64,000 nucleotides of DNA, taken from the NCBI GenBank assembly GCA_947491985.1, contig CANLLR010000004.1, positions 1 through 64,000 of the forward strand, read 5' to 3'. Source of the stretch: Flavobacteriaceae bacterium (lineage in GTDB: Bacteria > Bacteroidota > Bacteroidia > Flavobacteriales > Flavobacteriaceae). The first letter of the stretch is position 1, and every line of letters starts with the position of its first letter. Positions 1 through 64,000 of the stretch are shown piece by piece. The position numbers and the translations under genes were made by a program. Below the pieces are notes generated by a model. It did not search any database. It was not told where the DNA came from and saw nothing but the letters and a program-made list of their open reading frames with translations.

Positions 1-1
1 T

Positions 2-517
2 TTGGATGAAATCGGCCGAGGAACTAGCACGTATGATGGTATTTCGATAGCATGGGCAATTGCCGAGTTTTTACATGAAAATCCAGCGCGTCCTAAAACC
101 TTATTCGCAACGCATTATCACGAATTGAATGAAATGAGTGAATTGCTTCCTCGAATTCAAAATTACAATGTATCAGTTAAGGAGTTAAAAGACACGGTTC
201 TTTTTATTCGAAAACTAGTAAAAGGAGGTAGCGCTCATAGTTTTGGAATACATGTAGCTAAAATGGCGGGAATGCCGCAATTAGTGATTCAAAAAGCACA
301 AAAGTTATTAAAGAAATTAGAGAGAGACCATTCTGCGGATGTGTTACACGGTATAAAAAGTGCTAAAGAGGATGTGCAGTTGAGTATTTTTAATCTTGAC
401 AATCCTGTATTGGAAGAGATTAAGGAAGAAATATTGAATTTGGATATCAATATTTTGACACCTGTAGAGGCGCTAATGAAATTAAACGAAATAAAAAGGA
501 TGTTGCAAAATAAGTAA
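2..517 (+). CDS. mutS: DNA mismatch repair protein MutS, C-terminal part (truncated by window start)
   Basis: [13 protein letters not shown] Walker [27 protein letters not shown] motifs; 5' end outside window. Confidence 0.97.
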
Positions 518-570
518 TGAAAGGGTTATCAGTAGGTTAACTTTTCTGTTTGTTTTTTTATAAAAAAAGC

Positions 571-601
571 TTTGTATAATTCATTTTAAGTGTTACATTT
601 G
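571..601 (+). promoter_or_regulatory. Bacteroidota-type promoter for the tRNA-Gly/tRNA-Leu pair
   Basis: TTTG (571-574), 19-nt spacer, TACATTTG (594-601) matches the TTTG/TAnnTTTG consensus. Confidence 0.6.
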
Positions 602-648
602 CATCCGCAATACCGAACAAGTATTGATGTTCTTACAAAATTTGAAAT

Positions 649-721
649 GCGAAAATAGCTCAGTTGGTAGAGCGCGACCTTGCCAAGGTCGAGGTCGCGG
701 GTTCGAGCCCCGTTTTTCGCT
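649..721 (+). tRNA. tRNA-Gly (anticodon GCC)
   Basis: Cloverleaf: GCGAAAA/TTTTCGC acceptor, AGCTCAGTTGGTAGAGC D-arm, CTTGCCAAG anticodon loop, GGTTCGAGCCC T-arm. Confidence 0.97.
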
Positions 722-750
722 CTTTACCATAGAATTAATTTATTTAATTC

Positions 751-767
751 AACTGCTCTAATGGTGA
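751..767 (+). repeat. Partial copy of tRNA-Leu 5' end
   Basis: aactgctcTAatggtga matches 815-831 aactgctcGGatggtga at 15/17. Confidence 0.5.
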
Positions 768-818
768 CCTATTTAATTAATTTTTTTTAAAAATTAGATA
801 GTAACCAAAAAGCAAACT

Positions 819-904
819 GCTCGGATGGTGAAATTGGTAGACACGCTGGACTTAAAATCCAGTGAACAGCAATGTTCGTGCGGGTTCAAGTCCCGCTCTG
901 AGTA
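819..904 (+). tRNA. tRNA-Leu (anticodon UAA)
   Basis: GCTCGGA/TCTGAGT acceptor with G-U pairs, CTGGA-CTTAAAA-TCCAG anticodon arm, long variable arm, GGGTTCAAGTCCC T-arm. Confidence 0.96.
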
Positions 905-905
905 C

Positions 906-939
906 AAAAGCTCCTTTCTTTATAGATTGGAGCTTTTTT
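906..939 (+). terminator. Intrinsic terminator after tRNA-Leu
   Basis: AAAAGCTCC ... GGAGCTTTTTT. Confidence 0.8.
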
Positions 940-1242
940 GTTTTTATAAAAAATAAGGATATGTTTTTTGTTTGTATAATTCATTTTTCAAAACTCGATA
1001 GTTATTATATTGGTACGACTGATGATGTTGTAGAAAGAGTAAATGAGCATATTGAAGTTCTTTATAAAGGCGCTATACCTCTAAAGGAATACCTTGGGTT
1101 TTGTTTTTAATTTTAAAAGTAAAAAGTTGTGAGTTGACGTATAAATTAGAATCGTTTATAAAGAGAATGAAATCTAAAAAATTTATTGAAAGTGTTATTG
1201 AAAATCCAGCAATTTTTGAAGAAATTCAAAGTAAGTTTAGTT

Positions 1243-1312
1243 GGGTTCAATCTCTAAGCTACGGGACCGTACTCAGCACAAAAGCTCCTTTATTTTCGAC
1301 TAGAGCTTTTTT
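1243..1312 (+). repeat. Second, degenerate copy of tRNA-Leu 3' end plus terminator
   Basis: gggttcaa (1243-1250 vs 882-889) and acaaaagctccttt (1278-1291 vs 904-917) identical; AAAAGCTC...GAGCTTTT hairpin follows. Confidence 0.75.
1280..1312 (+). terminator. Intrinsic terminator inside the duplicated tRNA-Leu tail
   Basis: AAAAGCTC ... GAGCTTTTTT. Confidence 0.7.
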
Positions 1313-1330
1313 GTTTTATGAGGTAAAAGA

Positions 1331-1362
1331 AAAACCCCAATCTATTACAGGTGGGGTTTTTA
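1331..1362. terminator. Intrinsic terminator, probably bidirectional
   Basis: AAAACCCC ... GGGGTTTTTA. Confidence 0.6.
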
Positions 1363-1401
1363 TATATTTTACTTATTAAATACGAAAATTCATTATATGA
1401 C

Positions 1402-1437
1402 AAAGCCATCTCGCAAAGCGGATGGCTTTAAAATTTT
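1402..1437. terminator. Intrinsic terminator, probably bidirectional
   Basis: AAAGCCATC tcgcaaagcg GATGGCTTT hairpin. Confidence 0.6.
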
Positions 1438-1457
1438 TAAAAACAATTAGTTTCTAA

Positions 1458-1673
1458 TTATTTTTTTACTTCTTCAGCAGGTGCAGCAGTAGCGTCAGCA
1501 GGTGCAGCAGTTGTGTCAACAACAGTAGTGTCAGCAACAGGAGCCTCTTCAACAACAGAAGCAGTGTCAACAGCAGTTGTGTCAGCAGTAGCGTCAGCAG
1601 CAGCATCAGCTTGTTTACAAGATACTACAGTTAATGCAGCAACGATAGCTAAACTTAAAAATACTTTTTTCAT
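1458..1673 (-). CDS. Small Ala/Thr/Asp-rich low-complexity lipoprotein
   Basis: MKKVFLSLAIVAALTVVSC lipobox followed by ADTT/VDTT/APADA repeats. Confidence 0.75.
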   Translation of the reverse strand: MKKVFLSLAIVAALTVVSCKQADAAADATADTTAVDTASVVEEAPVADTTVVDTTAAPADATAAPAEEVKK

Positions 1674-1829
1674 CTTAATTATTATAAAAGGTTAATTATT
1701 AATTCGGAGCAAAGATATAAATTTTTTTTATTCGTAAAACTTTTATTTAACTTTTTTTAAAAATTTTATCTCTGAATTCCGAAAAACTTATTTACAAATT
1801 TCGTGCCAAACTCTTAAAATATGTTAAAA

Positions 1830-3977
1830 TTATTTTTTATTAGCTGGATAGATGATTTTCAATTCGTTAATGATGTTTTGAGCTCCCGCAAATTTATCAA
1901 TTACAAATAATATGTACCGTGCATCGACCATAATATTTCTACAAATATCGGGTGAGTAATAAATATCGCTCATTGTTCCTTCCCAAACGCGATCAAAATT
2001 CAAACCGATTAAATTTCCTTTGGCATCCAAAGCTGGACTTCCAGAATTTCCTCCTGTAGTATGATTAGTAGCGATGAAACACACAGGCATTTTTCCATTT
2101 ACCCCATATTTTCCATAATCTTTAGCGTTATACAAATCAACAAGTTTTTTAGGGACATCAAATTCATAATCTCCAGGAACATATTTTTCCATAACACCAT
2201 CTAGAGTAGTGAAAGGCTCATAATAAGTAGCATCATTTGGTTTGTAGCCTTTTACTTTACCATACGTGACACGCAAGGTGCTATTGGCATCAGGGAAAAT
2301 TCGTGCTGATTTAGGACTCAATTCTAGAATGGCTTTCATGTACGTTCTTTGCACCGCTATGTTTTTTAAATTCAGTTCGTCGAATTTGGGTAGTACGTTT
2401 TTAGAATACGCTTCCGACATCGATTTGATCAATTGATAGCCTTTGTCGTTGTTCATTTTTTCTAAAACGGTTTTAGAATCGCCTTCAATTAATTGTAGAA
2501 ATCCATTTAATGAAGTTAATTTTGAATTTTCATAGATGTCTGCTGTCAATTTTGATGTGTCTGTATTTTGCAATGATGTAGGTAAAAACTGCTTTGGTGA
2601 TTTGGTAGCATACAAACCTATCAATTGCTCGAACACATTTCGATCTACTTCGGCATTATAATCTATATAAAAATCGGCAATGCCTTTTGATAAATTGTTT
2701 TTTCTGTCTGTAAATGATTGTTCGCCTTTCGACGCTAAAAGTTGCTCTAATTGCACTAATTTATAACCAACACTAAGCAATTCCGAATTTCGTAACGCTA
2801 CTTCTGTAAAATAATCTCTCGCCAAAGCATACTCTTTAATTTCAGTATAATTTTTTTCGAATTCAGCTAATAGATTTCCATATTCGGCTTGCTTTCCAGC
2901 TTTAACAACTTTCTGTTGAAAATCGGCTTCAAATTTTTTCTTTACTCCAACAGCGTCCGATTTTTTTAACCCTTTAGTTTCACCAATCCATTTTTTCCAG
3001 TAATTGGCAACGCTTGCGTATTTGGAAGCATACTGAATTTTAATTGCTTGGTCTTTTCGCATGAAACGATCTTGTACTTTTAAAGCGGCGTCACGCACTT
3101 CAACCTTTGCGGGGTTTAGTGTCGACACAATTTGTTCGACTGCAATGGCTGGCAAATATTCTTGCGTTCTTCCAGGATATCCAACTACCATGGTAAAATC
3201 GTTTTCCTTTAAACCTGCGATAGAAATTGGAAGCGAATGTTTGGGTTTGTACGGAACGTTTTCTGCAGAATAGGCGGCTGGACGATTGTTTTTGTCGGCA
3301 TAAATTCGGAACAACGAAAAATCACCTGTATGACGAGGCCAAACCCAATTGTCGGTGTCGGAGCCAAATTTTCCAATCGAACTTGGTGGTGCGCCAACCA
3401 AACGAACGTCTTTGTAGCTTTCTACAACAAATAATAAATATTGATTTCCGTCGTAAAAGGTCCGAATACGATTTTCTTGCCACGATTCTTTAACCGAATT
3501 TTTAACCAAATCGGCAATATTTTGCTGAATTTTCTTTTGTTTATAAGCTTCAAATGGTAATTCCGATGTTCCTTCCAAAATTTTCGAAGTAACATCTTCA
3601 ATCCTTACAACGAAAGTTACTTCCAAATCTTTGTTGACCAATTCCTCTTCCATTTTATAGGCCCAAAATCCGTCTTGAAGGTAATCGTGTTGCACTGTCG
3701 AATGGTTTTGAATGATATCAAATCCACAATGGTGATTGGTTAAAATTAATCCCTTATCCGAAATAACTTCTGCCGTACATCCGCCATTAAATTGAGGAAC
3801 GGCGTCTTTTATACTCGATGAATTAACAGCATAAATGTCATCGGTAGAAATTTTCATTCCCAATGCTTTCATTTCCGATTCGTTCATTCCTTTAAGTAAT
3901 GACGGAATCCACATGCCGCCTTGTTGGGCATGCACTTGAATAACAAAGAGAACAAGAAGTAATTTTATAACTTTCAT
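1830..3977 (-). CDS. S46 family peptidase (dipeptidyl-peptidase 7/11-like)
   Basis: GGMWIPSLL, FNGGCTAEVISDKGLILTNHHCGF and TTGGNSGSPALDAKGNLIGLNFDRVWEG motifs. Confidence 0.93.
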   Translation of the reverse strand: MKVIKLLLVLFVIQVHAQQGGMWIPSLLKGMNESEMKALGMKISTDDIYAVNSSSIKDAVPQFNGGCTAEVISDKGLILTNHHCGFDIIQNHSTVQHDYLQDGFWAYKMEEELVNKDLEVTFVVRIEDVTSKILEGTSELPFEAYKQKKIQQNIADLVKNSVKESWQENRIRTFYDGNQYLLFVVESYKDVRLVGAPPSSIGKFGSDTDNWVWPRHTGDFSLFRIYADKNNRPAAYSAENVPYKPKHSLPISIAGLKENDFTMVVGYPGRTQEYLPAIAVEQIVSTLNPAKVEVRDAALKVQDRFMRKDQAIKIQYASKYASVANYWKKWIGETKGLKKSDAVGVKKKFEADFQQKVVKAGKQAEYGNLLAEFEKNYTEIKEYALARDYFTEVALRNSELLSVGYKLVQLEQLLASKGEQSFTDRKNNLSKGIADFYIDYNAEVDRNVFEQLIGLYATKSPKQFLPTSLQNTDTSKLTADIYENSKLTSLNGFLQLIEGDSKTVLEKMNNDKGYQLIKSMSEAYSKNVLPKFDELNLKNIAVQRTYMKAILELSPKSARIFPDANSTLRVTYGKVKGYKPNDATYYEPFTTLDGVMEKYVPGDYEFDVPKKLVDLYNAKDYGKYGVNGKMPVCFIATNHTTGGNSGSPALDAKGNLIGLNFDRVWEGTMSDIYYSPDICRNIMVDARYILFVIDKFAGAQNIINELKIIYPANKK

Positions 3978-4030
3978 AAGTAATAGTTTTTATAGATGGT
4001 GCAAGTTAGTATTTTAGATTTTTTATAAAA

Positions 4031-5290
4031 TCAATTTAAGTTTTCATTAAGAATATGTTTCAAAATCACATCAGTGGCGCCTTTATTCATTTGAACAAAA
4101 GTGCTGCAAATATGTCCTTTTTCATAGCGAACATCGCGGTTGTTGATTAAAACATTAAAAGCGTCATTCAGTTCTTTTGAATTGGAAACCGACAAACAAC
4201 CTTCCATGTGAACCAAAGCTGTAGCTTCTGCAAAATGTGAATAATTGGGTCCAATAACAATTGGCACTCCAAAAGTAGCGGGCTCTAAAATGTTGTGAAC
4301 TCCAGGATTCCCGAATCCTCCACCTACATAAGCAATATCGGCATAACTATAAATTTTGGTCAGAATTCCGATAGTGTCGATAATAAATACTTGAAAATCA
4401 CCTAAATTCCGATGTTCCTTTTCAGAAAATAATACGGTAGCTTTTGTGATTTGTGATTTTAGGTTTGCGATTTGTTCCGATTTTATGTTGTGTGGTGCAA
4501 TGATAAATTTTAAATCTTCCGGTGCATTGTTAATGTAATTCAGCAAAATTGCTTCCTCTTTTGGCCACGAACTTCCAATCACAATTGTTGTCATTCCGAC
4601 ATTGGAGGAATCTCTTTTGAATTGTTCTATAAAATCGAGTGAATTATTGCGTTCTAATATCGAAACCACACGATCAAAACGAGTGTCTCCCGAAATTTGC
4701 ACGTTTGTAAATCCGATACGGTGCAATAGATTTTTCGACTTTTCGGTTTGTACAAAAAAGAAGTCAAATGTTTTCAAAGCGTTTTTATAGAATCCGCCAT
4801 ACCATTTGAAAAACGCTTGATTTTCTCTAAAAATACCTGAAATCAAATACGTTCTAATATTTGCTTTTTGAAGTGCATTCAAATAATTTGGCCAAAATTC
4901 ATATTTAATAAAGAAAACCATTTCGGGATGCAGTACTTCAAGAAATCGTTTTGCGTTCGCTATAGTGTCTAAAGGTAAATATACTGTGGCGTCAGCAATA
5001 GTATTGTTTTTTCTAACTTCATAACCAGAAGGCGAAAAAAAAGTAATTACAATTTTATGATTCGGATACTGTTTTTTTATTTGTTCTATCACTGGTAAAC
5101 CTTGCTCGTATTCGCCTAATGAAGCAGCGTGAAACCAAATCGTTTTGTCGGTTGGATTAATTTTGCTTTGTAATAGTTCGAAAACAGGTTTTCTTCCGTT
5201 GACAAATAGTTTCAATTTCGGACTAAAAAATGCCAATAATTTTAAAACTTGCGCAGCGAAACAGACAATTAAATTGTATAAAAAAAGCAT
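4031..5290 (-). CDS. waaA: 3-deoxy-D-manno-octulosonic acid transferase
   Basis: IWFHAASLGEYEQGLPVI, TFFSPSGYEVRKN, YVGGGFG..GVHNILEPATFGVPIVIGPNY; likely start MLFLYN at 5290, longer ORF to 5338 possible. Confidence 0.92.
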   Translation of the reverse strand: MLFLYNLIVCFAAQVLKLLAFFSPKLKLFVNGRKPVFELLQSKINPTDKTIWFHAASLGEYEQGLPVIEQIKKQYPNHKIVITFFSPSGYEVRKNNTIADATVYLPLDTIANAKRFLEVLHPEMVFFIKYEFWPNYLNALQKANIRTYLISGIFRENQAFFKWYGGFYKNALKTFDFFFVQTEKSKNLLHRIGFTNVQISGDTRFDRVVSILERNNSLDFIEQFKRDSSNVGMTTIVIGSSWPKEEAILLNYINNAPEDLKFIIAPHNIKSEQIANLKSQITKATVLFSEKEHRNLGDFQVFIIDTIGILTKIYSYADIAYVGGGFGNPGVHNILEPATFGVPIVIGPNYSHFAEATALVHMEGCLSVSNSKELNDAFNVLINNRDVRYEKGHICSTFVQMNKGATDVILKHILNENLN

Positions 5291-5324
5291 AGTATTTATT
5301 TGTGTGGCTAAATTAAGTTTTTTT

Positions 5325-5354
5325 GCCACAGATTTCACAGATTCAACAGATTTT
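5325..5354. repeat. GCCACAGATT-type dispersed repeat copy
   Basis: gccacagatttcacagattcaacagatttt; related to 29654-29705. Confidence 0.5.
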
Positions 5355-5402
5355 AAACACGGTGCTGTTTTGAAATTATAATTTTACCTAAGACTCTTAC
5401 TA

Positions 5403-5450
5403 ACTAGCCCCGATTGAAGGAAACGATGCGCGTGAGGAAAACGGGAAAAA
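5403..5450. repeat. ACTAGCCC-type intergenic repeat (short copy)
   Basis: actagccccgattgaaggaaacg, shares its 5' half with actagcccaggttgcaatggaaagc at 24722. Confidence 0.5.
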
Positions 5451-5525
5451 TGAACACAAAAAACCCCGAACCATTCGTTACTAATAATAAGAAAAAGCAT
5501 ACTTTTGTATTTCAATTTTTTTAGA

Positions 5526-6656
5526 ATGAGAAAACTACAAATGGTTGACTTAAAAAGTCAATACGAAAAAATAAAAGAAGCCGTAAATACTTCCATTCAA
5601 GAGGTTTTAGAAACAAATACGTATATAAACGGACCTTTGGTACACCAATTTCAAAAGGATTTGGAAGACTACTTGGGCGTAAAACACGTTATTCCTTGTG
5701 CCAACGGAACCGATGCCTTACAAATTGCCATGATGGGATTGGATTTAAAACCAGGTGATGAGGTAATTACCGCCGATTTTACTTTTGCAGCCACTGTAGA
5801 AGTAATCGCTTTGTTGCAATTAAAGCCCGTTTTGGTGGATGTGGATAGGAATAATATGAACATTTCATTAGAAGGAATTCGTCGTGCTATCTCGCCAAAA
5901 ACCAAAGCCATTGTGCCAGTGCATTTGTTTGGTCGCGCTGCCAATATGGACGCAATCATGGAAATTGCAGCCGAGTACAATTTGTATGTTATTGAAGATA
6001 ATGCACAAGCAATTGGAGCCGATTACACTTCAAAAGACGGTTCTAAAAAGAAAGTTGGAACCATTGGACACGTGGGTGCAACTTCGTTTTTTCCTTCTAA
6101 AAATTTAGGATGTTATGGTGATGGTGGAGCGATTTTTACCAATGATGATGCGTTGGCGCATACGTTACGAGGTATTGTAAATCACGGAATGTACGAGCGT
6201 TATCATCATGATGTAGTGGGAGTGAACTCGCGTTTGGATAGTATTCAAGCTGGAGTTTTAAAAGTAAAATTACCATATTTGGATACGTACAACAAAGCAC
6301 GTCAAGATGCGGCTAGAAAATACAGTTTGGCACTTAGTGTGAATCCAAATATTTGGGCACCGACTATTTGTGAAAGCTGCGATTGTCATGTGTTTCATCA
6401 GTATGTTATTCGCATTTTAAACGGAAAACGCGACGGTTTGTTAGACCATTTACAAAGCAAAGGAATTCCGTGTGCGATTTATTACCCAATTCCATTGCAC
6501 AGTCAAAAAGCCTACGCCGATTCGCGTTACAAACAAGAAGATTTTCCAGTAACCAATCAATTGTGTAAAGAAGTAATCGCTTTGCCAATGCACACCGAAT
6601 TGGATGATGAGCAGATTCAGTTTATTATAGATAGTGTTTTAGAATATATAAATTAG
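5526..6656 (+). CDS. DegT/DnrJ/EryC1/StrS family PLP-dependent aminotransferase
   Basis: PCANGTDALQIAMMGLDLKPGDEVI, VIEDNAQAIGA, FFPSKNLGCYGDGGAIFT motifs. Confidence 0.95.
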   Translation: MRKLQMVDLKSQYEKIKEAVNTSIQEVLETNTYINGPLVHQFQKDLEDYLGVKHVIPCANGTDALQIAMMGLDLKPGDEVITADFTFAATVEVIALLQLKPVLVDVDRNNMNISLEGIRRAISPKTKAIVPVHLFGRAANMDAIMEIAAEYNLYVIEDNAQAIGADYTSKDGSKKKVGTIGHVGATSFFPSKNLGCYGDGGAIFTNDDALAHTLRGIVNHGMYERYHHDVVGVNSRLDSIQAGVLKVKLPYLDTYNKARQDAARKYSLALSVNPNIWAPTICESCDCHVFHQYVIRILNGKRDGLLDHLQSKGIPCAIYYPIPLHSQKAYADSRYKQEDFPVTNQLCKEVIALPMHTELDDEQIQFIIDSVLEYIN

Positions 6657-6658
6657 AA

Positions 6659-6714
6659 GGTAATTGGGTTATTTGTTAATTCGGTAATTCGAATAACCAA
6701 ACGACCAAATTACC
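6659..6714. repeat. Nested inverted repeat in intergenic spacer
   Basis: GGTAATT(6659)/AATTACC(6708) outer and GGTTATT(6667)/AATAACC(6692) inner arms. Confidence 0.45.
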
Positions 6715-6727
6715 AAAACAACATACA

Positions 6728-7741
6728 ATGAAAATAGTAGTCACAGGAGGATTAGGTTTTATAGGTTCGCATACAGTTGTAGAATTACAAAAGGAAGGTT
6801 TTGAAGTCGTAGCCATTGATAATTTGTCTAACTCATCTGAGAATGTTTTAGACGGTATTGAACGAATTACGGGCAAAAAACCAATTTTCGAAAAAATGGA
6901 TTTGCGAGATAAATCGGCGGTTCGAAATTTCTTTAAAAAACATCCTGATGTTGCTGGAGTCATTCATTTTGCGGCATCAAAAGCAGTAGGTGAAAGTGTC
7001 GAAAATCCGTTATTGTACTACGAAAACAACATCAATACGTTGGTCTATCTTCTACAAGAAGTACAACACTTGTCAAAAGCCAATTTTATTTTTAGTTCGT
7101 CGTGTACGGTTTACGGTCAAGCCGAAAGTATGCCGATTACCGAAGATGCTTCTGTGCAACCTGCGATATCTCCGTATGGAAATACCAAACAAATTGGTGA
7201 AGAAATCATAAACGATGTAGTGAAAGTAACCAACATCAATGCCATATTATTGCGTTATTTTAATCCGATTGGTGCGCATCCTAGTGCTGAAATTGGCGAA
7301 TTACCACTCGGAATTCCACAAAATTTAGTGCCATTTATTACGCAAACTGCTATTGGTTTGCGCGAAAAATTATCCGTTTACGGCAATGATTATCCAACTT
7401 CAGACGGAACAGCTATTCGCGATTACATTCATGTTGTCGATATTGCTAAGGCTCACGTTGTTGCTTTACAACGTTTGTTAGAAAAAAAGAATTCCGATAA
7501 AGTAGAAACCTACAACCTCGGAACAGGAACTGGCAGTTCGGTACTTGAAGTAATTACCACTTTTGAAAAAGTTTCAAATCAAAAAGTCAACTACCAAATT
7601 GTAGCGCGCCGAGAAGGTGATATTACTTCTGCGTATGCCAATACAACTAAGGCTAACGATATTTTAGGTTGGAAAGCAGCATCAAGTTTGGAAGACAGCT
7701 TGGCCAGCGCTTGGAAATGGGAACAAAAAATCAGAAGATAA
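6728..7741 (+). CDS. galE: UDP-glucose 4-epimerase
   Basis: TGGLGFIGSHTVVEL, SSSCTVYG, YGNTKQIGEEI, YFNPIGAHPSAEIGE. Confidence 0.96.
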   Translation: MKIVVTGGLGFIGSHTVVELQKEGFEVVAIDNLSNSSENVLDGIERITGKKPIFEKMDLRDKSAVRNFFKKHPDVAGVIHFAASKAVGESVENPLLYYENNINTLVYLLQEVQHLSKANFIFSSSCTVYGQAESMPITEDASVQPAISPYGNTKQIGEEIINDVVKVTNINAILLRYFNPIGAHPSAEIGELPLGIPQNLVPFITQTAIGLREKLSVYGNDYPTSDGTAIRDYIHVVDIAKAHVVALQRLLEKKNSDKVETYNLGTGTGSSVLEVITTFEKVSNQKVNYQIVARREGDITSAYANTTKANDILGWKAASSLEDSLASAWKWEQKIRR

Positions 7742-7801
7742 TCGGAACTATACTACAAAAGTCTCTTATCTATAATCTATTTGTCTATCATCTTCTTCAA
7801 C

Positions 7802-8725
7802 ATGAACCCAAAAACCGATTTAAAATTAATCTTTTGCTTGATCATTGTCGGAGTTGTTTGGGGAACTACGTATTTGGGGATTCGTGTGGCTGTCGAAACC
7901 ATGCCGCCATGGTACATAACGTCAATTCGACAAGGGATAGCCGCTTTAATCGTTTTAGCTATTTTACTTTATAAAAAACAATTGTCGTGGATGGGTTGGA
8001 ATAATTTTAAATTTCAACTTATTCCATCATTATTGATGATTGTTATTGCTAACGGATTTACAACAATCGCCGAACAATCGTTGCCCAGTGGGTTAACGTC
8101 GATAATGAGCGCGTTATCTCCAGTTGTGATTTTTATTGGCGGTATATTTTTCGGAATTGAAAAGCTAAGTCTGAAAGGCTTTGTTGGAGTTCTATTAGGA
8201 TTTCTTGGCGTCATTTTTATTTTTAGAGATGGATTGGGCGACTTACTGGATCCGAATTACAAAACCGGAATGCTGTTTTTAAGTATTGCTATTTTGAGTT
8301 GGTCGGCCGGAACGGTTTTTACTAAAAAGCACACGCACAAATCCAATAACATTACGTTGAATTTATTGTACCAATTTTCTATTGCAACAGTGGTTCAAAT
8401 TGTACTCGCTTTGATTTTTTCACCAAATGTTGATGTAAACGAATGGAGTTCACGAAGCATGATTGCCACATTGTATTTGGCCATTTTTGGTTCGGTTTTG
8501 GCGTTCTTTTGTTACCATTATGCTTTAAAAAGAGTAACCGCTTTGCAAGTGTCTATCTTAAATTATATCAATACAATTATTGCCGTTTTCTTGGGTTGGT
8601 TGTTGTTGGATGAAGTAATTACATTTGATTTTATTATCGCTACACTTTTGATAATTTTGGGTGTCTTTATCATTAATTATAAGAAGAGTAAAGAAAGTAC
8701 ATACGATAATAAATTGGTAAAATAA
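7802..8725 (+). CDS. EamA/DMT family transporter
   Basis: About ten TM helices, GVVWGTTYLGIRVAV N-terminus, duplicated EamA-like halves. Confidence 0.9.
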   Translation: MNPKTDLKLIFCLIIVGVVWGTTYLGIRVAVETMPPWYITSIRQGIAALIVLAILLYKKQLSWMGWNNFKFQLIPSLLMIVIANGFTTIAEQSLPSGLTSIMSALSPVVIFIGGIFFGIEKLSLKGFVGVLLGFLGVIFIFRDGLGDLLDPNYKTGMLFLSIAILSWSAGTVFTKKHTHKSNNITLNLLYQFSIATVVQIVLALIFSPNVDVNEWSSRSMIATLYLAIFGSVLAFFCYHYALKRVTALQVSILNYINTIIAVFLGWLLLDEVITFDFIIATLLIILGVFIINYKKSKESTYDNKLVK

Positions 8726-8760
8726 AAAAATCCCCATAACGATTATGAGGATTTCTTTTG
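8726..8760. terminator. Bidirectional intrinsic terminator between convergent genes
   Basis: AAATCCcCATAA cga TTATGaGGATTT. Confidence 0.7.
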
Positions 8761-8761
8761 A

Positions 8762-8992
8762 TTACTTCTTAGAAGCTTCTTTTAACTTTTCGCCACCTTC
8801 TTCAAGTGCTTCTCCCGTTTTCGCTTGAACCGTGTCAATTACTTCACCTGTTTCGGTAGCTAAGGTGTCCATTTCTTGCTCCACATCGTTTCCTACTGCT
8901 TCTGTAGCATCTTCAACTTTGTCTTTTGTTTTGTCTTGGCAAGACACCATTGCAACAGCTACAAAAGCGATTGCTAAAATTGTTTTTTTCAT
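8762..8992 (-). CDS. Small charged lipoprotein with amphipathic repeats
   Basis: MKKTILAIAFVAVAMVSC lipobox; K/E/D/T-rich repeats. Confidence 0.75.
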   Translation of the reverse strand: MKKTILAIAFVAVAMVSCQDKTKDKVEDATEAVGNDVEQEMDTLATETGEVIDTVQAKTGEALEEGGEKLKEASKK

Positions 8993-9075
8993 TTTTAAAA
9001 AAGATTAAGATTAATAACAATCTTCGCAATGCAAATGGAGTGCCAAAAAGTAGGAAAGAGCTATTTAAAAAAAAA

Positions 9076-9324
9076 TTATTTTTTAACGGCTTCTTTTACC
9101 TTTTTTGCTCCTTCTTCAATTTTGCCAGCAGTTTTTTCGAGGGCAGTTTTTGTTTTGGCTTTTACCGTGTCTAATGTTTTCTCAGCCTTTATTTTAGCCG
9201 TGTCAACCGCTTCTTTTACATCACTCGAAACTGCCTCGGAAGCTTCTTGAACTTTGTCTTTGGTTTCTTCTTTACACGAAATAATTAGTGCAGCTATGGC
9301 AAGTGTTAGGATTATTTTTTTCAT
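9076..9324 (-). CDS. Small charged lipoprotein, paralogue of 8762-8992
   Basis: MKKIILTLAIAALIISCKEETKDKVQEASEAVSSDV aligns with MKKTILAIAFVAVAMVSCQDKTKDKVEDATEAVGNDV. Confidence 0.75.
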   Translation of the reverse strand: MKKIILTLAIAALIISCKEETKDKVQEASEAVSSDVKEAVDTAKIKAEKTLDTVKAKTKTALEKTAGKIEEGAKKVKEAVKK

Positions 9325-9378
9325 AAGATGATTAGATTTAATAGTGTGCGCAAGTTACAATTAAATGGCAAAAAGCAG

Positions 9379-10056
9379 TTATATAATTTTCAGTAACAGA
9401 TTCGGATTCGGACAGTTTTTACTGTAAAATTCTAAATCATTTTCGCTACAAACGCCTGGATAATCGCCCAATTTATTTTGCATGTCGATAATGATTTGAA
9501 AATGCAAATGCGGCGCATAATCGCCATTGGTCGGTGGCAATCCCAAAGTGGCAATTGGCGTTCCTTTTGGAAAAAAATCGCCCACTTTTTTATCGTTCAA
9601 ACTGTCTAAACTCAAATGACCATACAAGGTATGAAAGGTTTGATTTTCATAGTGATGTTGTAAAATAATCGTCGGACCATAATCGCCCAACGCATCGTTG
9701 TTTTGAAAACTATGAATCGTTCCGTCTAATGCGGCAAAAATAGGAGCGGCTTCGTTTATCCATAAATCCAAACCTATGTGAATGTCCCGTTCATTGGTGT
9801 TTTCGTTCTTAAAAACCATACTTCTTTTGTACAAATTGCGTCGTTCCAAATAACCACCATACGCAATCTTAGCGTTATTTTTACCCAAATGATTTTGAAT
9901 GAAAATTTCATAATCTTTTGCCGTTGCTAGTATAGTGTTTTGCAAATCGGTATTCGAAACAGACAAATCCAAACCCACATATTTAGAATAGTCAATTTCA
10001 GAAGCAATAACTTTGGCGGCTTCTAGTGAACGTAAAACTTCTATAAAATTTATCAT
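9379..10056 (-). CDS. M23-type peptidoglycan DD-metallopeptidase family protein
   Basis: DIHIGLDLWINEAAPIFAALDGTIH, TLYGHLS, APHLHFQI. Confidence 0.85.
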   Translation of the reverse strand: MINFIEVLRSLEAAKVIASEIDYSKYVGLDLSVSNTDLQNTILATAKDYEIFIQNHLGKNNAKIAYGGYLERRNLYKRSMVFKNENTNERDIHIGLDLWINEAAPIFAALDGTIHSFQNNDALGDYGPTIILQHHYENQTFHTLYGHLSLDSLNDKKVGDFFPKGTPIATLGLPPTNGDYAPHLHFQIIIDMQNKLGDYPGVCSENDLEFYSKNCPNPNLLLKII

Positions 10057-10125
10057 TTCTTTTAGTTAAAAATCCTCACAAACGAAGTGTCTATGAGGAC
10101 TTTGTTAGATACATCAGCATTACTA

Positions 10126-10998
10126 TTATGCCGATATGGTTTCTACTTCTTTATCTATTTTTGCTACCAATCCCACCAATACTTTTCCCGGTCCTACTTC
10201 AGTAAAACTCGTGGCGCCATCTTTTATCATTTGTTGCACCGATTGCGTCCATTTTACAGGAGCTGTCAATTGGATGATGAGGTTTTTTTTAATTTCGTCT
10301 GCATCTGAAACTGCCGTTGCCGTCACGTTTTGATACACAGGACAAATTGGTTTTGAAAAAGTAGTTGCTTCAATAGCTGCGGCTAATTCCTCACGCGCTG
10401 GTTCCATCATAGGCGAATGAAAAGCGCCACCTACAGGTAATATCAAGGCACGTTTGGCTCCGGCTTCTTTCATTTTTTCGCAAGCCAATTCTACGGTTTT
10501 GTATTCGCCAGAAATTACGAGTTGTCCCGGACAGTTATAATTTGCCGCTACAACAATTCCGTCAATCGAAGCACAAATATCTTCTACAATTTTATCTTCT
10601 AAATTCAAAACAGCAGCCATCGTAGAAGGTGATATTTCACATGCTTTTTGCATGGCAATTGCCCGTTGTGATACCAATTTTAATCCGTCTTCAAAACTCA
10701 AAGTACCATTGGCTACCAAGGCTGAAAATTCGCCCAACGAGTGACCCGCAACCATTTCCGGTTTAAAGTCGGTTAACGTTTTAGCTAAAATTACCGAATG
10801 TAAAAAAACGGCAGGTTGTGTGACTTTGGTTTCTTTTAGTTCTTCGGCTGTACCTTCAAACATAATGTCGGTAATACGAAAACCTAAGATGTCGTTAGCT
10901 TTTTCAAATAGTTCTTTTGCTAAGGCCGAGTTTTCATATAAGTCTTTGCCCATTCCTGGGAATTGTGCGCCTTGTCCAGGGAAAACGTATGCTTTCAT
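10126..10998 (-). CDS. fabD: ACP S-malonyltransferase
   Basis: AYVFPGQGAQFPGMGKDLYE, VAGHSLGEFSALVANG, GGAFHSPMMEPA. Confidence 0.96.
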   Translation of the reverse strand: MKAYVFPGQGAQFPGMGKDLYENSALAKELFEKANDILGFRITDIMFEGTAEELKETKVTQPAVFLHSVILAKTLTDFKPEMVAGHSLGEFSALVANGTLSFEDGLKLVSQRAIAMQKACEISPSTMAAVLNLEDKIVEDICASIDGIVVAANYNCPGQLVISGEYKTVELACEKMKEAGAKRALILPVGGAFHSPMMEPAREELAAAIEATTFSKPICPVYQNVTATAVSDADEIKKNLIIQLTAPVKWTQSVQQMIKDGATSFTEVGPGKVLVGLVAKIDKEVETISA

Positions 10999-11131
10999 CT
11001 TTTTAGTTTAAAAGTTAGGATTTATTTGTTGAAGCAAAACTACTAATTTTAAAGATACTATCTTCGTAAAATAATTAAGTTTGCTTGTAACATTTTGTCG
11101 AGTAACCGACCTATAGCTAAAACTCTAAATC

Positions 11132-12763
11132 ATGAAAAAATCGGTACTTGTTGTATTCTTATTCTTAGTTGGTTTCGCATTGTTCTATCTAAATCTCCCT
11201 GTAATTCAATATGGTTTTTATGAAATAGGCGTGATTGTTTTGGTGTTGTTGTTTATTTATTTTCTGTTTTCATTGGGAATTAACGTTGATAAATCGGGAA
11301 AGAAATTCATAATCGGAACTAAACCTAGTAAAATTTTACTCATCATCATGGGTTTGATTTTTTCCTACTTGACATTAGTTTCCTTATTTACTACAGCTAC
11401 CATTTTTCATACGTCGAGCTATCAAAAAATGATAGGAAAGGTGGATAATGGAGAAAAAATTTCCGAACATATCGCTCCCATTTCTATGGATAAAATTAGA
11501 GTCGTTGATCAGGAGCTGGCTTATTTGTTGGGTGAAAAAGTTATTGGTTCTCAACCTGCTTTGGGAAGTCAAATCAAATTAGGAAAATTTTCCATTCAAA
11601 AAGTCAACAATGAATTGTATTGGATTGCGCCATTATTGCATTCCGGATTTTTTAAATGGTTCAATAATAAAGAAGGTACCCCCGGCTATGTTATGGTGTC
11701 GGCTACCAATGAACGCGACGTGAAGTTAGTGCAAAATATAGATGGCAAGGCATTGCAAATAAAATACCAACCGAGTTCTTATTTTCAGAGTAATATTCAC
11801 CGACATGTTTATTTTAATGGGTATTCTACTGTTGGTTTGGCCGATTTCACTTTTGAAATAGATGAAAAAGGAAATCCGTTTTGGGTAATTACTACCTTCA
11901 ATAAAGAAATAGGATTTTCAGGAAAAAATACTACTGGAATTCTTGTTGTTGATGCTCAAAATGGCTTTACAAAACAGTATTCCATTAAAGATTCTCCAAG
12001 TTGGGTGGACCGAATCCAACCTGCTGAATTTATTGAAGAACAACTTAACGATTGGGGCGAATTGGTTAACGGATATTGGAATTTTTCAAACACCGATAAA
12101 CTGCAAATCACCGAAGGATTGACTTTGGTTTACGGGCAAAATAATAAATCGTATTGGTACACGGGTTTAACTTCTGTGGGAAGTGACGAAAGTGCTGTTG
12201 GCTTTGTTTTGGTTGATACCCGAACCAAAGAAACTACGTTTTACAAACAAAGTGGTGCCACAGAATTTGCGGCTCAAAGTTCGGCCGAAGGGAAAGTACA
12301 AGAAAAAGGATACAAAGCGTCGTTGCCTATTCCGTATAATATAAACGGAATTCCAACGTATGTTATGACCTTAAAAGACGATGGTGGTTTGGTTAAAATG
12401 TATGCAATGGTCGCCATCAATGACTACACAATCGTTGGCGTAGGTAACTCGATGCGTGAAACATTGACTTCTTTTAAAAGCGTTTATAATATGGCTGGAA
12501 ATAAAATCAATCCAGGTAATGTTACTGCAAAAAAATCCATTTCATCCGTAATTAGTCGCATTCAAAGCGATGTAAAAAACGGCAATAGTTTCTATTATTT
12601 TACCATAAAAGATTATCCGAATATATTTGTAGGATCATCACAAGTTTCGAATGAAATTCCGGTAACGGTAGTTGGCGATAGCGTCAAAGTTTCGTTTGAT
12701 ATCGACAACGAACAAGTTATAGATGTGACGAGTTTTGACAATCTGAATTTAAAATTGAAATAA
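11132..12763 (+). CDS. Uncharacterised protein with N-terminal TM helices and large extracytoplasmic domain
   Basis: Intact 543-aa ORF; about three N-terminal TM segments; no family confidently recognised. Confidence 0.75.
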   Translation: MKKSVLVVFLFLVGFALFYLNLPVIQYGFYEIGVIVLVLLFIYFLFSLGINVDKSGKKFIIGTKPSKILLIIMGLIFSYLTLVSLFTTATIFHTSSYQKMIGKVDNGEKISEHIAPISMDKIRVVDQELAYLLGEKVIGSQPALGSQIKLGKFSIQKVNNELYWIAPLLHSGFFKWFNNKEGTPGYVMVSATNERDVKLVQNIDGKALQIKYQPSSYFQSNIHRHVYFNGYSTVGLADFTFEIDEKGNPFWVITTFNKEIGFSGKNTTGILVVDAQNGFTKQYSIKDSPSWVDRIQPAEFIEEQLNDWGELVNGYWNFSNTDKLQITEGLTLVYGQNNKSYWYTGLTSVGSDESAVGFVLVDTRTKETTFYKQSGATEFAAQSSAEGKVQEKGYKASLPIPYNINGIPTYVMTLKDDGGLVKMYAMVAINDYTIVGVGNSMRETLTSFKSVYNMAGNKINPGNVTAKKSISSVISRIQSDVKNGNSFYYFTIKDYPNIFVGSSQVSNEIPVTVVGDSVKVSFDIDNEQVIDVTSFDNLNLKLK

Positions 12764-12799
12764 AAAAAGCCCTTCTTGATTTTTAAGAAGAGCTTTTTT
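12763..12799 (+). terminator. Intrinsic terminator
   Basis: AAAAAAGCCCTTCTT gattttt AAGAAGAGCTTTTTT. Confidence 0.75.
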
Positions 12800-12936
12800 C
12801 ATTACACATAGTTCACAGAGCTTTTCACTGATAAAATCTCTTTAAATCTCTGTGCAATATTGTTTTATTTTTGTGTAAATTTTTTAATAAGTGTTATTAA
12901 AAACCATTTTAAAGTTTATTCTGAAATGGCTCTTTT

Positions 12937-13458
12937 TTAAATAGATGCTATAATGTCTAGCAATTGCTTCTTCAATTCAGGATCTGTAATTCCCTTTTCA
13001 GCGTCAAAATTATCATTAAAGTTCGGCAGTGATAAACTGCCTTTTACATCACCTCCTTGAAAAGTGAATCTGTTATTGGCTATTTCTAAAACCGAGCTTC
13101 CACCGCGATCTCCCGGTGACGTAGCTAATAAAAGCATGGGTTTTTCTTGAAAGGTTTTGCTGTTGATGCGCGATATCCAATCGAAAATATTTTTAAAAGC
13201 GGCTGTATACGCGCCATTGTGTTCAGCAAACGAGATAACAATTACGTCTGCACTACCTATTTTGTGGTAAAAATCGTGCGCCAATTGCGGAATTCCGTCT
13301 TCTTTTTCTTTGTCCATCGAATAGATTGGCATTTCGTAATCATTTAAATCTAAAATTTCTGCCGAAGCATTTTTAAATTGATGAGCCGCAAAAGTGGCCA
13401 GTTGTTTGTTGATGGATTTTTTACTTGATGAGGCACCAAAAGCGAGTATTTTTTTCAT
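12937..13458 (-). CDS. NADPH-dependent FMN reductase family protein
   Basis: ILAFGASSSKKSINKQLATFAA, EHNGAYTAAFKNIFDWISR, LLLATSPGDRGGSSVLE. Confidence 0.9.
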   Translation of the reverse strand: MKKILAFGASSSKKSINKQLATFAAHQFKNASAEILDLNDYEMPIYSMDKEKEDGIPQLAHDFYHKIGSADVIVISFAEHNGAYTAAFKNIFDWISRINSKTFQEKPMLLLATSPGDRGGSSVLEIANNRFTFQGGDVKGSLSLPNFNDNFDAEKGITDPELKKQLLDIIASI

Positions 13459-13484
13459 AATTTATTTTTTTAACTGAATATTAA

Positions 13485-14201
13485 TTATTGTTCCATCGGA
13501 ATTTCCATCACTAAAAACTTTGCATCGGTATTGGCTTTAATTTCAATTTCGGAAGTCTCCCAGATACCAATAGCATCTCTTTTCTTTAACTTTTCTCTAT
13601 TTACCTCAATTTCACCCTCAATGTTCATGATGTAAAATCCGTTTCCTTCTTTTTTAAGAGTCAATTTTTTAGAGAAATCTTTATCAAAATCACTTAAATA
13701 AAACCAAGCATCTTGATATATCCAAACACCTTCGTCATTAGCATTTGGAGAAAGAATTTGTGCAAAGTCATTTTTCTGTTTTGTTACATCCAACGTAATT
13801 TGTTGGTAACGCGGTTCCACATTTCTAACTTTTGGAAACAACCAAATTTGGAATAACTTGGTTTGCTGGTCGTGATTGGGATTGAATTCGCTGTGTTGTA
13901 CTCCAGTTCCGGCGCTCATTACTTGCACGTCACCTGTTTTGATGGTTTCGGTATTTCCCATGCTGTCTTTGTGCGCCAAATCACCTTCTAGCGGAATAGT
14001 TATGATTTCCATATTGTCGTGCGGATGAGTTCCAAAACCCATTCCTGCAGCAACAGTATCATCGTTTAAAACGCGCAACATTCCGAATTGCACTTTGTCA
14101 GGATTGTACCAACTTGCAAAACTAAAACTATGATAAGCATTCAACCAACCATGATTGGCGTGACCTCTTGAATCTGCTGTATGTAAAACTGTATTTTTCA
14201 T
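13485..14201 (-). CDS. Pirin family protein (YhaK-like)
   Basis: HANHGWLNAYHSFSFASWYNP, FGTHPHDNMEIITIPLEG, VMSAGTGVQHSEFN. Confidence 0.93.
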   Translation of the reverse strand: MKNTVLHTADSRGHANHGWLNAYHSFSFASWYNPDKVQFGMLRVLNDDTVAAGMGFGTHPHDNMEIITIPLEGDLAHKDSMGNTETIKTGDVQVMSAGTGVQHSEFNPNHDQQTKLFQIWLFPKVRNVEPRYQQITLDVTKQKNDFAQILSPNANDEGVWIYQDAWFYLSDFDKDFSKKLTLKKEGNGFYIMNIEGEIEVNREKLKKRDAIGIWETSEIEIKANTDAKFLVMEIPMEQ

Positions 14202-14280
14202 CGTATTGTAAATTTAGAGATTATTATGGTACAAATGTAAAGAGATGAAGTGATGTGGTTACTTAATGTAGATTAAGAAA

Positions 14281-14915
14281 TTAGTTGCGCAACATTCGGC
14301 TCATCATTTTGCTGAAAAATTCAGGTGTAACGCCAATGTAAGAAGCAATATGTTTTTGAGAAAACTGCTGAATAAGAGTAGGATATTTTTTGCAGAATTT
14401 TTCAAAGCGTTCTTCTGCAGATAAACTCAAATTATCCATCAACCGTTCTTGGTGTGCAACCAATGAGTTTTCGGCTAGAATTCAGAAAAAACGTTCCAAT
14501 TTTGGGATTCTTTCAAACAGTATTTCTTGATTTCTTTGGTAATTACAACCAACTCCGCATTTTCTAATACTTCAATAAACAAGTTGCCAGGTTTTCTAGA
14601 AATATAACTGTACATGTCGCCCATCCACCAACCTTCGCATGCAAAATGCAATACGTGTTCAATGATGTTATCGTTGATGTTGAAACTACGTAAAATACCT
14701 GATTTGACAAAATAGGTACAATTGGCAATTTCGCCCGAACTTAATAAAATGGATTTGGCTTTGTATTGTTTGGTTTCGGTTTTGGATAAGAATAAGTCCT
14801 CTTCTTCTATAGATAGTAAAACATGTTTGGCTATATTTTGTAGAATGGATTGCATTAGTTCAAAAGTACAATTAAAATAGATTTTACAGAAAAACATTTT
14901 ATAAATCTGTTTCAT
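14281..14915 (-). pseudogene. Crp/Fnr-family transcriptional regulator split by a frameshift
   Basis: cNMP-binding half (14475-14915) ends at a stop; the C-terminal part (VAHQERLMDNLSLSAEERFEKFCKKYP...GVTPEFFSKMMSR) continues in another frame. Confidence 0.8.
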
Positions 14916-14965
14916 CTATGCAAATCTTTGGCAAATTAGTACTTTTGAGTATTGAAAAATGAGTT

Positions 14966-15523
14966 ATGAAAACTGAAAAAGAAAAAATGCTAGCCGGTGA
15001 AATTTACTTCGCTAATGATAAAGTTCTAGTTGCTGAGCGAACAAGTTCCAAGAAATTACTCCATAAACTGAACGTTATCGAATACCTAATGAACGGAAAC
15101 GCTCGAAATATTCTACGCCAACTCATGCCAAATACACACAAACGATTGTATATCGAACCACCATTTCACTGTGATTACGGTTACAATATTCACTCAGGCG
15201 AAAATGTATATTTTAATGTGAATTGTGTAGTTCTTGACACGATGAAAGTCACAATTGGGAATCATGTTTTTTTCGGACCAGGAGTTCATATATACACAGC
15301 AACACATCCGCTTGATACTATTCAAAGACGAACTGTAGAATATTCAAAACCTGTTACAATTGGCAATGATTGTTGGATTGGAGGAAATACAGTTGTTTGT
15401 CCAGGTGTAACAATTGGTAATGGTTGTACTATTGGTGCAGGAAGCGTAGTTACGAAAGACATTCCGGATAATTCACTTGCCGTTGGTAATCCAGCAAAAG
15501 TAATTCGGGCATTACTACCATAA
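14966..15523 (+). CDS. Sugar O-acetyltransferase (maltose acetyltransferase-like)
   Basis: EKEKMLAGEIYFANDK, FHCDYGYNIHSGENVYFNVNC and left-handed beta-helix hexapeptides. Confidence 0.93.
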   Translation: MKTEKEKMLAGEIYFANDKVLVAERTSSKKLLHKLNVIEYLMNGNARNILRQLMPNTHKRLYIEPPFHCDYGYNIHSGENVYFNVNCVVLDTMKVTIGNHVFFGPGVHIYTATHPLDTIQRRTVEYSKPVTIGNDCWIGGNTVVCPGVTIGNGCTIGAGSVVTKDIPDNSLAVGNPAKVIRALLP

Positions 15524-15553
15524 AAAAAGCGGAACTTAATCCGCTATTTTTTA
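15523..15553. terminator. Bidirectional intrinsic terminator
   Basis: AAAAAAAGCGGA acttaa TCCGCTATTTTTT. Confidence 0.7.
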
Positions 15554-15910
15554 GTGTTTGTGCCCATCGTGAGCATCATGTTTGTGTCCTTCTAAGGGAA
15601 GCAATTTAAAACTACTCGCGATAAATTTATTGTCTTTCACTTCGCCAGTTACTTCGGCTTTTCTAACTGCCGAACACATTCCGTCTTTAGCATGAGCATC
15701 ACCATGATCATTCATAGTCGTTCCTTCAACAAAATAACTTTTTCCATCCATTCGAACGGCTAAATCACAGCCTTTTTTATCTTTCAATCCAAATTGGCAT
15801 TGGCCACAAGCGGCTTCTACAGTTTGAGTTTTTTGTTGTGCTTTTTTCTCTTGAGAAAATCCTAAACTAAAAGTGAAAAGGAATACTAATGTTGCAATTG
15901 TTGTTTTCAT
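15551..15910 (-). CDS. Secreted Cys/His-rich protein (DUF6370-like)
   Basis: Signal peptide; EAACGQCQFGLKDKKGCDLAVRMDGKSYFVEG; C-terminal EGHKHDAHDGHKH. Confidence 0.75.
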   Translation of the reverse strand: MKTTIATLVFLFTFSLGFSQEKKAQQKTQTVEAACGQCQFGLKDKKGCDLAVRMDGKSYFVEGTTMNDHGDAHAKDGMCSAVRKAEVTGEVKDNKFIASSFKLLPLEGHKHDAHDGHKH

Positions 15911-15913
15911 TTT

Positions 15914-17074
15914 TTAATAATTAATAGTTACTATTTGTGCTGCTTTTTTTGCTTGTGCTACAATTTGCTCGATCGGAGTTTGTAAGCTGTTGTTTGCCAG
16001 TGTTACGCCCATTCTTCTGTAAGGTCGTGACGTTGGTTTGCCAAAGATACGAAAATCAGTTTTAGGAAGTGCAGCAATTTTTTCGATACCAGAATAGGTA
16101 GGATGATTGGAGTTTTCAGAAGCTAAAATTACAGCGCTTGCACCTGCTTTTTCTAAAGTAATTTCAAAAATGGGAAGGCTCAAAATAGCTCGCAAATGCA
16201 ATTCAAATTCATTGAAGTTTTGCGTTCCAGCAAGCGTTACCATTCCGGTTTCGTGCGGACGAGGCGATAATTCAGAGAAATAAACGCCATCATCAGTTAA
16301 GAAAAATTCGACACCAAAAAGTCCGGCGCCACCCAAAGCTTCTGTGACTTTTCGAGCCATTTCTTGGGCTTCATTTATATCAGTATCTGAAATTTGTGCA
16401 GGTTGCCAACTTTCTTGATAATCACCACGTTCTTGTCGGTGACCAATTGGAGCACAGAAAAGTGTGGGATTATTGTTTTGAGTTACGGTTAATAAGGTGA
16501 TTTCCGAATTGAATTTTACAAAAGCTTCCACAATCACTTCGACTACATCTCCCCGTGAACCTTCTACAGCGTAATTCCATGCTTTTTCAATGTCATCCTC
16601 AAATTTTATGGTAGATTGTCCTTTACCTGACGAACTCATTAACGGTTTTACTACGCAGGGCATTCCGACTTCCATCACGCCTTTTCGCAATTCGTCTACG
16701 GTAGTTGCATAACGATAATTAGCGGTTTTTAATCCGAGTTCTTTGACTGCTAAATCGCGAATCGCTTTTCTGTTCATGGTGAAATTGGCTGCTTTCGCAG
16801 AAGGAACTACGATACTACCTTGCTTTTCGTAATCGTAAAAACGTTCGGTTCGAATGGCTTCAATTTCGGGAACAATAAAATCGGGTTGGTGTTTGGCTAC
16901 TATGCGGTCGAGTTCGGCTCCGTCAAGCATGTTGATGACTTCAAAATCGTGCGCCACTTGCATAGCGGGAGCATTTTCGTAACTGTCAACGGCAATAATG
17001 GTTTGTCCGATTCGTTGGGCGGCGATGACGAATTCTTTCCCGAGTTCTCCTGAGCCTAATAATAGTATTTTCAT
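15914..17074 (-). CDS. purT: Formate-dependent phosphoribosylglycinamide formyltransferase
   Basis: [31 protein letters not shown]-grasp [42 protein letters not shown]. Confidence 0.96.
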
Positions 17075-17195
17075 TTTCAATGTATATGTCTGTACTTCAA
17101 TGTTCAACATTCCTTGTTCGTTGTTCTGCTGTTCAACATTTTTAAATTCAAATTTTTTGAATATAGAACGAGAAGTTCTGATTAGTAAAGTGGTC

Positions 17196-17281
17196 GTTTT
17201 GCGTTAAGGATTGAGGCTTTGTTTGAGCTCTTTTTTATGCAGCGTTAGTGGAATAAAAAAAGCGAGTGCCGAAAGCCTGAC
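17196..17281 (-). repeat. Degenerate copy of REP-like intergenic repeat
   Basis: gcgttaaggattg ... aaaaaaagcgagtgccgaaagcctgac resembles the reverse complement of 47383-47472. Confidence 0.5.
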
Positions 17282-17308
17282 CTTTTTGGTAACGCCCTAA
17301 ATTTTCTT

Positions 17309-18496
17309 TTAAGCTAACGCCTCTTTAATTCTTCGCAACGCTTCCGTAAGCAATTCTTCGCTAGTAGCGTAGGAAAAACGAATGCAATTTGGATTTCCGA
17401 AAGCATCACCCGTTACCGTTGCAACGTTCGATTCAGATAACAAATACATCGAAAAATCGTCGGCGTTGGCAATTAATTTTCCGCGTAATGTTTTACCAAA
17501 ATAAGACGAAACATCTGGAAAAACATAAAAAGCACCTTCAGGTACGTTGAGTTTTAAACCCGGAATATTGTTGATTAGGCCCACCACTAAATTGCGACGG
17601 TTTTTAAAAGCTGCTACCATTTCGTTTAATACGCTCGGATCGGCATCTAAAGCAGTAATTGTGGCACGTTGTGCAATTGAATTGGCTCCAGATGTTACTT
17701 GACCTTGCATTTTGGTACAGGCTTTGGCAATAAATTCGGGTGCGCCAATGTAACCGATTCTCCAACCTGTCATGGCAAATGCTTTGGCGACACCGTTTAC
17801 GGTTATGGTTCTGTCAAACATTCCCGGAATAGAAGCAATGCTGCAAAAAGTGCCTGAAAAGTTGATGTGTTCGTAGATTTCATCGGCTACTACATAAATG
17901 CTAGGATGATTTTCTAACACTTTGGATAAAGCGGTTAATTCGTCACGATTGTATACTGAACCACTTGGGTTGCATGGCGAACTGTACCAAATCATTTTAG
18001 TTTTGGGTGTAATGGCATTTGTTAATTGTTCGGGAGTGATTTTAAAATCGCTTTCAACTGATGTGGGAACTTCAACCGGAATTCCGCCCGACATTTTGAT
18101 AATTTCATAATACGAAACCCAATACGGAGCTGGTAAAATGACTTCATCACCATCGTTCAACATCACTTGTGCAATGTTGTATAAAGATTGTTTGGCTCCT
18201 GTGGAAACCACTATGTTTGCTGGTTTGTATTCTAAATTATTGTCTCTTTTGAATTTTCGGCAAATGGCTTCTTTCAAATCCATATACCCATCAACAGGCG
18301 AGTAGGTACTGTAATTTTCATCAATAGCTTTTTTGGCAGCTTCTTTGATAAAATCGGGCGTGTTAAAATCGGGTTCGCCCAAACTTAAACTGATTATATC
18401 TTTTCCTTGTGCTTTTAATTCTCTTGCCAAAGCAGCCATAGCAAGCGTTTGCGAAGTTGATAAATTATTAATTCTATCCGATAATGAATTTTCCAT
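17309..18496 (-). CDS. Pyridoxal phosphate-dependent aminotransferase (aspartate aminotransferase-like)
   Basis: LSLGEPDFNTPDFIKEAA, SPCNPSGSVY, GVAKAFAMTGWRIGY. Confidence 0.95.
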   Translation of the reverse strand: MENSLSDRINNLSTSQTLAMAALARELKAQGKDIISLSLGEPDFNTPDFIKEAAKKAIDENYSTYSPVDGYMDLKEAICRKFKRDNNLEYKPANIVVSTGAKQSLYNIAQVMLNDGDEVILPAPYWVSYYEIIKMSGGIPVEVPTSVESDFKITPEQLTNAITPKTKMIWYSSPCNPSGSVYNRDELTALSKVLENHPSIYVVADEIYEHINFSGTFCSIASIPGMFDRTITVNGVAKAFAMTGWRIGYIGAPEFIAKACTKMQGQVTSGANSIAQRATITALDADPSVLNEMVAAFKNRRNLVVGLINNIPGLKLNVPEGAFYVFPDVSSYFGKTLRGKLIANADDFSMYLLSESNVATVTGDAFGNPNCIRFSYATSEELLTEALRRIKEALA

Positions 18497-18532
18497 AATA
18501 GTGTTGCGAGTGTGCTGTAAAGGGTTGTAAAT

Positions 18533-18559
18533 AAAAAAGACGTACAAAAATACGTCTTT
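18533..18559 (-). terminator. Intrinsic terminator for the desaturase gene
   Basis: AAGACGTA caaaaa TACGTCTT with flanking A/T tracts. Confidence 0.65.
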
Positions 18560-18571
18560 AGAATTAATTTT

Positions 18572-19672
18572 TTATGCTGAAAGCAAAGGTTTTTGTCCCA
18601 ATTGTTTAAGATGTTTGAAATGCGCAATAACAGCGCCACGCATCGTTTTGTATTCGTGATAGGGCAAGTTGCACTCTTCAGCTGTTTCTTTTACTATTTT
18701 GGCGATGTTGCCATAATGGATATGGCTAATGTTTGGATATAAGTGATGCTCGATTTGGTGATTTAAACCTCCAGTATACCAATTAACAAACCAGTTTTTT
18801 GGCGCAAAATTCACAGTAGTAAACAATTGATGAATGGCCCAAGTGTTTTCCATTTCGCCTTCTTCATTTGGTTTTGGATTGCTCGCATCATCAATAATGT
18901 GTGCCAATTGGAAAACAATACTTAAAATTAATCCGGCAGTGTAATGCATTGCGAAAAATCCAATCAAAACTTTCCACCAGGTTACGCCTAAAGCCATGGG
19001 AAGTACAATCCAAATGGAGAAATAAATCACTTTGGTAATGACAAGTGTAGTCCATAAAATTTTTGGATTCTTAGCTTCGCCATATGAGAGGTTTCTTTTT
19101 AAATATTGTCCCATTTGTTTGAAATCGGTAGTTAACGACCAGTTGAAAGTCAACAATCCGTATAGAAAAACCGAATAATAATGTTGAAATTTATGAAAGC
19201 TGTACCATTTTGCTTCGTGGGTAAAACGAATCACTCTTCCAGCATCTAAATCTTCATCATGTCCGTGAATGTTGGTGTAGGTATGATGCAAAACATTGTG
19301 TTGTACTTGCCAATTGTAAACGTTTCCGGCCAACACATAAATGGTTCCTCCCATGAATTTATTGATCCAATTTTTATTGGAATACGAACCGTGATTTCCA
19401 TCGTGCATTACGTTCATTCCAATTCCAGCCATTCCAATACCAATTACAATTGATAGTAAAAGGAACAAGCCAAAATGCATATCGGTTAACGTGATAATTA
19501 AAAAATAAGGGGTCAAAAAAACCGTGAATAAAATTATGGTTTTTAGGTGCAATTTCCAGTTTCCTGTTTTTTGTAAGTTGTTGTCTTTGAAGTAATTGTT
19601 CACCCTAGTATTTAAGGTTCTAAAAAATTTTAGATTATCGTTCTTAGCAAACGTTGGGGTTGAATTTGTCAT
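18572..19672 (-). CDS. Fatty acid desaturase (acyl-lipid/acyl-CoA desaturase)
   Basis: His boxes HDGNHGSY, HNVLHHTYTNIHGHD, NHQIEHHLYPNISH. Confidence 0.95.
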   Translation of the reverse strand: MTNSTPTFAKNDNLKFFRTLNTRVNNYFKDNNLQKTGNWKLHLKTIILFTVFLTPYFLIITLTDMHFGLFLLLSIVIGIGMAGIGMNVMHDGNHGSYSNKNWINKFMGGTIYVLAGNVYNWQVQHNVLHHTYTNIHGHDEDLDAGRVIRFTHEAKWYSFHKFQHYYSVFLYGLLTFNWSLTTDFKQMGQYLKRNLSYGEAKNPKILWTTLVITKVIYFSIWIVLPMALGVTWWKVLIGFFAMHYTAGLILSIVFQLAHIIDDASNPKPNEEGEMENTWAIHQLFTTVNFAPKNWFVNWYTGGLNHQIEHHLYPNISHIHYGNIAKIVKETAEECNLPYHEYKTMRGAVIAHFKHLKQLGQKPLLSA

Positions 19673-19782
19673 TAATATAATTTTAAATAGGTTACAAATA
19701 TAATTATTTAAAATCAGTCAAATCATAAACGAAGGTTAAATATTTCAATACGAAAAGTAGTACTTTTGTTGAAAAAGTAAGT

Positions 19783-20403
19783 ATGGATGAAATTGTAAAG
19801 CAGTTCACTAATCTGACCGAGATTCAAACGAAACAATTTGAATTACTGCAAGAGTTGTATGAAGATTGGAATGCTAAAATAAATGTTATTTCTCGTAAAG
19901 ATATTGATGAATTGTATACACGACATGTGTTGCATTCGTTGGGAATAGCCAAAATAATTGAGTTCAAGCCAGGCACAAAAATTATGGATGTGGGAACTGG
20001 AGGCGGTTTTCCGGGAATTCCGTTGGCCATTTTGTTTCCAGAAGTCGATTTTTATTTAATTGATGTTATAGGAAAAAAAATAAAAGTAGTCAATGAAGTC
20101 GCTACTGCTTTGGGTTTAACGAATGTAAAAGCCGAGCAAAAACGTGCCGATAGCGTGAAACAAGAATTTGATTTTATTGTGAGTCGTGCCGTAACCAACA
20201 TGGCTGATTTTGCACTTTGGGTTCAAAATAAAGTCAAAAAGAAACACAATCATGAATTACAAAATGGTATTTTATATTTAAAAGGAGGTGATTTAACCGA
20301 CGAATTGGCTTCTTTTCCTTTGGCGGTACAATATAATTTATCCAATTATTTTTCAGAAGAATTTTTTGAAACAAAAAAAGTAGTTCATTTACCGTTAAAG
20401 TAA
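19783..20403 (+). CDS. rsmG: 16S rRNA (guanine-N7)-methyltransferase
   Basis: YEDWNAKINVISRKDIDELYTRHVLHSL, MDVGTGGGFPGIPLAILFPE, FIVSRAVTNM. Confidence 0.95.
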   Translation: MDEIVKQFTNLTEIQTKQFELLQELYEDWNAKINVISRKDIDELYTRHVLHSLGIAKIIEFKPGTKIMDVGTGGGFPGIPLAILFPEVDFYLIDVIGKKIKVVNEVATALGLTNVKAEQKRADSVKQEFDFIVSRAVTNMADFALWVQNKVKKKHNHELQNGILYLKGGDLTDELASFPLAVQYNLSNYFSEEFFETKKVVHLPLK

Positions 20404-20408
20404 AACAC

Positions 20409-20447
20409 AAAAAAACCCCTCTCATGTATTTTGAAAGGGGTTTTCTT
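20409..20447. terminator. Bidirectional intrinsic terminator
   Basis: AAAAACCCCTcTC...GAaAGGGGTTTTC. Confidence 0.7.
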
Positions 20448-20460
20448 CTTGAATAGGTTT

Positions 20461-22746
20461 TTATCCTTTGATTACTTTTTTTGTACTACTACCATTTTCA
20501 TTTCCAATGGTAATTAAATACACACCGTTAGACAATGAAATCGGAATTTCCAACTGGCCATTTATGTTTTGATTGTTTACATAAAAAATGGTTTTTCCTA
20601 ACAAATCAGTCACTGAAATTGTTGCGTTTTCGATGGTATACGATGCATTAATTTGAATTGAATTTTGAATCGGATTTTGTATCCAAATGCTATTTAATGC
20701 TGAGTTTTCTGTAGATGTTAAAACTGGATTTAGTATTTCATTCAGTGCAAATGCTAAATTTTGAGTATTTAAAGTCACATGATTTTCATTTACTGTCGGA
20801 ATGGAGGAAGCAACAAAAGGGGTAACCGAAGTTCCAGTAACAGGAGCATACAAATTATTTGTGCCCGAAATCGCCATCGAGCTCCATGTTGGAATAAATG
20901 TAAAGTAATCGGCATTTAAATTATTAAAGAAATCCGTCAATAATGGATCTGTTCCTACTCCCGCTTGAAAAGCAGCAAGGTCAAAACGTCCTCCCGGAGC
21001 GGTATCAAGACCAGCCGTGTTTGTTGTAGTTCGTGAATTGGCACTACTTTCAAGTAATGTTAACCAAAAAAGCCCAAAAAATTGTTGCCCTCTAAAACGA
21101 CTTACTTGGTTGGTTGCATTCACTCCAGGTGTGAATCGCAAATTGATAATAGCTCTTTGTGTGGTCGTTATATTAAAAGTAAAATTCATTACTTCAAAAT
21201 CGGGAGTGTAATTGGATGTCCCATTGCCGGCACCATTTGAGATGGAAATATTACGGACTGTTGTTGGGAAGCCCATTGCATTGAGTTCGTTTTGAAATGC
21301 CGTTCTAAAATTAGGAGTTCCTGTAGGGAATAAAGTAGAAGCACCCGTATTGAATTCAAAAGTGCTTCCTGATTGTAAATGACCTTCAAAGTGATCAATC
21401 AACATTTCTCTAGCAGCGGCACTTTTTAGTAAGCCATCTACAATAGGTTGTACCGCAGTAATCGCAGATGGACCATACGCCATGTAATTAAAAAGATGTT
21501 GAAATCCAATAGGAACATTGGCGCCTTGATGAGGTGAATCAAAGGAGATGTACAAACGTGTATCGGGATTTAAACTGTTCATTTCCATGTAACGAAGTGC
21601 ATAACGTGCAATTAACCCACCCATACTTGGACCGATAACTACATTTTTTTCTGTCCCTACTTTTTGAGCATTGATTTGATTTAAAAGTTCAACAAAGATC
21701 ATTGCATTTCTTTGAATGTAATCCGCTCCACCATCAATTACTGTTGTTGTAGAAGGACGTGTGTATGTAGGAAAATTTAAAATTATAACATCAAATCCTT
21801 GCCCTCTCAAATCAGTCGCCAAATTTTGTCCGGTACCATAGTTGAGTTGATTGTAAATAGCAGCAATGTTTCGTGTGTCACCCGGATCAAAACCATCTAG
21901 AAGAAATATTGGCTTGTCCAAAACACCATTAGTTGTATCTAAAAAAATATCGTATTGACCTTGCCCCACAAAAGCAGCCGTTTCGGCATAACCTTGAAAA
22001 GGAACTGTAGAAGTAATAGTTGTTACCGCATTTGTTTCTATGGATTGCGAATTTCTATTGGCATCTGAAGCAGCATTTGTAATTTCTATTTCAAACGATT
22101 GTTCTATGGCTTGGTGATTAGAAAACACTATTTTATAATTAACTAACTGATTGCCATTATTCAGAAAATCAATTTTGAAAGGTTGGTCAAGCATTACTTC
22201 CTTCCAATTTTCAGCTTCATTAGCTTTAACATATATTGAAGTAATGCTTATATCTGTGGTGTTGAACACAAAATCACTTTTTAGAATAAAGGAATTAGTA
22301 TGAGCTATAGCTGATAAAGGCGCAAGCATATTTAAATTGTGTGTGTCAAAAACATCAGTATCTGAATTTATGACCATTTTATTATTGCCATTTAATGAAA
22401 CAGTGCCGTTTTCTATAGCTGATTTTTTAATCGTTTCAAATTCAGAAATCAGTATTGCTAACGATGTTTGTTTAGAAACAGAACTCACTTTTGCCTCTTC
22501 TTTAATCTTATCATATTTAGGTAATGATTGTAAATAATCGGCACGCTGTATTTCGTGATATACCTGATTAAAATACCCAGAAGTGATGGGTATTTTTCGA
22601 GTTTCTGTAGCATTTGAAACGCCAAAAACACGATCATAAAGTATGTTGGTTTGGGTTTTGTCCTTTAATAAATCATAGGTTTTATCTTGAGCAAAACCAA
22701 ATACCGATAGTAATCCGATAAATAATAAAGTAATTTTTGATTTCAT
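20461..22746 (-). CDS. Secreted alpha/beta-hydrolase (lipase-like) with T9SS type A sorting domain
   Basis: Signal peptide; NVVIGPSMGGLIARYALRYME nucleophile elbow; DSPHQGANVP; C-terminal SLSNGVYLITIGNENGSSTKKVIKG. Confidence 0.8.
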   Translation of the reverse strand: MKSKITLLFIGLLSVFGFAQDKTYDLLKDKTQTNILYDRVFGVSNATETRKIPITSGYFNQVYHEIQRADYLQSLPKYDKIKEEAKVSSVSKQTSLAILISEFETIKKSAIENGTVSLNGNNKMVINSDTDVFDTHNLNMLAPLSAIAHTNSFILKSDFVFNTTDISITSIYVKANEAENWKEVMLDQPFKIDFLNNGNQLVNYKIVFSNHQAIEQSFEIEITNAASDANRNSQSIETNAVTTITSTVPFQGYAETAAFVGQGQYDIFLDTTNGVLDKPIFLLDGFDPGDTRNIAAIYNQLNYGTGQNLATDLRGQGFDVIILNFPTYTRPSTTTVIDGGADYIQRNAMIFVELLNQINAQKVGTEKNVVIGPSMGGLIARYALRYMEMNSLNPDTRLYISFDSPHQGANVPIGFQHLFNYMAYGPSAITAVQPIVDGLLKSAAAREMLIDHFEGHLQSGSTFEFNTGASTLFPTGTPNFRTAFQNELNAMGFPTTVRNISISNGAGNGTSNYTPDFEVMNFTFNITTTQRAIINLRFTPGVNATNQVSRFRGQQFFGLFWLTLLESSANSRTTTNTAGLDTAPGGRFDLAAFQAGVGTDPLLTDFFNNLNADYFTFIPTWSSMAISGTNNLYAPVTGTSVTPFVASSIPTVNENHVTLNTQNLAFALNEILNPVLTSTENSALNSIWIQNPIQNSIQINASYTIENATISVTDLLGKTIFYVNNQNINGQLEIPISLSNGVYLITIGNENGSSTKKVIKG

Positions 22747-22797
22747 AGGTTGTTTTATTTGATAAACGAATATACAAAAAATTAGTTTTCAGACAAA

Positions 22798-22837
22798 TAA
22801 AAAAGTCCGAGTAGTTATTTCGGACTTTAATTTTTTC
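22798..22837 (-). terminator. Intrinsic terminator
   Basis: AAAGTCCGA gtagttatt TCGGACTTT. Confidence 0.6.
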
Positions 22838-22943
22838 CCACAGATTCACTGATTTTATATCTTTTTAATCTTTGACTCGCGACCTTAAGTCGAACAGACA
22901 AATTAACCTATGGTAATTATTGTACTATAATTTTTACTGATTG

Positions 22944-24569
22944 TTAGCCCAAAAAAGGATAGCGATAATCTTCTGGAGTTACAAATGTTTCTTTAATGGT
23001 TCGTGGAGAAACCCAACGCAATAAATTTTGCATTGAACCCGCTTTATCATTCGTGCCCGAAGCTCTAGCGCCACCAAAAGGTTGCATTCCTACAACTGCT
23101 CCCGTTGGTTTGTCGTTAATGTAAAAGTTACCAGCAGCATTTTGCAAAGCCGCGGTTGCTTCTACAATGGCGTAACGATCTTGGCTAAAAATAGCGCCTG
23201 TCAATGCGTATTCCGAGGTTCCGTCTACTAAGGTTAAGGTCTCCTTCCATTTTGCGTCTTCGTAAACATAAATCGTAATTACCGGACCAAAAAGTTCGGT
23301 TTCCATTGTGGTATATTTAGGATTGGTGGTAACTATAACTGTAGGTTCGATGAAGTAACCTTTTGATTTGTCGTAATTCCCACCAACAATAATTTCAGCA
23401 TCCGAATCTTTTTTAGCTTGGTCGATATAACTTGCTAATTTGTCAAATGAACCTTCATGAATTACAGCGGTGATGAAGTTCCCAAAATCTTCTGGTGAAC
23501 CCATTTTCATCGATTTTACATCGGTTAGCAATTGTTCTTTTACGGCTGGCCATAAACTTTGTGGAATATAAGCACGGGAAGCTGCAGAACATTTTTGTCC
23601 CTGAAATTCAAAAGCACCACGGGTGATTCCGGTTACCACTTGTTTTACATTGGCTGATGGATGTGCCACGATGAAATCTTTTCCGCCAGTTTCTCCAACA
23701 ATTCGCGGATACGTTTTGTAGTTATGAATGTTATTTCCTATTTTCTTCCAGATTTCTTTAAAGATGAAAGTTGAACCCGTGTAATGTACGCCAGCAAAAT
23801 CTGGACTAGCTAATACTGTATCAGTAATCATTACAGGATCACCAAAAACAACATTGATAACACCATCAGGGACACCAGCTTCTTTAAAAATATCGATGAT
23901 GATTTTAGCCGAAAAAACTTGACTGTCGCTCGGTTTCCAAACAACTACATTGCCCATTAAAGCGGCACTGGCAGGAAGATTGGCTGCAATCGCGGTAAAG
24001 TTGAATGGTGTAATAGCATATATAAATCCTTCTAAAGGACGGTATTCGACTTTGTTCCATACATCGGAAACCGATTTAGGTTGATCGTTATAAATTTGGG
24101 TCATGAATTCAACGTTGTAACGTAAAAAGTCAATCAATTCACACGAGGCATCAATTTCGGCTTGGAAAATTGTTTTCGATTGCGCAATCATTGTAGCGGC
24201 ATTAATTTTGGCACGATAGGGACCAGCGATTAACTCGGCTGCTTTTAAAAATATAGCTGCCCGGTGTTCCCAAGGCATATTTGCCCATTTATTTCTAGCT
24301 TCCAAAGCAGTAGCTATGGCTTTTTCAACGTGGCTTTTTTCAGCGAGATGATAGGTGCCTAGGATGTGTTGATGATCGTGTGGCGCACTCATGTTTTTGG
24401 TATTTCCGGTGCGAATTTCTTCGTTACCAATATAATTCGGAACGTCGATGGTTTCGTTCCACATTGTTGCGTAAGCAGCTAAAACGGCGGCTTTTTCGGA
24501 TGAGTTGGGTGCGTATGACTTTACGGGTTCGTTGACCGCTTTTGGAACGTGAAAAAATCCTTTTGGCAT
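22944..24569 (-). CDS. pruA: L-glutamate gamma-semialdehyde / 1-pyrroline-5-carboxylate dehydrogenase
   Basis: FTAIAANLPASAALMGNVVVWKPSD, RIVGETGGKDFIVAH, FEFQGQKCSAASRAYIP, GARASGTNDKAG. Confidence 0.95.
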   Translation of the reverse strand: MPKGFFHVPKAVNEPVKSYAPNSSEKAAVLAAYATMWNETIDVPNYIGNEEIRTGNTKNMSAPHDHQHILGTYHLAEKSHVEKAIATALEARNKWANMPWEHRAAIFLKAAELIAGPYRAKINAATMIAQSKTIFQAEIDASCELIDFLRYNVEFMTQIYNDQPKSVSDVWNKVEYRPLEGFIYAITPFNFTAIAANLPASAALMGNVVVWKPSDSQVFSAKIIIDIFKEAGVPDGVINVVFGDPVMITDTVLASPDFAGVHYTGSTFIFKEIWKKIGNNIHNYKTYPRIVGETGGKDFIVAHPSANVKQVVTGITRGAFEFQGQKCSAASRAYIPQSLWPAVKEQLLTDVKSMKMGSPEDFGNFITAVIHEGSFDKLASYIDQAKKDSDAEIIVGGNYDKSKGYFIEPTVIVTTNPKYTTMETELFGPVITIYVYEDAKWKETLTLVDGTSEYALTGAIFSQDRYAIVEATAALQNAAGNFYINDKPTGAVVGMQPFGGARASGTNDKAGSMQNLLRWVSPRTIKETFVTPEDYRYPFLG

Positions 24570-24721
24570 GATGAGAAAATTAAGAATTTAACAATTTATG
24601 GATTAAAAGATTCTCTTTTTTGAGAATTTATAGATTCTAAACAAAAGTACAAAGGATTTTTTGAACTTTGGTTTGAATGCGTTATAAAACTTTGTTGAAA
24701 CAACTTTTGAATACTGTTCGC

Positions 24722-24811
24722 ACTAGCCCAGGTTGCAATGGAAAGCTTTTTTAATGGAAACAATTTATTTTGTTATACTAAAAAAGCGACGGAACGAAGC
24801 TATTTTTGGTA
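24722..24811. repeat. ACTAGCCC-type intergenic palindromic repeat
   Basis: actagcccaggttgcaatggaaagcttttttaa...actaaaaaagcgacggaacgaagct; GCTTTTTTA/TAAAAAAGC arms. Confidence 0.55.
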
Positions 24812-24865
24812 CTTGCAAAAATATTGGAGACATAAAAAACTTGGAATGGAAAACTGGAATGGCTT

Positions 24866-25252
24866 CTAATTCAATGCATAAGGAGCACTCAATCGAAATG
24901 ATGGTACAATGACTTTAAAATTTTTGGTGGAAGTAAAGTTGACCATAGTAAAGAAGCCACGCATCGCTCCGTGTGGAGAAGAAAGCAGACAACCTGAGCT
25001 GTACGTATGTGTTTCTCCTGGTTTTAAAACGGGTTTTTTTCCAATTACACCTTCGCCATCTACGATTTCGACATCGTTTAAGGAGTCGAATATTTCCCAA
25101 TGACGAGCGTTTAATTGCACTGAATCTTTGCTGTGGTTTTCAATAGTAATCTCGTAGGAAAAGGCATAGTGTATTTTGTAGTTTTTGAAGTAGGTGCCTT
25201 CAAAACTAGTATTTACAGATATTTTGATGCCTCGTGTTATTTGAGTTACCAT
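24866..25252 (-). CDS. apaG: ApaG family protein (Co2+/Mg2+ efflux protein ApaG)
   Basis: GIKISVNTSFEG, YEITIENHSKDSVQLNARHWEIFDS, GEGVIGKKPVLKPGETHTYSSGCLLSSPHGAMRG. Confidence 0.95.
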   Translation of the reverse strand: MVTQITRGIKISVNTSFEGTYFKNYKIHYAFSYEITIENHSKDSVQLNARHWEIFDSLNDVEIVDGEGVIGKKPVLKPGETHTYSSGCLLSSPHGAMRGFFTMVNFTSTKNFKVIVPSFRLSAPYALN

Positions 25253-25351
25253 GATTAATTTTTTATTTTGTAGCATTCACTATCTCAAAAGAGATAGTGT
25301 AAAATTACAAAATTATTAAAATCCGTATATTATTTCAGTATTAAAATTTTG

Positions 25352-26602
25352 CTAATTTGTTATCTCTGTTGAACTTGCCAATCCTTTGCCGATAACTCTG
25401 TCATAACGTTGGTTATTTTCTCGATAATAAACTATGGCAAAATAATTATTTTCTGTTTGAAAGAAGTTACCATCAATTGCTTCATTCTCATCAATTTTTC
25501 CAGATTTATCTGCAATAACATATTTATAATTTGTGAATCCTTGTTTGATCATAATCGGTTTTTCGTACAATCCTTTCTTTTGATCGTAATCCATTTTATT
25601 TTCGGGGGTCAATTCATAATTATTGAACATGCCTGTTATGTATATGTCTTTATTGCCGTAGTAGGCAGGCGCAGCTAATGAAAAATAGACCCAAGCATAA
25701 TCGGCTTCAATTTCAGGATTTTCTCGATTAATGCAATTCACCAAAAAGTTTCCGTTGATATCAGGCCAAAAAGTATACGGATTATTGGCTCTCGCATTAT
25801 TGGTATACAAATAAGAATTATAAAGTCCGCTGTTTGAAGTAACCCGAGAGACGCTATTGTTTGCTCCTAAAATATTTTTATTTTCAAAAAATAAATATTC
25901 ATTTCCAGCCCAAAATTGCGTTTCAGTATCGTACTTGTAAATCAAATCATTAGCAATAGTAAACATGGGTTTTATATTGGTAATGGCGTTGTCAAAGCGT
26001 CCGTTTTGCATGAGTAATACTTTTATGTTTTGCAGCGGACTTTGAAAATTAATTATATTGGATTTAATGCTAAATTCAAGGTTGTGTTTGTATTCAACGT
26101 TACGAACGTCGCGAGCTCTTTTAATTTGTAAAGGCACGGAAACGATATTTTCAAATAAAATAAATTTTCTAGAAAAAACAACTATTTTATCTTCATTAAG
26201 TATAGAAATGATATAGTTGCCGCTAACTTTTAGTTGGGATAATCGATTAGGAAAACTAATTTTATAATGCGAATAAATTTGTAATGCATTTACTGAATTG
26301 GAATACTCTTGAATGCGTTGGTCGTCAAAACCGTTAAGATATTCGTTTTTTGATAATTGCGAAGGCTTCCAATCGTAATCGTAATGACTTATTTGATAGT
26401 AATAATTGTCCTCTGTGCCATGCAAATCGTCAAATTGCAATTGAAATGAATCGCCCAATTGAAAAATTGGAATTTGGTTTTGACCCCCTTGAACAAACGA
26501 AATGGTTTTGATGTGATAAGGTGGTTTTACTTCTACATCTTGAGCCGACACAAAAGTAAATGAGAAGCATATTAAAGCAATAAAAAGAAATTTTTTAAAC
26601 AT
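25352..26602 (-). CDS. Type IX secretion system plug protein (DUF5103-like)
   Basis: PPYHIKTISFVQGGQNQIPIFQLGDSFQLQFDDLHGTEDNYYYQISHYDYDWKPSQLSKNEYLNGFDDQRIQ signature region. Confidence 0.88.
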   Translation of the reverse strand: MFKKFLFIALICFSFTFVSAQDVEVKPPYHIKTISFVQGGQNQIPIFQLGDSFQLQFDDLHGTEDNYYYQISHYDYDWKPSQLSKNEYLNGFDDQRIQEYSNSVNALQIYSHYKISFPNRLSQLKVSGNYIISILNEDKIVVFSRKFILFENIVSVPLQIKRARDVRNVEYKHNLEFSIKSNIINFQSPLQNIKVLLMQNGRFDNAITNIKPMFTIANDLIYKYDTETQFWAGNEYLFFENKNILGANNSVSRVTSNSGLYNSYLYTNNARANNPYTFWPDINGNFLVNCINRENPEIEADYAWVYFSLAAPAYYGNKDIYITGMFNNYELTPENKMDYDQKKGLYEKPIMIKQGFTNYKYVIADKSGKIDENEAIDGNFFQTENNYFAIVYYRENNQRYDRVIGKGLASSTEITN

Positions 26603-26762
26603 AATTGTAAGTTTATGGAATGTAAAGATAACGAATTATTCTATCTAAAAGTGTACCATTATGGCAGTTAATGTGAATTTTATTATAAATTAATATTAGT
26701 CTTTTCCTACAATAAAAAGAAATTATTTAAGTTTATCAAGTGTAACAACCAAAACAACAGAT

Positions 26763-29573
26763 ATGAAACACCTAAACAAAACCCTATTCTTTTTATTGGC
26801 CTTGCCACTTTCGATTGTAGCGCAAGATTTGAAAGAAACGGATCTAATTCCCATAGACACAAACGTTAAAACCGGGAAATTAAAAAACGGATTAACGTAT
26901 TACATTCGCAAGAACGCCAAACCCGAAAATAAAGTCGATTTGCGATTGGTTATCAACGCTGGTTCTATTTTAGAAAATGACGATCAACAAGGATTGGCAC
27001 ACTTTATGGAGCACATGTGTTTCAACGGAACCAAGCGTTTTCCTAAAAATAAATTGGTTGATTACTTGCAGAGTATTGGTGTAAAATTCGGTCAACATTT
27101 AAATGCTTACACTAGTTTTGACGAAACGGTGTACTTTTTACCTATTCCTTCTGATAGTCAGGATAAATTAGAAAACGGATTCAACATCCTCGAAGATTGG
27201 GCTTTCAACGCCAATTTAACTCCAGAAGAAATCGACAAAGAACGCGGTGTTGTTTTAGAAGAATATAGAATTGGTTTGGGTGCCGATAAGCGAATGGAAG
27301 ACCGTTACATTCCGAAAATGATGCACAATTCGCAATACGCCAATCGTTTGCCTATTGGTAAAAAAGAAGTGTTAGAAAATTTTACCTACGATAAAGTAGT
27401 ATCGTTTTATAAAGATTGGTACCGTCCGAATTTGATGGCAGTAATTGTTGTTGGTGATATTGATGTGGCGCAAATGGAGCAAAAAATCAAAGATCATTTC
27501 GAAAAATATCAAAATCCAAAAAACGAAAAACCACGAAAAACATTTGATGTTCCAAATCACGCAGCAACTTTTGTAGCTATTGAAAGTGATAAAGAAGCTT
27601 CGGGAACTCAAATTCAATTGTTGTATAAAGACAAAGGTTTGCCAAAGAAAGTGGTTACTGTGGCTGATTACAAAAACAATTTATCAGAAGGTTTGTTTAC
27701 AGCGATGTTGAACAACCGATTGGATGAGTTGACCAATTCGGCAACACCACCTTTTACCTACGGATTTTCATACCACGGCGGCACATTTTCAAGAACTAAA
27801 GAAGCCTATCAATCATTTGCTATGGTGCAAGAAGACAAGCAATTAAGTGCTATAAAAGTTTTAGTAACTGAAAACGAACGTGCAAAAAAATATGGTTTCA
27901 CACAAAGTGAACTCGATCGTGCCAAATCAGATATGATGACGCGTATGGAAAGTTCGTTTAAGGAAAAAGACAAAAAAAATTCGGAAGACTACGTTTGGCA
28001 ATACCAGTCTCATTTTCTTGATCAATCGCCAGCACCAGAAATTGATTGGTCATTGAAAGCCACAACCAACTTATTACCAGAAATCGGATTAAAAGAAGTG
28101 AATGGTTTCATTAAAAATTACATTACTGACGAAAATAGAGTAGTAGTTATTACAGCTCCAGAAAAAGAAGGCTTGAAAAAAGTAACCGAACAGGAAGTTT
28201 TAGCCGCTTTAAAAGTAAATCCAGATGAAGTAACACCATATAAAGAAGAAGCGTTAGCGAGCAGTTTGATTCGAAAAGAAATCAAAGCTGGGTCTATTGT
28301 TAAAAAAGAAAATGACGCTAAAATTGGAACGACAACATTGTTTTTATCTAATGGAGCTAAAGTAACCTACAAAAAAACCGATTTCAAGAACGACGAAATC
28401 ATGATGGAAGCCATTAGTTTTGGTGGTTCTAACTTGTATTCGAACGAAGAAATGAAGAAAGTGCAGTTTGCTAATGGCGCATTAACGGAAGCTGGTTTTT
28501 CGGGATTAAAAACCAACGATATCAATAAATTTATGGCTGGGAAAATTGCAAGTGTGAATCCGTACATCAGTAATACTACCGAAGGTTTACGTGGAAACAC
28601 TACACCAAAAGATTTGGAATATCTTTTTCAAATGACACATGCTTATTTTACCGATTTAAATAAAGATGTAGAAGCTTATGAAGGATATAAACAAAAACAG
28701 TCGGCATTTTTTGACAACATGGTTTCGCAACCTACTTTTTATTTTCAACAAGAGTTGTATACCTATTTAAATAAAGAAAATCCACGATTTAACGGATTGG
28801 TTCCCAACGCAAAAACTTGGGCAACAACCGATTATGATTTGGCGTATGCTAAATACAAGGAACGTTTTGCCAATGCTGGCGATTTTGAGTTCTTCTTTGT
28901 TGGAAACATTGACGATAAAGCAGTAGAAGCGTATGCTGCAAAATACTTAGCCTCTTTGCCTTCTTCAGAAAAAAGAGAGAAAGCAATCGATATGGGTTAC
29001 CGAATGTTGAAAGGCGATATCAAAAAAATCATTAACAAAGGAACTGATCCAAAAAGTACAGTGTCTGTAATGTTTTATGGCGATGCCGAATATTCTTCAA
29101 AAGAAGCAGGAAGTATAAGAGCATTGGGAGAAGTATTGACTATTAAATTAATCGAGCAACTTCGTGAAAATGAAAGCGGCGTTTATGGTGTTAGCGCCAG
29201 AGGAAGTATGAATAAAGTGCCTTACGGATCGTACAGTTTCAATATTGGTTTCCCATGCGGACCTGATAATGCTGAGAAGTTGACGACTTCGGCTTTAAAC
29301 GAATTGCAAAAAATAATCGATAACGGACCTGTTGAAATTGATGTTGCCAAGTTTAAAGAAGCGGAGCTTTTAGAATACAAAAAGCAAATTAAAGAAAATA
29401 GGTATTGGATGAGTAATTTTACTCGTGCGTATACGAATGGCATTAGTGCCAATGAGATACTAGAGACAGAAGAAAAAATTAAATCTATAACCGGGAAAGA
29501 CATTCAGGACGTAGCAAAGAAATACCTTACCAAAGAAAAAGTAGTTGCGATTTTAATGCCTGAAACGAAATAA
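26763..29573 (+). CDS. M16 family metallopeptidase (pitrilysin-like)
   Basis: LKNGLTYYIRKN, GLAHFMEHMCFNGTKRFP (HxxEH), duplicated M16 domains. Confidence 0.95.
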   Translation: MKHLNKTLFFLLALPLSIVAQDLKETDLIPIDTNVKTGKLKNGLTYYIRKNAKPENKVDLRLVINAGSILENDDQQGLAHFMEHMCFNGTKRFPKNKLVDYLQSIGVKFGQHLNAYTSFDETVYFLPIPSDSQDKLENGFNILEDWAFNANLTPEEIDKERGVVLEEYRIGLGADKRMEDRYIPKMMHNSQYANRLPIGKKEVLENFTYDKVVSFYKDWYRPNLMAVIVVGDIDVAQMEQKIKDHFEKYQNPKNEKPRKTFDVPNHAATFVAIESDKEASGTQIQLLYKDKGLPKKVVTVADYKNNLSEGLFTAMLNNRLDELTNSATPPFTYGFSYHGGTFSRTKEAYQSFAMVQEDKQLSAIKVLVTENERAKKYGFTQSELDRAKSDMMTRMESSFKEKDKKNSEDYVWQYQSHFLDQSPAPEIDWSLKATTNLLPEIGLKEVNGFIKNYITDENRVVVITAPEKEGLKKVTEQEVLAALKVNPDEVTPYKEEALASSLIRKEIKAGSIVKKENDAKIGTTTLFLSNGAKVTYKKTDFKNDEIMMEAISFGGSNLYSNEEMKKVQFANGALTEAGFSGLKTNDINKFMAGKIASVNPYISNTTEGLRGNTTPKDLEYLFQMTHAYFTDLNKDVEAYEGYKQKQSAFFDNMVSQPTFYFQQELYTYLNKENPRFNGLVPNAKTWATTDYDLAYAKYKERFANAGDFEFFFVGNIDDKAVEAYAAKYLASLPSSEKREKAIDMGYRMLKGDIKKIINKGTDPKSTVSVMFYGDAEYSSKEAGSIRALGEVLTIKLIEQLRENESGVYGVSARGSMNKVPYGSYSFNIGFPCGPDNAEKLTTSALNELQKIIDNGPVEIDVAKFKEAELLEYKKQIKENRYWMSNFTRAYTNGISANEILETEEKIKSITGKDIQDVAKKYLTKEKVVAILMPETK

Positions 29574-29653
29574 AATGTATTGATATCAAATTGTTAGTTT
29601 AATACTAAGCACTTTATAGTGTCACTTAGTAAAACTTCTAGAAATATTTTTTT

Positions 29654-29705
29654 GCCACAGATTCACAGATTTGAAAAAGATTTAAAAAATCTGTGAATTA
29701 GTGGC
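29654..29705. repeat. Hairpin-forming GCCACAGATT dispersed repeat
   Basis: GCCACAGATTCACAGATT ... AATCTGTGAATTAGTGGC, arms 16/18 complementary. Confidence 0.65.
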
Positions 29706-29718
29706 GAAATTTCACTAA

Positions 29719-30492
29719 CTAATTTTTGTAGCAAATTGGAATAATTTCTCCTTTTGCCAAGCAGTATTTTTCGACCAATTCGGCCGAAATTTTCGAGGTA
29801 TAATCTTCTTCAACAACAATAAAACCAATACTTCTTAATTTATCAAAATAATCGCGTCCGTACACACGAACGTGATCATATTGACCGAAAATTTTAGCAC
29901 GCTCTTTTTGATCGGTAATAGTATCATCAGAAAAGGTGTTAGCTCGAGATAGATCTTGTGGAATTTGAAAAATGCCCAATCCACCTGGTTTTAATACACG
30001 ATACAATTCTTGCATGGCTTTGGTGTCATCCGGAATGTGTTCTAAAACATGGTTACAAAATATAATGTCATACGCATTGTCTTCAAATGGTAAGTTGCAA
30101 ATATCGGCCTTTACATCGGCCAAAGGCGATAGCAAATCGGTCGTCGTATACTCGATATTGCTTTGCTTTTTAAAGCGTTTGTAAAATTCTTGTTCAGGAG
30201 CAAAATGCAATACTTTTTTCTTTATTGAAGCCGTAAAAAAATTGGTTTCGTTTTGCAAATACAGCCACAATAAACGGTGTCTTTCTAACGATAACGTACT
30301 TGGCGATAACACATTGTTGCGTTGATTTCCGTAACCGTAAGGCAAAAACATACGAAAACTTTGTCCGTCAATAGGATCGGTGAAACGACTTCCTTTAAGT
30401 AAAAACGCTAATATTGGGCGCACCACAATACTCAGTCTAATTAATATCGGACGAGGAATAGTGTTGAGTATGAATTTGAATATTTTTTTCAT
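29719..30492 (-). CDS. Class I SAM-dependent methyltransferase
   Basis: VLHFAPEQEF, DICNLPFEDNAYDIIFCNHVLEHIPDDTKAMQELYRVLKPGG. Confidence 0.92.
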   Translation of the reverse strand: MKKIFKFILNTIPRPILIRLSIVVRPILAFLLKGSRFTDPIDGQSFRMFLPYGYGNQRNNVLSPSTLSLERHRLLWLYLQNETNFFTASIKKKVLHFAPEQEFYKRFKKQSNIEYTTTDLLSPLADVKADICNLPFEDNAYDIIFCNHVLEHIPDDTKAMQELYRVLKPGGLGIFQIPQDLSRANTFSDDTITDQKERAKIFGQYDHVRVYGRDYFDKLRSIGFIVVEEDYTSKISAELVEKYCLAKGEIIPICYKN

Positions 30493-30503
30493 TTTTTATT
30501 TTG

Positions 30504-30526
30504 ACACGAATTGCACGAATTATCAC
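30504..30526 (+). repeat. Left inverted repeat of GxxExxY unit
   Basis: ACACGAATTGCACGAATTATCAC, 22/23 to reverse complement of 31059-31081. Confidence 0.8.
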
Positions 30527-30633
30527 AAATTTGTATTGCTTTAAAAATTTCACAAATTTGAAAACTTCGTTTGGTTGTTGTAGAATAACTTTTTTAATTT
30601 ATGAATGTTTTGCAATTCGGGTTAACTTTTTAT

Positions 30634-31008
30634 TCATAAAATCATTCGTTTGTACTTTAAACTGTCTTCTCCAAAATTGACTAACAAACCTAGTTTGTTT
30701 TTAAAAGAAGCTAAATAATTTAATGTTTGTTTTATATCGTTTGTGGTAAGTTGAGTTATTGCTTTTACTTCAAAAATTATTTCTTCATGAACCACAAAGT
30801 CAGCATTGTATTTTCTTGGTAAAACAATGTCTTTGTATTGTATTCTATATTCTTTTTCTCTTTCAAACGGAATGGAGTTTAATTTAAATTCATATTCTAA
30901 AGCATCTTTATAAATAACTTCACTATGTCCTTTTCCTAAAATTTTATGTACTTCCATACACAATCCAATAATTCTGTAAACTTCTTCTTTTAGATAAATT
31001 TCTTCCAT
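30634..31008 (-). CDS. GxxExxY family protein
   Basis: GLCMEVHKILGKGHSEVIYKDALEYEF (GxxExxY), DFVVHEEIIFEVKAITQLTTNDIKQTLNYLA nuclease-like E-x-K. Confidence 0.93.
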   Translation of the reverse strand: MEEIYLKEEVYRIIGLCMEVHKILGKGHSEVIYKDALEYEFKLNSIPFEREKEYRIQYKDIVLPRKYNADFVVHEEIIFEVKAITQLTTNDIKQTLNYLASFKNKLGLLVNFGEDSLKYKRMIL

Positions 31009-31042
31009 GGCAAATAATAATTATTGAAATTTCGGCGTATAG

Positions 31043-31072
31043 TAATTGGTGATAATTGGTGATAATTGGTGC
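31043..31072 (+). repeat. Three tandem 10-nt units within/adjacent to the right inverted repeat
   Basis: TAATTGGTGA TAATTGGTGA TAATTGGTGC. Confidence 0.8.
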
Positions 31073-31081
31073 AATTCGTGT
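31059..31081 (-). repeat. Right inverted repeat of GxxExxY unit
   Basis: GTGATAATTGGTGCAATTCGTGT; reverse complement ACACGAATTGCACCAATTATCAC. Confidence 0.8.
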
Positions 31082-31087
31082 AAAATC

Positions 31088-31900
31088 TTAAAGTTTGATG
31101 GAACGAAACTCGTCTTCCTCATCACTCACAATTCCCAAGGCATCATACACATATTGAAAAGTCGAAAGTAATTCGGGTTTTCCGTTAATTAACGCCACAT
31201 CATGTTCAAAATGCGCGCTAGGTTTACCATCCGCTGTCAAAATCGTCCAACCGTCTTTGAGTTGTTTGATGTTTTTGGTTCCCATGTTGATCATCGGTTC
31301 AATAGCTACCACCATGCCTTCTACAAATAATTTTCCGCGTCCTTTTTTTCCGTAATTTGGCATTTCCGGATCTTCGTGCATTTTTCGTCCCAAACCATGT
31401 CCTACTAATTCACGTACTACACCATATCCATTGTTTTCACAATGCTTCTGAATCGCATTTCCAACATCTTCAACACGATTGCCAATTTTGAATTCGCGTA
31501 TGCCAATATAAAGACTTTCTTTAGTCACTTTCAACAGTTTTTTTACTTCTGGAGCCACTTCGCCAATTTCAAAACTGTAAGCATGATCACCATAAAAACC
31601 GTTTTTCAACACACCACAATCTACCGAAATGACATCGCCTTCTTCCAAAGGTGCGTTGTTTGGAATGCCGTGAACGACTTGTGCATTCGGACTCATACAC
31701 AATGAATTTGGAAAATCATACAATCCTAAAAAGGCAGGAATTCCGCCATTGTCTCGGATGAATTCTTCTGCTAATTTATCCAATTGTAACGTAGTTACGC
31801 CAGGCTTAATGACCTTAGCTATTTCGCCTAAAGTTTTTGAAACCAGCAAGGCACTTTCGCGCATCAATTCGATTTCTTCTCGAGTTTTTTGGATAATCAT
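31088..31900 (-). CDS. map: Type I methionyl aminopeptidase
   Basis: SLCMSPNAQVVHGIPNNAPLEEGDVISVDCGV, LVGHGLGRKMHEDPEMPNYG, AHFEHDVALINGKPELLS. Confidence 0.96.
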   Translation of the reverse strand: MIIQKTREEIELMRESALLVSKTLGEIAKVIKPGVTTLQLDKLAEEFIRDNGGIPAFLGLYDFPNSLCMSPNAQVVHGIPNNAPLEEGDVISVDCGVLKNGFYGDHAYSFEIGEVAPEVKKLLKVTKESLYIGIREFKIGNRVEDVGNAIQKHCENNGYGVVRELVGHGLGRKMHEDPEMPNYGKKGRGKLFVEGMVVAIEPMINMGTKNIKQLKDGWTILTADGKPSAHFEHDVALINGKPELLSTFQYVYDALGIVSDEEDEFRSIKL

Positions 31901-32074
31901 GTTTGTATATTGAAAGCGCAAAAATAGTGAAAAGTGTTTGGTTTTCGTTTAACTGTTCGTAAAATTTACTAATTCAAATAGTTGTAATTTAGCACGATTG
32001 ATAAATTTTTTACAACATGAGTTTTATCATATTTTAAAAAAATAACCGATTTTAACTTTGTGAAAAATTAAGGT

Positions 32075-33349
32075 ATGAGTAAATATGTAACTGCTGATGA
32101 AGCGGTAAAAATTGTTAAATCAGGTGACAGAGTTTACCTTCAAGCGGCGGCTGCAGCGCCCACAATTCTTGCTAACGCACTAACAGAAAGAGCTTCCGAA
32201 TTGCGAGATGTAGAAATCTGTCATTTACATGTCGAAGGAGAAGCACGTTACGCTAACCCAGAATTAAGAGATAGTTTTCACGTGAATTCTTTTTTTATTG
32301 GTGCTAATGTTCGACATACTCTACAGGCCGGAAATGGTTCGTATACGCCCGTTTTTTTGAGTGAATTGCCTAATTTATTTCGGAAAAATGTATTGCCTAT
32401 AGACGTCGCATTTATACACGTTTCGCCACCGGACAATCACGGTTATTGTTCGTTGGGCGTTTCGGTAGAAGCTACAGTGGCAGCCATTGAGAACGCAAAA
32501 GTTGTTGTAGCTCAAGTCAATCCACAAATGCCACGAACATTTGGCGACGGCATTTTACACGTGTCTGAAATTGATTTTTTAGTTGCCGTCGATTCGCCCA
32601 TTTACGGTCACGAAGTAAAACCTTTTACCGCAGAAGAAGAAAAAATTGGTGCGTTCGTAGCATCATTAATCGAAGACAAAAGCACTTTGCAAATGGGAAT
32701 AGGTTCCATTCCGAATGCGGCGTTGAGCATGCTAAAAAATCACAAAGATTTGGGTTTACACACCGAAATGTTTTCAGACGGTGTAATTGATTTGATTGAA
32801 AGCGACGTAATCAATTGCAATTATAAAGGCACCTTGCGCGGAAGAGTATTGGCCACTTTTTTGATGGGTTCTAAACGATTGTATGATTATGTCGACAACA
32901 ATCCATTTATTGAAATGAAAGAATCATCTATGGTAAACGATACTGCTCGCATTCGTAAAAATCCAAAAATGGTAGCTATCAATTCGGCCATCGAGGTCGA
33001 TGTCACAGGTCAGGTTTGCGCCGATTCGATAGGTCCTAAAATGTATTCGGGAGTTGGAGGTCAAATGGATTTCATTCGTGGTGCTTCGTTAAGTCAAGGT
33101 GGAAAAGCTATTATTGCCTTGCCATCGGTAACCAAAAATGGTACGAGTCGCATTGTTCCGTTTTTGAAACAAGGCGCCGGAGTTGTAACTACAAGAGCTC
33201 ATGTGCAATATATTATAACTGAATATGGCATTGCCGATTTGTACGGAAAAACATTAAAACAACGCACCATCGAATTAGTCAAAATTGCACATCCCAATCA
33301 CCAAGAAAACATTGAAAAAGGATATTATGAAATGCTTAAACATTTTTAG
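32075..33349 (+). CDS. Acetyl-CoA hydrolase/transferase family protein
   Basis: DRVYLQAAAAAPTILANAL, MGIGSIPNAALSML, GVGGQMDFIRGASLSQGGKAIIALPS. Confidence 0.92.
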   Translation: MSKYVTADEAVKIVKSGDRVYLQAAAAAPTILANALTERASELRDVEICHLHVEGEARYANPELRDSFHVNSFFIGANVRHTLQAGNGSYTPVFLSELPNLFRKNVLPIDVAFIHVSPPDNHGYCSLGVSVEATVAAIENAKVVVAQVNPQMPRTFGDGILHVSEIDFLVAVDSPIYGHEVKPFTAEEEKIGAFVASLIEDKSTLQMGIGSIPNAALSMLKNHKDLGLHTEMFSDGVIDLIESDVINCNYKGTLRGRVLATFLMGSKRLYDYVDNNPFIEMKESSMVNDTARIRKNPKMVAINSAIEVDVTGQVCADSIGPKMYSGVGGQMDFIRGASLSQGGKAIIALPSVTKNGTSRIVPFLKQGAGVVTTRAHVQYIITEYGIADLYGKTLKQRTIELVKIAHPNHQENIEKGYYEMLKHF

Positions 33350-33409
33350 AAGCTTTAAACATTGCAACGTTTTTAAATCTTTTTTTTGCTCTTTATCTTT
33401 TGTGAAAAG

Positions 33410-34795
33410 CTAGTCTGGGTTGGCCATTATTTTAAACAATTCGGCATTCGAAATAAGATAGCGATTCTCCAAACTTAAAGCCGATAATTGCGTGCTGACT
33501 AAGTTGTTTTCTCTTGAGTTGATCAAAAAAACAGAACTCTCCCCAAACGAAAATAAACGTTCTTCTGAACCTAACATGATGCTATAATCAGTAACTAAAT
33601 CAGATAACAATTGACGCTGTTTTTCAAGTGAATTGATTTCAGTTTGTTGCGCATTTATTTTATTTTGGAGTTGCAAACGCTCTATATCTAAGTCAAATTG
33701 GGCGTCTTGAATTTTAAATTTTGCCATCTGCAATCCGCCGCGCTCTTTCCTTAAGAATATTGGAAAACTAAAATTTACACCTAATTTGTAATTGTTAAAA
33801 TTGGAGTCACTCCAATAATTGGGTTCTGACAAATAATGATAGCCTAAATCAATTTTTGGTAATAACGAATTCGCTTTTAGTTTGCGATCTACTTCTAGAA
33901 TAGCCAATTTGTTTTGTAGCGAGTTAATTTTTGGATGGTTTTCAATTGATGGATTGGCTATTAATAAATCGTTGGTACGTAATGTTTCTTTTATGGTTTC
34001 TTCTAATTTTTCTTCCGGAATTATATCATCTTGTAACTCAAGAGGCACATTGTTATCCAACCATAAAAAGTTGGAAAGTTCTAATTTGGCTTTGATAAGT
34101 TTGAGTTGTGAATCTTCTAAATTTAATTTTCGGTTTCTTACAATTATTCCGGCTTCAATACTGTCAATAGCTGGTTTATCGCCATTTTTGATCAAACTGG
34201 TAACACCAACAAAACGAATTTCAGCATTTTTTAAGTAGTTGGAATACAGTTGTACTTCACTGAAATTTCGCTTCCAGTTGAAGTAGGCAACTGAGGCATT
34301 GTAAAACACTTCGATGGTTTGCAATTTTCTTTCGGCTTGACTTAATTGCACCTGAATTTTCGCCTTACGTAAATCGGCCATTCGTTCGTTAATAAATAAG
34401 CCTTGTCCAAGAGGAACGCTAATTCCCATTGAAGTTAATCCTTGATTTGGCATCGTATTTTGCGGATTTAAAAAAACGCCTTCACTGTTGTCAAAACCTG
34501 CTTTTATTTCGATTCCGTACCAAGTCGGAATTTTAAAACTGCTATTTAGTAGCGAAAAATATTCGCTGTTTTTAAACTGTTTTTTATCAAAATCAACTTC
34601 AATTTTAGGATCAAATCCACCTCGTGCCATCATTAAATTAGCTTGAGCGTTGTTGATTTCAAGGTTGGCGCTTTTTACCATTGGATGAAACTTTTTTACG
34701 TACCCTAAATACTCATTGTAGGTGAGTTCTTTTGGATTTTTTTCTTGTCCAAATAGTGCGAGACTAAAACATAGCCATAATACGAATTGCTTCAT
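33410..34795 (-). CDS. TolC family outer membrane efflux protein
   Basis: Duplicated OEP-like coiled-coil architecture, LGVNFSFPIFLRKERGGLQMAKFKIQDAQ; first gene partner is HlyD. Confidence 0.87.
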   Translation of the reverse strand: MKQFVLWLCFSLALFGQEKNPKELTYNEYLGYVKKFHPMVKSANLEINNAQANLMMARGGFDPKIEVDFDKKQFKNSEYFSLLNSSFKIPTWYGIEIKAGFDNSEGVFLNPQNTMPNQGLTSMGISVPLGQGLFINERMADLRKAKIQVQLSQAERKLQTIEVFYNASVAYFNWKRNFSEVQLYSNYLKNAEIRFVGVTSLIKNGDKPAIDSIEAGIIVRNRKLNLEDSQLKLIKAKLELSNFLWLDNNVPLELQDDIIPEEKLEETIKETLRTNDLLIANPSIENHPKINSLQNKLAILEVDRKLKANSLLPKIDLGYHYLSEPNYWSDSNFNNYKLGVNFSFPIFLRKERGGLQMAKFKIQDAQFDLDIERLQLQNKINAQQTEINSLEKQRQLLSDLVTDYSIMLGSEERLFSFGESSVFLINSRENNLVSTQLSALSLENRYLISNAELFKIMANPD

Positions 34796-36141
34796 TATTT
34801 GTTCTCTTTAGAAAGTTCAGTTTTAGGTTGGTAATAATTGGGTGGGAATCCGTTTAGTGTTCGCCATAATTCAAACCAAATAGGAACATTATCCAATAAA
34901 GCTAGTGTTTGCGCTCCCGATCCGATGCTAATTTGTTTGGGCCATGGGTCTTCTTCTTTGTCGGGTGCAATTAAAACTCTGAACTTTCCATTAGGACTGA
35001 TAAAATTTTCAACAGCAACAATGCGGCCACCAAAAGTACCGTAACTCATGTTGGGCCAGCCCGAAAAAACAATAGTAGGCCAACCATCAAACCAAATGCG
35101 CACTTTTTCACCTTTGTGAATTAGCGGTAAATCGGTCGGCGATACGAAAGTTGCAACAGCAATATCATATTTAGAAGGCATGATGCTCACAATTTGCGTT
35201 CCTTCTTTTATGGTTTCACCAAGTCCCGATTGTATAGCTCGATTGACATAGCCATTTTGGGGCGCTTTGATATAATACATTCCGTTTCGTATTTGATAAT
35301 TTACATATTGATTTTGCAATTTGGTTACTTGCGCTTCGGTGTCATATTGACTACTAAGCGCTGTAAATTGATCGCTTTGTGCTTTTGAACTTTTTTCGGC
35401 ATATTCTGCACCAATCCTATTTACTTCGACTTTGGTGTTGATTAATTCATTTTTACTGGCTAAAAGTTTGTTTTCTTGGGTGATGATTTTGGCTTCAACT
35501 TCTTGTAATTTCAACCTTTTTTCTTCAACATCGGTTAGTGGTTTTAAACCTTCTTTATTAAGCGTAACGGCACGATTAAATTGGGTGTTAGCAATTTTTA
35601 TTTGTGTTTTCACCGCTTCCAAATCCATACTATCGCTTTTCACTTTCAGAATCGATTGACGAATTTTATTTTGTGCTTGTTGTAATTTGAATAGTTTTTC
35701 ATTTTCAATGGCATTAATTTGTGCAGTTAGAGAAGTGATTTTTCCTCCATATGATTGCACTGCTATTTGTTTAGCATCGACTTGGTTTTTGGTATTTTGT
35801 ACTAAATTAGGATCGAAATATTCTTCTTTAATCTCAGAAATGAATAAAATTGTGTCTCCTTTTTTTACGTAATCACCTTCTTTTACATACCATTTTTCTA
35901 TTCTTCCTGCTATTGCAGAATGAATTGTTTGTGGTCTTTGATCGGGTTTTAATGTGGTAACAGCTCCAGAGCCCGATATGTTTTGTGTCCATGGTAGAAA
36001 CAAAATTACAAAGCCAATAATAGAGACATATATTATTATTTTGTTCAATATTTTATAATGCGGTCGGTTAGCCAAACTCCTTACAGTGCTATATTGTTGA
36101 ATGTCTTCGGTTATCGGATTTTTTTTAGAGATATTTAGCAT
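34795..36141 (-). CDS. HlyD family membrane fusion/adaptor protein
   Basis: GRIEKWYVKEGDYVKKGDTILFISEIKE, coiled coil, YIKAPQNGYVNRAIQSGLGETIKEGTQIVSIMP. Confidence 0.9.
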   Translation of the reverse strand: MLNISKKNPITEDIQQYSTVRSLANRPHYKILNKIIIYVSIIGFVILFLPWTQNISGSGAVTTLKPDQRPQTIHSAIAGRIEKWYVKEGDYVKKGDTILFISEIKEEYFDPNLVQNTKNQVDAKQIAVQSYGGKITSLTAQINAIENEKLFKLQQAQNKIRQSILKVKSDSMDLEAVKTQIKIANTQFNRAVTLNKEGLKPLTDVEEKRLKLQEVEAKIITQENKLLASKNELINTKVEVNRIGAEYAEKSSKAQSDQFTALSSQYDTEAQVTKLQNQYVNYQIRNGMYYIKAPQNGYVNRAIQSGLGETIKEGTQIVSIMPSKYDIAVATFVSPTDLPLIHKGEKVRIWFDGWPTIVFSGWPNMSYGTFGGRIVAVENFISPNGKFRVLIAPDKEEDPWPKQISIGSGAQTLALLDNVPIWFELWRTLNGFPPNYYQPKTELSKENK

Positions 36142-36146
36142 GGCTT

Positions 36147-37811
36147 TTATTTTTTTGTGTCAGCAATTATTTTTCCGTCTCTCATAGTAATTTTTCTATT
36201 GCATTTTTGACTCCAATACTCATTTTTTGAAGAAACTATAATGGTCCATTTGTTTGTTGGATCTGTAATAAAATCAACAATTTCTATGGTGGCAATTTCA
36301 TCCATTTTATCCAAAGGCTCTTCGTAAAAAAGAATTTTAGGTTTATTTACAATACTTCTAGCTAAGAGTATTTTTTGAGCATTGGAAGAGGATAACTGTC
36401 TTCCGTCAGGGAATATTTTGGTATCTAACCCTTTAGGTAGTGTTTTAATAAAAGCACCAAGTTTGACACTTTCTATTGCCCACTTTACATCGTCATGAGT
36501 AACCAGCGGATTGTTGAAAGTGATGTTTTCTAAAATTGTACCTTCAAATGGAGTTTCACCGTGTGTGATTGTCCCTATTTGAGAGCGGTATTGTGCTAAA
36601 TCAATTTTTCGATAGGTGTCATCATTTATAAAAAAGGATCCAGACGTGGGTTGCATCGCGCCTGATAAGATTCGAATGAGAGTTGTTTTGCCAGAGCCAT
36701 TATTTCCGTCGAGATAAATTTTTTCCGACTGTTCGATTTTCAAATTTATTTTGTCAAGCACATCAATTGTTGAATCAGGAAATTTGAATAGTAAGTTTTC
36801 AATTTCTAAGCTAATGTTGTTAAAGCAGTAGTCTTGATTTTTAGATTGAGGTTCTTCAATTGTCAAATCTACAATTTGACCAATTTTTTCGACAGAGGTT
36901 AATACATCGTACAAACTTTCCAATGCCATGATTATTTTTTCGACCGAGTTAATTACCAACAAAATAATGATTTCGGCAGCCACGAACTGACCAATATTCA
37001 TTTGCTGATTTAGAACTAAGTAACCGCCAATTAGCAACAAACAAGCAGTAATAATTACTTTAAAAACGATCAATTGAGTAAATTGTCTTTTAATTACTCT
37101 GAAATGCTTTTCACGGTATATAATATATTCTTCAACTAAAATATTGTTTTTGTTAAGTGCAAAATCGAAATTGTCTTGCTTCCTAAAACTAAAGCTATTT
37201 CGTGCTATTTCTTGCAACCAACTTGCCACTTTGTATTTGTATTTTGATTCTTTTAAACTAGAGGCTAATCCTGGCGCATACGAGAATTTAAAGATGAAAT
37301 AAAGTAATGAAAGTAAAAGTATTCCGAACAGTATAAAAAACGGATGGTACAGTGATAATAAGATGATTCCAAATAAAATTTGTAACAAGGCTGTTGAAAA
37401 ATCGATGAGTAATTTTGATGTTCCTTTTTGAATGGAGATGGTGTCAAAAAAACGATTGGCCAATTCAGGAGGATATTGATTGTATAATTCTTCGAATTTT
37501 ATTTTAGGTAATCGGTAGCTGAATTCAAACGAGGAGCGTACAAATATTTTTTGTTGTAAGTTTTCGGTTATTCGTAGTTGCATTAATGATAAAATGCCAA
37601 CCAGCGCAACACCAATAACTACAATTACGACTAATACTATCCATGAAATGCTTACTCTTCCCGCTTGAATTAAGTTGACGATTGCTTGGATGCCCAGAGG
37701 TAAAGACAAGCTTACTAATCCGGCAAAAATGGCGTAAAAGAAGATTTGAGTTACATCTCTACGGTCAAGTTTTAGAAGACTCAAAAATCGTTTTAAAGGC
37801 GTTTGGTTCAT
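36147..37811 (-). CDS. ABC transporter permease/ATP-binding protein with atypical ATPase motifs
   Basis: TM domain plus Walker A YLDGNNGSGKTTLIRILSG; degenerate LSSSNAQ and ILFYEEP. Confidence 0.9.
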   Translation of the reverse strand: MNQTPLKRFLSLLKLDRRDVTQIFFYAIFAGLVSLSLPLGIQAIVNLIQAGRVSISWIVLVVIVVIGVALVGILSLMQLRITENLQQKIFVRSSFEFSYRLPKIKFEELYNQYPPELANRFFDTISIQKGTSKLLIDFSTALLQILFGIILLSLYHPFFILFGILLLSLLYFIFKFSYAPGLASSLKESKYKYKVASWLQEIARNSFSFRKQDNFDFALNKNNILVEEYIIYREKHFRVIKRQFTQLIVFKVIITACLLLIGGYLVLNQQMNIGQFVAAEIIILLVINSVEKIIMALESLYDVLTSVEKIGQIVDLTIEEPQSKNQDYCFNNISLEIENLLFKFPDSTIDVLDKINLKIEQSEKIYLDGNNGSGKTTLIRILSGAMQPTSGSFFINDDTYRKIDLAQYRSQIGTITHGETPFEGTILENITFNNPLVTHDDVKWAIESVKLGAFIKTLPKGLDTKIFPDGRQLSSSNAQKILLARSIVNKPKILFYEEPLDKMDEIATIEIVDFITDPTNKWTIIVSSKNEYWSQKCNRKITMRDGKIIADTKK

Positions 37812-37813
37812 AG

Positions 37814-38485
37814 TTATTGCAGGGTGTTTTCAATTAAATTAATATAGAAGTCGGTGGGAGAAACACTAGAATTACAATTCGTTATTGTTTTTAAGTGATC
37901 TTTAAGAAAGTGTTGATGTAATGCGCCTTCTACGATTGAAGAAGCCAAACTTTTAGCAAATCCATATTCTGGATTTACCGCTGTTATCATTTCAACTATT
38001 CGATTAATGACTCTTTTGTACACTAAAAAGAAACCCTCTTTGTTCTCTTCGTCAACTTCTTTGGTGAGTAAGGTTTTAGTAAACTCTTGGACGATTATTT
38101 TATTTAAAATGGATTCGTTAACGTGGAAGGTTGCGCTGTCATCTTCTACTTTTTCAGTAACGATGCAAATGCCTTTTTTTAGGCGTTCCATTGGATCGGA
38201 AACGTTGGTTGTTGCAAAAGCCAGTTTGTATTCAATCCAACCCCAATACCAGGTGGAGAGGTATAACATTAATTTATGTTTGCTTTCAAAGTACCGATAG
38301 ATTGAACTTTCATTAGAGTTTATTTTTTCACCTAGTTTTTTGAAAGTAAAATTTTCAAAGCCGATTTCATCAATTAAAAGAATGCTTTGTTCGATTATTT
38401 TTTTTCCCAATTCGGATGTTTCAGGATTTTTAACATACAATTTATCGTTAACCGAAATGATGATGTTTGACAGTAAGTTTTGCAT
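37814..38485 (-). CDS. TetR/AcrR family transcriptional regulator
   Basis: IIEQSILLIDEIGFENFTFKKLGEKINSNESSIYRYFESKHKLMLYL HTH. Confidence 0.92.
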   Translation of the reverse strand: MQNLLSNIIISVNDKLYVKNPETSELGKKIIEQSILLIDEIGFENFTFKKLGEKINSNESSIYRYFESKHKLMLYLSTWYWGWIEYKLAFATTNVSDPMERLKKGICIVTEKVEDDSATFHVNESILNKIIVQEFTKTLLTKEVDEENKEGFFLVYKRVINRIVEMITAVNPEYGFAKSLASSIVEGALHQHFLKDHLKTITNCNSSVSPTDFYINLIENTLQ

Positions 38486-38494
38486 AATAGAGAG

Positions 38495-39196
38495 TTATAT
38501 GTCTTGTTTATTGGGTTGGGTTTTCATTTGAATTACGTCAACTAAAAACGCAAAAGCCATTGAAAAATAAATGTATCCTTTTGGTATTTCAAACTGAAAT
38601 CCTTCTGCGATAAGCGAAACGCCAATCATCATTAAAAAGCACAAAGCGAGTACTTTAAATGACGGATGTTTGGATATAAATGCGCTAATTGGTTTGGATG
38701 CGAAAAGCATGATAACAACTGTAACAATTACTGCGGTGTACATGATCCAAAGGTCATTTACCATTCCCACCGCTGTAATTATAGAGTCAACCGAAAATAC
38801 TAAATCTAATAAAATTACCTCGCCCAAAAGTTTGCCAAAAGTTCCTTTCTTTGGGAGTTCAGCTTCATGTGAATTGGCAATTTCTGTTTTATGATAGATT
38901 TCTTTTGTGCTTTTGTAAATTAAAAACAAGCCCCCTAGAATTAGAATTAATCCTTTTCCCGTGAAGTCAATTTCGAAAAGTGAAAATAATGTTGTATCTA
39001 ATTTTAATATCCAAGAAATAAAAGCGAGTAAAGCCAATCGCATAACCATTGCTAATCCGATACCCCAAAAGCGCAATTTATTTCGTTGACTTTCTGGAAG
39101 TTTGTCTGCTAAAATGGATATAAAAATAATGTTGTCTATTCCTAAAATTACTTCAAGTGCAATCAAGGATAGTAAAGGAATTAGTGCATCGATCAT
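38495..39196 (-). CDS. TerC family integral membrane protein
   Basis: LIALEVILGIDNIIFISILADKLPESQRNKLRFWGI; VILLDLVFSVDSIITAVGMV. Confidence 0.95.
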   Translation of the reverse strand: MIDALIPLLSLIALEVILGIDNIIFISILADKLPESQRNKLRFWGIGLAMVMRLALLAFISWILKLDTTLFSLFEIDFTGKGLILILGGLFLIYKSTKEIYHKTEIANSHEAELPKKGTFGKLLGEVILLDLVFSVDSIITAVGMVNDLWIMYTAVIVTVVIMLFASKPISAFISKHPSFKVLALCFLMMIGVSLIAEGFQFEIPKGYIYFSMAFAFLVDVIQMKTQPNKQDI

Positions 39197-39208
39197 AGTA
39201 TTTGGGTA

Positions 39209-39844
39209 TTAGAAATTAATTTTAAATCCGAAATTCAAATTTTTTAAGTCTTGAAATTCGGGTTTGATGTTATTTTCTTTTAAGTCGAGGTATTTCAGAT
39301 GGTCTAAAGTTTCTAATTTTGGAACTTCCTTAAATTTATTATTGTTCAAATACAACGATTCTAAGTTTTTAAAACGCATTAACTCACTTGGAAGTGTTGA
39401 CAGGTTATCGTTTTCTAGATGCAGTGATTTTAATTTTGGAAGTTTAGATAATAGTAAAAGTGTTTTAGGAAGATTCATGTTTTGGTCATCATTTAAATAA
39501 ATTTCTTCCAAATTAGTCAAATTAGAAAATCCTTCAGGTAAATTCGTAAAGTCATTACTACTTAAATCAATTGTTTTTAGGGATTTAATTTTTGTTATTG
39601 CTAATGGAATTTCTTTCAGATGATCGCCTTTCAAGTTTAAATACTCTAGGTTAGTGAATTTCGTCCAGTCCTCATTTGAAATAATGATCTTTTGATTGCT
39701 AAGATTTAATCTAAGTACTTTTTCTGGCTCTTTTAATGCCTCATTTATAGATGTATATTCTTTTGCTTTGTTACTATTTTGACCCACCACCATCGTGGTT
39801 GTGATTGTAAATAGTACAATTGGGATGTAAAATAACGCTCTCAT
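39209..39844 (-). CDS. Secreted leucine-rich repeat protein
   Basis: Signal peptide then repeated LxxLxLxxNxLxxLPxxLxxLxxL. Confidence 0.9.
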   Translation of the reverse strand: MRALFYIPIVLFTITTTMVVGQNSNKAKEYTSINEALKEPEKVLRLNLSNQKIIISNEDWTKFTNLEYLNLKGDHLKEIPLAITKIKSLKTIDLSSNDFTNLPEGFSNLTNLEEIYLNDDQNMNLPKTLLLLSKLPKLKSLHLENDNLSTLPSELMRFKNLESLYLNNNKFKEVPKLETLDHLKYLDLKENNIKPEFQDLKNLNFGFKINF

Positions 39845-39940
39845 TGTAATATTATTTAATGTTAAAACAACAAATTTAATTGCAAATATAATAGTAATGC
39901 TATTAAAAATGTAATTTTAACTTTTATTTATAAAAAAGAC

Positions 39941-39976
39941 AAAAAAAAGAGACTCAAATTAATGAATCTCTCAAAA
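39941..39976 (-). terminator. Weak intrinsic terminator for gpmI
   Basis: GAGACTC aaattaat GAATCTCTC next to an A-tract. Confidence 0.45.
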
Positions 39977-39992
39977 GAAGTTTTACATTACT

Positions 39993-41513
39993 TTACAGTA
40001 ACGATTTTCCTGTCATGACTGCAGGTTTTTGAATTCCCATTAAGGTTAAAATAGTAGGAGCAATGTCGCCTAAAACACCATCATGAATGGTTTTTAAATC
40101 TTTATCAACTAAAATAATCGGCACTGGATTAGTAGTGTGTGCCGTATTTGGTGAACCATCAGGGTTGATCATTGTTTCGCAATTGCCATGATCGGCAATG
40201 ATAATTGTGGTGTAGTTGTTTTGTAAAGCAATTTTAACTACTTCTTTAACACAAGCGTCTACAGCTTCGCAAGCCCTAATCGCTGCTGTCATCACGCCAG
40301 TATGTCCAACCATATCGCCGTTGGCAAAATTCAAACATACAAAGTCAACCTCGCCTTTATTTAGTTCAGGAATTAACGCATCTTTTAATTCAAAAGCGCT
40401 CATTTCGGGCTGTAAATCGTAGGTGGCTACTTTGGGAGAGTTTCGTAAAATTCGAGTTTCACCCACAAATGGTACTTCGCGACCGCCCGAAAAGAAAAAA
40501 GTAACATGAGGGTATTTTTCTGTTTCGGCAATACGAATTTGCTTTTTATGGTGTTTTTCGAGAACTTCACCAAGTGTTTCGGTAAGGTTGTCTTTGTCAT
40601 AAATTACATGAATATTCTTGAAGGTATCGTCATAATTGGTCATGGTCACATAATACAAATTTAATTTGTGCATGTTGAATTCGTGGCAATCGCTTTGTGA
40701 AAGTACTTCGGTTAATTCACGTCCTCTATCGGTTCTAAAATTAAAGAAAATAACTACATCGTCTTCTTCAATTTTTGCCAAAGGTTGGCTGTTTTCATCC
40801 ACCATTACCATGGGCTGAATGAATTCATCAGTTATATTTTCGTTATAACTTTGCTGAATACCTTCAATAGCGTTGGCGCAATTTTTTCCAGTGGCATGTA
40901 CAAGTAAATCATACGCCAATTTAACGCGCTCCCAACGTTTGTCTCTATCCATAGCATAATAACGACCGATGATAGTAGCGATTTTGGCCGTCGTATCTTT
41001 AATGTATTCTTGTAAGTTAGCAATGTCGAGTAATGCCGATTTCGGATCTACATCGCGTCCATCAGTAAAAGCATGAACAAATACTTTCTCTAAACCATAT
41101 TCTTGAGCAGCTTCCAATAAACCGTATAAATGAGAAGTATGCGAATGAACGCCACCATTAGAAACCAATCCTAAAAAATGCACTTTTTTGTTGTTTTCTA
41201 ACGCATACTTAAAAGCATCTAAAAGGGGTTTTTCTTGGTGTACCGTTTTGTGTTCTACGGCCAAATTGATTCGGGCTAAATCTTGGTAAACAATTCGTCC
41301 AGCACCTAAATTCATGTGGCCTACTTCTGAGTTTCCCATCTGACCTTCGGGTAAGCCTACATTCAAACCATCGGTGCGCAATTGGGCATTGGGATATTGT
41401 GAATACAAACTGTTTATAAAAGGAATGTTGGCATTATCAATAGCAGAAACTTTAGGATCAGGCGATTTACCCCAGCCATCTAAAATCATTAAAATTACTT
41501 TCTTATTCATCAC
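39993..41513 (-). CDS. gpmI: 2,3-bisphosphoglycerate-independent phosphoglycerate mutase
   Basis: LMILDGWGKSPDPKVSAIDNANIPFI, GQMGNSEVGHMNLGAGRIVYQDL, IADHGNCETMINPDGSPNTAHTTNPVP. Confidence 0.97.
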   Translation of the reverse strand: MMNKKVILMILDGWGKSPDPKVSAIDNANIPFINSLYSQYPNAQLRTDGLNVGLPEGQMGNSEVGHMNLGAGRIVYQDLARINLAVEHKTVHQEKPLLDAFKYALENNKKVHFLGLVSNGGVHSHTSHLYGLLEAAQEYGLEKVFVHAFTDGRDVDPKSALLDIANLQEYIKDTTAKIATIIGRYYAMDRDKRWERVKLAYDLLVHATGKNCANAIEGIQQSYNENITDEFIQPMVMVDENSQPLAKIEEDDVVIFFNFRTDRGRELTEVLSQSDCHEFNMHKLNLYYVTMTNYDDTFKNIHVIYDKDNLTETLGEVLEKHHKKQIRIAETEKYPHVTFFFSGGREVPFVGETRILRNSPKVATYDLQPEMSAFELKDALIPELNKGEVDFVCLNFANGDMVGHTGVMTAAIRACEAVDACVKEVVKIALQNNYTTIIIADHGNCETMINPDGSPNTAHTTNPVPIILVDKDLKTIHDGVLGDIAPTILTLMGIQKPAVMTGKSLL

Positions 41514-41579
41514 TATTTATTTGTAACAAAGATATGGTATTTTGGAGCGTAACGTCACATTGAAGTTGTTGGAAGCTTT

Positions 41580-43988
41580 TTATCGCAACGAATTGTAATC
41601 TATAAAATAACGTATGCTAATCGAAAAAACATGCGTTAATCTATCGTTATTGAGTACATTTTTCAAATTGTCTGAATAATCGGTGGTGAATTCTCTACTA
41701 AAATCCACAGCATTGTTTCGGTACAGTATCGAAATTTGACTGCCTGGCGCAAACCACCACGAATAGGACAAATCTAAATTCCATGTATTGAAATTGGAAT
41801 TTCTATTGGTTAAGTAGGTCGTATTATGCAGTAATGAACCATCTTCTTGAAGTGTCAAAATATCGTTATTTAGAGCGTAAGATAGGTAATGGCGGACCGA
41901 TAAATTAAAAGTCATCAAATCGTTTATCGAATATTTTCCAACAACCGTATTTGAAAAAGTAGTTCGGTTTCTTCGTGTAAAAACGACATCCGAATTATCG
42001 TTGGCAATCCATCCTATATTGTTGTCTTGTTTGTTGAAATTGAATTCGTAAATGAGCGATAATTTGTTGCTAAAACGATATCTTGGCGCAAACGAAAAAC
42101 CATAGTTCAATCTATTTTTTTCATTAAAATAGGTAAAAGAAGGTTGAATGTCTATCGCAAATTTTCGTGCATAATTAGAAGAAAAAGTAAAAGTACCATT
42201 GTAATTGTCTGGAATGACCACAAAACGTTGTTGGTTGTTATTTTGCGCTTCATAAAAATCATACGTATTGATTGGTTTAACTACAAAACTGAGTCCGTAA
42301 TAGTCGTTTCTTTTTTTAGTAGTAAGATTAAAATTCAATGACGAATACGCCGCTTGTACTCTTCCGGTTCTATTGTCAAATTCTGAATATTGGTTAAAAT
42401 TCACCGAAAAGGCATTGATGTTGCCAACGGAATTTAAAATTCGGTAACTCGAATTGAGATACACATTATGAAAGTGCGTAAGAAAATTAATACCTAAATC
42501 ATTGATGTCATAATCTGTAGAAACATATCGACCTCCAACCGAATAACGGTATTTTCCGCTTGTTTCTTTAAAATTAAGAGAGGTCGAATAGCCTTTTTTA
42601 GAGTCATCTCCTAATTCATTGATGTAACTGTATTTGTAATCACCACTTAAGTTGTAGGTGTTTCTTCTGGTGTTTAAGTCGAATAACAGTGCCGAAACGT
42701 TGGCGTCTCTAAATTCACCGTTTCGTGTAACGTTAGTGTTTACAAAACTCACAGATGAATTTTTTCGAAACCGCTGATCCAAAACAAACACATTAAAATT
42801 TGCCAAAGGTTCTACCACTTCTTGACGTTCTTCATTCGTGACCGTGTTTCGAATATCCGCATACGTTTTTTTTGTTATGCCATTCAGCACACCTATTCCG
42901 AGTCCATTTTTAGTACGTCCTGAAATTTTTAATGCGTTTAATAAATTTACAAATTCAGGATATTTGGTCACTTCTTCATTGGTGTCAAGTGTTGGAAAAG
43001 CCGACGGACTTCCACCAATCCGTCTAGAATACAATAAATTTCCTTTGTTGAACAATTCGGTACCTTCGGTAAAAAACGGACGGTTTTCGTTGAATTGTTG
43101 TTCAAACGGACCCAGATTCAGTTCTACTTTATCGAAAGCGGTTTGTCCGAAATCAGGGACTAAAATCGCATCCAACGTAAAAGCATCACTCAATCCATAT
43201 TTAATATCTAAGCCACCTTTTAATTCGCCTTTTGTTTGTTTGGCATCGTTGTTTAAATAAAAAGAAGCGTACGGAATTAGAAACAATCGCGTTGGGGTTT
43301 CTATATTTTCAATACCTTCTAAAATACCAGCTTGATTGGCTTCGGTTGCAATTTTATTATCGAGTAAATTCCACGTAAATTGTTGTCGCAAACCTCTAAT
43401 TTCGCGATAAAAATTCAATCCCCAGGTTTGTTTTTTTTCAGATGAAAAGCGCAAAGCGGCATATGGAATTTTCATTTCAACCACCCATCCATAATCAGTT
43501 ATGGCTACTTTACTATCCCAAATGGCATTCCAAGATCCGTCTTCTTTATTGATGTTGGTATACACAACGTCTTGTTGCACACCGGCAGCACTAACAAAAA
43601 AACGAAATTCTTGTTGTCCGTCGTTGTATCCGTTTATAAATACACCAAAGTGATCGGCATTACCAAAATTGTCTCTTGTCGTTAATTCTCGCGTTATAGT
43701 TTCGGGTTCATTGTCATACATTATCGCTGCAACGTATAAAGCATCATGAGCGTAAACTACTTTTACTTCGGTCTTTTTTTCGGGCAATTCAAGTTTACCA
43801 TTGTCCGGAGCAAGCATTTCAAAATTTGTAGCAATAGCTGCCGATTTCCATACTTCTTCTTCAAATTTGGCATCAATAACTATTTTTTCGTTGGTGAAAT
43901 TGGTTACTAATGTTTTCTTCTCAGTCTGAGCAAAACAATGCAAAGAGATAAGAAAAAAAAGAATTTGAAAATTAAACTTTGGGGTCAT
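41580..43988 (-). CDS. DUF5916-like outer-membrane beta-barrel protein with N-terminal carbohydrate-binding-like domain
   Basis: KIVIDAKFEEEVWKSAAIATNFE, DGSWNAIWDSKVAITDYGWVVEMKIPYAALRF, NENRPFFTEGTELF. Confidence 0.88.
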   Translation of the reverse strand: MTPKFNFQILFFLISLHCFAQTEKKTLVTNFTNEKIVIDAKFEEEVWKSAAIATNFEMLAPDNGKLELPEKKTEVKVVYAHDALYVAAIMYDNEPETITRELTTRDNFGNADHFGVFINGYNDGQQEFRFFVSAAGVQQDVVYTNINKEDGSWNAIWDSKVAITDYGWVVEMKIPYAALRFSSEKKQTWGLNFYREIRGLRQQFTWNLLDNKIATEANQAGILEGIENIETPTRLFLIPYASFYLNNDAKQTKGELKGGLDIKYGLSDAFTLDAILVPDFGQTAFDKVELNLGPFEQQFNENRPFFTEGTELFNKGNLLYSRRIGGSPSAFPTLDTNEEVTKYPEFVNLLNALKISGRTKNGLGIGVLNGITKKTYADIRNTVTNEERQEVVEPLANFNVFVLDQRFRKNSSVSFVNTNVTRNGEFRDANVSALLFDLNTRRNTYNLSGDYKYSYINELGDDSKKGYSTSLNFKETSGKYRYSVGGRYVSTDYDINDLGINFLTHFHNVYLNSSYRILNSVGNINAFSVNFNQYSEFDNRTGRVQAAYSSLNFNLTTKKRNDYYGLSFVVKPINTYDFYEAQNNNQQRFVVIPDNYNGTFTFSSNYARKFAIDIQPSFTYFNEKNRLNYGFSFAPRYRFSNKLSLIYEFNFNKQDNNIGWIANDNSDVVFTRRNRTTFSNTVVGKYSINDLMTFNLSVRHYLSYALNNDILTLQEDGSLLHNTTYLTNRNSNFNTWNLDLSYSWWFAPGSQISILYRNNAVDFSREFTTDYSDNLKNVLNNDRLTHVFSISIRYFIDYNSLR

Positions 43989-44248
43989 TCACTAATTTTT
44001 TACATGCAAATATAATTTTTATTGTATTTAATACAAGTATAATCTCTTAAACTGTATTTTAAGTTTTGCTTTAACAAAACATTATAAATTATAAGAAAAA
44101 TAGTATAATAATCTAAATCTTTTGTATTATATCGTTTAAAATATTCACTTTAACGAACATTTGTGATAAAAATCATTTATTATAAGACGGATATGTTGTA
44201 CCATTGTATTCCCCAAGTTTTAATATTTAATAAATAACCTACGTATTT

Positions 44249-44953
44249 ATGATATACCGATTTTTATTAGCATCAGTTTTTATTTTCATATCGTTTAATG
44301 AAAAGAAACCTACACGTTTTATTGAATATGCTGTCGTAACCAAAGAGACCAAGTTAGTAACTCCCGAAGAAAGTGTTTATAATGCTTTAAACGCTAACTC
44401 CTTTGATATCCCTACATTCGAATGTTTTTCAAAAGCGTTACAAGGTTTTCACAAATTAAAAGAATCAGGAAAAGTGAGTAAAGAATTCTTAACTATAGTA
44501 GATTACAGTTTACCTTCCACTGTAAAGCGTTTGTGGATTATTGACATTAAGACCAATACCGTTGTATTGAATTCGTTAGTTGCTCACGGAAAAAATTCGG
44601 GAGAAAATTTCGCCACTAGTTTTTCAAATAAATGCGAATCCAATAAAAGCAGTTTAGGATTTTTTACCACGGGTGAAACCTATGTTGGAAAACATGGTTT
44701 ATCATTAAAATTAGACGGATTGGAAAATGGCGTAAACAATATGGCTCGAACACGTGCAATTGTAATGCATGCTGCTGATTATGTAACCGAAAATTTCGCA
44801 AAAGCACATCGCCGATTGGGTTTAAGTCACGGTTGTCCGGCTTTACCGCCTAATTTAAGCGCAAAAATAATTTCGACTATAAAAGGCAAATCGTGTTTGT
44901 TTATTTATCATCCTTCTTTGTACAATGCAAATACTTCAAAATTAGTATCGTAA
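44249..44953 (+). CDS. Murein L,D-transpeptidase catalytic domain family protein
   Basis: IDYSLPSTVKRLWIIDIKTN, VMHAADYV...RRLGLSHGCPALPP active-site region. Confidence 0.9.
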   Translation: MIYRFLLASVFIFISFNEKKPTRFIEYAVVTKETKLVTPEESVYNALNANSFDIPTFECFSKALQGFHKLKESGKVSKEFLTIVDYSLPSTVKRLWIIDIKTNTVVLNSLVAHGKNSGENFATSFSNKCESNKSSLGFFTTGETYVGKHGLSLKLDGLENGVNNMARTRAIVMHAADYVTENFAKAHRRLGLSHGCPALPPNLSAKIISTIKGKSCLFIYHPSLYNANTSKLVS

Positions 44954-46648
44954 TTTAGCATACAATTCGGCGTCCAAACAATAAATGTCTTCTCTAAATT
45001 GGAGTATACCTTGGTTTTCCCAAGCCGTCCAATACAACTGATGTACATATACATCGTCTATAACTTTAATGACAATCGTTTTTAACTCGGGTTTTGGAAA
45101 CACTTTCTTTTCAATTACTAAATTTGCATTTTTAGCTAAAAGTTTAGCATTTTTCTTCGCAATAGCAAGCTCTTTTTCTTTTTGTAGTTTGTAGTAATAT
45201 TTGATGTCTGTTGTGTCAGCAACTCTTTTTAATGACCATTTGGTTGTGTCGTTAATAATATGGACTGCCATTTCTAAAGGTTTTTCTAAACGCACACAAC
45301 CCGAACTCAAAGATCGGTTACTAAATCCAAAATAATCACGGTGATTGGTGTCGTGTAAATACACCGAATATTTGTTAGGGAAATTAATTTTCATTACTCC
45401 CAAAGCGTTATTCCGTCCAGGGTTTTGAACGTATCTGTATTTGTAAGCATCTGATTTTTTCCAGGAATATGGACTCACTTCTTGGTTTTTGTTGTTTAAA
45501 ATAACAAGACCTTTTTTTCTAAAAACACTTCTATCTTTTTCGGCTTCTGGATAAATGTCTTCTCTTAAAATAGTAGGAGGAACGGTCCAATTGGGATTTA
45601 AGTTGATGTTGGAAATTTTTGATTCCAAAATAGGTGTTTTTCTAGTGTCTTTCCCAACAACAATGCGTTGTGATTGCATTGTATCGTTGTTTTTAACCGC
45701 AACTATACTGTAATCAGGAATGTTAATCAACAAATAATGGTTGCCAAAATCACGGGCAAACCATCTCCATCGCTCCATGTTGGCGATAATCTGTTCTTTG
45801 CGGTGACGTTTGTAATGATTCAAGGCGTCAATTGTGCCCCTGCCAATTACAGCATCCGGTTTTAAACCATGTCGCGTTTGAAAAATTTTGACCGCTTCTT
45901 GGGTGTTTTTATCGTAAAGTGTCGACAAAATAGTGTCTTTCACTTTCATCTCATTCCAATACATCAAACGTTTTTTGATGGTCGGAATGTATTTGTTTTT
46001 TTTGTTGGGAAGAATGCGTTCTTTCAAATCGATAAGTCCAATTTTTGTATCATCCGGAAACTGTTCTATTAAATGCAAAGCCGTTTTTAACTTCTTATAT
46101 ATCGTATGATTGGGTTTGCAGTTTTCGATTGTTTGCTTAAAATCGGTATGATCAATGCAATCAAACAGCAACGTATTAACATCGGTAGTTTTTTCTTTAA
46201 GATCCCAATCTTTGTATAGGGCTTTCGGATTTACTTTTCCGTTGCACAAGTGTTTAATATATAATTGTATACTAAGCGTAAGTTGCAAGTCAAACTTAAT
46301 TACCAACGAATCCGCCAATTCATTATAGTTCGACTGCCATGCTTTTAATTGCTTAGCATTATAATCTTCGGGTTCCAATCCTTCGTTTTCGGCAGCTGCA
46401 ATTTCGTTTAAAATAAAGGTTCTATTTTCGAAATTATCCCAAACAATTTCATTGTTGTATTTAGCATAAAAAGTTTTTAAATCGGCATTATCGTGATTGT
46501 TAATCAACAAAGTGTCGATTTTTAATTTCGGATTTGAAAACAATGAAAAGTCAATAAAAGACGCATTCGCAGAAGAAACTTCAATAATGTCATTTCTCTT
46601 GCAACTTAGTAAAACGATACATAAAAGTATAAAGTAGTTTTTACTCAT
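44942..46648 (-). CDS. L,D-transpeptidase family protein (YcbB-like) with peptidoglycan-binding domain
   Basis: AVKIFQTRHGLKPDAVIGRGTIDALN; YSVYLHDTNHRDYFGFSNRSLSSGCVRLEKP. Confidence 0.92.
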   Translation of the reverse strand: MSKNYFILLCIVLLSCKRNDIIEVSSANASFIDFSLFSNPKLKIDTLLINNHDNADLKTFYAKYNNEIVWDNFENRTFILNEIAAAENEGLEPEDYNAKQLKAWQSNYNELADSLVIKFDLQLTLSIQLYIKHLCNGKVNPKALYKDWDLKEKTTDVNTLLFDCIDHTDFKQTIENCKPNHTIYKKLKTALHLIEQFPDDTKIGLIDLKERILPNKKNKYIPTIKKRLMYWNEMKVKDTILSTLYDKNTQEAVKIFQTRHGLKPDAVIGRGTIDALNHYKRHRKEQIIANMERWRWFARDFGNHYLLINIPDYSIVAVKNNDTMQSQRIVVGKDTRKTPILESKISNINLNPNWTVPPTILREDIYPEAEKDRSVFRKKGLVILNNKNQEVSPYSWKKSDAYKYRYVQNPGRNNALGVMKINFPNKYSVYLHDTNHRDYFGFSNRSLSSGCVRLEKPLEMAVHIINDTTKWSLKRVADTTDIKYYYKLQKEKELAIAKKNAKLLAKNANLVIEKKVFPKPELKTIVIKVIDDVYVHQLYWTAWENQGILQFREDIYCLDAELYAKLRY

Positions 46649-46653
46649 AGGCA

Positions 46654-47094
46654 CTACACCATTTTTTTATACATAACCGAATGCCATCCAATATCCTGAA
46701 TTAAAAACGGCGCTTCCGATTTTTGATAGTTTAATTTTTCATAAAAACCAACAGCCGATTCACGTGCATTGAACCAAATTAATTCTGCATTTTGCTCCAA
46801 AATATACTGTTCGCAATGCAAAACCAACTGCTCGCCAATACCTTTTTTTTGAAAGACATCGAGGACTGCCATACCTCTAATTTGGTATTGTTTATCAGCA
46901 TTAAATGTACTTTTTTTATTTTGATAAACCGACACAACACCTATTATTTTTTTATTAACAAATGCCCCAAAATGTTGGGTTGTTGGCAGATCATCACCTT
47001 CAAAAAAGCAAGTCTCAATTGGTTTTCCTTCACGTAAAACAGGATGTCGAACAGCAAAGGTTGTAGTAAAATCAATTTCTCTAATTGTTATCAT
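46654..47094 (-). CDS. GNAT family N-acetyltransferase
   Basis: YQIRGMAVLDVFQKKGIGEQLVLHCEQYI; NARESAVGFYEKLNYQ. Confidence 0.9.
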   Translation of the reverse strand: MITIREIDFTTTFAVRHPVLREGKPIETCFFEGDDLPTTQHFGAFVNKKIIGVVSVYQNKKSTFNADKQYQIRGMAVLDVFQKKGIGEQLVLHCEQYILEQNAELIWFNARESAVGFYEKLNYQKSEAPFLIQDIGWHSVMYKKMV

Positions 47095-47195
47095 AAATTT
47101 ATAGGGTATTGTAAAACATAACAAATTAATACTAAAATCATTACATGAATTTAAATTTGTAAAATAAAAAAGTAGTCAATTTTTTTTAAAAAAAC

Positions 47196-47227
47196 TTGCA
47201 TCCAATATAACTAATGTTCTATATTTG
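47196..47227 (+). promoter_or_regulatory. Bacteroidota-type promoter for tRNA-Gly(UCC)
   Basis: TTG (47196) and TATATTTG (47220-47227). Confidence 0.5.
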
Positions 47228-47276
47228 CACCTCACAAAAAACGAAGTTTAATTTACATCGATGTTTTGTGACAAAT

Positions 47277-47349
<73 letters not shown>

Positions 47350-47350
47350 C

Positions 47351-47382
47351 TAAAGTCTCAAACTATGTTTGGGACTTTTTTT
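47351..47382 (+). terminator. Intrinsic terminator after tRNA-Gly
   Basis: AAGTCtCAAAC tat GTTTGgGACTTTTTTTTT. Confidence 0.75.
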
Positions 47383-47472
47383 TTGGCGTTTCGCTTCCTT
47401 CGTTGCGTCGGGCTTTTCGCTCTATCTTTTGCTCATGCTTCGCAAAAGGATGCCGCTGCAATCCCTAACGCG
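47383..47472 (+). repeat. REP-like palindromic intergenic repeat
   Basis: gcgtttcgcttccttcgttgcgtcgggcttttcgctctatCTTTTGCtcatgcttcGCAAAAGgatgccgctgcaatccctaacgcg. Confidence 0.6.
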
Positions 47473-47474
47473 AA

Positions 47475-48188
47475 CTATACTTTAATCCATGACAAATCCG
47501 TTTCCGATGCCAATTCTTCTGCATCCATTCCTTGTCGAAACAAACGTGCCGTTAATTCACCTTTCAAAATAATTCTATTTCCAGTAACTTCCAGCCAACT
47601 ACCTTCTCGTAAACCTAAAACCGGAATGGCATTAAATGCATGAAATTCCTTGATTCGGGTCTCACGGGTTTCACCCATGTGTTTCGATTGTAAATCGGCG
47701 TCGAGGTAATGCGGATTCAAATTAAACGGTAGCAATCCCAATGTCGCAAAACTCGGCGGATATACTACAGGCATGTCGTTTGTCGTTTGCATCGAAATTC
47801 CGGCAATATTGCTGCCGGCACTTGATCCCAAATAGGGTGTTCCACTTTTTACAACATCTGCCAAAACATCCATTACTTTATTTTCATATAGTTGATTGAC
47901 CAATAAAAAGGTATTGCCACCTCCAGTAAAAATGGCTTCTGCATTTTTAACGGCTTCCGGAGCATTTTCAAACTCATGAATACCACGAACCTCAATACCA
48001 ATTAGTGTAAAAGTTGTTTTTACCCGTGCAGTATATTCGTCATGTGTCATTCCGCCTGGTCGAGCATACGGAATAAAGAGTAGCGTTTTGCACGATTCGA
48101 AATGGGTTTTTAAAGTGGGTAATAAATAGGATAAATAGTCACCTCCGTGAAGTGTTGAGGTACTCGCAATAATTAATTTTTTAGTCAT
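47475..48188 (-). CDS. pepE: Dipeptidase E (peptidase S51)
   Basis: IFTGGGNTFLLVNQLYE, YLGSSAGSNIAGISMQTTNDMPVVYPPSF. Confidence 0.94.
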   Translation of the reverse strand: MTKKLIIASTSTLHGGDYLSYLLPTLKTHFESCKTLLFIPYARPGGMTHDEYTARVKTTFTLIGIEVRGIHEFENAPEAVKNAEAIFTGGGNTFLLVNQLYENKVMDVLADVVKSGTPYLGSSAGSNIAGISMQTTNDMPVVYPPSFATLGLLPFNLNPHYLDADLQSKHMGETRETRIKEFHAFNAIPVLGLREGSWLEVTGNRIILKGELTARLFRQGMDAEELASETDLSWIKV

Positions 48189-48315
48189 TTTTACTATTTT
48201 ACTTTACAAAGCTACAAACTAATCGTCTGAATATTAACATAAATTTACAATAGCTTTGGCTTATTTTTTTGATAATATTAAAATACATTTACACACCATA
48301 CGATTCAAAAGAACA

Positions 48316-49080
48316 ATGATTAATCATTACAAAATTATTTTTATTTTAATCTTTACAGCTTTTACAACCCAAGCCCAACAGCAAACAGTAAAGGTTTTAA
48401 AAGGAAAAGTAATAGCCAATTCTTATGATTTAGATGGAATTTATGTGGTTAACTTACGCTCCGATGTTTCGACACTAACAGAGAATGCTGGTTACTTTTC
48501 TATTCCAGCCATAGAGGGTGATACTTTATTGTTTTCCCATGTTCAACTCAAAGGATTGAAAATAGTACTAAAAAAAAACGATTTTGATGTCCCTCTTTTT
48601 TTTGTAAAAATGGAAGTACTATTACGTCAATTGGATGAAGTTACTATCAATCAATACAAAAACATTAACGCTGTTTCATTGCGAATTCTATCAAAACCTG
48701 CCAAGAAATATACTCCTGCTGAACGAAAATTACGAACTGCGGAAGAACTTCATTGGTACAGTCCATTGTTAATTCCAGTAGGAGGAATGAGCGTTGACGG
48801 AATGATCAATTCTATATCAGGACGGACTGCCATGTTACAAAAGGAATTGGTAATCGAACGAAAAGAATTCCTACATAAAAAAATCACCGACCAATTTAAA
48901 GAAGAATATTTCACAGAAATTTTGAAAATTCCTGCTGAATACGTCAAAGGATTTCACTATTATTTGGTGGAGGACAAAGAATTTGTAGCCGCTCTAAATG
49001 ATAAAAACACCACAATGGCAACTTTTATCATTAACCGATTAGCTGTCGATTATTTGCAACTTTTAGACAAAAAACAATAA
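48316..49080 (+). CDS. CarboxypepD_reg-like domain protein
   Basis: KVLKGKVIANSYDLDGIYVVNLRSDVSTLTENAGYFSIPAIEGDTLLFS. Confidence 0.82.
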   Translation: MINHYKIIFILIFTAFTTQAQQQTVKVLKGKVIANSYDLDGIYVVNLRSDVSTLTENAGYFSIPAIEGDTLLFSHVQLKGLKIVLKKNDFDVPLFFVKMEVLLRQLDEVTINQYKNINAVSLRILSKPAKKYTPAERKLRTAEELHWYSPLLIPVGGMSVDGMINSISGRTAMLQKELVIERKEFLHKKITDQFKEEYFTEILKIPAEYVKGFHYYLVEDKEFVAALNDKNTTMATFIINRLAVDYLQLLDKKQ

Positions 49081-49096
49081 TTTTCTTTACTTTTGA

Positions 49097-49597
49097 ATGA
49101 TGAAAAAAGCAGTCCCATTTTTTCTTTTTGTAGCGCTTTTAAGTTGTTTTGCTTTTACAACGCATAAGTTTTACACTGCGATTTATCAAATCAATTTTGT
49201 TCCAAACAAAAAAATGGTGCAAATTACCACACGTATTTTTGCTGACGATTTAAATGCTGCTTTAGAACATAAATTCCGCAAAAAAACAAGTTTAGGTACA
49301 AAAGCAGAAACAACAGAAGACATTGAGTTATTAAAAAAATACTTAGTCGAAAAATTTACTATCAAAATTGACGGTAAATTAAAAACCATGAATTTCCATA
49401 GCAAAGAACTTGAAGACAACATTCTTATTTGTTATTTGAGTTGTAAAGATATTTCAAAAATAACATCACTTGAAGTTGAAAATACCATCATAACTGAAAT
49501 TCATGGTGAACAACAAAACATCATTCAAGCCAATTTTAACAATAAGAAGGGCAGTCTACTTTTAGGCTCAGAAATCTTTAAAGGAATGTTAAAATAG
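49097..49597 (+). CDS. DUF6702-like secreted protein
   Basis: Signal peptide; HKFYTAIYQINFVPNKKMVQITTRIFADDLNAALE. Confidence 0.8.
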   Translation: MMKKAVPFFLFVALLSCFAFTTHKFYTAIYQINFVPNKKMVQITTRIFADDLNAALEHKFRKKTSLGTKAETTEDIELLKKYLVEKFTIKIDGKLKTMNFHSKELEDNILICYLSCKDISKITSLEVENTIITEIHGEQQNIIQANFNNKKGSLLLGSEIFKGMLK

Positions 49598-49658
49598 TAC
49601 TAAATGACCTTGTCTCTTATAAAAATAATTACTTTTAGCTCTTTAATCCAAGAATATT

Positions 49659-51896
49659 ATGAATAGAATAATTACACTATTATTTGTGTTGCCTGGTTTT
49701 ATATTTTCACAAGAAGTGCCAACTACGAAAGCAGCAAGTGAAAAAAATACCGACAAATTCAAACAGATGTACGATTTGATGGCAACGCCTAATATGTATC
49801 GCACCGCTTCTGGAGCACCAGGTCCCGAATATTATCAGCAACAAGCCGATTATAAAATGGACATTGAATTGGACGATAAAAACACCAAATTATACGGTCA
49901 AGAAACCATTACTTATACCAACAATGCTAAAGAATCACTCGATTATCTTTGGGTGCAGTTGGATCAAAATCAAAATTCACGCAAGTCACTTTCACCTTTG
50001 GTAGAAAACAGAAAAACCGATCCAGCAATGGGCGTTCAAGGGTTTTCTCGTAAATATTTGGAAGAAGATTTTGACGGTGGTTTTATTATCGAATACGTTA
50101 AAGATGCGCTGGGAAAACCGATGAAATATATTGTCAATCAAACGATGATGCGGATTGAATTGGTTACTCCATTAAAGCATAAAGAAAAAATTTCTTTTTC
50201 TATAAAATGGTGGTACAACATCAATAATTATACCATAGATGGCGGGCGTTCAGGTTATGAACATTTTGAAAAAGACGGAAATAATTTATATGTTCTTGCG
50301 CAGTTTTTTCCTAGAATGGCAGTTTATAATGATGTCGAAGGTTGGCAAAATATGCAATTTTGGGGTTCAGGCGAATTTGCATTGCCTTTCGGAAACTATG
50401 AAGTAAATATTACCGTTCCTGCTGATCATATTTTAGAAGCTACTGGAAGTTTAATCAACCGAGGCGAAGTCTTCACTCCAGCCCAATTGGCCCGCTATGC
50501 GCTTGCTGAAAAGACCTTTGACAAACCCATAATGATTGTTACGCAAGCCGAAGCCGAAGCCGCTGAAAAAGGGTTCTCTGATAAAAAGAAAACCTGGAAA
50601 TTTAAAGCTGAAAATGTTCGTGATTTTGGTATCTCAACGTCAAGAAAATTCATTTATGATGCTATGGCAGTGCAATTGGACAGTCGAACTACAATGGCGA
50701 TTTCACTCTATCCGAAAGAAGGAAATCCGTTATGGGAAGAATACTCTACTCGAATGGTAGCACATACGTTAAAAAGCTATTCTAAATATACGTTTGATTA
50801 TCCGTACCCAAAAGCGATATCAATCAATGCGCGTGATCAAGGAATGGAATATCCTATGATTTGTTGGAATTTTGGTCGCCCCGATGAAACTGGAAAATAT
50901 TCGGATCAAACCAAATACGGTATGTTGGGCGTAATTTGTCATGAAGTCGGACATAACTTTTTTCCAATGATTGTCAATTCGGATGAACGGCAATGGACTT
51001 GGATGGATGAAGGATTGAATTCGTTTATGGAATATTTAGCCGAATCGACTTTTGAACTTAATTTCCCTACACGTCGTGGACCAGCAAAAAATATTGTTCC
51101 GTATATGAGTGGCGATCAAAAAGGATTGGAACCAATCATGACCAATTCAGAAAGTATTCGTCAATTTGGAAACAATGCTTATGGAAAACCAGCAACAGCA
51201 TTGAACATATTGCGTGAAACCATTATGGGACATGAATTGTTTGATTATGCTTTTAAAACGTATTCCAACCGATGGAAATTCAAACATCCAACGCCTGAAG
51301 ATTTTTTTAGAACTATGGAAGATGCCTCGGCAGTCGACTTAGATTGGTTTTGGAGAGGTTGGTTTTATACTACCGATGCGACTGATATCGGAATTAAAGA
51401 AGTAAAAAAGTATTTTGTTAGCAACGAACCGTCGAAAGAGGTTGCCGAGTTTTTGAAAACTAGAAGAAGACGCGATTCCAATCCAGGTAAAATGGTGTAC
51501 ATGATTGCCGACGGTAGCGAAGATTACAAACCTGAAATGAATAAGCCCTTCAAAATTTCCGATTACAAAGATTTAGACGAATACGTAACGGCCAATTTCA
51601 CTCCGGAAGAGCGTGCCAAATTAAACGAACCTAAATATTTCTATCAAGTCACTTTTGATAAACCTGGCGGTTTGGTCATGCCAATTATTGTCGAGTTAAT
51701 TTACGAAGATGGTACGACAGAAACGCAAAAGTTTCCAGCACAAATTTGGCGTATGAACGATAAAGAAGTAACGCGTACGTTTGCTACTCAAAAAGCGATT
51801 GTTAAAATTCAATTGGATCCAAAATTAGAAACTGCCGATATCGATACCACTAATAACACTTGGCCTAAAGAAGAAGTAAAGTCGAAATTTGATTAA
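49659..51896 (+). CDS. M1 family metallopeptidase
   Basis: HEVGHNFFPMIVNSDERQWTWMDEGLNSFMEYLAE (HExxH-18-E). Confidence 0.95.
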   Translation: MNRIITLLFVLPGFIFSQEVPTTKAASEKNTDKFKQMYDLMATPNMYRTASGAPGPEYYQQQADYKMDIELDDKNTKLYGQETITYTNNAKESLDYLWVQLDQNQNSRKSLSPLVENRKTDPAMGVQGFSRKYLEEDFDGGFIIEYVKDALGKPMKYIVNQTMMRIELVTPLKHKEKISFSIKWWYNINNYTIDGGRSGYEHFEKDGNNLYVLAQFFPRMAVYNDVEGWQNMQFWGSGEFALPFGNYEVNITVPADHILEATGSLINRGEVFTPAQLARYALAEKTFDKPIMIVTQAEAEAAEKGFSDKKKTWKFKAENVRDFGISTSRKFIYDAMAVQLDSRTTMAISLYPKEGNPLWEEYSTRMVAHTLKSYSKYTFDYPYPKAISINARDQGMEYPMICWNFGRPDETGKYSDQTKYGMLGVICHEVGHNFFPMIVNSDERQWTWMDEGLNSFMEYLAESTFELNFPTRRGPAKNIVPYMSGDQKGLEPIMTNSESIRQFGNNAYGKPATALNILRETIMGHELFDYAFKTYSNRWKFKHPTPEDFFRTMEDASAVDLDWFWRGWFYTTDATDIGIKEVKKYFVSNEPSKEVAEFLKTRRRRDSNPGKMVYMIADGSEDYKPEMNKPFKISDYKDLDEYVTANFTPEERAKLNEPKYFYQVTFDKPGGLVMPIIVELIYEDGTTETQKFPAQIWRMNDKEVTRTFATQKAIVKIQLDPKLETADIDTTNNTWPKEEVKSKFD

Positions 51897-51934
51897 ATTA
51901 TGTTTTTTTAATGGTTTTTCACTTTTCGACTTTG

Positions 51935-51942
51935 TAACTTTG
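51935..51942 (+). promoter_or_regulatory. TAnnTTTG -7 element upstream of tatA
   Basis: TAACTTTG 22 nt upstream of ATG at 51964. Confidence 0.4.
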
Positions 51943-51963
51943 TAGTCTTAAAACAAATAAATT

Positions 51964-52287
51964 ATGTTTGGAATAGGAGGAGGCGAAATGATTTTTATCA
52001 TTTTTATCGCTTTGATGCTTTTCGGTTCAGATAAAATTCCGGTTATTGCCCGCTCTTTGGGTAAAGGAATGGCGCAATTAAAAAATGCGACCAACGAAAT
52101 AAAAAGCGAAATATCTAAAAGTGCCGAAGCCAATGGTTTAGACACTTCCATAAAAGATTTAACAAGTACTTTTAATATTGAAGTAGAAAGTATTAAAGGT
52201 AGTTTAGATACCAATGTGACAAATCCACTCGATAAAATGAAAGAAGATATCGAAGCAGCCACCGGTCCAATCAAACGCCAAATGTAA
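51964..52287 (+). CDS. tatA: Sec-independent (twin-arginine) translocase TatA/TatB family protein
   Basis: MFGIGGGEMIFIIFIALMLFGSDKIPVIARSLGKGMAQLKNATNEIK. Confidence 0.92.
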   Translation: MFGIGGGEMIFIIFIALMLFGSDKIPVIARSLGKGMAQLKNATNEIKSEISKSAEANGLDTSIKDLTSTFNIEVESIKGSLDTNVTNPLDKMKEDIEAATGPIKRQM

Positions 52288-52847
52288 TGCTCGAAAAAAT
52301 CGTAGCACTCGATAAATATCTGTTTGTTTTTCTCAACGGATTGGGTTCTGAAACCTATGACGGTTTGTGGTTGCTCATTACCAAACAAATAAATTGGATT
52401 CCGTTTTTTTTACTACTTGCATATTTACTTATTAAAAATTTAGGATGGAAAGCATTTGGCTTTGTGATGCTTTTTATCGCTTTGCTTTTGCTAGTAGGCA
52501 ACGAAACGGTTGAATTTTGTAAAGTTGTTTTCGAAAGACTGCGTCCGTGTAACGAACCCGAATTAAAAAACAGCATTCGCATTGTTCACCAATCGGATTC
52601 GTTTAGTTTCTTTTCAGGTCACGCCACCAATTCGATGGCAACCATGACATTTGTCTTCTTAATTCTAAGAAAATATTACAAGTATGCTTTTTTGGTATTC
52701 TTGTATCCACTAATTTTCGCTTACAGCCGAATTTATTTGGGTGTACATTACCCAACGGATATTTTAACAGGATATACTGTTGGCGCAACCATGGGAGGAT
52801 TATTTTATAAAGGCTATCAGTATTTTATAAAGCGTAAGTCCAGTTAA
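52287..52847 (+). CDS. PAP2 family phosphatase
   Basis: KVVFERLRPCNEP, FSFFSGHATNSMA, SRIYLGVHYPTDILTG; TAATG overlap with tatA. Confidence 0.93.
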   Translation: MLEKIVALDKYLFVFLNGLGSETYDGLWLLITKQINWIPFFLLLAYLLIKNLGWKAFGFVMLFIALLLLVGNETVEFCKVVFERLRPCNEPELKNSIRIVHQSDSFSFFSGHATNSMATMTFVFLILRKYYKYAFLVFLYPLIFAYSRIYLGVHYPTDILTGYTVGATMGGLFYKGYQYFIKRKSS

Positions 52848-53485
52848 AGTACTCTGCTCACCGTTAATCCGTCGCGTATGGGAAGCAATACCGTTGCTAC
52901 TCTAGGATCATTTTTCAACAGTTGATTGTATTCCAACAACACTTTCGTGGAAATATCATTTGGATGTACTTCTTCAACTACTTTGCCACTCCACAATACA
53001 TTGTCCGATAAGACCACACCGCCTTTGTTCATTTTTGGAACAATTAAGTTAAAATACTGAATGTAATTTTCTTTATCGGCATCAATAAAAACCAAGTCAA
53101 ATTGCATATCAATAGTCGGAATAATTGCAGTGGCTTCTCCCAAGTGTTGCACAATTTGATTTCCCCATGGCGACAAATCAAAATATTTTCGCTGAAAATC
53201 GATCAATTCTTCTTTAATATCAATAGTATGCAAAACACCATTTTCTCGCATGCCTTCACACAAGCACAAGGCCGAATAGCCGGTGTACGTTCCGATTTCG
53301 AGAATGTTCAAAGGCCGAATTAATTGTGACAACATGCTCAATACTCTTCCTTGAAAGTGACCACTCAACATTCGTGGAAGCAGCACTTTTTGGTAGGTTT
53401 CTTTGTTGAGTTTCGCAAGTAGTTCAGGTTCGTTTTCCGAATGTTGTTCGATGTAATTTTCTAAATCGTCTGAGAGGAAATGCAT
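52844..53485 (-). CDS. O-methyltransferase (class I SAM)
   Basis: ILEIGTYTGYSALCLCEGM, FDLVFIDADKENYIQYFNLIVPKMNKGGVVLSDNVLWSGKV. Confidence 0.94.
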   Translation of the reverse strand: MHFLSDDLENYIEQHSENEPELLAKLNKETYQKVLLPRMLSGHFQGRVLSMLSQLIRPLNILEIGTYTGYSALCLCEGMRENGVLHTIDIKEELIDFQRKYFDLSPWGNQIVQHLGEATAIIPTIDMQFDLVFIDADKENYIQYFNLIVPKMNKGGVVLSDNVLWSGKVVEEVHPNDISTKVLLEYNQLLKNDPRVATVLLPIRDGLTVSRVL

Positions 53486-53596
53486 GATAACTAATTTTAA
53501 ATCGGTCCAAAGGTAGTAAATAATCCAAGCTTGTAATTAATGTAATCATTGCCTATTCTAATTTAAATGTTATTTTTAACATCTAAACAATAAGCA

Positions 53597-55297
53597 ATGT
53601 CGAAACCTTTATATGTACTCGGAACCGGACTTTCACACAATGGTTCTGCTGTTTTACTTAAAGACGGTAAAGTATGTGTAGGTATTGAAAAAGAACGTCT
53701 TAGTCGTAAAAAACACGATGGAGGCAACGATTCACTCGCTATTCAGTATTGTCTCGACGCAGAGGGAATTACTTTAGATGATCTTGCAGTTGTGGTGCAA
53801 TGTGAAAATTTCACACTGCCTGACCGAACGCATTTTAAAGGCAAACGCCTTTTTGAAAATACAACACTTCCCAAAATTATTGATATTTCGCATCATTTGG
53901 CACATGCATACAGTGCCGTTGGAACTTCGCCATTTTCGGAATGCGCGGTTATGGTGATTGATGGATGCGGAAGTCCGTTAGATCAATTTATTGCCTTGCA
54001 TCCCGAACAAAAGCATTTGCTTGATCCTGTATTTTTTGAGGAAAAGCAAATGCAATGTGAAAAAGATAGTTTCTATTATTTTGACGGACAAAATCTTATA
54101 CCACTCTACAAAGATTTTAGTACAATGAGTTCGAATTCGACCAATGATTTTCGACTTCCTACAACCCAACATTCGATAGGCGGATTTTATGCTTCAATTA
54201 GCAATTACGTTTTTGGCGATATGGATGATGTGGGAAAATTGATGGGTTTAGCTCCTTTTGGCACTTCAGAGGATTTTGATTTTGAAGCCTTTGAATTCCA
54301 ATCGGGACGCTTGTTTGTAAAAGATACTTGGCAGAAGCATTTTCAAAAGCCATCGAAAGGATATGGTCATTTTAAAACCCATTTCAATTATTATGCGAAT
54401 GTGGCCAAGTGGGCTCAAGAACAAGTCGAGAAAGCGGTGGTGTTGTGTATCAAAAATCGATTAGAACAATTTCCGCATCTAAATGTATGTTATACTGGTG
54501 GTGTGGCTTTGAATGCAGTGGCCAATGCAAAGTTAATAGCATCGAATGCAGCACAAAATAATTATTTCGAACCCGCTGCAGCCGATAATGGTTTGGCGTT
54601 GGGTTGTGCTTTTTATGGTTGGTTAGCCTATTTAAAGCAACCCAAAATGAAGCATGATGGTAGTACTTGTTTTGGAAAAAAATATACTAAAGACGACATT
54701 GATTTGGCGGTTGCTCATTCTAAAAATCACTATTCTATCAGTCATTATGTAGACGAAGAGAAACTGATTTCCTATTGCGCTTCTCAATTGTACAATGGTA
54801 AAACAATTGGTTGGTTTCAATCGGGTGCAGAATTCGGACCACGATCATTAGGTCGACGAAGTATTTTGGCACATCCAGGAATAAAAGGTATGAAAGATCA
54901 TATCAACAAAAACATCAAGTTTAGAGAAGATTTTCGTCCGTTTGCCCCCGCTGTTTTACAATCAAAAGTACACGAATATTTCGAAAGAGGCAACGACAGT
55001 CCCTATATGATTTTAGTAGATAAAACACGAGAGGAATGTATAGAAAAATTGTGTAATGTTACCCATTGCGATGGTTCCGCTCGAGTGCAAACCATAGAAG
55101 AAAGTTGGAATCTATTATTTCATAAACTAGTTACAGCTTTTGAATCGCTTTCCGGAATTGCCGTAGTACTCAATACAAGTCTCAACCGCAAAGGAATGCC
55201 AATAGTCGAAACTCCGAGCGAAGCTTTAGAATTATTCTCAGAAACCGCACTAGATATCTTGGTTATTGAGAATACAGTTTTTGAAAAGCAACCGTAA
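53597..55297 (+). CDS. NodU/CmcH-type carbamoyltransferase
   Basis: GLSHNGSAVLLKDGKVCVGIEKERLSRKKHDGG, DISHHLAHAYSAVGTSPF, NVCYTGGVALNAVAN, EFGPRSLGRRSILAHP. Confidence 0.94.
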   Translation: MSKPLYVLGTGLSHNGSAVLLKDGKVCVGIEKERLSRKKHDGGNDSLAIQYCLDAEGITLDDLAVVVQCENFTLPDRTHFKGKRLFENTTLPKIIDISHHLAHAYSAVGTSPFSECAVMVIDGCGSPLDQFIALHPEQKHLLDPVFFEEKQMQCEKDSFYYFDGQNLIPLYKDFSTMSSNSTNDFRLPTTQHSIGGFYASISNYVFGDMDDVGKLMGLAPFGTSEDFDFEAFEFQSGRLFVKDTWQKHFQKPSKGYGHFKTHFNYYANVAKWAQEQVEKAVVLCIKNRLEQFPHLNVCYTGGVALNAVANAKLIASNAAQNNYFEPAAADNGLALGCAFYGWLAYLKQPKMKHDGSTCFGKKYTKDDIDLAVAHSKNHYSISHYVDEEKLISYCASQLYNGKTIGWFQSGAEFGPRSLGRRSILAHPGIKGMKDHINKNIKFREDFRPFAPAVLQSKVHEYFERGNDSPYMILVDKTREECIEKLCNVTHCDGSARVQTIEESWNLLFHKLVTAFESLSGIAVVLNTSLNRKGMPIVETPSEALELFSETALDILVIENTVFEKQP

Positions 55298-55312
55298 TCC
55301 GCAAATTGTTTT

Positions 55313-55320
55313 TACATTTG
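55313..55320 (+). promoter_or_regulatory. TAnnTTTG -7 element immediately upstream of rlmN
   Basis: TACATTTG ends 4 nt before ATG at 55325. Confidence 0.5.
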
Positions 55321-55324
55321 CACC

Positions 55325-56362
55325 ATGATCGAGAAAAAAGACATCCGTGCCCAATCGAAAGACCAACTCCGCGAATTTTTTGTAGCCAATAACGATAAAG
55401 CGTTTCGCGGAAATCAAGTCTACGAATGGTTATGGAGCAAAGGCGCGCATAGTTTTGATGATATGACCAATGTATCTAAAGAAACTCGAACAATGCTCGA
55501 AAGGCATTTTGTAATCAATCACATTAAGGTCGACCAAATGCAGCGCAGTGAAGACGGAACCGTTAAAAACGCCGTTCGTTTGCATGATGGTTTAATTGTA
55601 GAAAGTGTTTTGATTCCGACCAACACCCGAACCACAGCCTGTGTTTCAAGTCAAGTAGGTTGTAGTCTCGATTGTAATTTTTGCGCCACAGCACGTTTAA
55701 AACGCATGCGAAATTTAGAACCGGGCGAAATTTACGACCAAGTATTAGCGATTCATAATGAAAGCAAATTGTACCATAACCGACCTCTTTCTAATATTGT
55801 TTTTATGGGAATGGGAGAACCGCTGATGAATTACAACAATGTCATCAAAGCGATTGCTATGATTACTTCCGATGAAGGATTGGGAATGTCACCCAAACGC
55901 ATCACCGTTTCTACTTCTGGAATTCCGAAAATGATTAAAAAAATGGCTGATGATGAGGTGAAATTCAAATTGGCAGTATCCTTACATTCGGCTATTGATG
56001 AGGTTCGAGCACGAATTATGCCGTTTAGTTCTAACTTTCCACTGAAAGATTTACGCGAAAGTTTAGAATATTGGTACCACAAAACAAAGAGTAAAATTAC
56101 ATATGAATATGTAGTTTGGAGAGGTATCAACGACAACAAAGAAGCCATTGATGCTTTAGTTAAGTTTTGTAAATACGTTCCGTGTAAAGTCAATTTAATC
56201 GAATACAATCCGATAGATGATGGTGAGTTTCAACAAGCTTCCGACGAAGCAATTGATAATTATATCAAAGCTTTAGAACGACATAATATTGTTGCAAAAG
56301 TCCGCCGAAGTCGTGGCAAAGATATCGATGCAGCTTGTGGTCAATTGGCCAATAAGTCATAA
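55325..56362 (+). CDS. rlmN: 23S rRNA (adenine2503-C2)-methyltransferase
   Basis: SSQVGCSLDCNFCATARLKRMRNL radical SAM cluster, IVFMGMGEPLMNYNNV, RRSRGKDIDAACGQLA. Confidence 0.97.
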   Translation: MIEKKDIRAQSKDQLREFFVANNDKAFRGNQVYEWLWSKGAHSFDDMTNVSKETRTMLERHFVINHIKVDQMQRSEDGTVKNAVRLHDGLIVESVLIPTNTRTTACVSSQVGCSLDCNFCATARLKRMRNLEPGEIYDQVLAIHNESKLYHNRPLSNIVFMGMGEPLMNYNNVIKAIAMITSDEGLGMSPKRITVSTSGIPKMIKKMADDEVKFKLAVSLHSAIDEVRARIMPFSSNFPLKDLRESLEYWYHKTKSKITYEYVVWRGINDNKEAIDALVKFCKYVPCKVNLIEYNPIDDGEFQQASDEAIDNYIKALERHNIVAKVRRSRGKDIDAACGQLANKS

Positions 56363-56366
56363 AAAG

Positions 56367-56399
56367 AAAAAAACGTCCCATTTTACTGGGACGTTTTTC
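56367..56399. terminator. Bidirectional intrinsic terminator
   Basis: AAAACGTCCCA ttttac TGGGACGTTTTT. Confidence 0.75.
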
Positions 56400-56420
56400 T
56401 TAACTAACCTTTTTATAAAT

Positions 56421-57299
56421 TTAATTTCCTATAACAATAGTATAAACATTCCCATTGATGGTAAATAGTGCTGTGTTATCACAACTTCCCGTTCCGTAAT
56501 CTAAAGTAGCAGCATTGCCATTTCTAACAAAAGTGATTACACCTTGCACTAGTAATGGTTTGTTTACCGCAACACAACTCATTTTCACTAATAATGGCGT
56601 TGTAATAGTACTGTTTTGAACGGTTGTGTTCGGATAGGTTGTAGTCCAACTTCCCGTCACTTGATATACATTGTCGTTCCAAGCTGGAGTTCCTATTCCT
56701 TCTACAATTTCTCGAACACGTTGTCCTATTCTCGTATAGGTATTTCCATTTGGGAATATAGCAATCAAATCCATATTCATGGTGACAATTGGATGACTAG
56801 GTGAACTTACAGTAGCAGTGGTCATTACTCTTGTAAATATTTTGTTGCCAATATATTGAATACCGTTGTGATAAAAATTATCAAAAGTATAGGTTATCGT
56901 GTGCGAGGTAGCGCTTGGCTGATAGGTGAATGTGATAATTATTTTTCCTTTTACAAAGTTTCCGTTATTCAACAAACATCCTACGGTTCCAAAATCAATT
57001 GTTTTGGTTACCAGAGTTCCCGGAGTTATTAGTGTTCCAAAAGCAGGCACACGAGTAACAGTTGCACAAATAGCCAAAGTAGATCCGTTTTCTGTCGTTC
57101 TTCCGTTCAAAGTATTAGAATAGGTATTCGCTTCTTCCTCTTCTACAATATTAGATACATCATCATTAGCGATGTCAATTTTAGCATTTATGCCTGCTTC
57201 TTCAGCGGAAATAGACGACTCATTCTTGTCGTCTTTGGTGCAGCTTATCATTGAAATAACCAATGCTAAAGCAAATAAAATTTTTGATACTTTTTTCAT
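56421..57299 (-). CDS. Uncharacterised lipoprotein
   Basis: MKKVSKILFALALVISMISC lipobox; beta-rich body, no family recognised. Confidence 0.75.
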   Translation of the reverse strand: MKKVSKILFALALVISMISCTKDDKNESSISAEEAGINAKIDIANDDVSNIVEEEEANTYSNTLNGRTTENGSTLAICATVTRVPAFGTLITPGTLVTKTIDFGTVGCLLNNGNFVKGKIIITFTYQPSATSHTITYTFDNFYHNGIQYIGNKIFTRVMTTATVSSPSHPIVTMNMDLIAIFPNGNTYTRIGQRVREIVEGIGTPAWNDNVYQVTGSWTTTYPNTTVQNSTITTPLLVKMSCVAVNKPLLVQGVITFVRNGNAATLDYGTGSCDNTALFTINGNVYTIVIGN

Positions 57300-57431
57300 A
57301 ATCATACTGTTTTGAATGTTAATGGTTGTTACTAGTAAATCGTTAAATTCTATAGAATATTGTATAAGAACACCATAAATCAAAAAGGTTTAATGTCATC
57401 TTAAAATTTTTTCAAAATAGGCGGATTGTTG

Positions 57432-57439
57432 TATCTTTG
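57432..57439 (+). promoter_or_regulatory. TAnnTTTG -7 element immediately upstream of polyprenyl synthetase gene
   Basis: TATCTTTG ends 7 nt before ATG at 57447. Confidence 0.5.
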
Positions 57440-57446
57440 ATTGCGA

Positions 57447-58424
57447 ATGAATATTATCTCACAAATAAAACAGCCAATCCAGGAGGAGATGGAACTTTTC
57501 GAAAAGAAGTTCTATGAATCGATGTCATCTAAGGTGGCGCTTCTGAATCGAATTACGTATTATGTAGTGAATCGAAAAGGAAAGCAAATGCGGCCCATGT
57601 TTGTGTTTCTTACTGCCAAAATGCTTTCTGATGGAACCGTAAACGAACGAACCTATCGTGGCGCTTCGGTTATCGAACTCATTCATACTGCTACTTTAGT
57701 CCATGATGATGTTGTTGATGATAGCAATCGCCGACGTGGATTTTTCTCTATCAATGCCTTATGGAAAAATAAAATTGCCGTTTTAGTAGGAGATTATTTA
57801 TTGTCAAAAGGCTTATTGTTATCGATTGATAACGGCGATTTTGATTTGTTGCGAATTATTTCGGTCGCAGTTCGTGAAATGAGTGAAGGCGAATTACTTC
57901 AAATTGAAAAGGCTCGACGACTTGATATTACGGAAGATATTTACTTCGAAATCATCCGCCAAAAAACAGCTACACTTATTGCCGCTTGTTGTGCGTTGGG
58001 AGCCAAATCGGTTGTTGACGATGAAAAGCAAGTCGAAACCATGCGCAAGTTTGGCGAATTAATTGGAATGGCATTTCAAATCAAAGACGACTTATTTGAT
58101 TATACCGATGAAGCCATAGGGAAACCTACTGGAATTGATATTAAAGAACAAAAAATGACTTTGCCACTAATTTATGCGTTGAACAATTGTTCAACATCTG
58201 AAAAAAGTTGGTGCATCAATTCAATCAAAAATCATAACAGAGACAAAAAACGAGTGAAAGAAGTCATTCAGTTTGTGAAAGACAAAAACGGACTCTCGTA
58301 TGCCGAACAAAAAATGGCAGAATTTCAAAAACAAGCTTTAGATCTAATTCAAAACTCCCCAAATTCCAACTATAAAGACAGTTTGATTTTGATGGTAAAT
58401 TACGTAATTGAGAGAAAAAAGTAG
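57447..58424 (+). CDS. Polyprenyl synthetase family protein (trans-isoprenyl diphosphate synthase)
   Basis: GKQMRPMFVFLTAKM, LIHTATLVHDDVVDDSNRRRG, GMAFQIKDDLFDY. Confidence 0.95.
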   Translation: MNIISQIKQPIQEEMELFEKKFYESMSSKVALLNRITYYVVNRKGKQMRPMFVFLTAKMLSDGTVNERTYRGASVIELIHTATLVHDDVVDDSNRRRGFFSINALWKNKIAVLVGDYLLSKGLLLSIDNGDFDLLRIISVAVREMSEGELLQIEKARRLDITEDIYFEIIRQKTATLIAACCALGAKSVVDDEKQVETMRKFGELIGMAFQIKDDLFDYTDEAIGKPTGIDIKEQKMTLPLIYALNNCSTSEKSWCINSIKNHNRDKKRVKEVIQFVKDKNGLSYAEQKMAEFQKQALDLIQNSPNSNYKDSLILMVNYVIERKK

Positions 58425-58632
58425 TTTATGTATCAATTAGTTAATGTAAAAATGTACTAATTTTACTTAACTTAACTAATTCATTTTCAATATCATAATT
58501 TTCTAAATTAATAATTTTCACATTTTTATATTGTTTTATGCAACGTTTTTGCAACTCAACTCGTCTATGCTAATAGAAGTCTGTTTTAGAGCAAATCTAA
58601 AATCCAAAATCTGAAGTCTACAATCTCACTAT

Positions 58633-59193
58633 ATGAAAGTAATCAACTTACATCAAGAAGAAAAAGAACTCATCGAATTGGCAGTCGAAAACAACCGACA
58701 CGCTCAGCAAAAAGTGTATTCGAAGTTTGCTCCAAAAATGGTAAGCGTTTGCCGACAGTATATAAAAGATGTTCATCAGGCCGAAGATATAATGATTACC
58801 GCTTTTATGAAAGTGTTTACCAATTTGAAAAACTTTGAACACAAAGGCAGTTTTGAAGGATGGATTCGACGCATTATGGTCAACGAATGTATTTCGTTTA
58901 TTCGAGTGCAGAAAAAAGTAAAATTTATTGAGGATGAAACGTATTATGAAGAAAGTTTCAACAACATCGATAGTCAGTTTTCAGTAGAAGACATTCAGTA
59001 TTTAATTGACAACTTGCCCGATGGATACAAAATGGTGTTTAATTTATTTGCGATAGAAGGCTACAAACATCAAGAAATTGCCGAAATGTTAGGGATAAAT
59101 GAAGGCACATCCAAATCACAATTATCGCATGCCAGAAAAATGTTGCAAGAGCATATTAATAAGTTAAAAAATTACAGTAATGGAACTGAATAA
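58633..59193 (+). CDS. RNA polymerase sigma factor (ECF type)
   Basis: VCRQYIKDVHQAEDIMITAFMKVFTNLKNFEHKGSFEGWIRRIMVNECISFIR; region 4 YKHQEIAEMLGINEGTSKSQLSHARKML. Confidence 0.94.
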   Translation: MKVINLHQEEKELIELAVENNRHAQQKVYSKFAPKMVSVCRQYIKDVHQAEDIMITAFMKVFTNLKNFEHKGSFEGWIRRIMVNECISFIRVQKKVKFIEDETYYEESFNNIDSQFSVEDIQYLIDNLPDGYKMVFNLFAIEGYKHQEIAEMLGINEGTSKSQLSHARKMLQEHINKLKNYSNGTE

Positions 59194-59887
59194 TATAGAA
59201 AAACAAATTCGTGAAAAGTTGAATGCTAGAGAAATTCAGCCTACATCACAAGCGTGGGACCGATTAGATGCAATGCTCTCTGTAGCCGAAGAAAAAAAAA
59301 CAAAGCGTTCTTTTGGCTGGTTGTATTTTGCTGCAAGCATTTTGGTTTTTGTCACTGTTGGTACATTTTTGTATAATCAAGAAAAGCAAATAAATTCTAA
59401 CATTAAAGTTGTTAACAACGACACAATTAATAATAAATACAATACGAATACAGCGCCAATTCAACAAAAAATTAAAGAAGCAATTACACCTTTAATGCCA
59501 TTACAAAAGGTAGCTCAAACAGAAAAAAGCAATCCAAATACAACAACTAGCAAAAATAAAACAATCATCAATCAAAAAACAACAACAGTCCAAATCCAAG
59601 AGAATGCAGCTGGAATAATCAACCAGAAACAAGAGGCAATTACTGCTACAAATCCTAAAAATGAAGAAATCACATCACCAAAAGCAATTACAGTGAATCC
59701 GGAATTACTGGCATTGGCTTCTAATGAAAAATCATCTTCACGCGTGCGAGTAAACGCCAATGTATTGCTCTCTGAAGTAGATTCTCAATCAGAAACACTT
59801 TCTTTTAAAGGTCGGGTTTTAAAAGGAGTATCCAAAAACTACAAAGAAGTAAAAGAAGCAATTGCTAGTCGAAACTTCGAAGAATAA
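59180..59887 (+). CDS. Single-pass membrane protein, putative anti-sigma factor
   Basis: Overlaps the sigma gene 3' end; IEKQIREKLNAREIQPTSQAWDRLDAMLSVAEEKK then one TM and an N/T/K-rich tail. Confidence 0.75.
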   Translation: MELNNIEKQIREKLNAREIQPTSQAWDRLDAMLSVAEEKKTKRSFGWLYFAASILVFVTVGTFLYNQEKQINSNIKVVNNDTINNKYNTNTAPIQQKIKEAITPLMPLQKVAQTEKSNPNTTTSKNKTIINQKTTTVQIQENAAGIINQKQEAITATNPKNEEITSPKAITVNPELLALASNEKSSSRVRVNANVLLSEVDSQSETLSFKGRVLKGVSKNYKEVKEAIASRNFEE

Positions 59888-59920
59888 ATATAAACACAAT
59901 AAATTATAAAACAAATTACC

Positions 59921-60964
59921 ATGAGAAATTTTACCATTTACTTAGCTTTAATGCTATGCCTTTTTGCAACGAAATTAATGGCGCAAGACACCTTTGTTTC
60001 ACGAGCAAAAGCTATTGCAGAAAAGATTGAAACCATTGCCAAAGAAGAAAAAGCTACTTTAAAAAAGGAAGTAGAAGAAGTAAATCAACAACTACAAAAC
60101 GGAAGCATCACCAAGGAACAAGCCGATGCCAAAAAGAATGCATTAGCCGAAGCTAGAGCGACTATCATCGAAAATAAAGTTAATGTCGCCAAAGAAGAAT
60201 TGAAAGAATTAGTACAGGATAAAGTCGACGGAAAACTAAAAGATTCAGACAAAAAGTATTCAATATCATTCCCAGGTGGATATTCTAAAAACGATTCTCT
60301 TAAAAAACACAAAGGCGAATCACGAAATACCTCACAGCTTGTGTTGGCTTTCGGTGCCAATAATTTAGCCACTGATGGCGCTATCGCCAACTCCGATTTC
60401 AGATACTTGCGTTCTACTTTTTTCGAATGGGGAATTACAAACAACTATCGATTATCAAAAACGAGTAACTTATTGCATTTGAAATACGGATTTTCATGGA
60501 TGTACAACACGTTGAATGCTACCGAAAACCGCTATTTTGTTCCCAACGGAGATCAAACAGTATTCGCAACCTATCCAACGCACTTGCGTAAAAAAGATAC
60601 TTACTTTAGAAATGTATTTGTAACGATTCCGTTGCACTTAGAATTTGATTTTTCGAAAACTAGTGCAGATAAAGACGGAAACAAAATATTTAGAAGTCAC
60701 GAAGGTTTCCGCGTTGGTTTAGGCGGATTTGTGGGCTACAACACCAATTCAAAACAGTTCCTCTCCTACGAAGTGGATGGTTACAGAATAAACGAACGTC
60801 AAAAAGGAAACTGGAATGTAAACGATTGGAATTATGGTCTAAGTGCCTACTTAGGTTGGGGTCAAGCTAGTTTGTATGCCAAATACGACTTGAATCCAAT
60901 GTTCAAAAACAATACAGTCGATCAACACAATGTATCTTTAGGAGTGCGTTTCGATTTTAATTAA
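59921..60964 (+). CDS. Secreted protein with coiled coil and outer-membrane beta-barrel-like domain
   Basis: Signal peptide MRNFTIYLALMLCLFATKLMAQ; Lys/Glu helix; LVLAFGANNLAT...YGLSAYLGWGQASLYAKYDLNPMF...GVRFDFN. Confidence 0.75.
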   Translation: MRNFTIYLALMLCLFATKLMAQDTFVSRAKAIAEKIETIAKEEKATLKKEVEEVNQQLQNGSITKEQADAKKNALAEARATIIENKVNVAKEELKELVQDKVDGKLKDSDKKYSISFPGGYSKNDSLKKHKGESRNTSQLVLAFGANNLATDGAIANSDFRYLRSTFFEWGITNNYRLSKTSNLLHLKYGFSWMYNTLNATENRYFVPNGDQTVFATYPTHLRKKDTYFRNVFVTIPLHLEFDFSKTSADKDGNKIFRSHEGFRVGLGGFVGYNTNSKQFLSYEVDGYRINERQKGNWNVNDWNYGLSAYLGWGQASLYAKYDLNPMFKNNTVDQHNVSLGVRFDFN

Positions 60965-60992
60965 GAATTTGTTAGGTTAGTTATATGCTTCG

Positions 60993-61028
60993 AAAAAGGT
61001 GTTTCAATTTGGAAACACCTTTTTTATT
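60993..61028 (+). terminator. Intrinsic terminator of the sigma operon
   Basis: AAAAAGGTGTTTC aattt GGAAACACCTTTTTT. Confidence 0.8.
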
Positions 61029-61094
61029 TTAAATCTTTGTAACTTTGAAAAGAAACTCAAGCACTAAGGCACAAAGTTACTCAGCAACTCCAAA

Positions 61095-63083
61095 ATGATA
61101 TCAAAAGAAACCATAGACAAAGTATTCGAATCGGCTCGCGTAGAAGAAGTTATTGGCGATTTCGTTCAACTAAAACGTGCTGGGAGTAACTTTAAAGGAT
61201 TGAGTCCGTTTTCTGACGAGCGCTCGCCTTCGTTTATGGTGTCGCCAGTAAAACAAATATGGAAAGACTTTAGTTCGGGAAAGGGCGGAAATTCAGTTGC
61301 TTTTTTAATGGAACACGAACATTTTTCCTATCCTGAAGCGATTCGTTATTTGGCCAAAAAGTACAATATCCAAATCGAAGAAATCGAACTTTCCGACGAC
61401 GATAAAGCCGAAGCCAACGAAAAAGAAAGCATGTATTTGGTGTCTGAATTTGCCGCTTCTTATTTTCACCATACACTTTTAAACGCGGAAGAAGGCAAAG
61501 CCATTGGATTTTCGTATTTTAAAGAACGCGGTTTTACCAACGAAACCATCGCCAAATTTAAATTAGGATATTCACCAACTATTTGGGATTCCTTTACTAA
61601 AGAAGCGTTGGGAAAAGGCTACAAACTAGAATATCTCGATAAAACAGGACTGACCATTATTGGCGAAGACAAACAATTCGATCGCTTCAAAGGACGAGTG
61701 ATGTTTCCTATTCAAAGCATGAGCGGACGTGTGTTGGGTTTTGGTGGTCGGATTTTAACGCAAGATAAAAAAGCAGCCAAATACCTCAATTCGCCCGAAA
61801 GCGATATTTACCACAAAAGTAAAGTCCTTTACGGTATTTTTCACGCCAAGCAAGCCATCGCTAAATTGGATAATTGTTTCCTAGTCGAAGGCTATACCGA
61901 TGTAATTCAGATGCACCAATCCGGAATCGAAAATGTGGTCGCTTCTTCGGGAACGGCGCTCACTTCCGATCAAATTCGTCTAATCAACCGATTGACGAAA
62001 AATATTACAGTATTGTTTGATGGTGACGCAGCAGGTTTGCGCGCTTCAATACGCGGAATCGATTTGATTCTCGAACTTGGCATGAACGTTAAAGTGTGTA
62101 CGTTTCCCGATGGAGAAGATCCAGACAGTTTTGCCAAAAAGAACTCGTACGAAGATTTGGTAAAATACCTCGACGAAAGCGCGATGGATTTTATACAATT
62201 CAAAGCGTCGCTCTTGATGAAAGAAGCCAAAAACGATCCGATCAAAAAAGCCGATTTGATTCGCGATATGGTAGCGAGCATTTCTAAAATTCCCGACCGA
62301 ATCAAACGCGAAATCTATATTCAAGAGTGTTCTCGCATCATGGACATTTCAGAAGAAGTACTGTTCAATACCTTGGCGCAACTCGTTAAAAAAGACCTTC
62401 AAGAATTAGGTAAAAAACAAAACAAGGCTGAAACTTCAAGTCAGCAAGCGTTTGAAGTCCATAAAAACGAAAATATCACAGTAGCATCACCGGTTGATAT
62501 TCAATTTGAATTGGAACATAAAATTATCGAAATTTTATTGTTGTACGGAAATAGAGAAGAAGATTTTGAAGATAATTTACTAAAAGCTAACGAAAGTGGC
62601 GAAATGGAAGAAGTAGTCGAAACCAATAAATACAAAGTCTACCAACGTATTTTCTTGAGTTTACAAGAAGATGAGACCGAACTCGCCAATCCGCTTTTCA
62701 AAAGCATTTACAACGATTTGATACAGTTTTTTCAACAAAATGAAAGCTTTGAAATCGAACAATACTTAAATCAAATTCCAGCCGAAATCGCTCAAGAAGT
62801 CACTTCCATTTTAATGAACGACGAACAAGAGGTGTTGGGCAATTGGGAAGCCAAAAACATATTTGTCAAGCAAAAAGAAGAAACTATTTCACAGAATGTG
62901 ACCGAAACGATTCTGTCGTTGCGATGGTTTTTAGTCGATAAAATTGTAGAAGAATTGAAAGGCTCTATTCTCCAAGGGGAAAATCAAGACAACAGTGAAA
63001 CCTTAGTATTAGTGAATGATTACAACGGCTTAAAAAATATGTTTTCTAAAAAATTAGGTAGAGTTATTTCGCGATACAGCTAA
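61095..63083 (+). CDS. dnaG: DNA primase
   Basis: GDFVQLKRAGSNFKGLSPFSDERSPSFMVSPVKQIWKDFSSGKGGNSVAFLMEHE (zinc-binding Cys/His pattern not obviously conserved), LVEGYTDVIQMHQ, VLFDGDAAG. Confidence 0.95.
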   Translation: MISKETIDKVFESARVEEVIGDFVQLKRAGSNFKGLSPFSDERSPSFMVSPVKQIWKDFSSGKGGNSVAFLMEHEHFSYPEAIRYLAKKYNIQIEEIELSDDDKAEANEKESMYLVSEFAASYFHHTLLNAEEGKAIGFSYFKERGFTNETIAKFKLGYSPTIWDSFTKEALGKGYKLEYLDKTGLTIIGEDKQFDRFKGRVMFPIQSMSGRVLGFGGRILTQDKKAAKYLNSPESDIYHKSKVLYGIFHAKQAIAKLDNCFLVEGYTDVIQMHQSGIENVVASSGTALTSDQIRLINRLTKNITVLFDGDAAGLRASIRGIDLILELGMNVKVCTFPDGEDPDSFAKKNSYEDLVKYLDESAMDFIQFKASLLMKEAKNDPIKKADLIRDMVASISKIPDRIKREIYIQECSRIMDISEEVLFNTLAQLVKKDLQELGKKQNKAETSSQQAFEVHKNENITVASPVDIQFELEHKIIEILLLYGNREEDFEDNLLKANESGEMEEVVETNKYKVYQRIFLSLQEDETELANPLFKSIYNDLIQFFQQNESFEIEQYLNQIPAEIAQEVTSILMNDEQEVLGNWEAKNIFVKQKEETISQNVTETILSLRWFLVDKIVEELKGSILQGENQDNSETLVLVNDYNGLKNMFSKKLGRVISRYS

Positions 63084-63118
63084 AAAAACCTGATTCATTC
63101 GAACCAGGTTTTATCTTT
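63083..63118. terminator. Bidirectional intrinsic terminator
   Basis: AAAACCTG attcattcgaac CAGGTTTT. Confidence 0.65.
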
Positions 63119-63134
63119 ATTTTTACTTCGTAAC

Positions 63135-63764
63135 TTACACAATATCCAATGTCTTTGCTTTATTCACTAAATCAACCAAATTGGTCACATTTAGTTTTTG
63201 CAACAAACGCAATTTGTAGGTACTGATCGTTTTTTCGTTCAAGTTTAACAGTTTCGAAATTTCATTGTTCTTTTTACCGTCGCTTAAATAACGCAACACC
63301 TCAATTTCACGATTGGATAACTTTCGGTACAAACGTTCGCTTTTATTTTGTTTGGCAATAAGTGCCAAATTCTTTTTAATCGAATCACTTAAAATAACTA
63401 TACCTTGTTGTACACGAATAATACTTGTTCCTAAGGTTTCTAATTTTGACGATTTATGAACAAAACCCAAAACACCTGCTTTGATAGCATTTGGCGCGTA
63501 AACCTGTTCGTTCAAATTGGTAAAAACCAATACTTTTGTAGTAGGAAAATTGCGAATGATGGCTTTTAATTCATAGATACTTTTTAATCCATCCAATTCT
63601 AAATCAATAACAAGGACATTTATTTCTTTATTTCGCAACGCATCGGGTACCATAAAAAAACTTCCTACATTAGACACAACGCTAATTTCAGGATGGTCTT
63701 TAAAGTATGATTTCACCCCATAATGAACAACAGGATAATTATCAGCTAAGCAAACATTTATCAT
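63135..63764 (-). CDS. Response regulator with LuxR-type HTH
   Basis: VCLADNYPVVHYGVKSYF receiver; LSNREIEVLRYLSDGKKNNEISKLLNLNEKTISTYKLRLLQKLNV. Confidence 0.93.
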   Translation of the reverse strand: MINVCLADNYPVVHYGVKSYFKDHPEISVVSNVGSFFMVPDALRNKEINVLVIDLELDGLKSIYELKAIIRNFPTTKVLVFTNLNEQVYAPNAIKAGVLGFVHKSSKLETLGTSIIRVQQGIVILSDSIKKNLALIAKQNKSERLYRKLSNREIEVLRYLSDGKKNNEISKLLNLNEKTISTYKLRLLQKLNVTNLVDLVNKAKTLDIV

Positions 63765-63857
63765 AATGAATTGTTAATCTGAAATTTATAGAATTCCAAA
63801 ATTTGACATGTAAAACTAATAAAAAAATGCCAATATTAGTTATATAATGTTAAAATT

Positions 63858-64000
63858 TTATTGTAATACTTTTGGTATTTTGCATATTGGAATCGGTTGC
63901 ATCTTGTGCTGATTGGCACTATTCAAGCGATTGTAAATTTCAAAAACTATTGCATTTCTTTCAGAAAAATCTTTCAACTTTCTTCCTTTTTCAGCTTCCA
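63858..64000 (-). CDS. nadE: Probable NAD+ synthase C-terminus (truncated by window end; not in the ORF track)
   Basis: Reverse-strand translation EAEKGRKLKDFSERNAIVFEIYNRLNSANQHKMQPIPICKIPKVLQ*. Confidence 0.75.
   Translation of the reverse strand, partial: EAEKGRKLKDFSERNAIVFEIYNRLNSANQHKMQPIPICKIPKVLQ

Follow-up and report, generated by a model that had tools for sequence, protein, structure and literature searches.

The window, by which we mean the whole 64,000-nucleotide stretch of Flavobacteriaceae DNA analysed here, carries two tRNA genes on its forward strand near its start. ARAGORN predicts a tRNA-Gly(gcc) at 649..722 and an intact tRNA-Leu(taa) at 819..905, the latter being the target gene of the element described below. 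The order mutS, tRNA-Gly, tRNA-Leu recurs in about 20 Flavobacterium loci. On the same strand, the tRNA-Leu gene is followed by a first terminator (AAAAGCTCC...GGAGCTTTTTT; 906..944) with an inverted repeat at 906-919/924-937, which separates it from a GIY-YIG nuclease pseudogene (961..1242) whose relatives lie at tRNA-Leu(taa) genes. Next, also on the forward strand, come a decayed pseudo-tRNA-Leu tail (1243..1279), made up of GGGTTCAA, the remnant of a palindrome and an acceptor 3′ end, and a second terminator (AAAAGCTCC...AGAGCTTTTTTG; 1280..1317) that is an 84% similar copy of the first. The palindrome remnant, at about 1251-1266 on that strand, reads TCTCTAAGCTACGGGA for CTCCGAAGCTTCGGAG. 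In most relatives a DUF1508 (YegP-like) gene follows the tRNA-Leu gene; it is missing from positions 906-1458 of the window, and the decayed element stands in its place.

An earlier note, made from the sequence alone, had claimed that the tRNA-Leu 3′ end and its terminator recur downstream with a GIY-YIG gene between the two copies. The repeat is confirmed: positions 893-944 and 1267-1317 are 83-84% identical at an offset of 373-374 bp, and their local alignment score of 57 was reached by none of 1000 shuffles (maximum 29). The gene, by contrast, is broken. One frame runs from an ATG at 961 to a stop at 1110, and a second, at 1101-1255 (about 1116-1255 of it continuing the gene), holds the C-terminal half, with a frameshift between them. 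A whole-genome scan gives seven internal stops in the match, whose score of 22.1-22.7 bits straddles the PF01541 cut-off of 22.6. Because the GIY-YIG domain survives in pieces only and scores at the Pfam cut-off, we read the window element, with its frameshifted nuclease gene and decayed tRNA tail, as a fossil.

Whether the repeat extends beyond a generic terminator, as the same note supposed, depends on what is compared. Within the window, the tRNA part without the terminator scores 18, a value equalled or exceeded in 233 of 1000 shuffles, and is not significant alone. Against the intact tails found at the same tRNA in related genomes, positions 1243-1279 align over 37 columns without a gap, a match found in none of 2000 shuffles. 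It is therefore the comparison with these relatives, and not the window repeat alone, that identifies the tail as a tRNA copy. The 8-nt block gggttcaa, to which the note had drawn attention, belongs to this 37-column match.

Occupied and empty tRNA-Leu(taa) loci

We searched 400 Flavobacterium genomes for relatives of the window copy, using a 49-aa N-terminal piece of its nuclease. The nearest relatives (loci L377-L387) have mostly intact GIY-YIG ORFs with 44-57% identity over about 40 aa. All but L382 have an intact tRNA-Leu(taa) beside tRNA-Gly(gcc), which amounts to about ten other Flavobacterium genomes; L382 lies at the edge of a contig that still includes the tRNA 3′ end, just upstream. 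In nearly all of them, the GIY-YIG gene is followed by the tail GGGTTCAA-CTCCGAAGCTTCGGAG-CCGCTCTGAGTAC, or a near match to it, and then by a second terminator. The exceptions are L385, without an ORF that passes the profile, and L386, which is truncated. Judged by alignment, the window tail at 1243-1279 is a mutated version of this sequence.

The note had also suggested looking for empty tRNA-Leu sites, and these are present in about 20 syntenic relatives. There, the element-free locus consists of mutS, tRNA-Gly, tRNA-Leu, usually DUF1508, a small lipoprotein gene and an S46 peptidase gene. A clean pair is formed by the occupied locus L380 and the empty loci L029, L030 and L031; identity between L380 and L029 is 93% upstream and 88% downstream. 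In L380, a stretch of 48 bp is present twice, on either side of a 326-bp insert with the GIY-YIG gene as its sole gene content; the three empty loci have it once. This stretch comprises about 13 nt of tRNA 3′ end and 35 nt of terminator. With one genome per species, the empty site could also derive from an L380-like site by clean deletion between the 48-bp repeats.

Two further loci, L027 (genome G023) and L034 (G028), have the tRNA-Gly(gcc)/tRNA-Leu(taa) pair tandemly amplified, with up to five tRNA-Leu copies and no nuclease gene in the stretch read.

A family of tRNA-linked nuclease genes

A profile built from 13 tRNA-linked GIY-YIG proteins gave bimodal scores in Flavobacterium. Matches above 65 bits mostly follow a same-strand tRNA at a distance of a few dozen bases, and the rest of them are later copies in tandem arrays, copies at contig edges, mirror forms (see below) and copies behind a truncated tRNA. 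Matches below 63 bits are UPF0213-like and lie away from tRNAs, the one exception being the decayed second copy of a tRNA-Pro array. Some UPF0213-like genes occur as tandem or neighbouring copies (L068, at G071:C63, 600-2700; L055/L067; L069; L070). Those of L068 have the motif TTCGACTCCGCTCAGCCTGACA to either side of them, within arrays whose repeats measure about 101 bp, and look like a separate association of GIY-YIG genes with REP-like repeats.

If GIY-YIG ORFs behind Flavobacteriaceae tRNAs form cassettes, each should be followed by a partial repeat of its own tRNA, as the note had pointed out. The tail fits its own tRNA above any other isotype in 69 of 76 Flavobacterium tRNA loci (median score 59.5 versus 28). 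When the rest of the phylum is included, a broken copy of the own tRNA forms the tail in 90 of 111 loci behind an intact tRNA, and 21 lack a recognisable tail; these loci were drawn from the best-scoring matches, with one genome per species, and are not phylogenetically independent. Together with the empty sites, the own-tRNA tails support the proposed layout of a tRNA-targeting cassette: tRNA, nuclease gene, tRNA 3′ remnant.

The family occupies more than a dozen tRNAs throughout Bacteroidota, including those for Val, Met (initiator type by sequence), Ala, Pro, Asp, Asn, Arg, Leu, Ser and Phe. In the phylum, 121 of 299 genomes have a match at E 1e-18 or better. Beyond it, where the Met-type protein was the query, single loci of the same plan occur in metagenome-assembled genomes labelled Melioribacter, KSB1, Gracilibacteria, Saccharibacteria and others, among which binning errors are possible. 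With the Val-type protein as query, 50,697 phage records gave no match and plasmids gave one distant match, so that the element looks chromosomal. We found no description of this bacterial family in the open-licence literature.

An intact element consists, in order, of the intact tRNA, terminator 1, a gene for an 80-93 aa GIY-YIG nuclease, a shortened version of that tRNA in which a perfect palindrome replaces or interrupts a part, and terminator 2. The unit measures about 320-450 bp, and tandem arrays have periods of about 315-450 bp and 2-6 units or more. A mirror form (for example, L107, L154 and L159) starts with a broken tRNA, consisting of the 5′ part and the palindrome and lacking the 3′ half, and continues with the nuclease gene and an intact tRNA. 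The earlier note described neither the palindrome in the tail nor the mirror form. In the loci inspected, the GIY-YIG gene is the single ORF, and the unit has no tyrosine or serine recombinase and no Y1 HuH transposase. Rfam scans of four loci detected tRNAs only, uninterrupted and with no intron.

Four short contigs of F. cheongpyeongense (L353, L355, L361 and L363; 213-399 bp) are element sequence throughout, as expected of a collapsed tandem array, or possibly of a free circle. Five other loci (L256, L259, L260, L264 and L267) have at least one pseudo-tRNA-Ala without a GIY-YIG gene directly upstream of the intact tRNA-Ala(ggc), with a palindrome replacing the anticodon arm. These GIY-less copies resemble non-autonomous satellites. 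The tRNA-Ala(ggc) gene is single-copy in the 12 genomes checked.

Palindrome, nuclease and terminators

A palindrome with arms of at least 6 bp is present in 82 of the 90 own-tRNA tails, the other eight having none at this stringency, compared with 25/111 control stretches upstream and 10/111 inside the gene. By this measure, inserted palindromes number somewhat fewer than 82: for nine tRNA-Val tails the longest palindrome counted was the native T-arm, although a second one can usually be seen there as well. For most lineages the inserted palindrome has a set position, where it stands in for the anticodon arm; in Leu(taa), it lies in the T-loop. The last and first tRNA bases kept around it are 27/45 in 13 Ala tails, 28/45-46 in 17 Val, 28/46 in 6 Pro and 37/48 in 17 Met. 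The replaced bases are accordingly 28-44 in Ala, and also in Arg(tct), 29-44/45 in Val and Pro and 38-47 in Met, while Asp tails have lost 39-50 or 52-59.

The palindrome is also conserved in sequence. CTCCGAAGCTTCGGAG is identical in 12/12 Leu(taa) copies, whose nuclease genes average 69% nucleotide identity. The arms are TCCCG/CGGGA in 16/16 Ala copies and TCCGC/GCGGA in 31/37 Met copies, and across the family they are constant within a lineage (TCCCG/CGGGA, TTCCG/CGGAA, TCCGC/GCGGA or TCTCG/CGAGA) and complementary in every one. Palindromes of the TCCCGATAGCTATCGGGA type are found elsewhere in the 12 genomes searched, at 1-30 per genome versus 0-1 for a reversed control pattern, mostly outside the listed element loci.

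The nuclease is a single GIY-YIG domain of 80-93 aa, in which Y7, Y18, G20, R28 and E65 are invariant among 13 family proteins. An AlphaFold model (pLDDT 92.9) has its best fold matches in UPF0213 and the branched-DNA nuclease Slx1, which are the nearest solved structures by sequence as well, and no separate DNA-binding domain is predicted. Sequence and model together place the protein in the GIY-YIG family. Median dN/dS values of 0.13 (Val), 0.11 (Met), 0.15 (Ala), 0.15 (Pro) and 0.31 (Asp) indicate purifying selection.

A tree of the nucleases, whose deep branching is weakly founded (81 columns), has 30 changes of tRNA isotype versus 98 with shuffled labels, a clustering that owes something to shared inheritance among relatives. 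Leu, Met, Val and Arg(tcg) each form a largely coherent lineage, Leu and Met doing so across host families. The window nuclease cannot be placed because of its long branch.

The two terminators bear on how the tRNA 3′ end came to be complete. In four Val loci (L094, L092, L091 and L097), terminator 2 matches that of unoccupied Flavobacterium tRNA-Val genes, and terminator 1 does not. Terminator 2 of L094 also fits other tRNA-Val copies of the same genome. Terminator 1 matches that of other elements in L094, L092 and L097, and L091 is undecided on this comparison. In four Ala loci (L074, L123, L124 and L129), a host match exists for terminator 2 only, as judged from a single unoccupied control (L253). 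Host controls were unoccupied tRNA copies only; searches with the flanks for element-free Val and Ala loci in near relatives supplied the unoccupied tRNA-Val controls and gave few syntenic matches, because the flanks diverge between species.

The earlier note held that insertion rebuilds the tRNA 3′ end. For part of the family this is supported, because the host-type terminator lies behind the tail and not behind the intact tRNA in these eight Val and Ala loci. The two terminators are alike in L062, L114, L153, L165, L065 and most Leu(taa) loci. In Leu(taa), both are usually host-like, and rebuilding is therefore inseparable from simple target duplication, with which this lineage is equally compatible. 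More generally, two host-like terminators would be expected from target duplication or gene conversion no less than from rebuilding.

For tRNA-Val, a cleave-and-rescue drive with a recoded tRNA was considered and rejected: the intact tRNAs are identical in occupied and empty loci. One genome, G128, has an occupied tRNA-Val (L094) and two empty copies (L236 and L243).

Possible mechanism and related systems

We propose that these loci represent a family of minimal tRNA-borne mobile elements, which would enter by recombination with a resident tRNA gene, with a nuclease break at the position marked by the palindrome, and of which the window copy would be a dead member. We consider the chances of this proposal to be about even. 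It builds on what the sequences show directly (the architecture, the own-tRNA tails, the palindrome position set by lineage, the terminators of the eight loci, the empty site, the selection on the nuclease and the tRNA-specific nuclease lineages), and also on the precedent of SegB, a GIY-YIG nuclease that cuts tRNA genes and amplifies them in tandem together with its own gene (PMC13096335). A more specific version is more tentative, and we hold it with somewhat less than even confidence: the single-domain GIY-YIG nuclease would cut a palindromic hairpin in the tRNA copy and move into and out of tRNAs by recombination, rebuilding the tRNA, with the GIY-less copies as satellites. This would be a new class of minimal autonomous bacterial mobile element, present in several phyla.

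The recombining unit would consist of palindrome, tRNA 3′ part, terminator, nuclease gene and tRNA 5′ part, and its partner would be the resident tRNA gene. A crossover in the 3′ part would give the window's layout, and one in the 5′ part would give the mirror form; the two layouts and the tandem arrays are all as expected from single crossovers between tRNA repeats. The resident tRNA would retain its 5′ part and gain a new 3′ part and terminator, and its native 3′ end and terminator would be displaced downstream, behind the palindrome. The nuclease would make the break that starts recombination, at the position marked by the palindrome. Its likelier substrate may be the palindrome as a hairpin or cruciform, in the manner of Slx1, and the uninterrupted tRNA gene is the less likely one. 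We infer that the element is mobile at present and that the GIY-YIG enzyme, by making this break, is its mover.

Classic homing is somewhat less probable. In that case, the nuclease would cut the uninterrupted tRNA at the later position of the palindrome, repair from the element allele would copy in the new 3′ end and the nuclease gene, and the palindrome would only block re-cutting. In its favour, nuclease lineages go with particular tRNAs in different host families, each lineage has its own fixed palindrome position, and the ownership of the terminators is as homing predicts. It also has the better precedent, both in SegB, which cuts within tRNA genes (PMC13096335), and in the mORFs of fungal mitochondria, which replace the 3′ ends of host genes (PMC3630166). 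Moreover, it accounts more simply for spread to empty sites: breakage of the palindrome alone would drive no such spread, whereas cutting of the empty tRNA would. Against it, the palindrome is conserved beyond the need of a mere blocking insert, and the modelled enzyme would have to act without a separate DNA-binding domain. The intact tRNA-Val has the same sequence in occupied and empty loci and is thus not protected by recoding, and the occupied and empty copies coexist in G128. Because of these two points on tRNA-Val, and because of the conserved palindrome, the Slx1-like fold and the GIY-less palindromic copies, we favour the palindrome by a small margin over the empty tRNA as the site of cutting.

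It is unlikely that the element is passive, its spread and amplification left entirely to host homologous recombination acting on tRNA repeats, with the nuclease as a passenger or in another job. Every layout can indeed be written as a single crossover between tRNA repeats, and GIY-less palindromic copies exist, but selection on the nuclease, the fixed position and conserved arms of the palindrome, and the same association in several phyla all speak against passivity. A unit that serves the host is quite improbable; in it, the tRNA mimic with its palindrome would act as a regulatory RNA, or would shield the tRNA gene from integrating phages as a decoy attachment site, and the nuclease would guard the site. 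The 3′ halves of tRNAs are common phage attachment sites, most tails retain this half, and the element looks chromosomal (no phage record and one distant plasmid match with the Val-type query). However, a selfish element is suggested by the decayed copies, the patchy presence, the arrays that reach six units or more and the derivatives without a GIY-YIG gene, and the broken copy of the mirror form lacks the 3′ half. That an ordinary tRNA duplication, an intron or an integrase island merely mimics a cassette is very improbable and at odds with the survey. Tandem tRNA-Gly/tRNA-Leu duplications do occur in Flavobacterium (L027 and L034), but duplication would not yield own-tRNA palindromic tails behind a GIY-YIG gene in 82/111 loci; the four loci scanned with Rfam have uninterrupted, intron-free tRNAs, and the insert that distinguishes L380 from L029 holds the GIY-YIG gene alone.

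If the proposed recombination with resident tRNA genes is true, few known protein-coding mobile elements would be as small as these, which would be common in Bacteroidota and reside on tRNA genes without breaking them. A single unit would combine a GIY-YIG nuclease, a tRNA gene and a palindromic repeat, and its existence would account for GIY-YIG ORFs that seemingly start or end inside tRNA sequence. The elements would also parallel, in bacteria, SegB and the 3′-end-swapping elements of fungal mitochondria. With occupied and empty sites and fixed palindrome positions, the mechanism is directly testable.

Several known systems share features with this family. Phages, integrative and conjugative elements and tycheposons use integrases to insert at tRNA 3′ ends. 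They have in common with the present element the tRNA target, the rebuilt 3′ end and the duplicated tRNA end at the far side, but the present element totals about 350 bp and has a GIY-YIG nuclease instead of a tyrosine or serine recombinase. In REP/RAYT systems, short palindromes are tied to a small transposase-like gene, and Rickettsia palindromic elements lie inside genes. Short palindromes are the common feature here; in contrast to REP/RAYT, our element has no Y1 transposase and its palindrome has a fixed place within the copied target tRNA. UPF0213 and Slx1 are nearest in structure, and UPF0213 is likewise a single small GIY-YIG domain, but these are cellular repair-type or uncharacterised proteins outside any tRNA-bound element. 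Unlike a group I intron with a GIY-YIG ORF, the element leaves the tRNA uninterrupted, and Rfam finds the four loci scanned intron-free.

In T-even phages, tRNA plus segB is amplified in tandem by homologous recombination, driven by SegB, a free-standing GIY-YIG homing endonuclease that shows no preference among the many isotypes with which it co-localises (Chihara et al. 2026, PMC13096335). As in our family, the nuclease gene adjoins tRNA genes and forms tandem units with them, but SegB is phage-borne, and the available part of that report describes no palindrome-bearing tRNA copy (PMC13096335). Our family is chromosomal, as far as the 50,697 phage records searched with the Val-type protein indicate, encodes a single domain of 80-93 aa, is tRNA-specific by lineage and has own-tRNA tails.

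In fungal mitochondria, mORFs replace the 3′ ends of atp6 in Allomyces and of atp6, atp9, cox2 and nad3 in Glomus; most encode LAGLIDADG enzymes, and one Glomus case (atp9) is GIY-YIG (PMC3630166). There too, the host gene is completed by a foreign 3′ end that comes with an endonuclease ORF, and its native end is moved downstream, but the targets are mitochondrial protein genes rather than bacterial tRNAs, and the available text mentions no palindrome in the displaced end (PMC3630166). The present family resembles these mORFs in that an element-borne 3′ end appears to complete the host gene in four Val and four Ala loci, and in that relatives have empty alleles, both in the pair L380 versus L029/L030/L031 and in about 20 syntenic loci.

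Follow-up and report, generated by a model that had tools for sequence, protein, structure and literature searches.

GxxExxY proteins are probably the enzymes of a two-part repeat system that is organized like REPIN-RAYT but built around a Cas4/RecB-like PD-(D/E)XK nuclease; this nuclease may be the engine of previously undescribed short self-spreading repeats. A large palindrome has the gene at its center, each protein clade has words of its own, hairpins made of the same words are dispersed through the genome in numbers that track the matching clade, and the gene has been gained and lost recurrently at one junction.

The locus under study lies in the window (the whole 64-kb stretch of DNA analyzed here), where a sequence-only reading had picked out a GxxExxY gene enclosed by a near-perfect 23-nt inverted repeat as a candidate mini mobile unit. 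The repeat is exactly where that reading had placed it, and on the same strands (ACACGAATTGCACGAATTATCAC, 30504–30526, plus strand; ACACGAATTGCACCAATTATCAC, 31059–31081, minus strand); GxxExxY is indeed the sole gene between its copies, and the distances of the unit from its neighbors, put at 12 bp from the methyltransferase start and 7 bp from the map stop, are right within one base. A pattern for both repeat copies (up to 3 mismatches) found no third match in the 64-kb window, with 0 expected from shuffles. Ungapped extension yields 32-nt arms (30500–30531 and 31054–31085; 91% complementary), the top-ranked of the window's 50 inverted-repeat pairs. The arms are composed of an 8-nt word repeated at a spacing of 9 or 10 bp (Table 1).

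Table 1. Features of the GxxExxY locus and its surroundings in the window
Feature	Position	Strand	Description
Gene-less palindrome	29650–29709	no strand	sister word CCACAGATTCACAGATT (CACAGATTCACAGATT word); rank 2 inverted repeat of the window
Methyltransferase gene	29719–30492	−	borders the recurrent insertion junction on one side
Left arm	30500–30531	+	3 tandem inward units: CACGAATT 30505–30512, CACGAATT 30514–30521, CACAAATT 30524–30531
GxxExxY gene (predicted nuclease)	30634–31008	−	intact, 124 aa; profile matches TIGR04256, PF13366
Right arm	31044–31085	−	4 inward units: CACGAATT 31080–31073, CACCAATT 31071–31064, 31061–31054, 31051–31044
map (methionine aminopeptidase)	31088–31921	−	annotation from sequence alone; other junction edge

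The words are not confined to this locus. With up to 2 mismatches, the window-word pattern finds 34 half-sites in the 2.65-Mb assembly, as compared to 2 for the reversed pattern, and several of them form palindromes of 61–121 bp. The gene-less palindrome, on the far side of the methyltransferase gene from GxxExxY, carries the word that surrounds a GxxExxY paralog elsewhere in the genome (C19:24174); half-sites with this sister word number 26, versus 0 in the control. GxxExxY genes in this genome number four, including one interrupted by a stop codon, and each sits within a word of its own (CACATAAG, CGCAGATT, CACGAATT, and CACAGAG). In-frame stops in genes whose arms are still there were seen in L034/L035 (G000:C39:950-1284) and L036.

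What kind of protein resides between the arms? The window protein scores 128 bits against TIGR04256 (cut-off 35) and 113.6 bits against PF13366; its profile search returned only these two, with no known-class transposase, Y1/HUH or DDE domain. It displays the GxxExxY motif at residues 27–33, D70, E80-x-K82, and Q94-xxx-Y98; across the family, these catalytic-type positions are nearly invariant (D, E, and K, 98% each; Q, 96%; Y, 95%), and the G-x-x-E-x-x-Y motif is likewise kept. D, ExK, and QxxxY are the signature of RecB/Cas4-type PD-(D/E)XK nucleases. A structure model (pLDDT 83.5, pTM 0.79) also resembles Cas4/RecB: its closest fold in Foldseek is Cas4 SSO0001 (4ic1), with an E-value of only 6e-3, and later matches are the Cas4-like ACE1, then homing endonuclease and T7 endonuclease I. 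A PDB sequence search with GxxExxY returned no relative. In one published case, GxxExxY was called where another tool called cas4 (PMC8934634). Unlike Cas4, GxxExxY is only ~124 aa long, has no CRISPR neighbors at the window locus, and, since the window protein contains a single cysteine, could not hold a four-Cys Fe-S cluster. Another group of PD-(D/E)XK proteins, the Rpn/YhgA recombination-promoting nucleases (PF04754), is annotated as putative transposases; the window protein differs in matching, among Pfam profiles, PF13366 only and not PF04754, and we know of no word palindromes described for Rpn/YhgA.

TIGR04256 is present in 101 of 198 sampled Bacteroidota genomes. On plasmids it was found in 8 of 72,556 records and in phages in 0 of 50,697, each by one phylum-type query; with one relative in viral contigs and zero in phages, a viral origin was rejected. 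To our knowledge, no activity has been reported for the GxxExxY family, and a literature search that had preprints and most subscription papers outside its reach returned nothing on GxxExxY function or these words.

Flanking repeats recur at GxxExxY genes elsewhere, a point on which the sequence-only reading had staked its idea. In the main sample, 80 loci from public genomes, nearly all Flavobacterium, inverted repeats exceed the 99th percentile of random stretches of the same contigs at matched spacing in 75 cases, and set against 407 similarly sized other genes on those contigs, 74 loci pass that percentile; matched control stretches and genes reach such arm scores in ~1% of cases. In a wider sample, arms flank 73/89 loci in the genus, 17/30 across the phylum, and 172/205 overall; by the scoring used, the other 13/30 phylum-wide loci have weak or absent arms. 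In Bernardetia, Bacteroides, and Gemmatirosa (Gemmatimonadota), GxxExxY genes on large replicons have similar arms, as does one gene on a metagenomic viral contig; a Treponema locus has them in a short form, and at the score used no clear inverted repeat could be made out around the loci of Fusobacteria, Sphingomonas, Persicobacter, and Prevotella. Both neighbors are co-directional with GxxExxY at 87 of 114 loci (L146–L265), a bias that could reflect either preferential insertion at operon junctions or selection favoring read-through.

The arms are arrays of about 3–4 tandem 8–9 bp units of the rough shape CRYNNAK, pointing inward in 184 loci and outward in 14. The word itself varies among loci (CACGAATT, CACAGATT, CGCAAAG, CCATTAAG, and others). 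Thus, of the idea of matching terminal repeats, the flanking repeats stand but fixed ends do not: because the words differ from locus to locus, an IS-like terminal inverted repeat was rejected in favor of short-word arrays that track the protein clade. On a protein tree of 99 loci, from which the map-junction orthologs were left out, word class changes 22 times, as compared to at least 43 in 200 shuffles. Paralogs within one genome are flanked by differing words; the word is shared by relatives elsewhere, both in other genomes and at different positions. The same pattern would arise if gene and arms were simply inherited together, so a word that follows the protein is alone no proof of recognition. 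Among orthologs, the two arms of a locus are more alike (46) than arms paired randomly (37; permutation maximum 41), although not above their likeness to the arms of the nearest species; concerted evolution of the two arms is only suggested by these sequence comparisons.

If the gene is mostly inherited in place, what multiplies? Across one set of 61 Flavobacterium genomes, half-sites of three words were counted per genome: ACCATTAAGNNATTAAG has 0–132 (control, 0–6), TCTCGCAGATTNNGCAGAT 0–117 (control, 0 in all 61), and AACACGAATTNCACGAATT 0–114 (control, 0–3). Many of these matches pair into hairpins of ~55–110 bp that are stable as single-stranded DNA, with folding z of solo hairpins from −7 to −9. 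In 1.49 Mb of fetched contigs there are 45 word palindromes and in the reversed sequence 0; 43 of the 45 are intergenic, where the non-coding share of DNA is just 14%. Their abundance follows the gene, as the REP/RAYT analogy drawn in the sequence-only reading would have it: median half-site counts with the matching clade present versus absent are 42 versus 2 (p=0.0004), 44.5 versus 0 for the second word (p=2e-5), and 13 versus 4 for the third (p=0.0007), and the three words together have a median of 1 in GxxExxY-free genomes and 23.5 in the others. Word copy number also grows with genome size; after adjustment for size, its partial correlation with GxxExxY count, across genomes that are phylogenetically non-independent, is 0.41 (p=0.001). 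Some genomes hold words without the matching clade: 31–40 CGCAGAT half-sites in five genomes and 20–52 CATTAAG half-sites in several. These copies fit loss of the gene or cross-action by another clade, and also independence from it.

The hairpins bear marks of turnover. A CATTAAG palindrome is nested in a CATATAAG palindrome (L278), and solo palindromes are present in one relative and absent from another, with no clean boundaries because the relatives are too diverged at the junctions. In one genome (G052:C63:59061-59738 and C68:96553-97031), same-orientation CGCAGAT half-sites recur at a spacing of about 217–230 bp, which points to repeat and spacer having been amplified locally in tandem. 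Five sample loci matched no Rfam family at gathering strength, and inspection of the listed palindromes revealed no GTAG/CGTC tetranucleotide at the hairpins.

The map/methyltransferase junction records the turnover of the gene. Among 59 Flavobacterium genomes, the empty site that a discrete insertion would predict occurs in 29 (gaps of 5–39 bp); 11 junctions hold a window-type GxxExxY gene, 10 a gene of another GxxExxY clade (34–40% identity) with CACAAAG/CACAGAG-type words, and the remaining 9 include deleted genes, gene-less palindromes, and one unrelated gene. At two of these (L307 and L319), the second-clade gene is internally deleted inside its arms; at two more (L124 and L331), there is a gene-less palindrome with the GxxExxY-B type word. 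Close relatives can differ in whether the site is empty or filled (L117 and L120 versus L118). Junction states change 20 times on the methyltransferase tree, versus a mean of 27 and a minimum of 21 after shuffling, a count made inexact by the noise of a single-gene tree. Even so, gain and loss at the junction have clearly been repeated. At the same junction in L335 (G057:C1:1894514-1899775), an unrelated ATPase-like/ATP-binding-like gene starts beside GxxExxY-type word units and is possibly cargo or a later insertion; in L126 and L129, the junction is occupied, without word units, by a small unrelated gene whose product has a Cys-rich N-terminus. Contigs from MAGs titled Bifidobacterium, Nitrotoga, and Rhizobium (L060, L061, L087, and L110) bear the Flavobacterium map-GxxExxY-methyltransferase region and are probably mis-binned or mislabeled records.

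These data split the idea of a mini mobile unit in two. None of the outcomes that the sequence-only reading had named as refuting it was seen: other GxxExxY genes have flanking repeats, empty sites exist, and the repeats lie dispersed between genes. The 578-bp unit, however, behaves mostly as a vertically inherited locus: 73 of 81 collected relatives are at this same junction, and there is normally one gene copy per clade (two in G036), yet cognate half-sites number 20–132 per genome. It is the gene-less palindrome that multiplies.

Could the gene instead be a homing-type element, a nuclease gene that splits its own palindromic recognition site and spreads when its product cuts vacant palindromes with that word and the gene is copied into them? 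Its central position in a symmetric, possibly recognized site is just what homing endonuclease genes show; gene-less GxxExxY-B type palindromes and differing clades at one junction, as well as a homing endonuclease among the fold matches, also fit. However, tens of cognate sites are free in genomes with about one gene per clade, so the available sites are not colonized, and the L307 and L319 junctions go the opposite way, with a gene decaying inside its arms. Homing is for these reasons unlikely. An explanation that we regard as similarly improbable makes GxxExxY a host-serving protein that binds or processes DNA in replication, repair, or gene control, with the palindromes as its binding sites, spread by slippage, recombination, or selection and not by the nuclease. 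Such a role agrees with vertical inheritance at one locus, mostly co-directional neighbors, and near absence from phages and plasmids, but sits poorly with a junction that is empty in half of the sampled Flavobacterium genomes, with the 11 of 61 genomes that lack any GxxExxY, with several paralogs of differing words per genome, and with palindromes that are nested and polymorphic.

The closest parallel is REPIN-RAYT, in which a low-copy, vertically inherited gene that is rare on plasmids lies in its cognate repeat, and intergenic hairpins are more numerous with the gene and also form orphan populations (PMC8049555). GxxExxY shares every one of these traits: short intergenic hairpins in tens to more than 100 copies, a gene flanked by the cognate repeat, vertical, low-copy and nearly plasmid-free inheritance, and repeats that are commoner with the gene yet occur as orphans too. 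In contrast, RAYTs are Y1/HUH proteins (PMC8266576) and GxxExxY is predicted to be a PD-(D/E)XK nuclease; its arms repeat a short clade-specific word, with the gene inside the palindrome and no GTAG tag seen, and several clades, each with its own words, coexist in one genome. The best reading of this comparison would be a REPIN-RAYT organization with an unrelated enzyme. MITEs and insertion sequences are likewise similar in part, with a gene between inverted ends and gene-less deletion derivatives that keep those ends, but the GxxExxY unit lacks a DDE transposase, its ends are iterated words that vary by locus, and the gene unit is largely immobile. We know of no precedent for the pairing of a GxxExxY enzyme with a repeat.

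A further idea is that a RAYT/IS200-type HUH transposase moves the hairpins, which would then be ordinary REPINs or MITEs, with GxxExxY as a passenger; they are REPIN-like, and a Y1_Tnp gene was found in 11 of the 16 genomes searched. Yet the genome with the most CATTAAG half-sites (G004) has no Y1_Tnp (PF01797) gene, two genomes with Y1_Tnp but without GxxExxY (G002 and G024) have nearly no palindromes, and the word tracks the GxxExxY clade; on these three genomes a RAYT/HUH mobilizer was rejected, and we consider it very improbable. The reading that a small gene happens to lie between inverted repeats due to chance, or between generic terminator-like ones, has a negligible claim, even though AT-rich intergenic DNA yields occasional inverted repeats and terminators are hairpins too: it is refuted by the ~1% of controls that reach such arm scores, by G+C-poor arms of tandem 8–9 bp words with a 400-nt gene between them, and by the genome-wide recurrence of the same words against near-zero controls.

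How might a nuclease-based repeat system work? From the PD-(D/E)XK enzyme, the absence of Y1_Tnp in G004, and the near lack of hairpins in G002 and G024, we infer that the nuclease would promote hairpin copying by host replication or repair. Since the 9–10 bp spacing of the units is close to one helical turn, protein monomers would bind successive units along one face of the helix, either on double-stranded arms or on a hairpin extruded in single-stranded DNA during replication. The nuclease would read the word array and cut at the hairpin or next to it; once cut or excised, the hairpin would be copied to another intergenic site, possibly via host repair or the lagging strand. In this division of labor, the gene would be the low-copy, vertically inherited partner and the hairpins the replicating population. 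A bolder version, on which we are evenly divided, holds that GxxExxY proteins are the founding enzymes of widespread palindromic replicators that have no kinship to HUH, DDE, or recombinase systems: a one-domain PD-(D/E)XK nuclease would read a clade-specific 8-bp word array and copy hairpins genome-wide, with word and protein co-evolving.

If a GxxExxY-driven repeat system is real, it would supply a function for a common nuclease family that has none known and account for dispersed hairpins that form a large class in Bacteroidota genomes. As word palindromes are three of the four clean intergenic indels found among 13 close species pairs, they may be a main source of intergenic variation. With many clades, each using its own word, the family would lend itself, as a natural series, to deciphering a DNA-recognition code. 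It would also mean that populations of REPIN-like repeats have originated at least twice, on the basis of unrelated enzymes.
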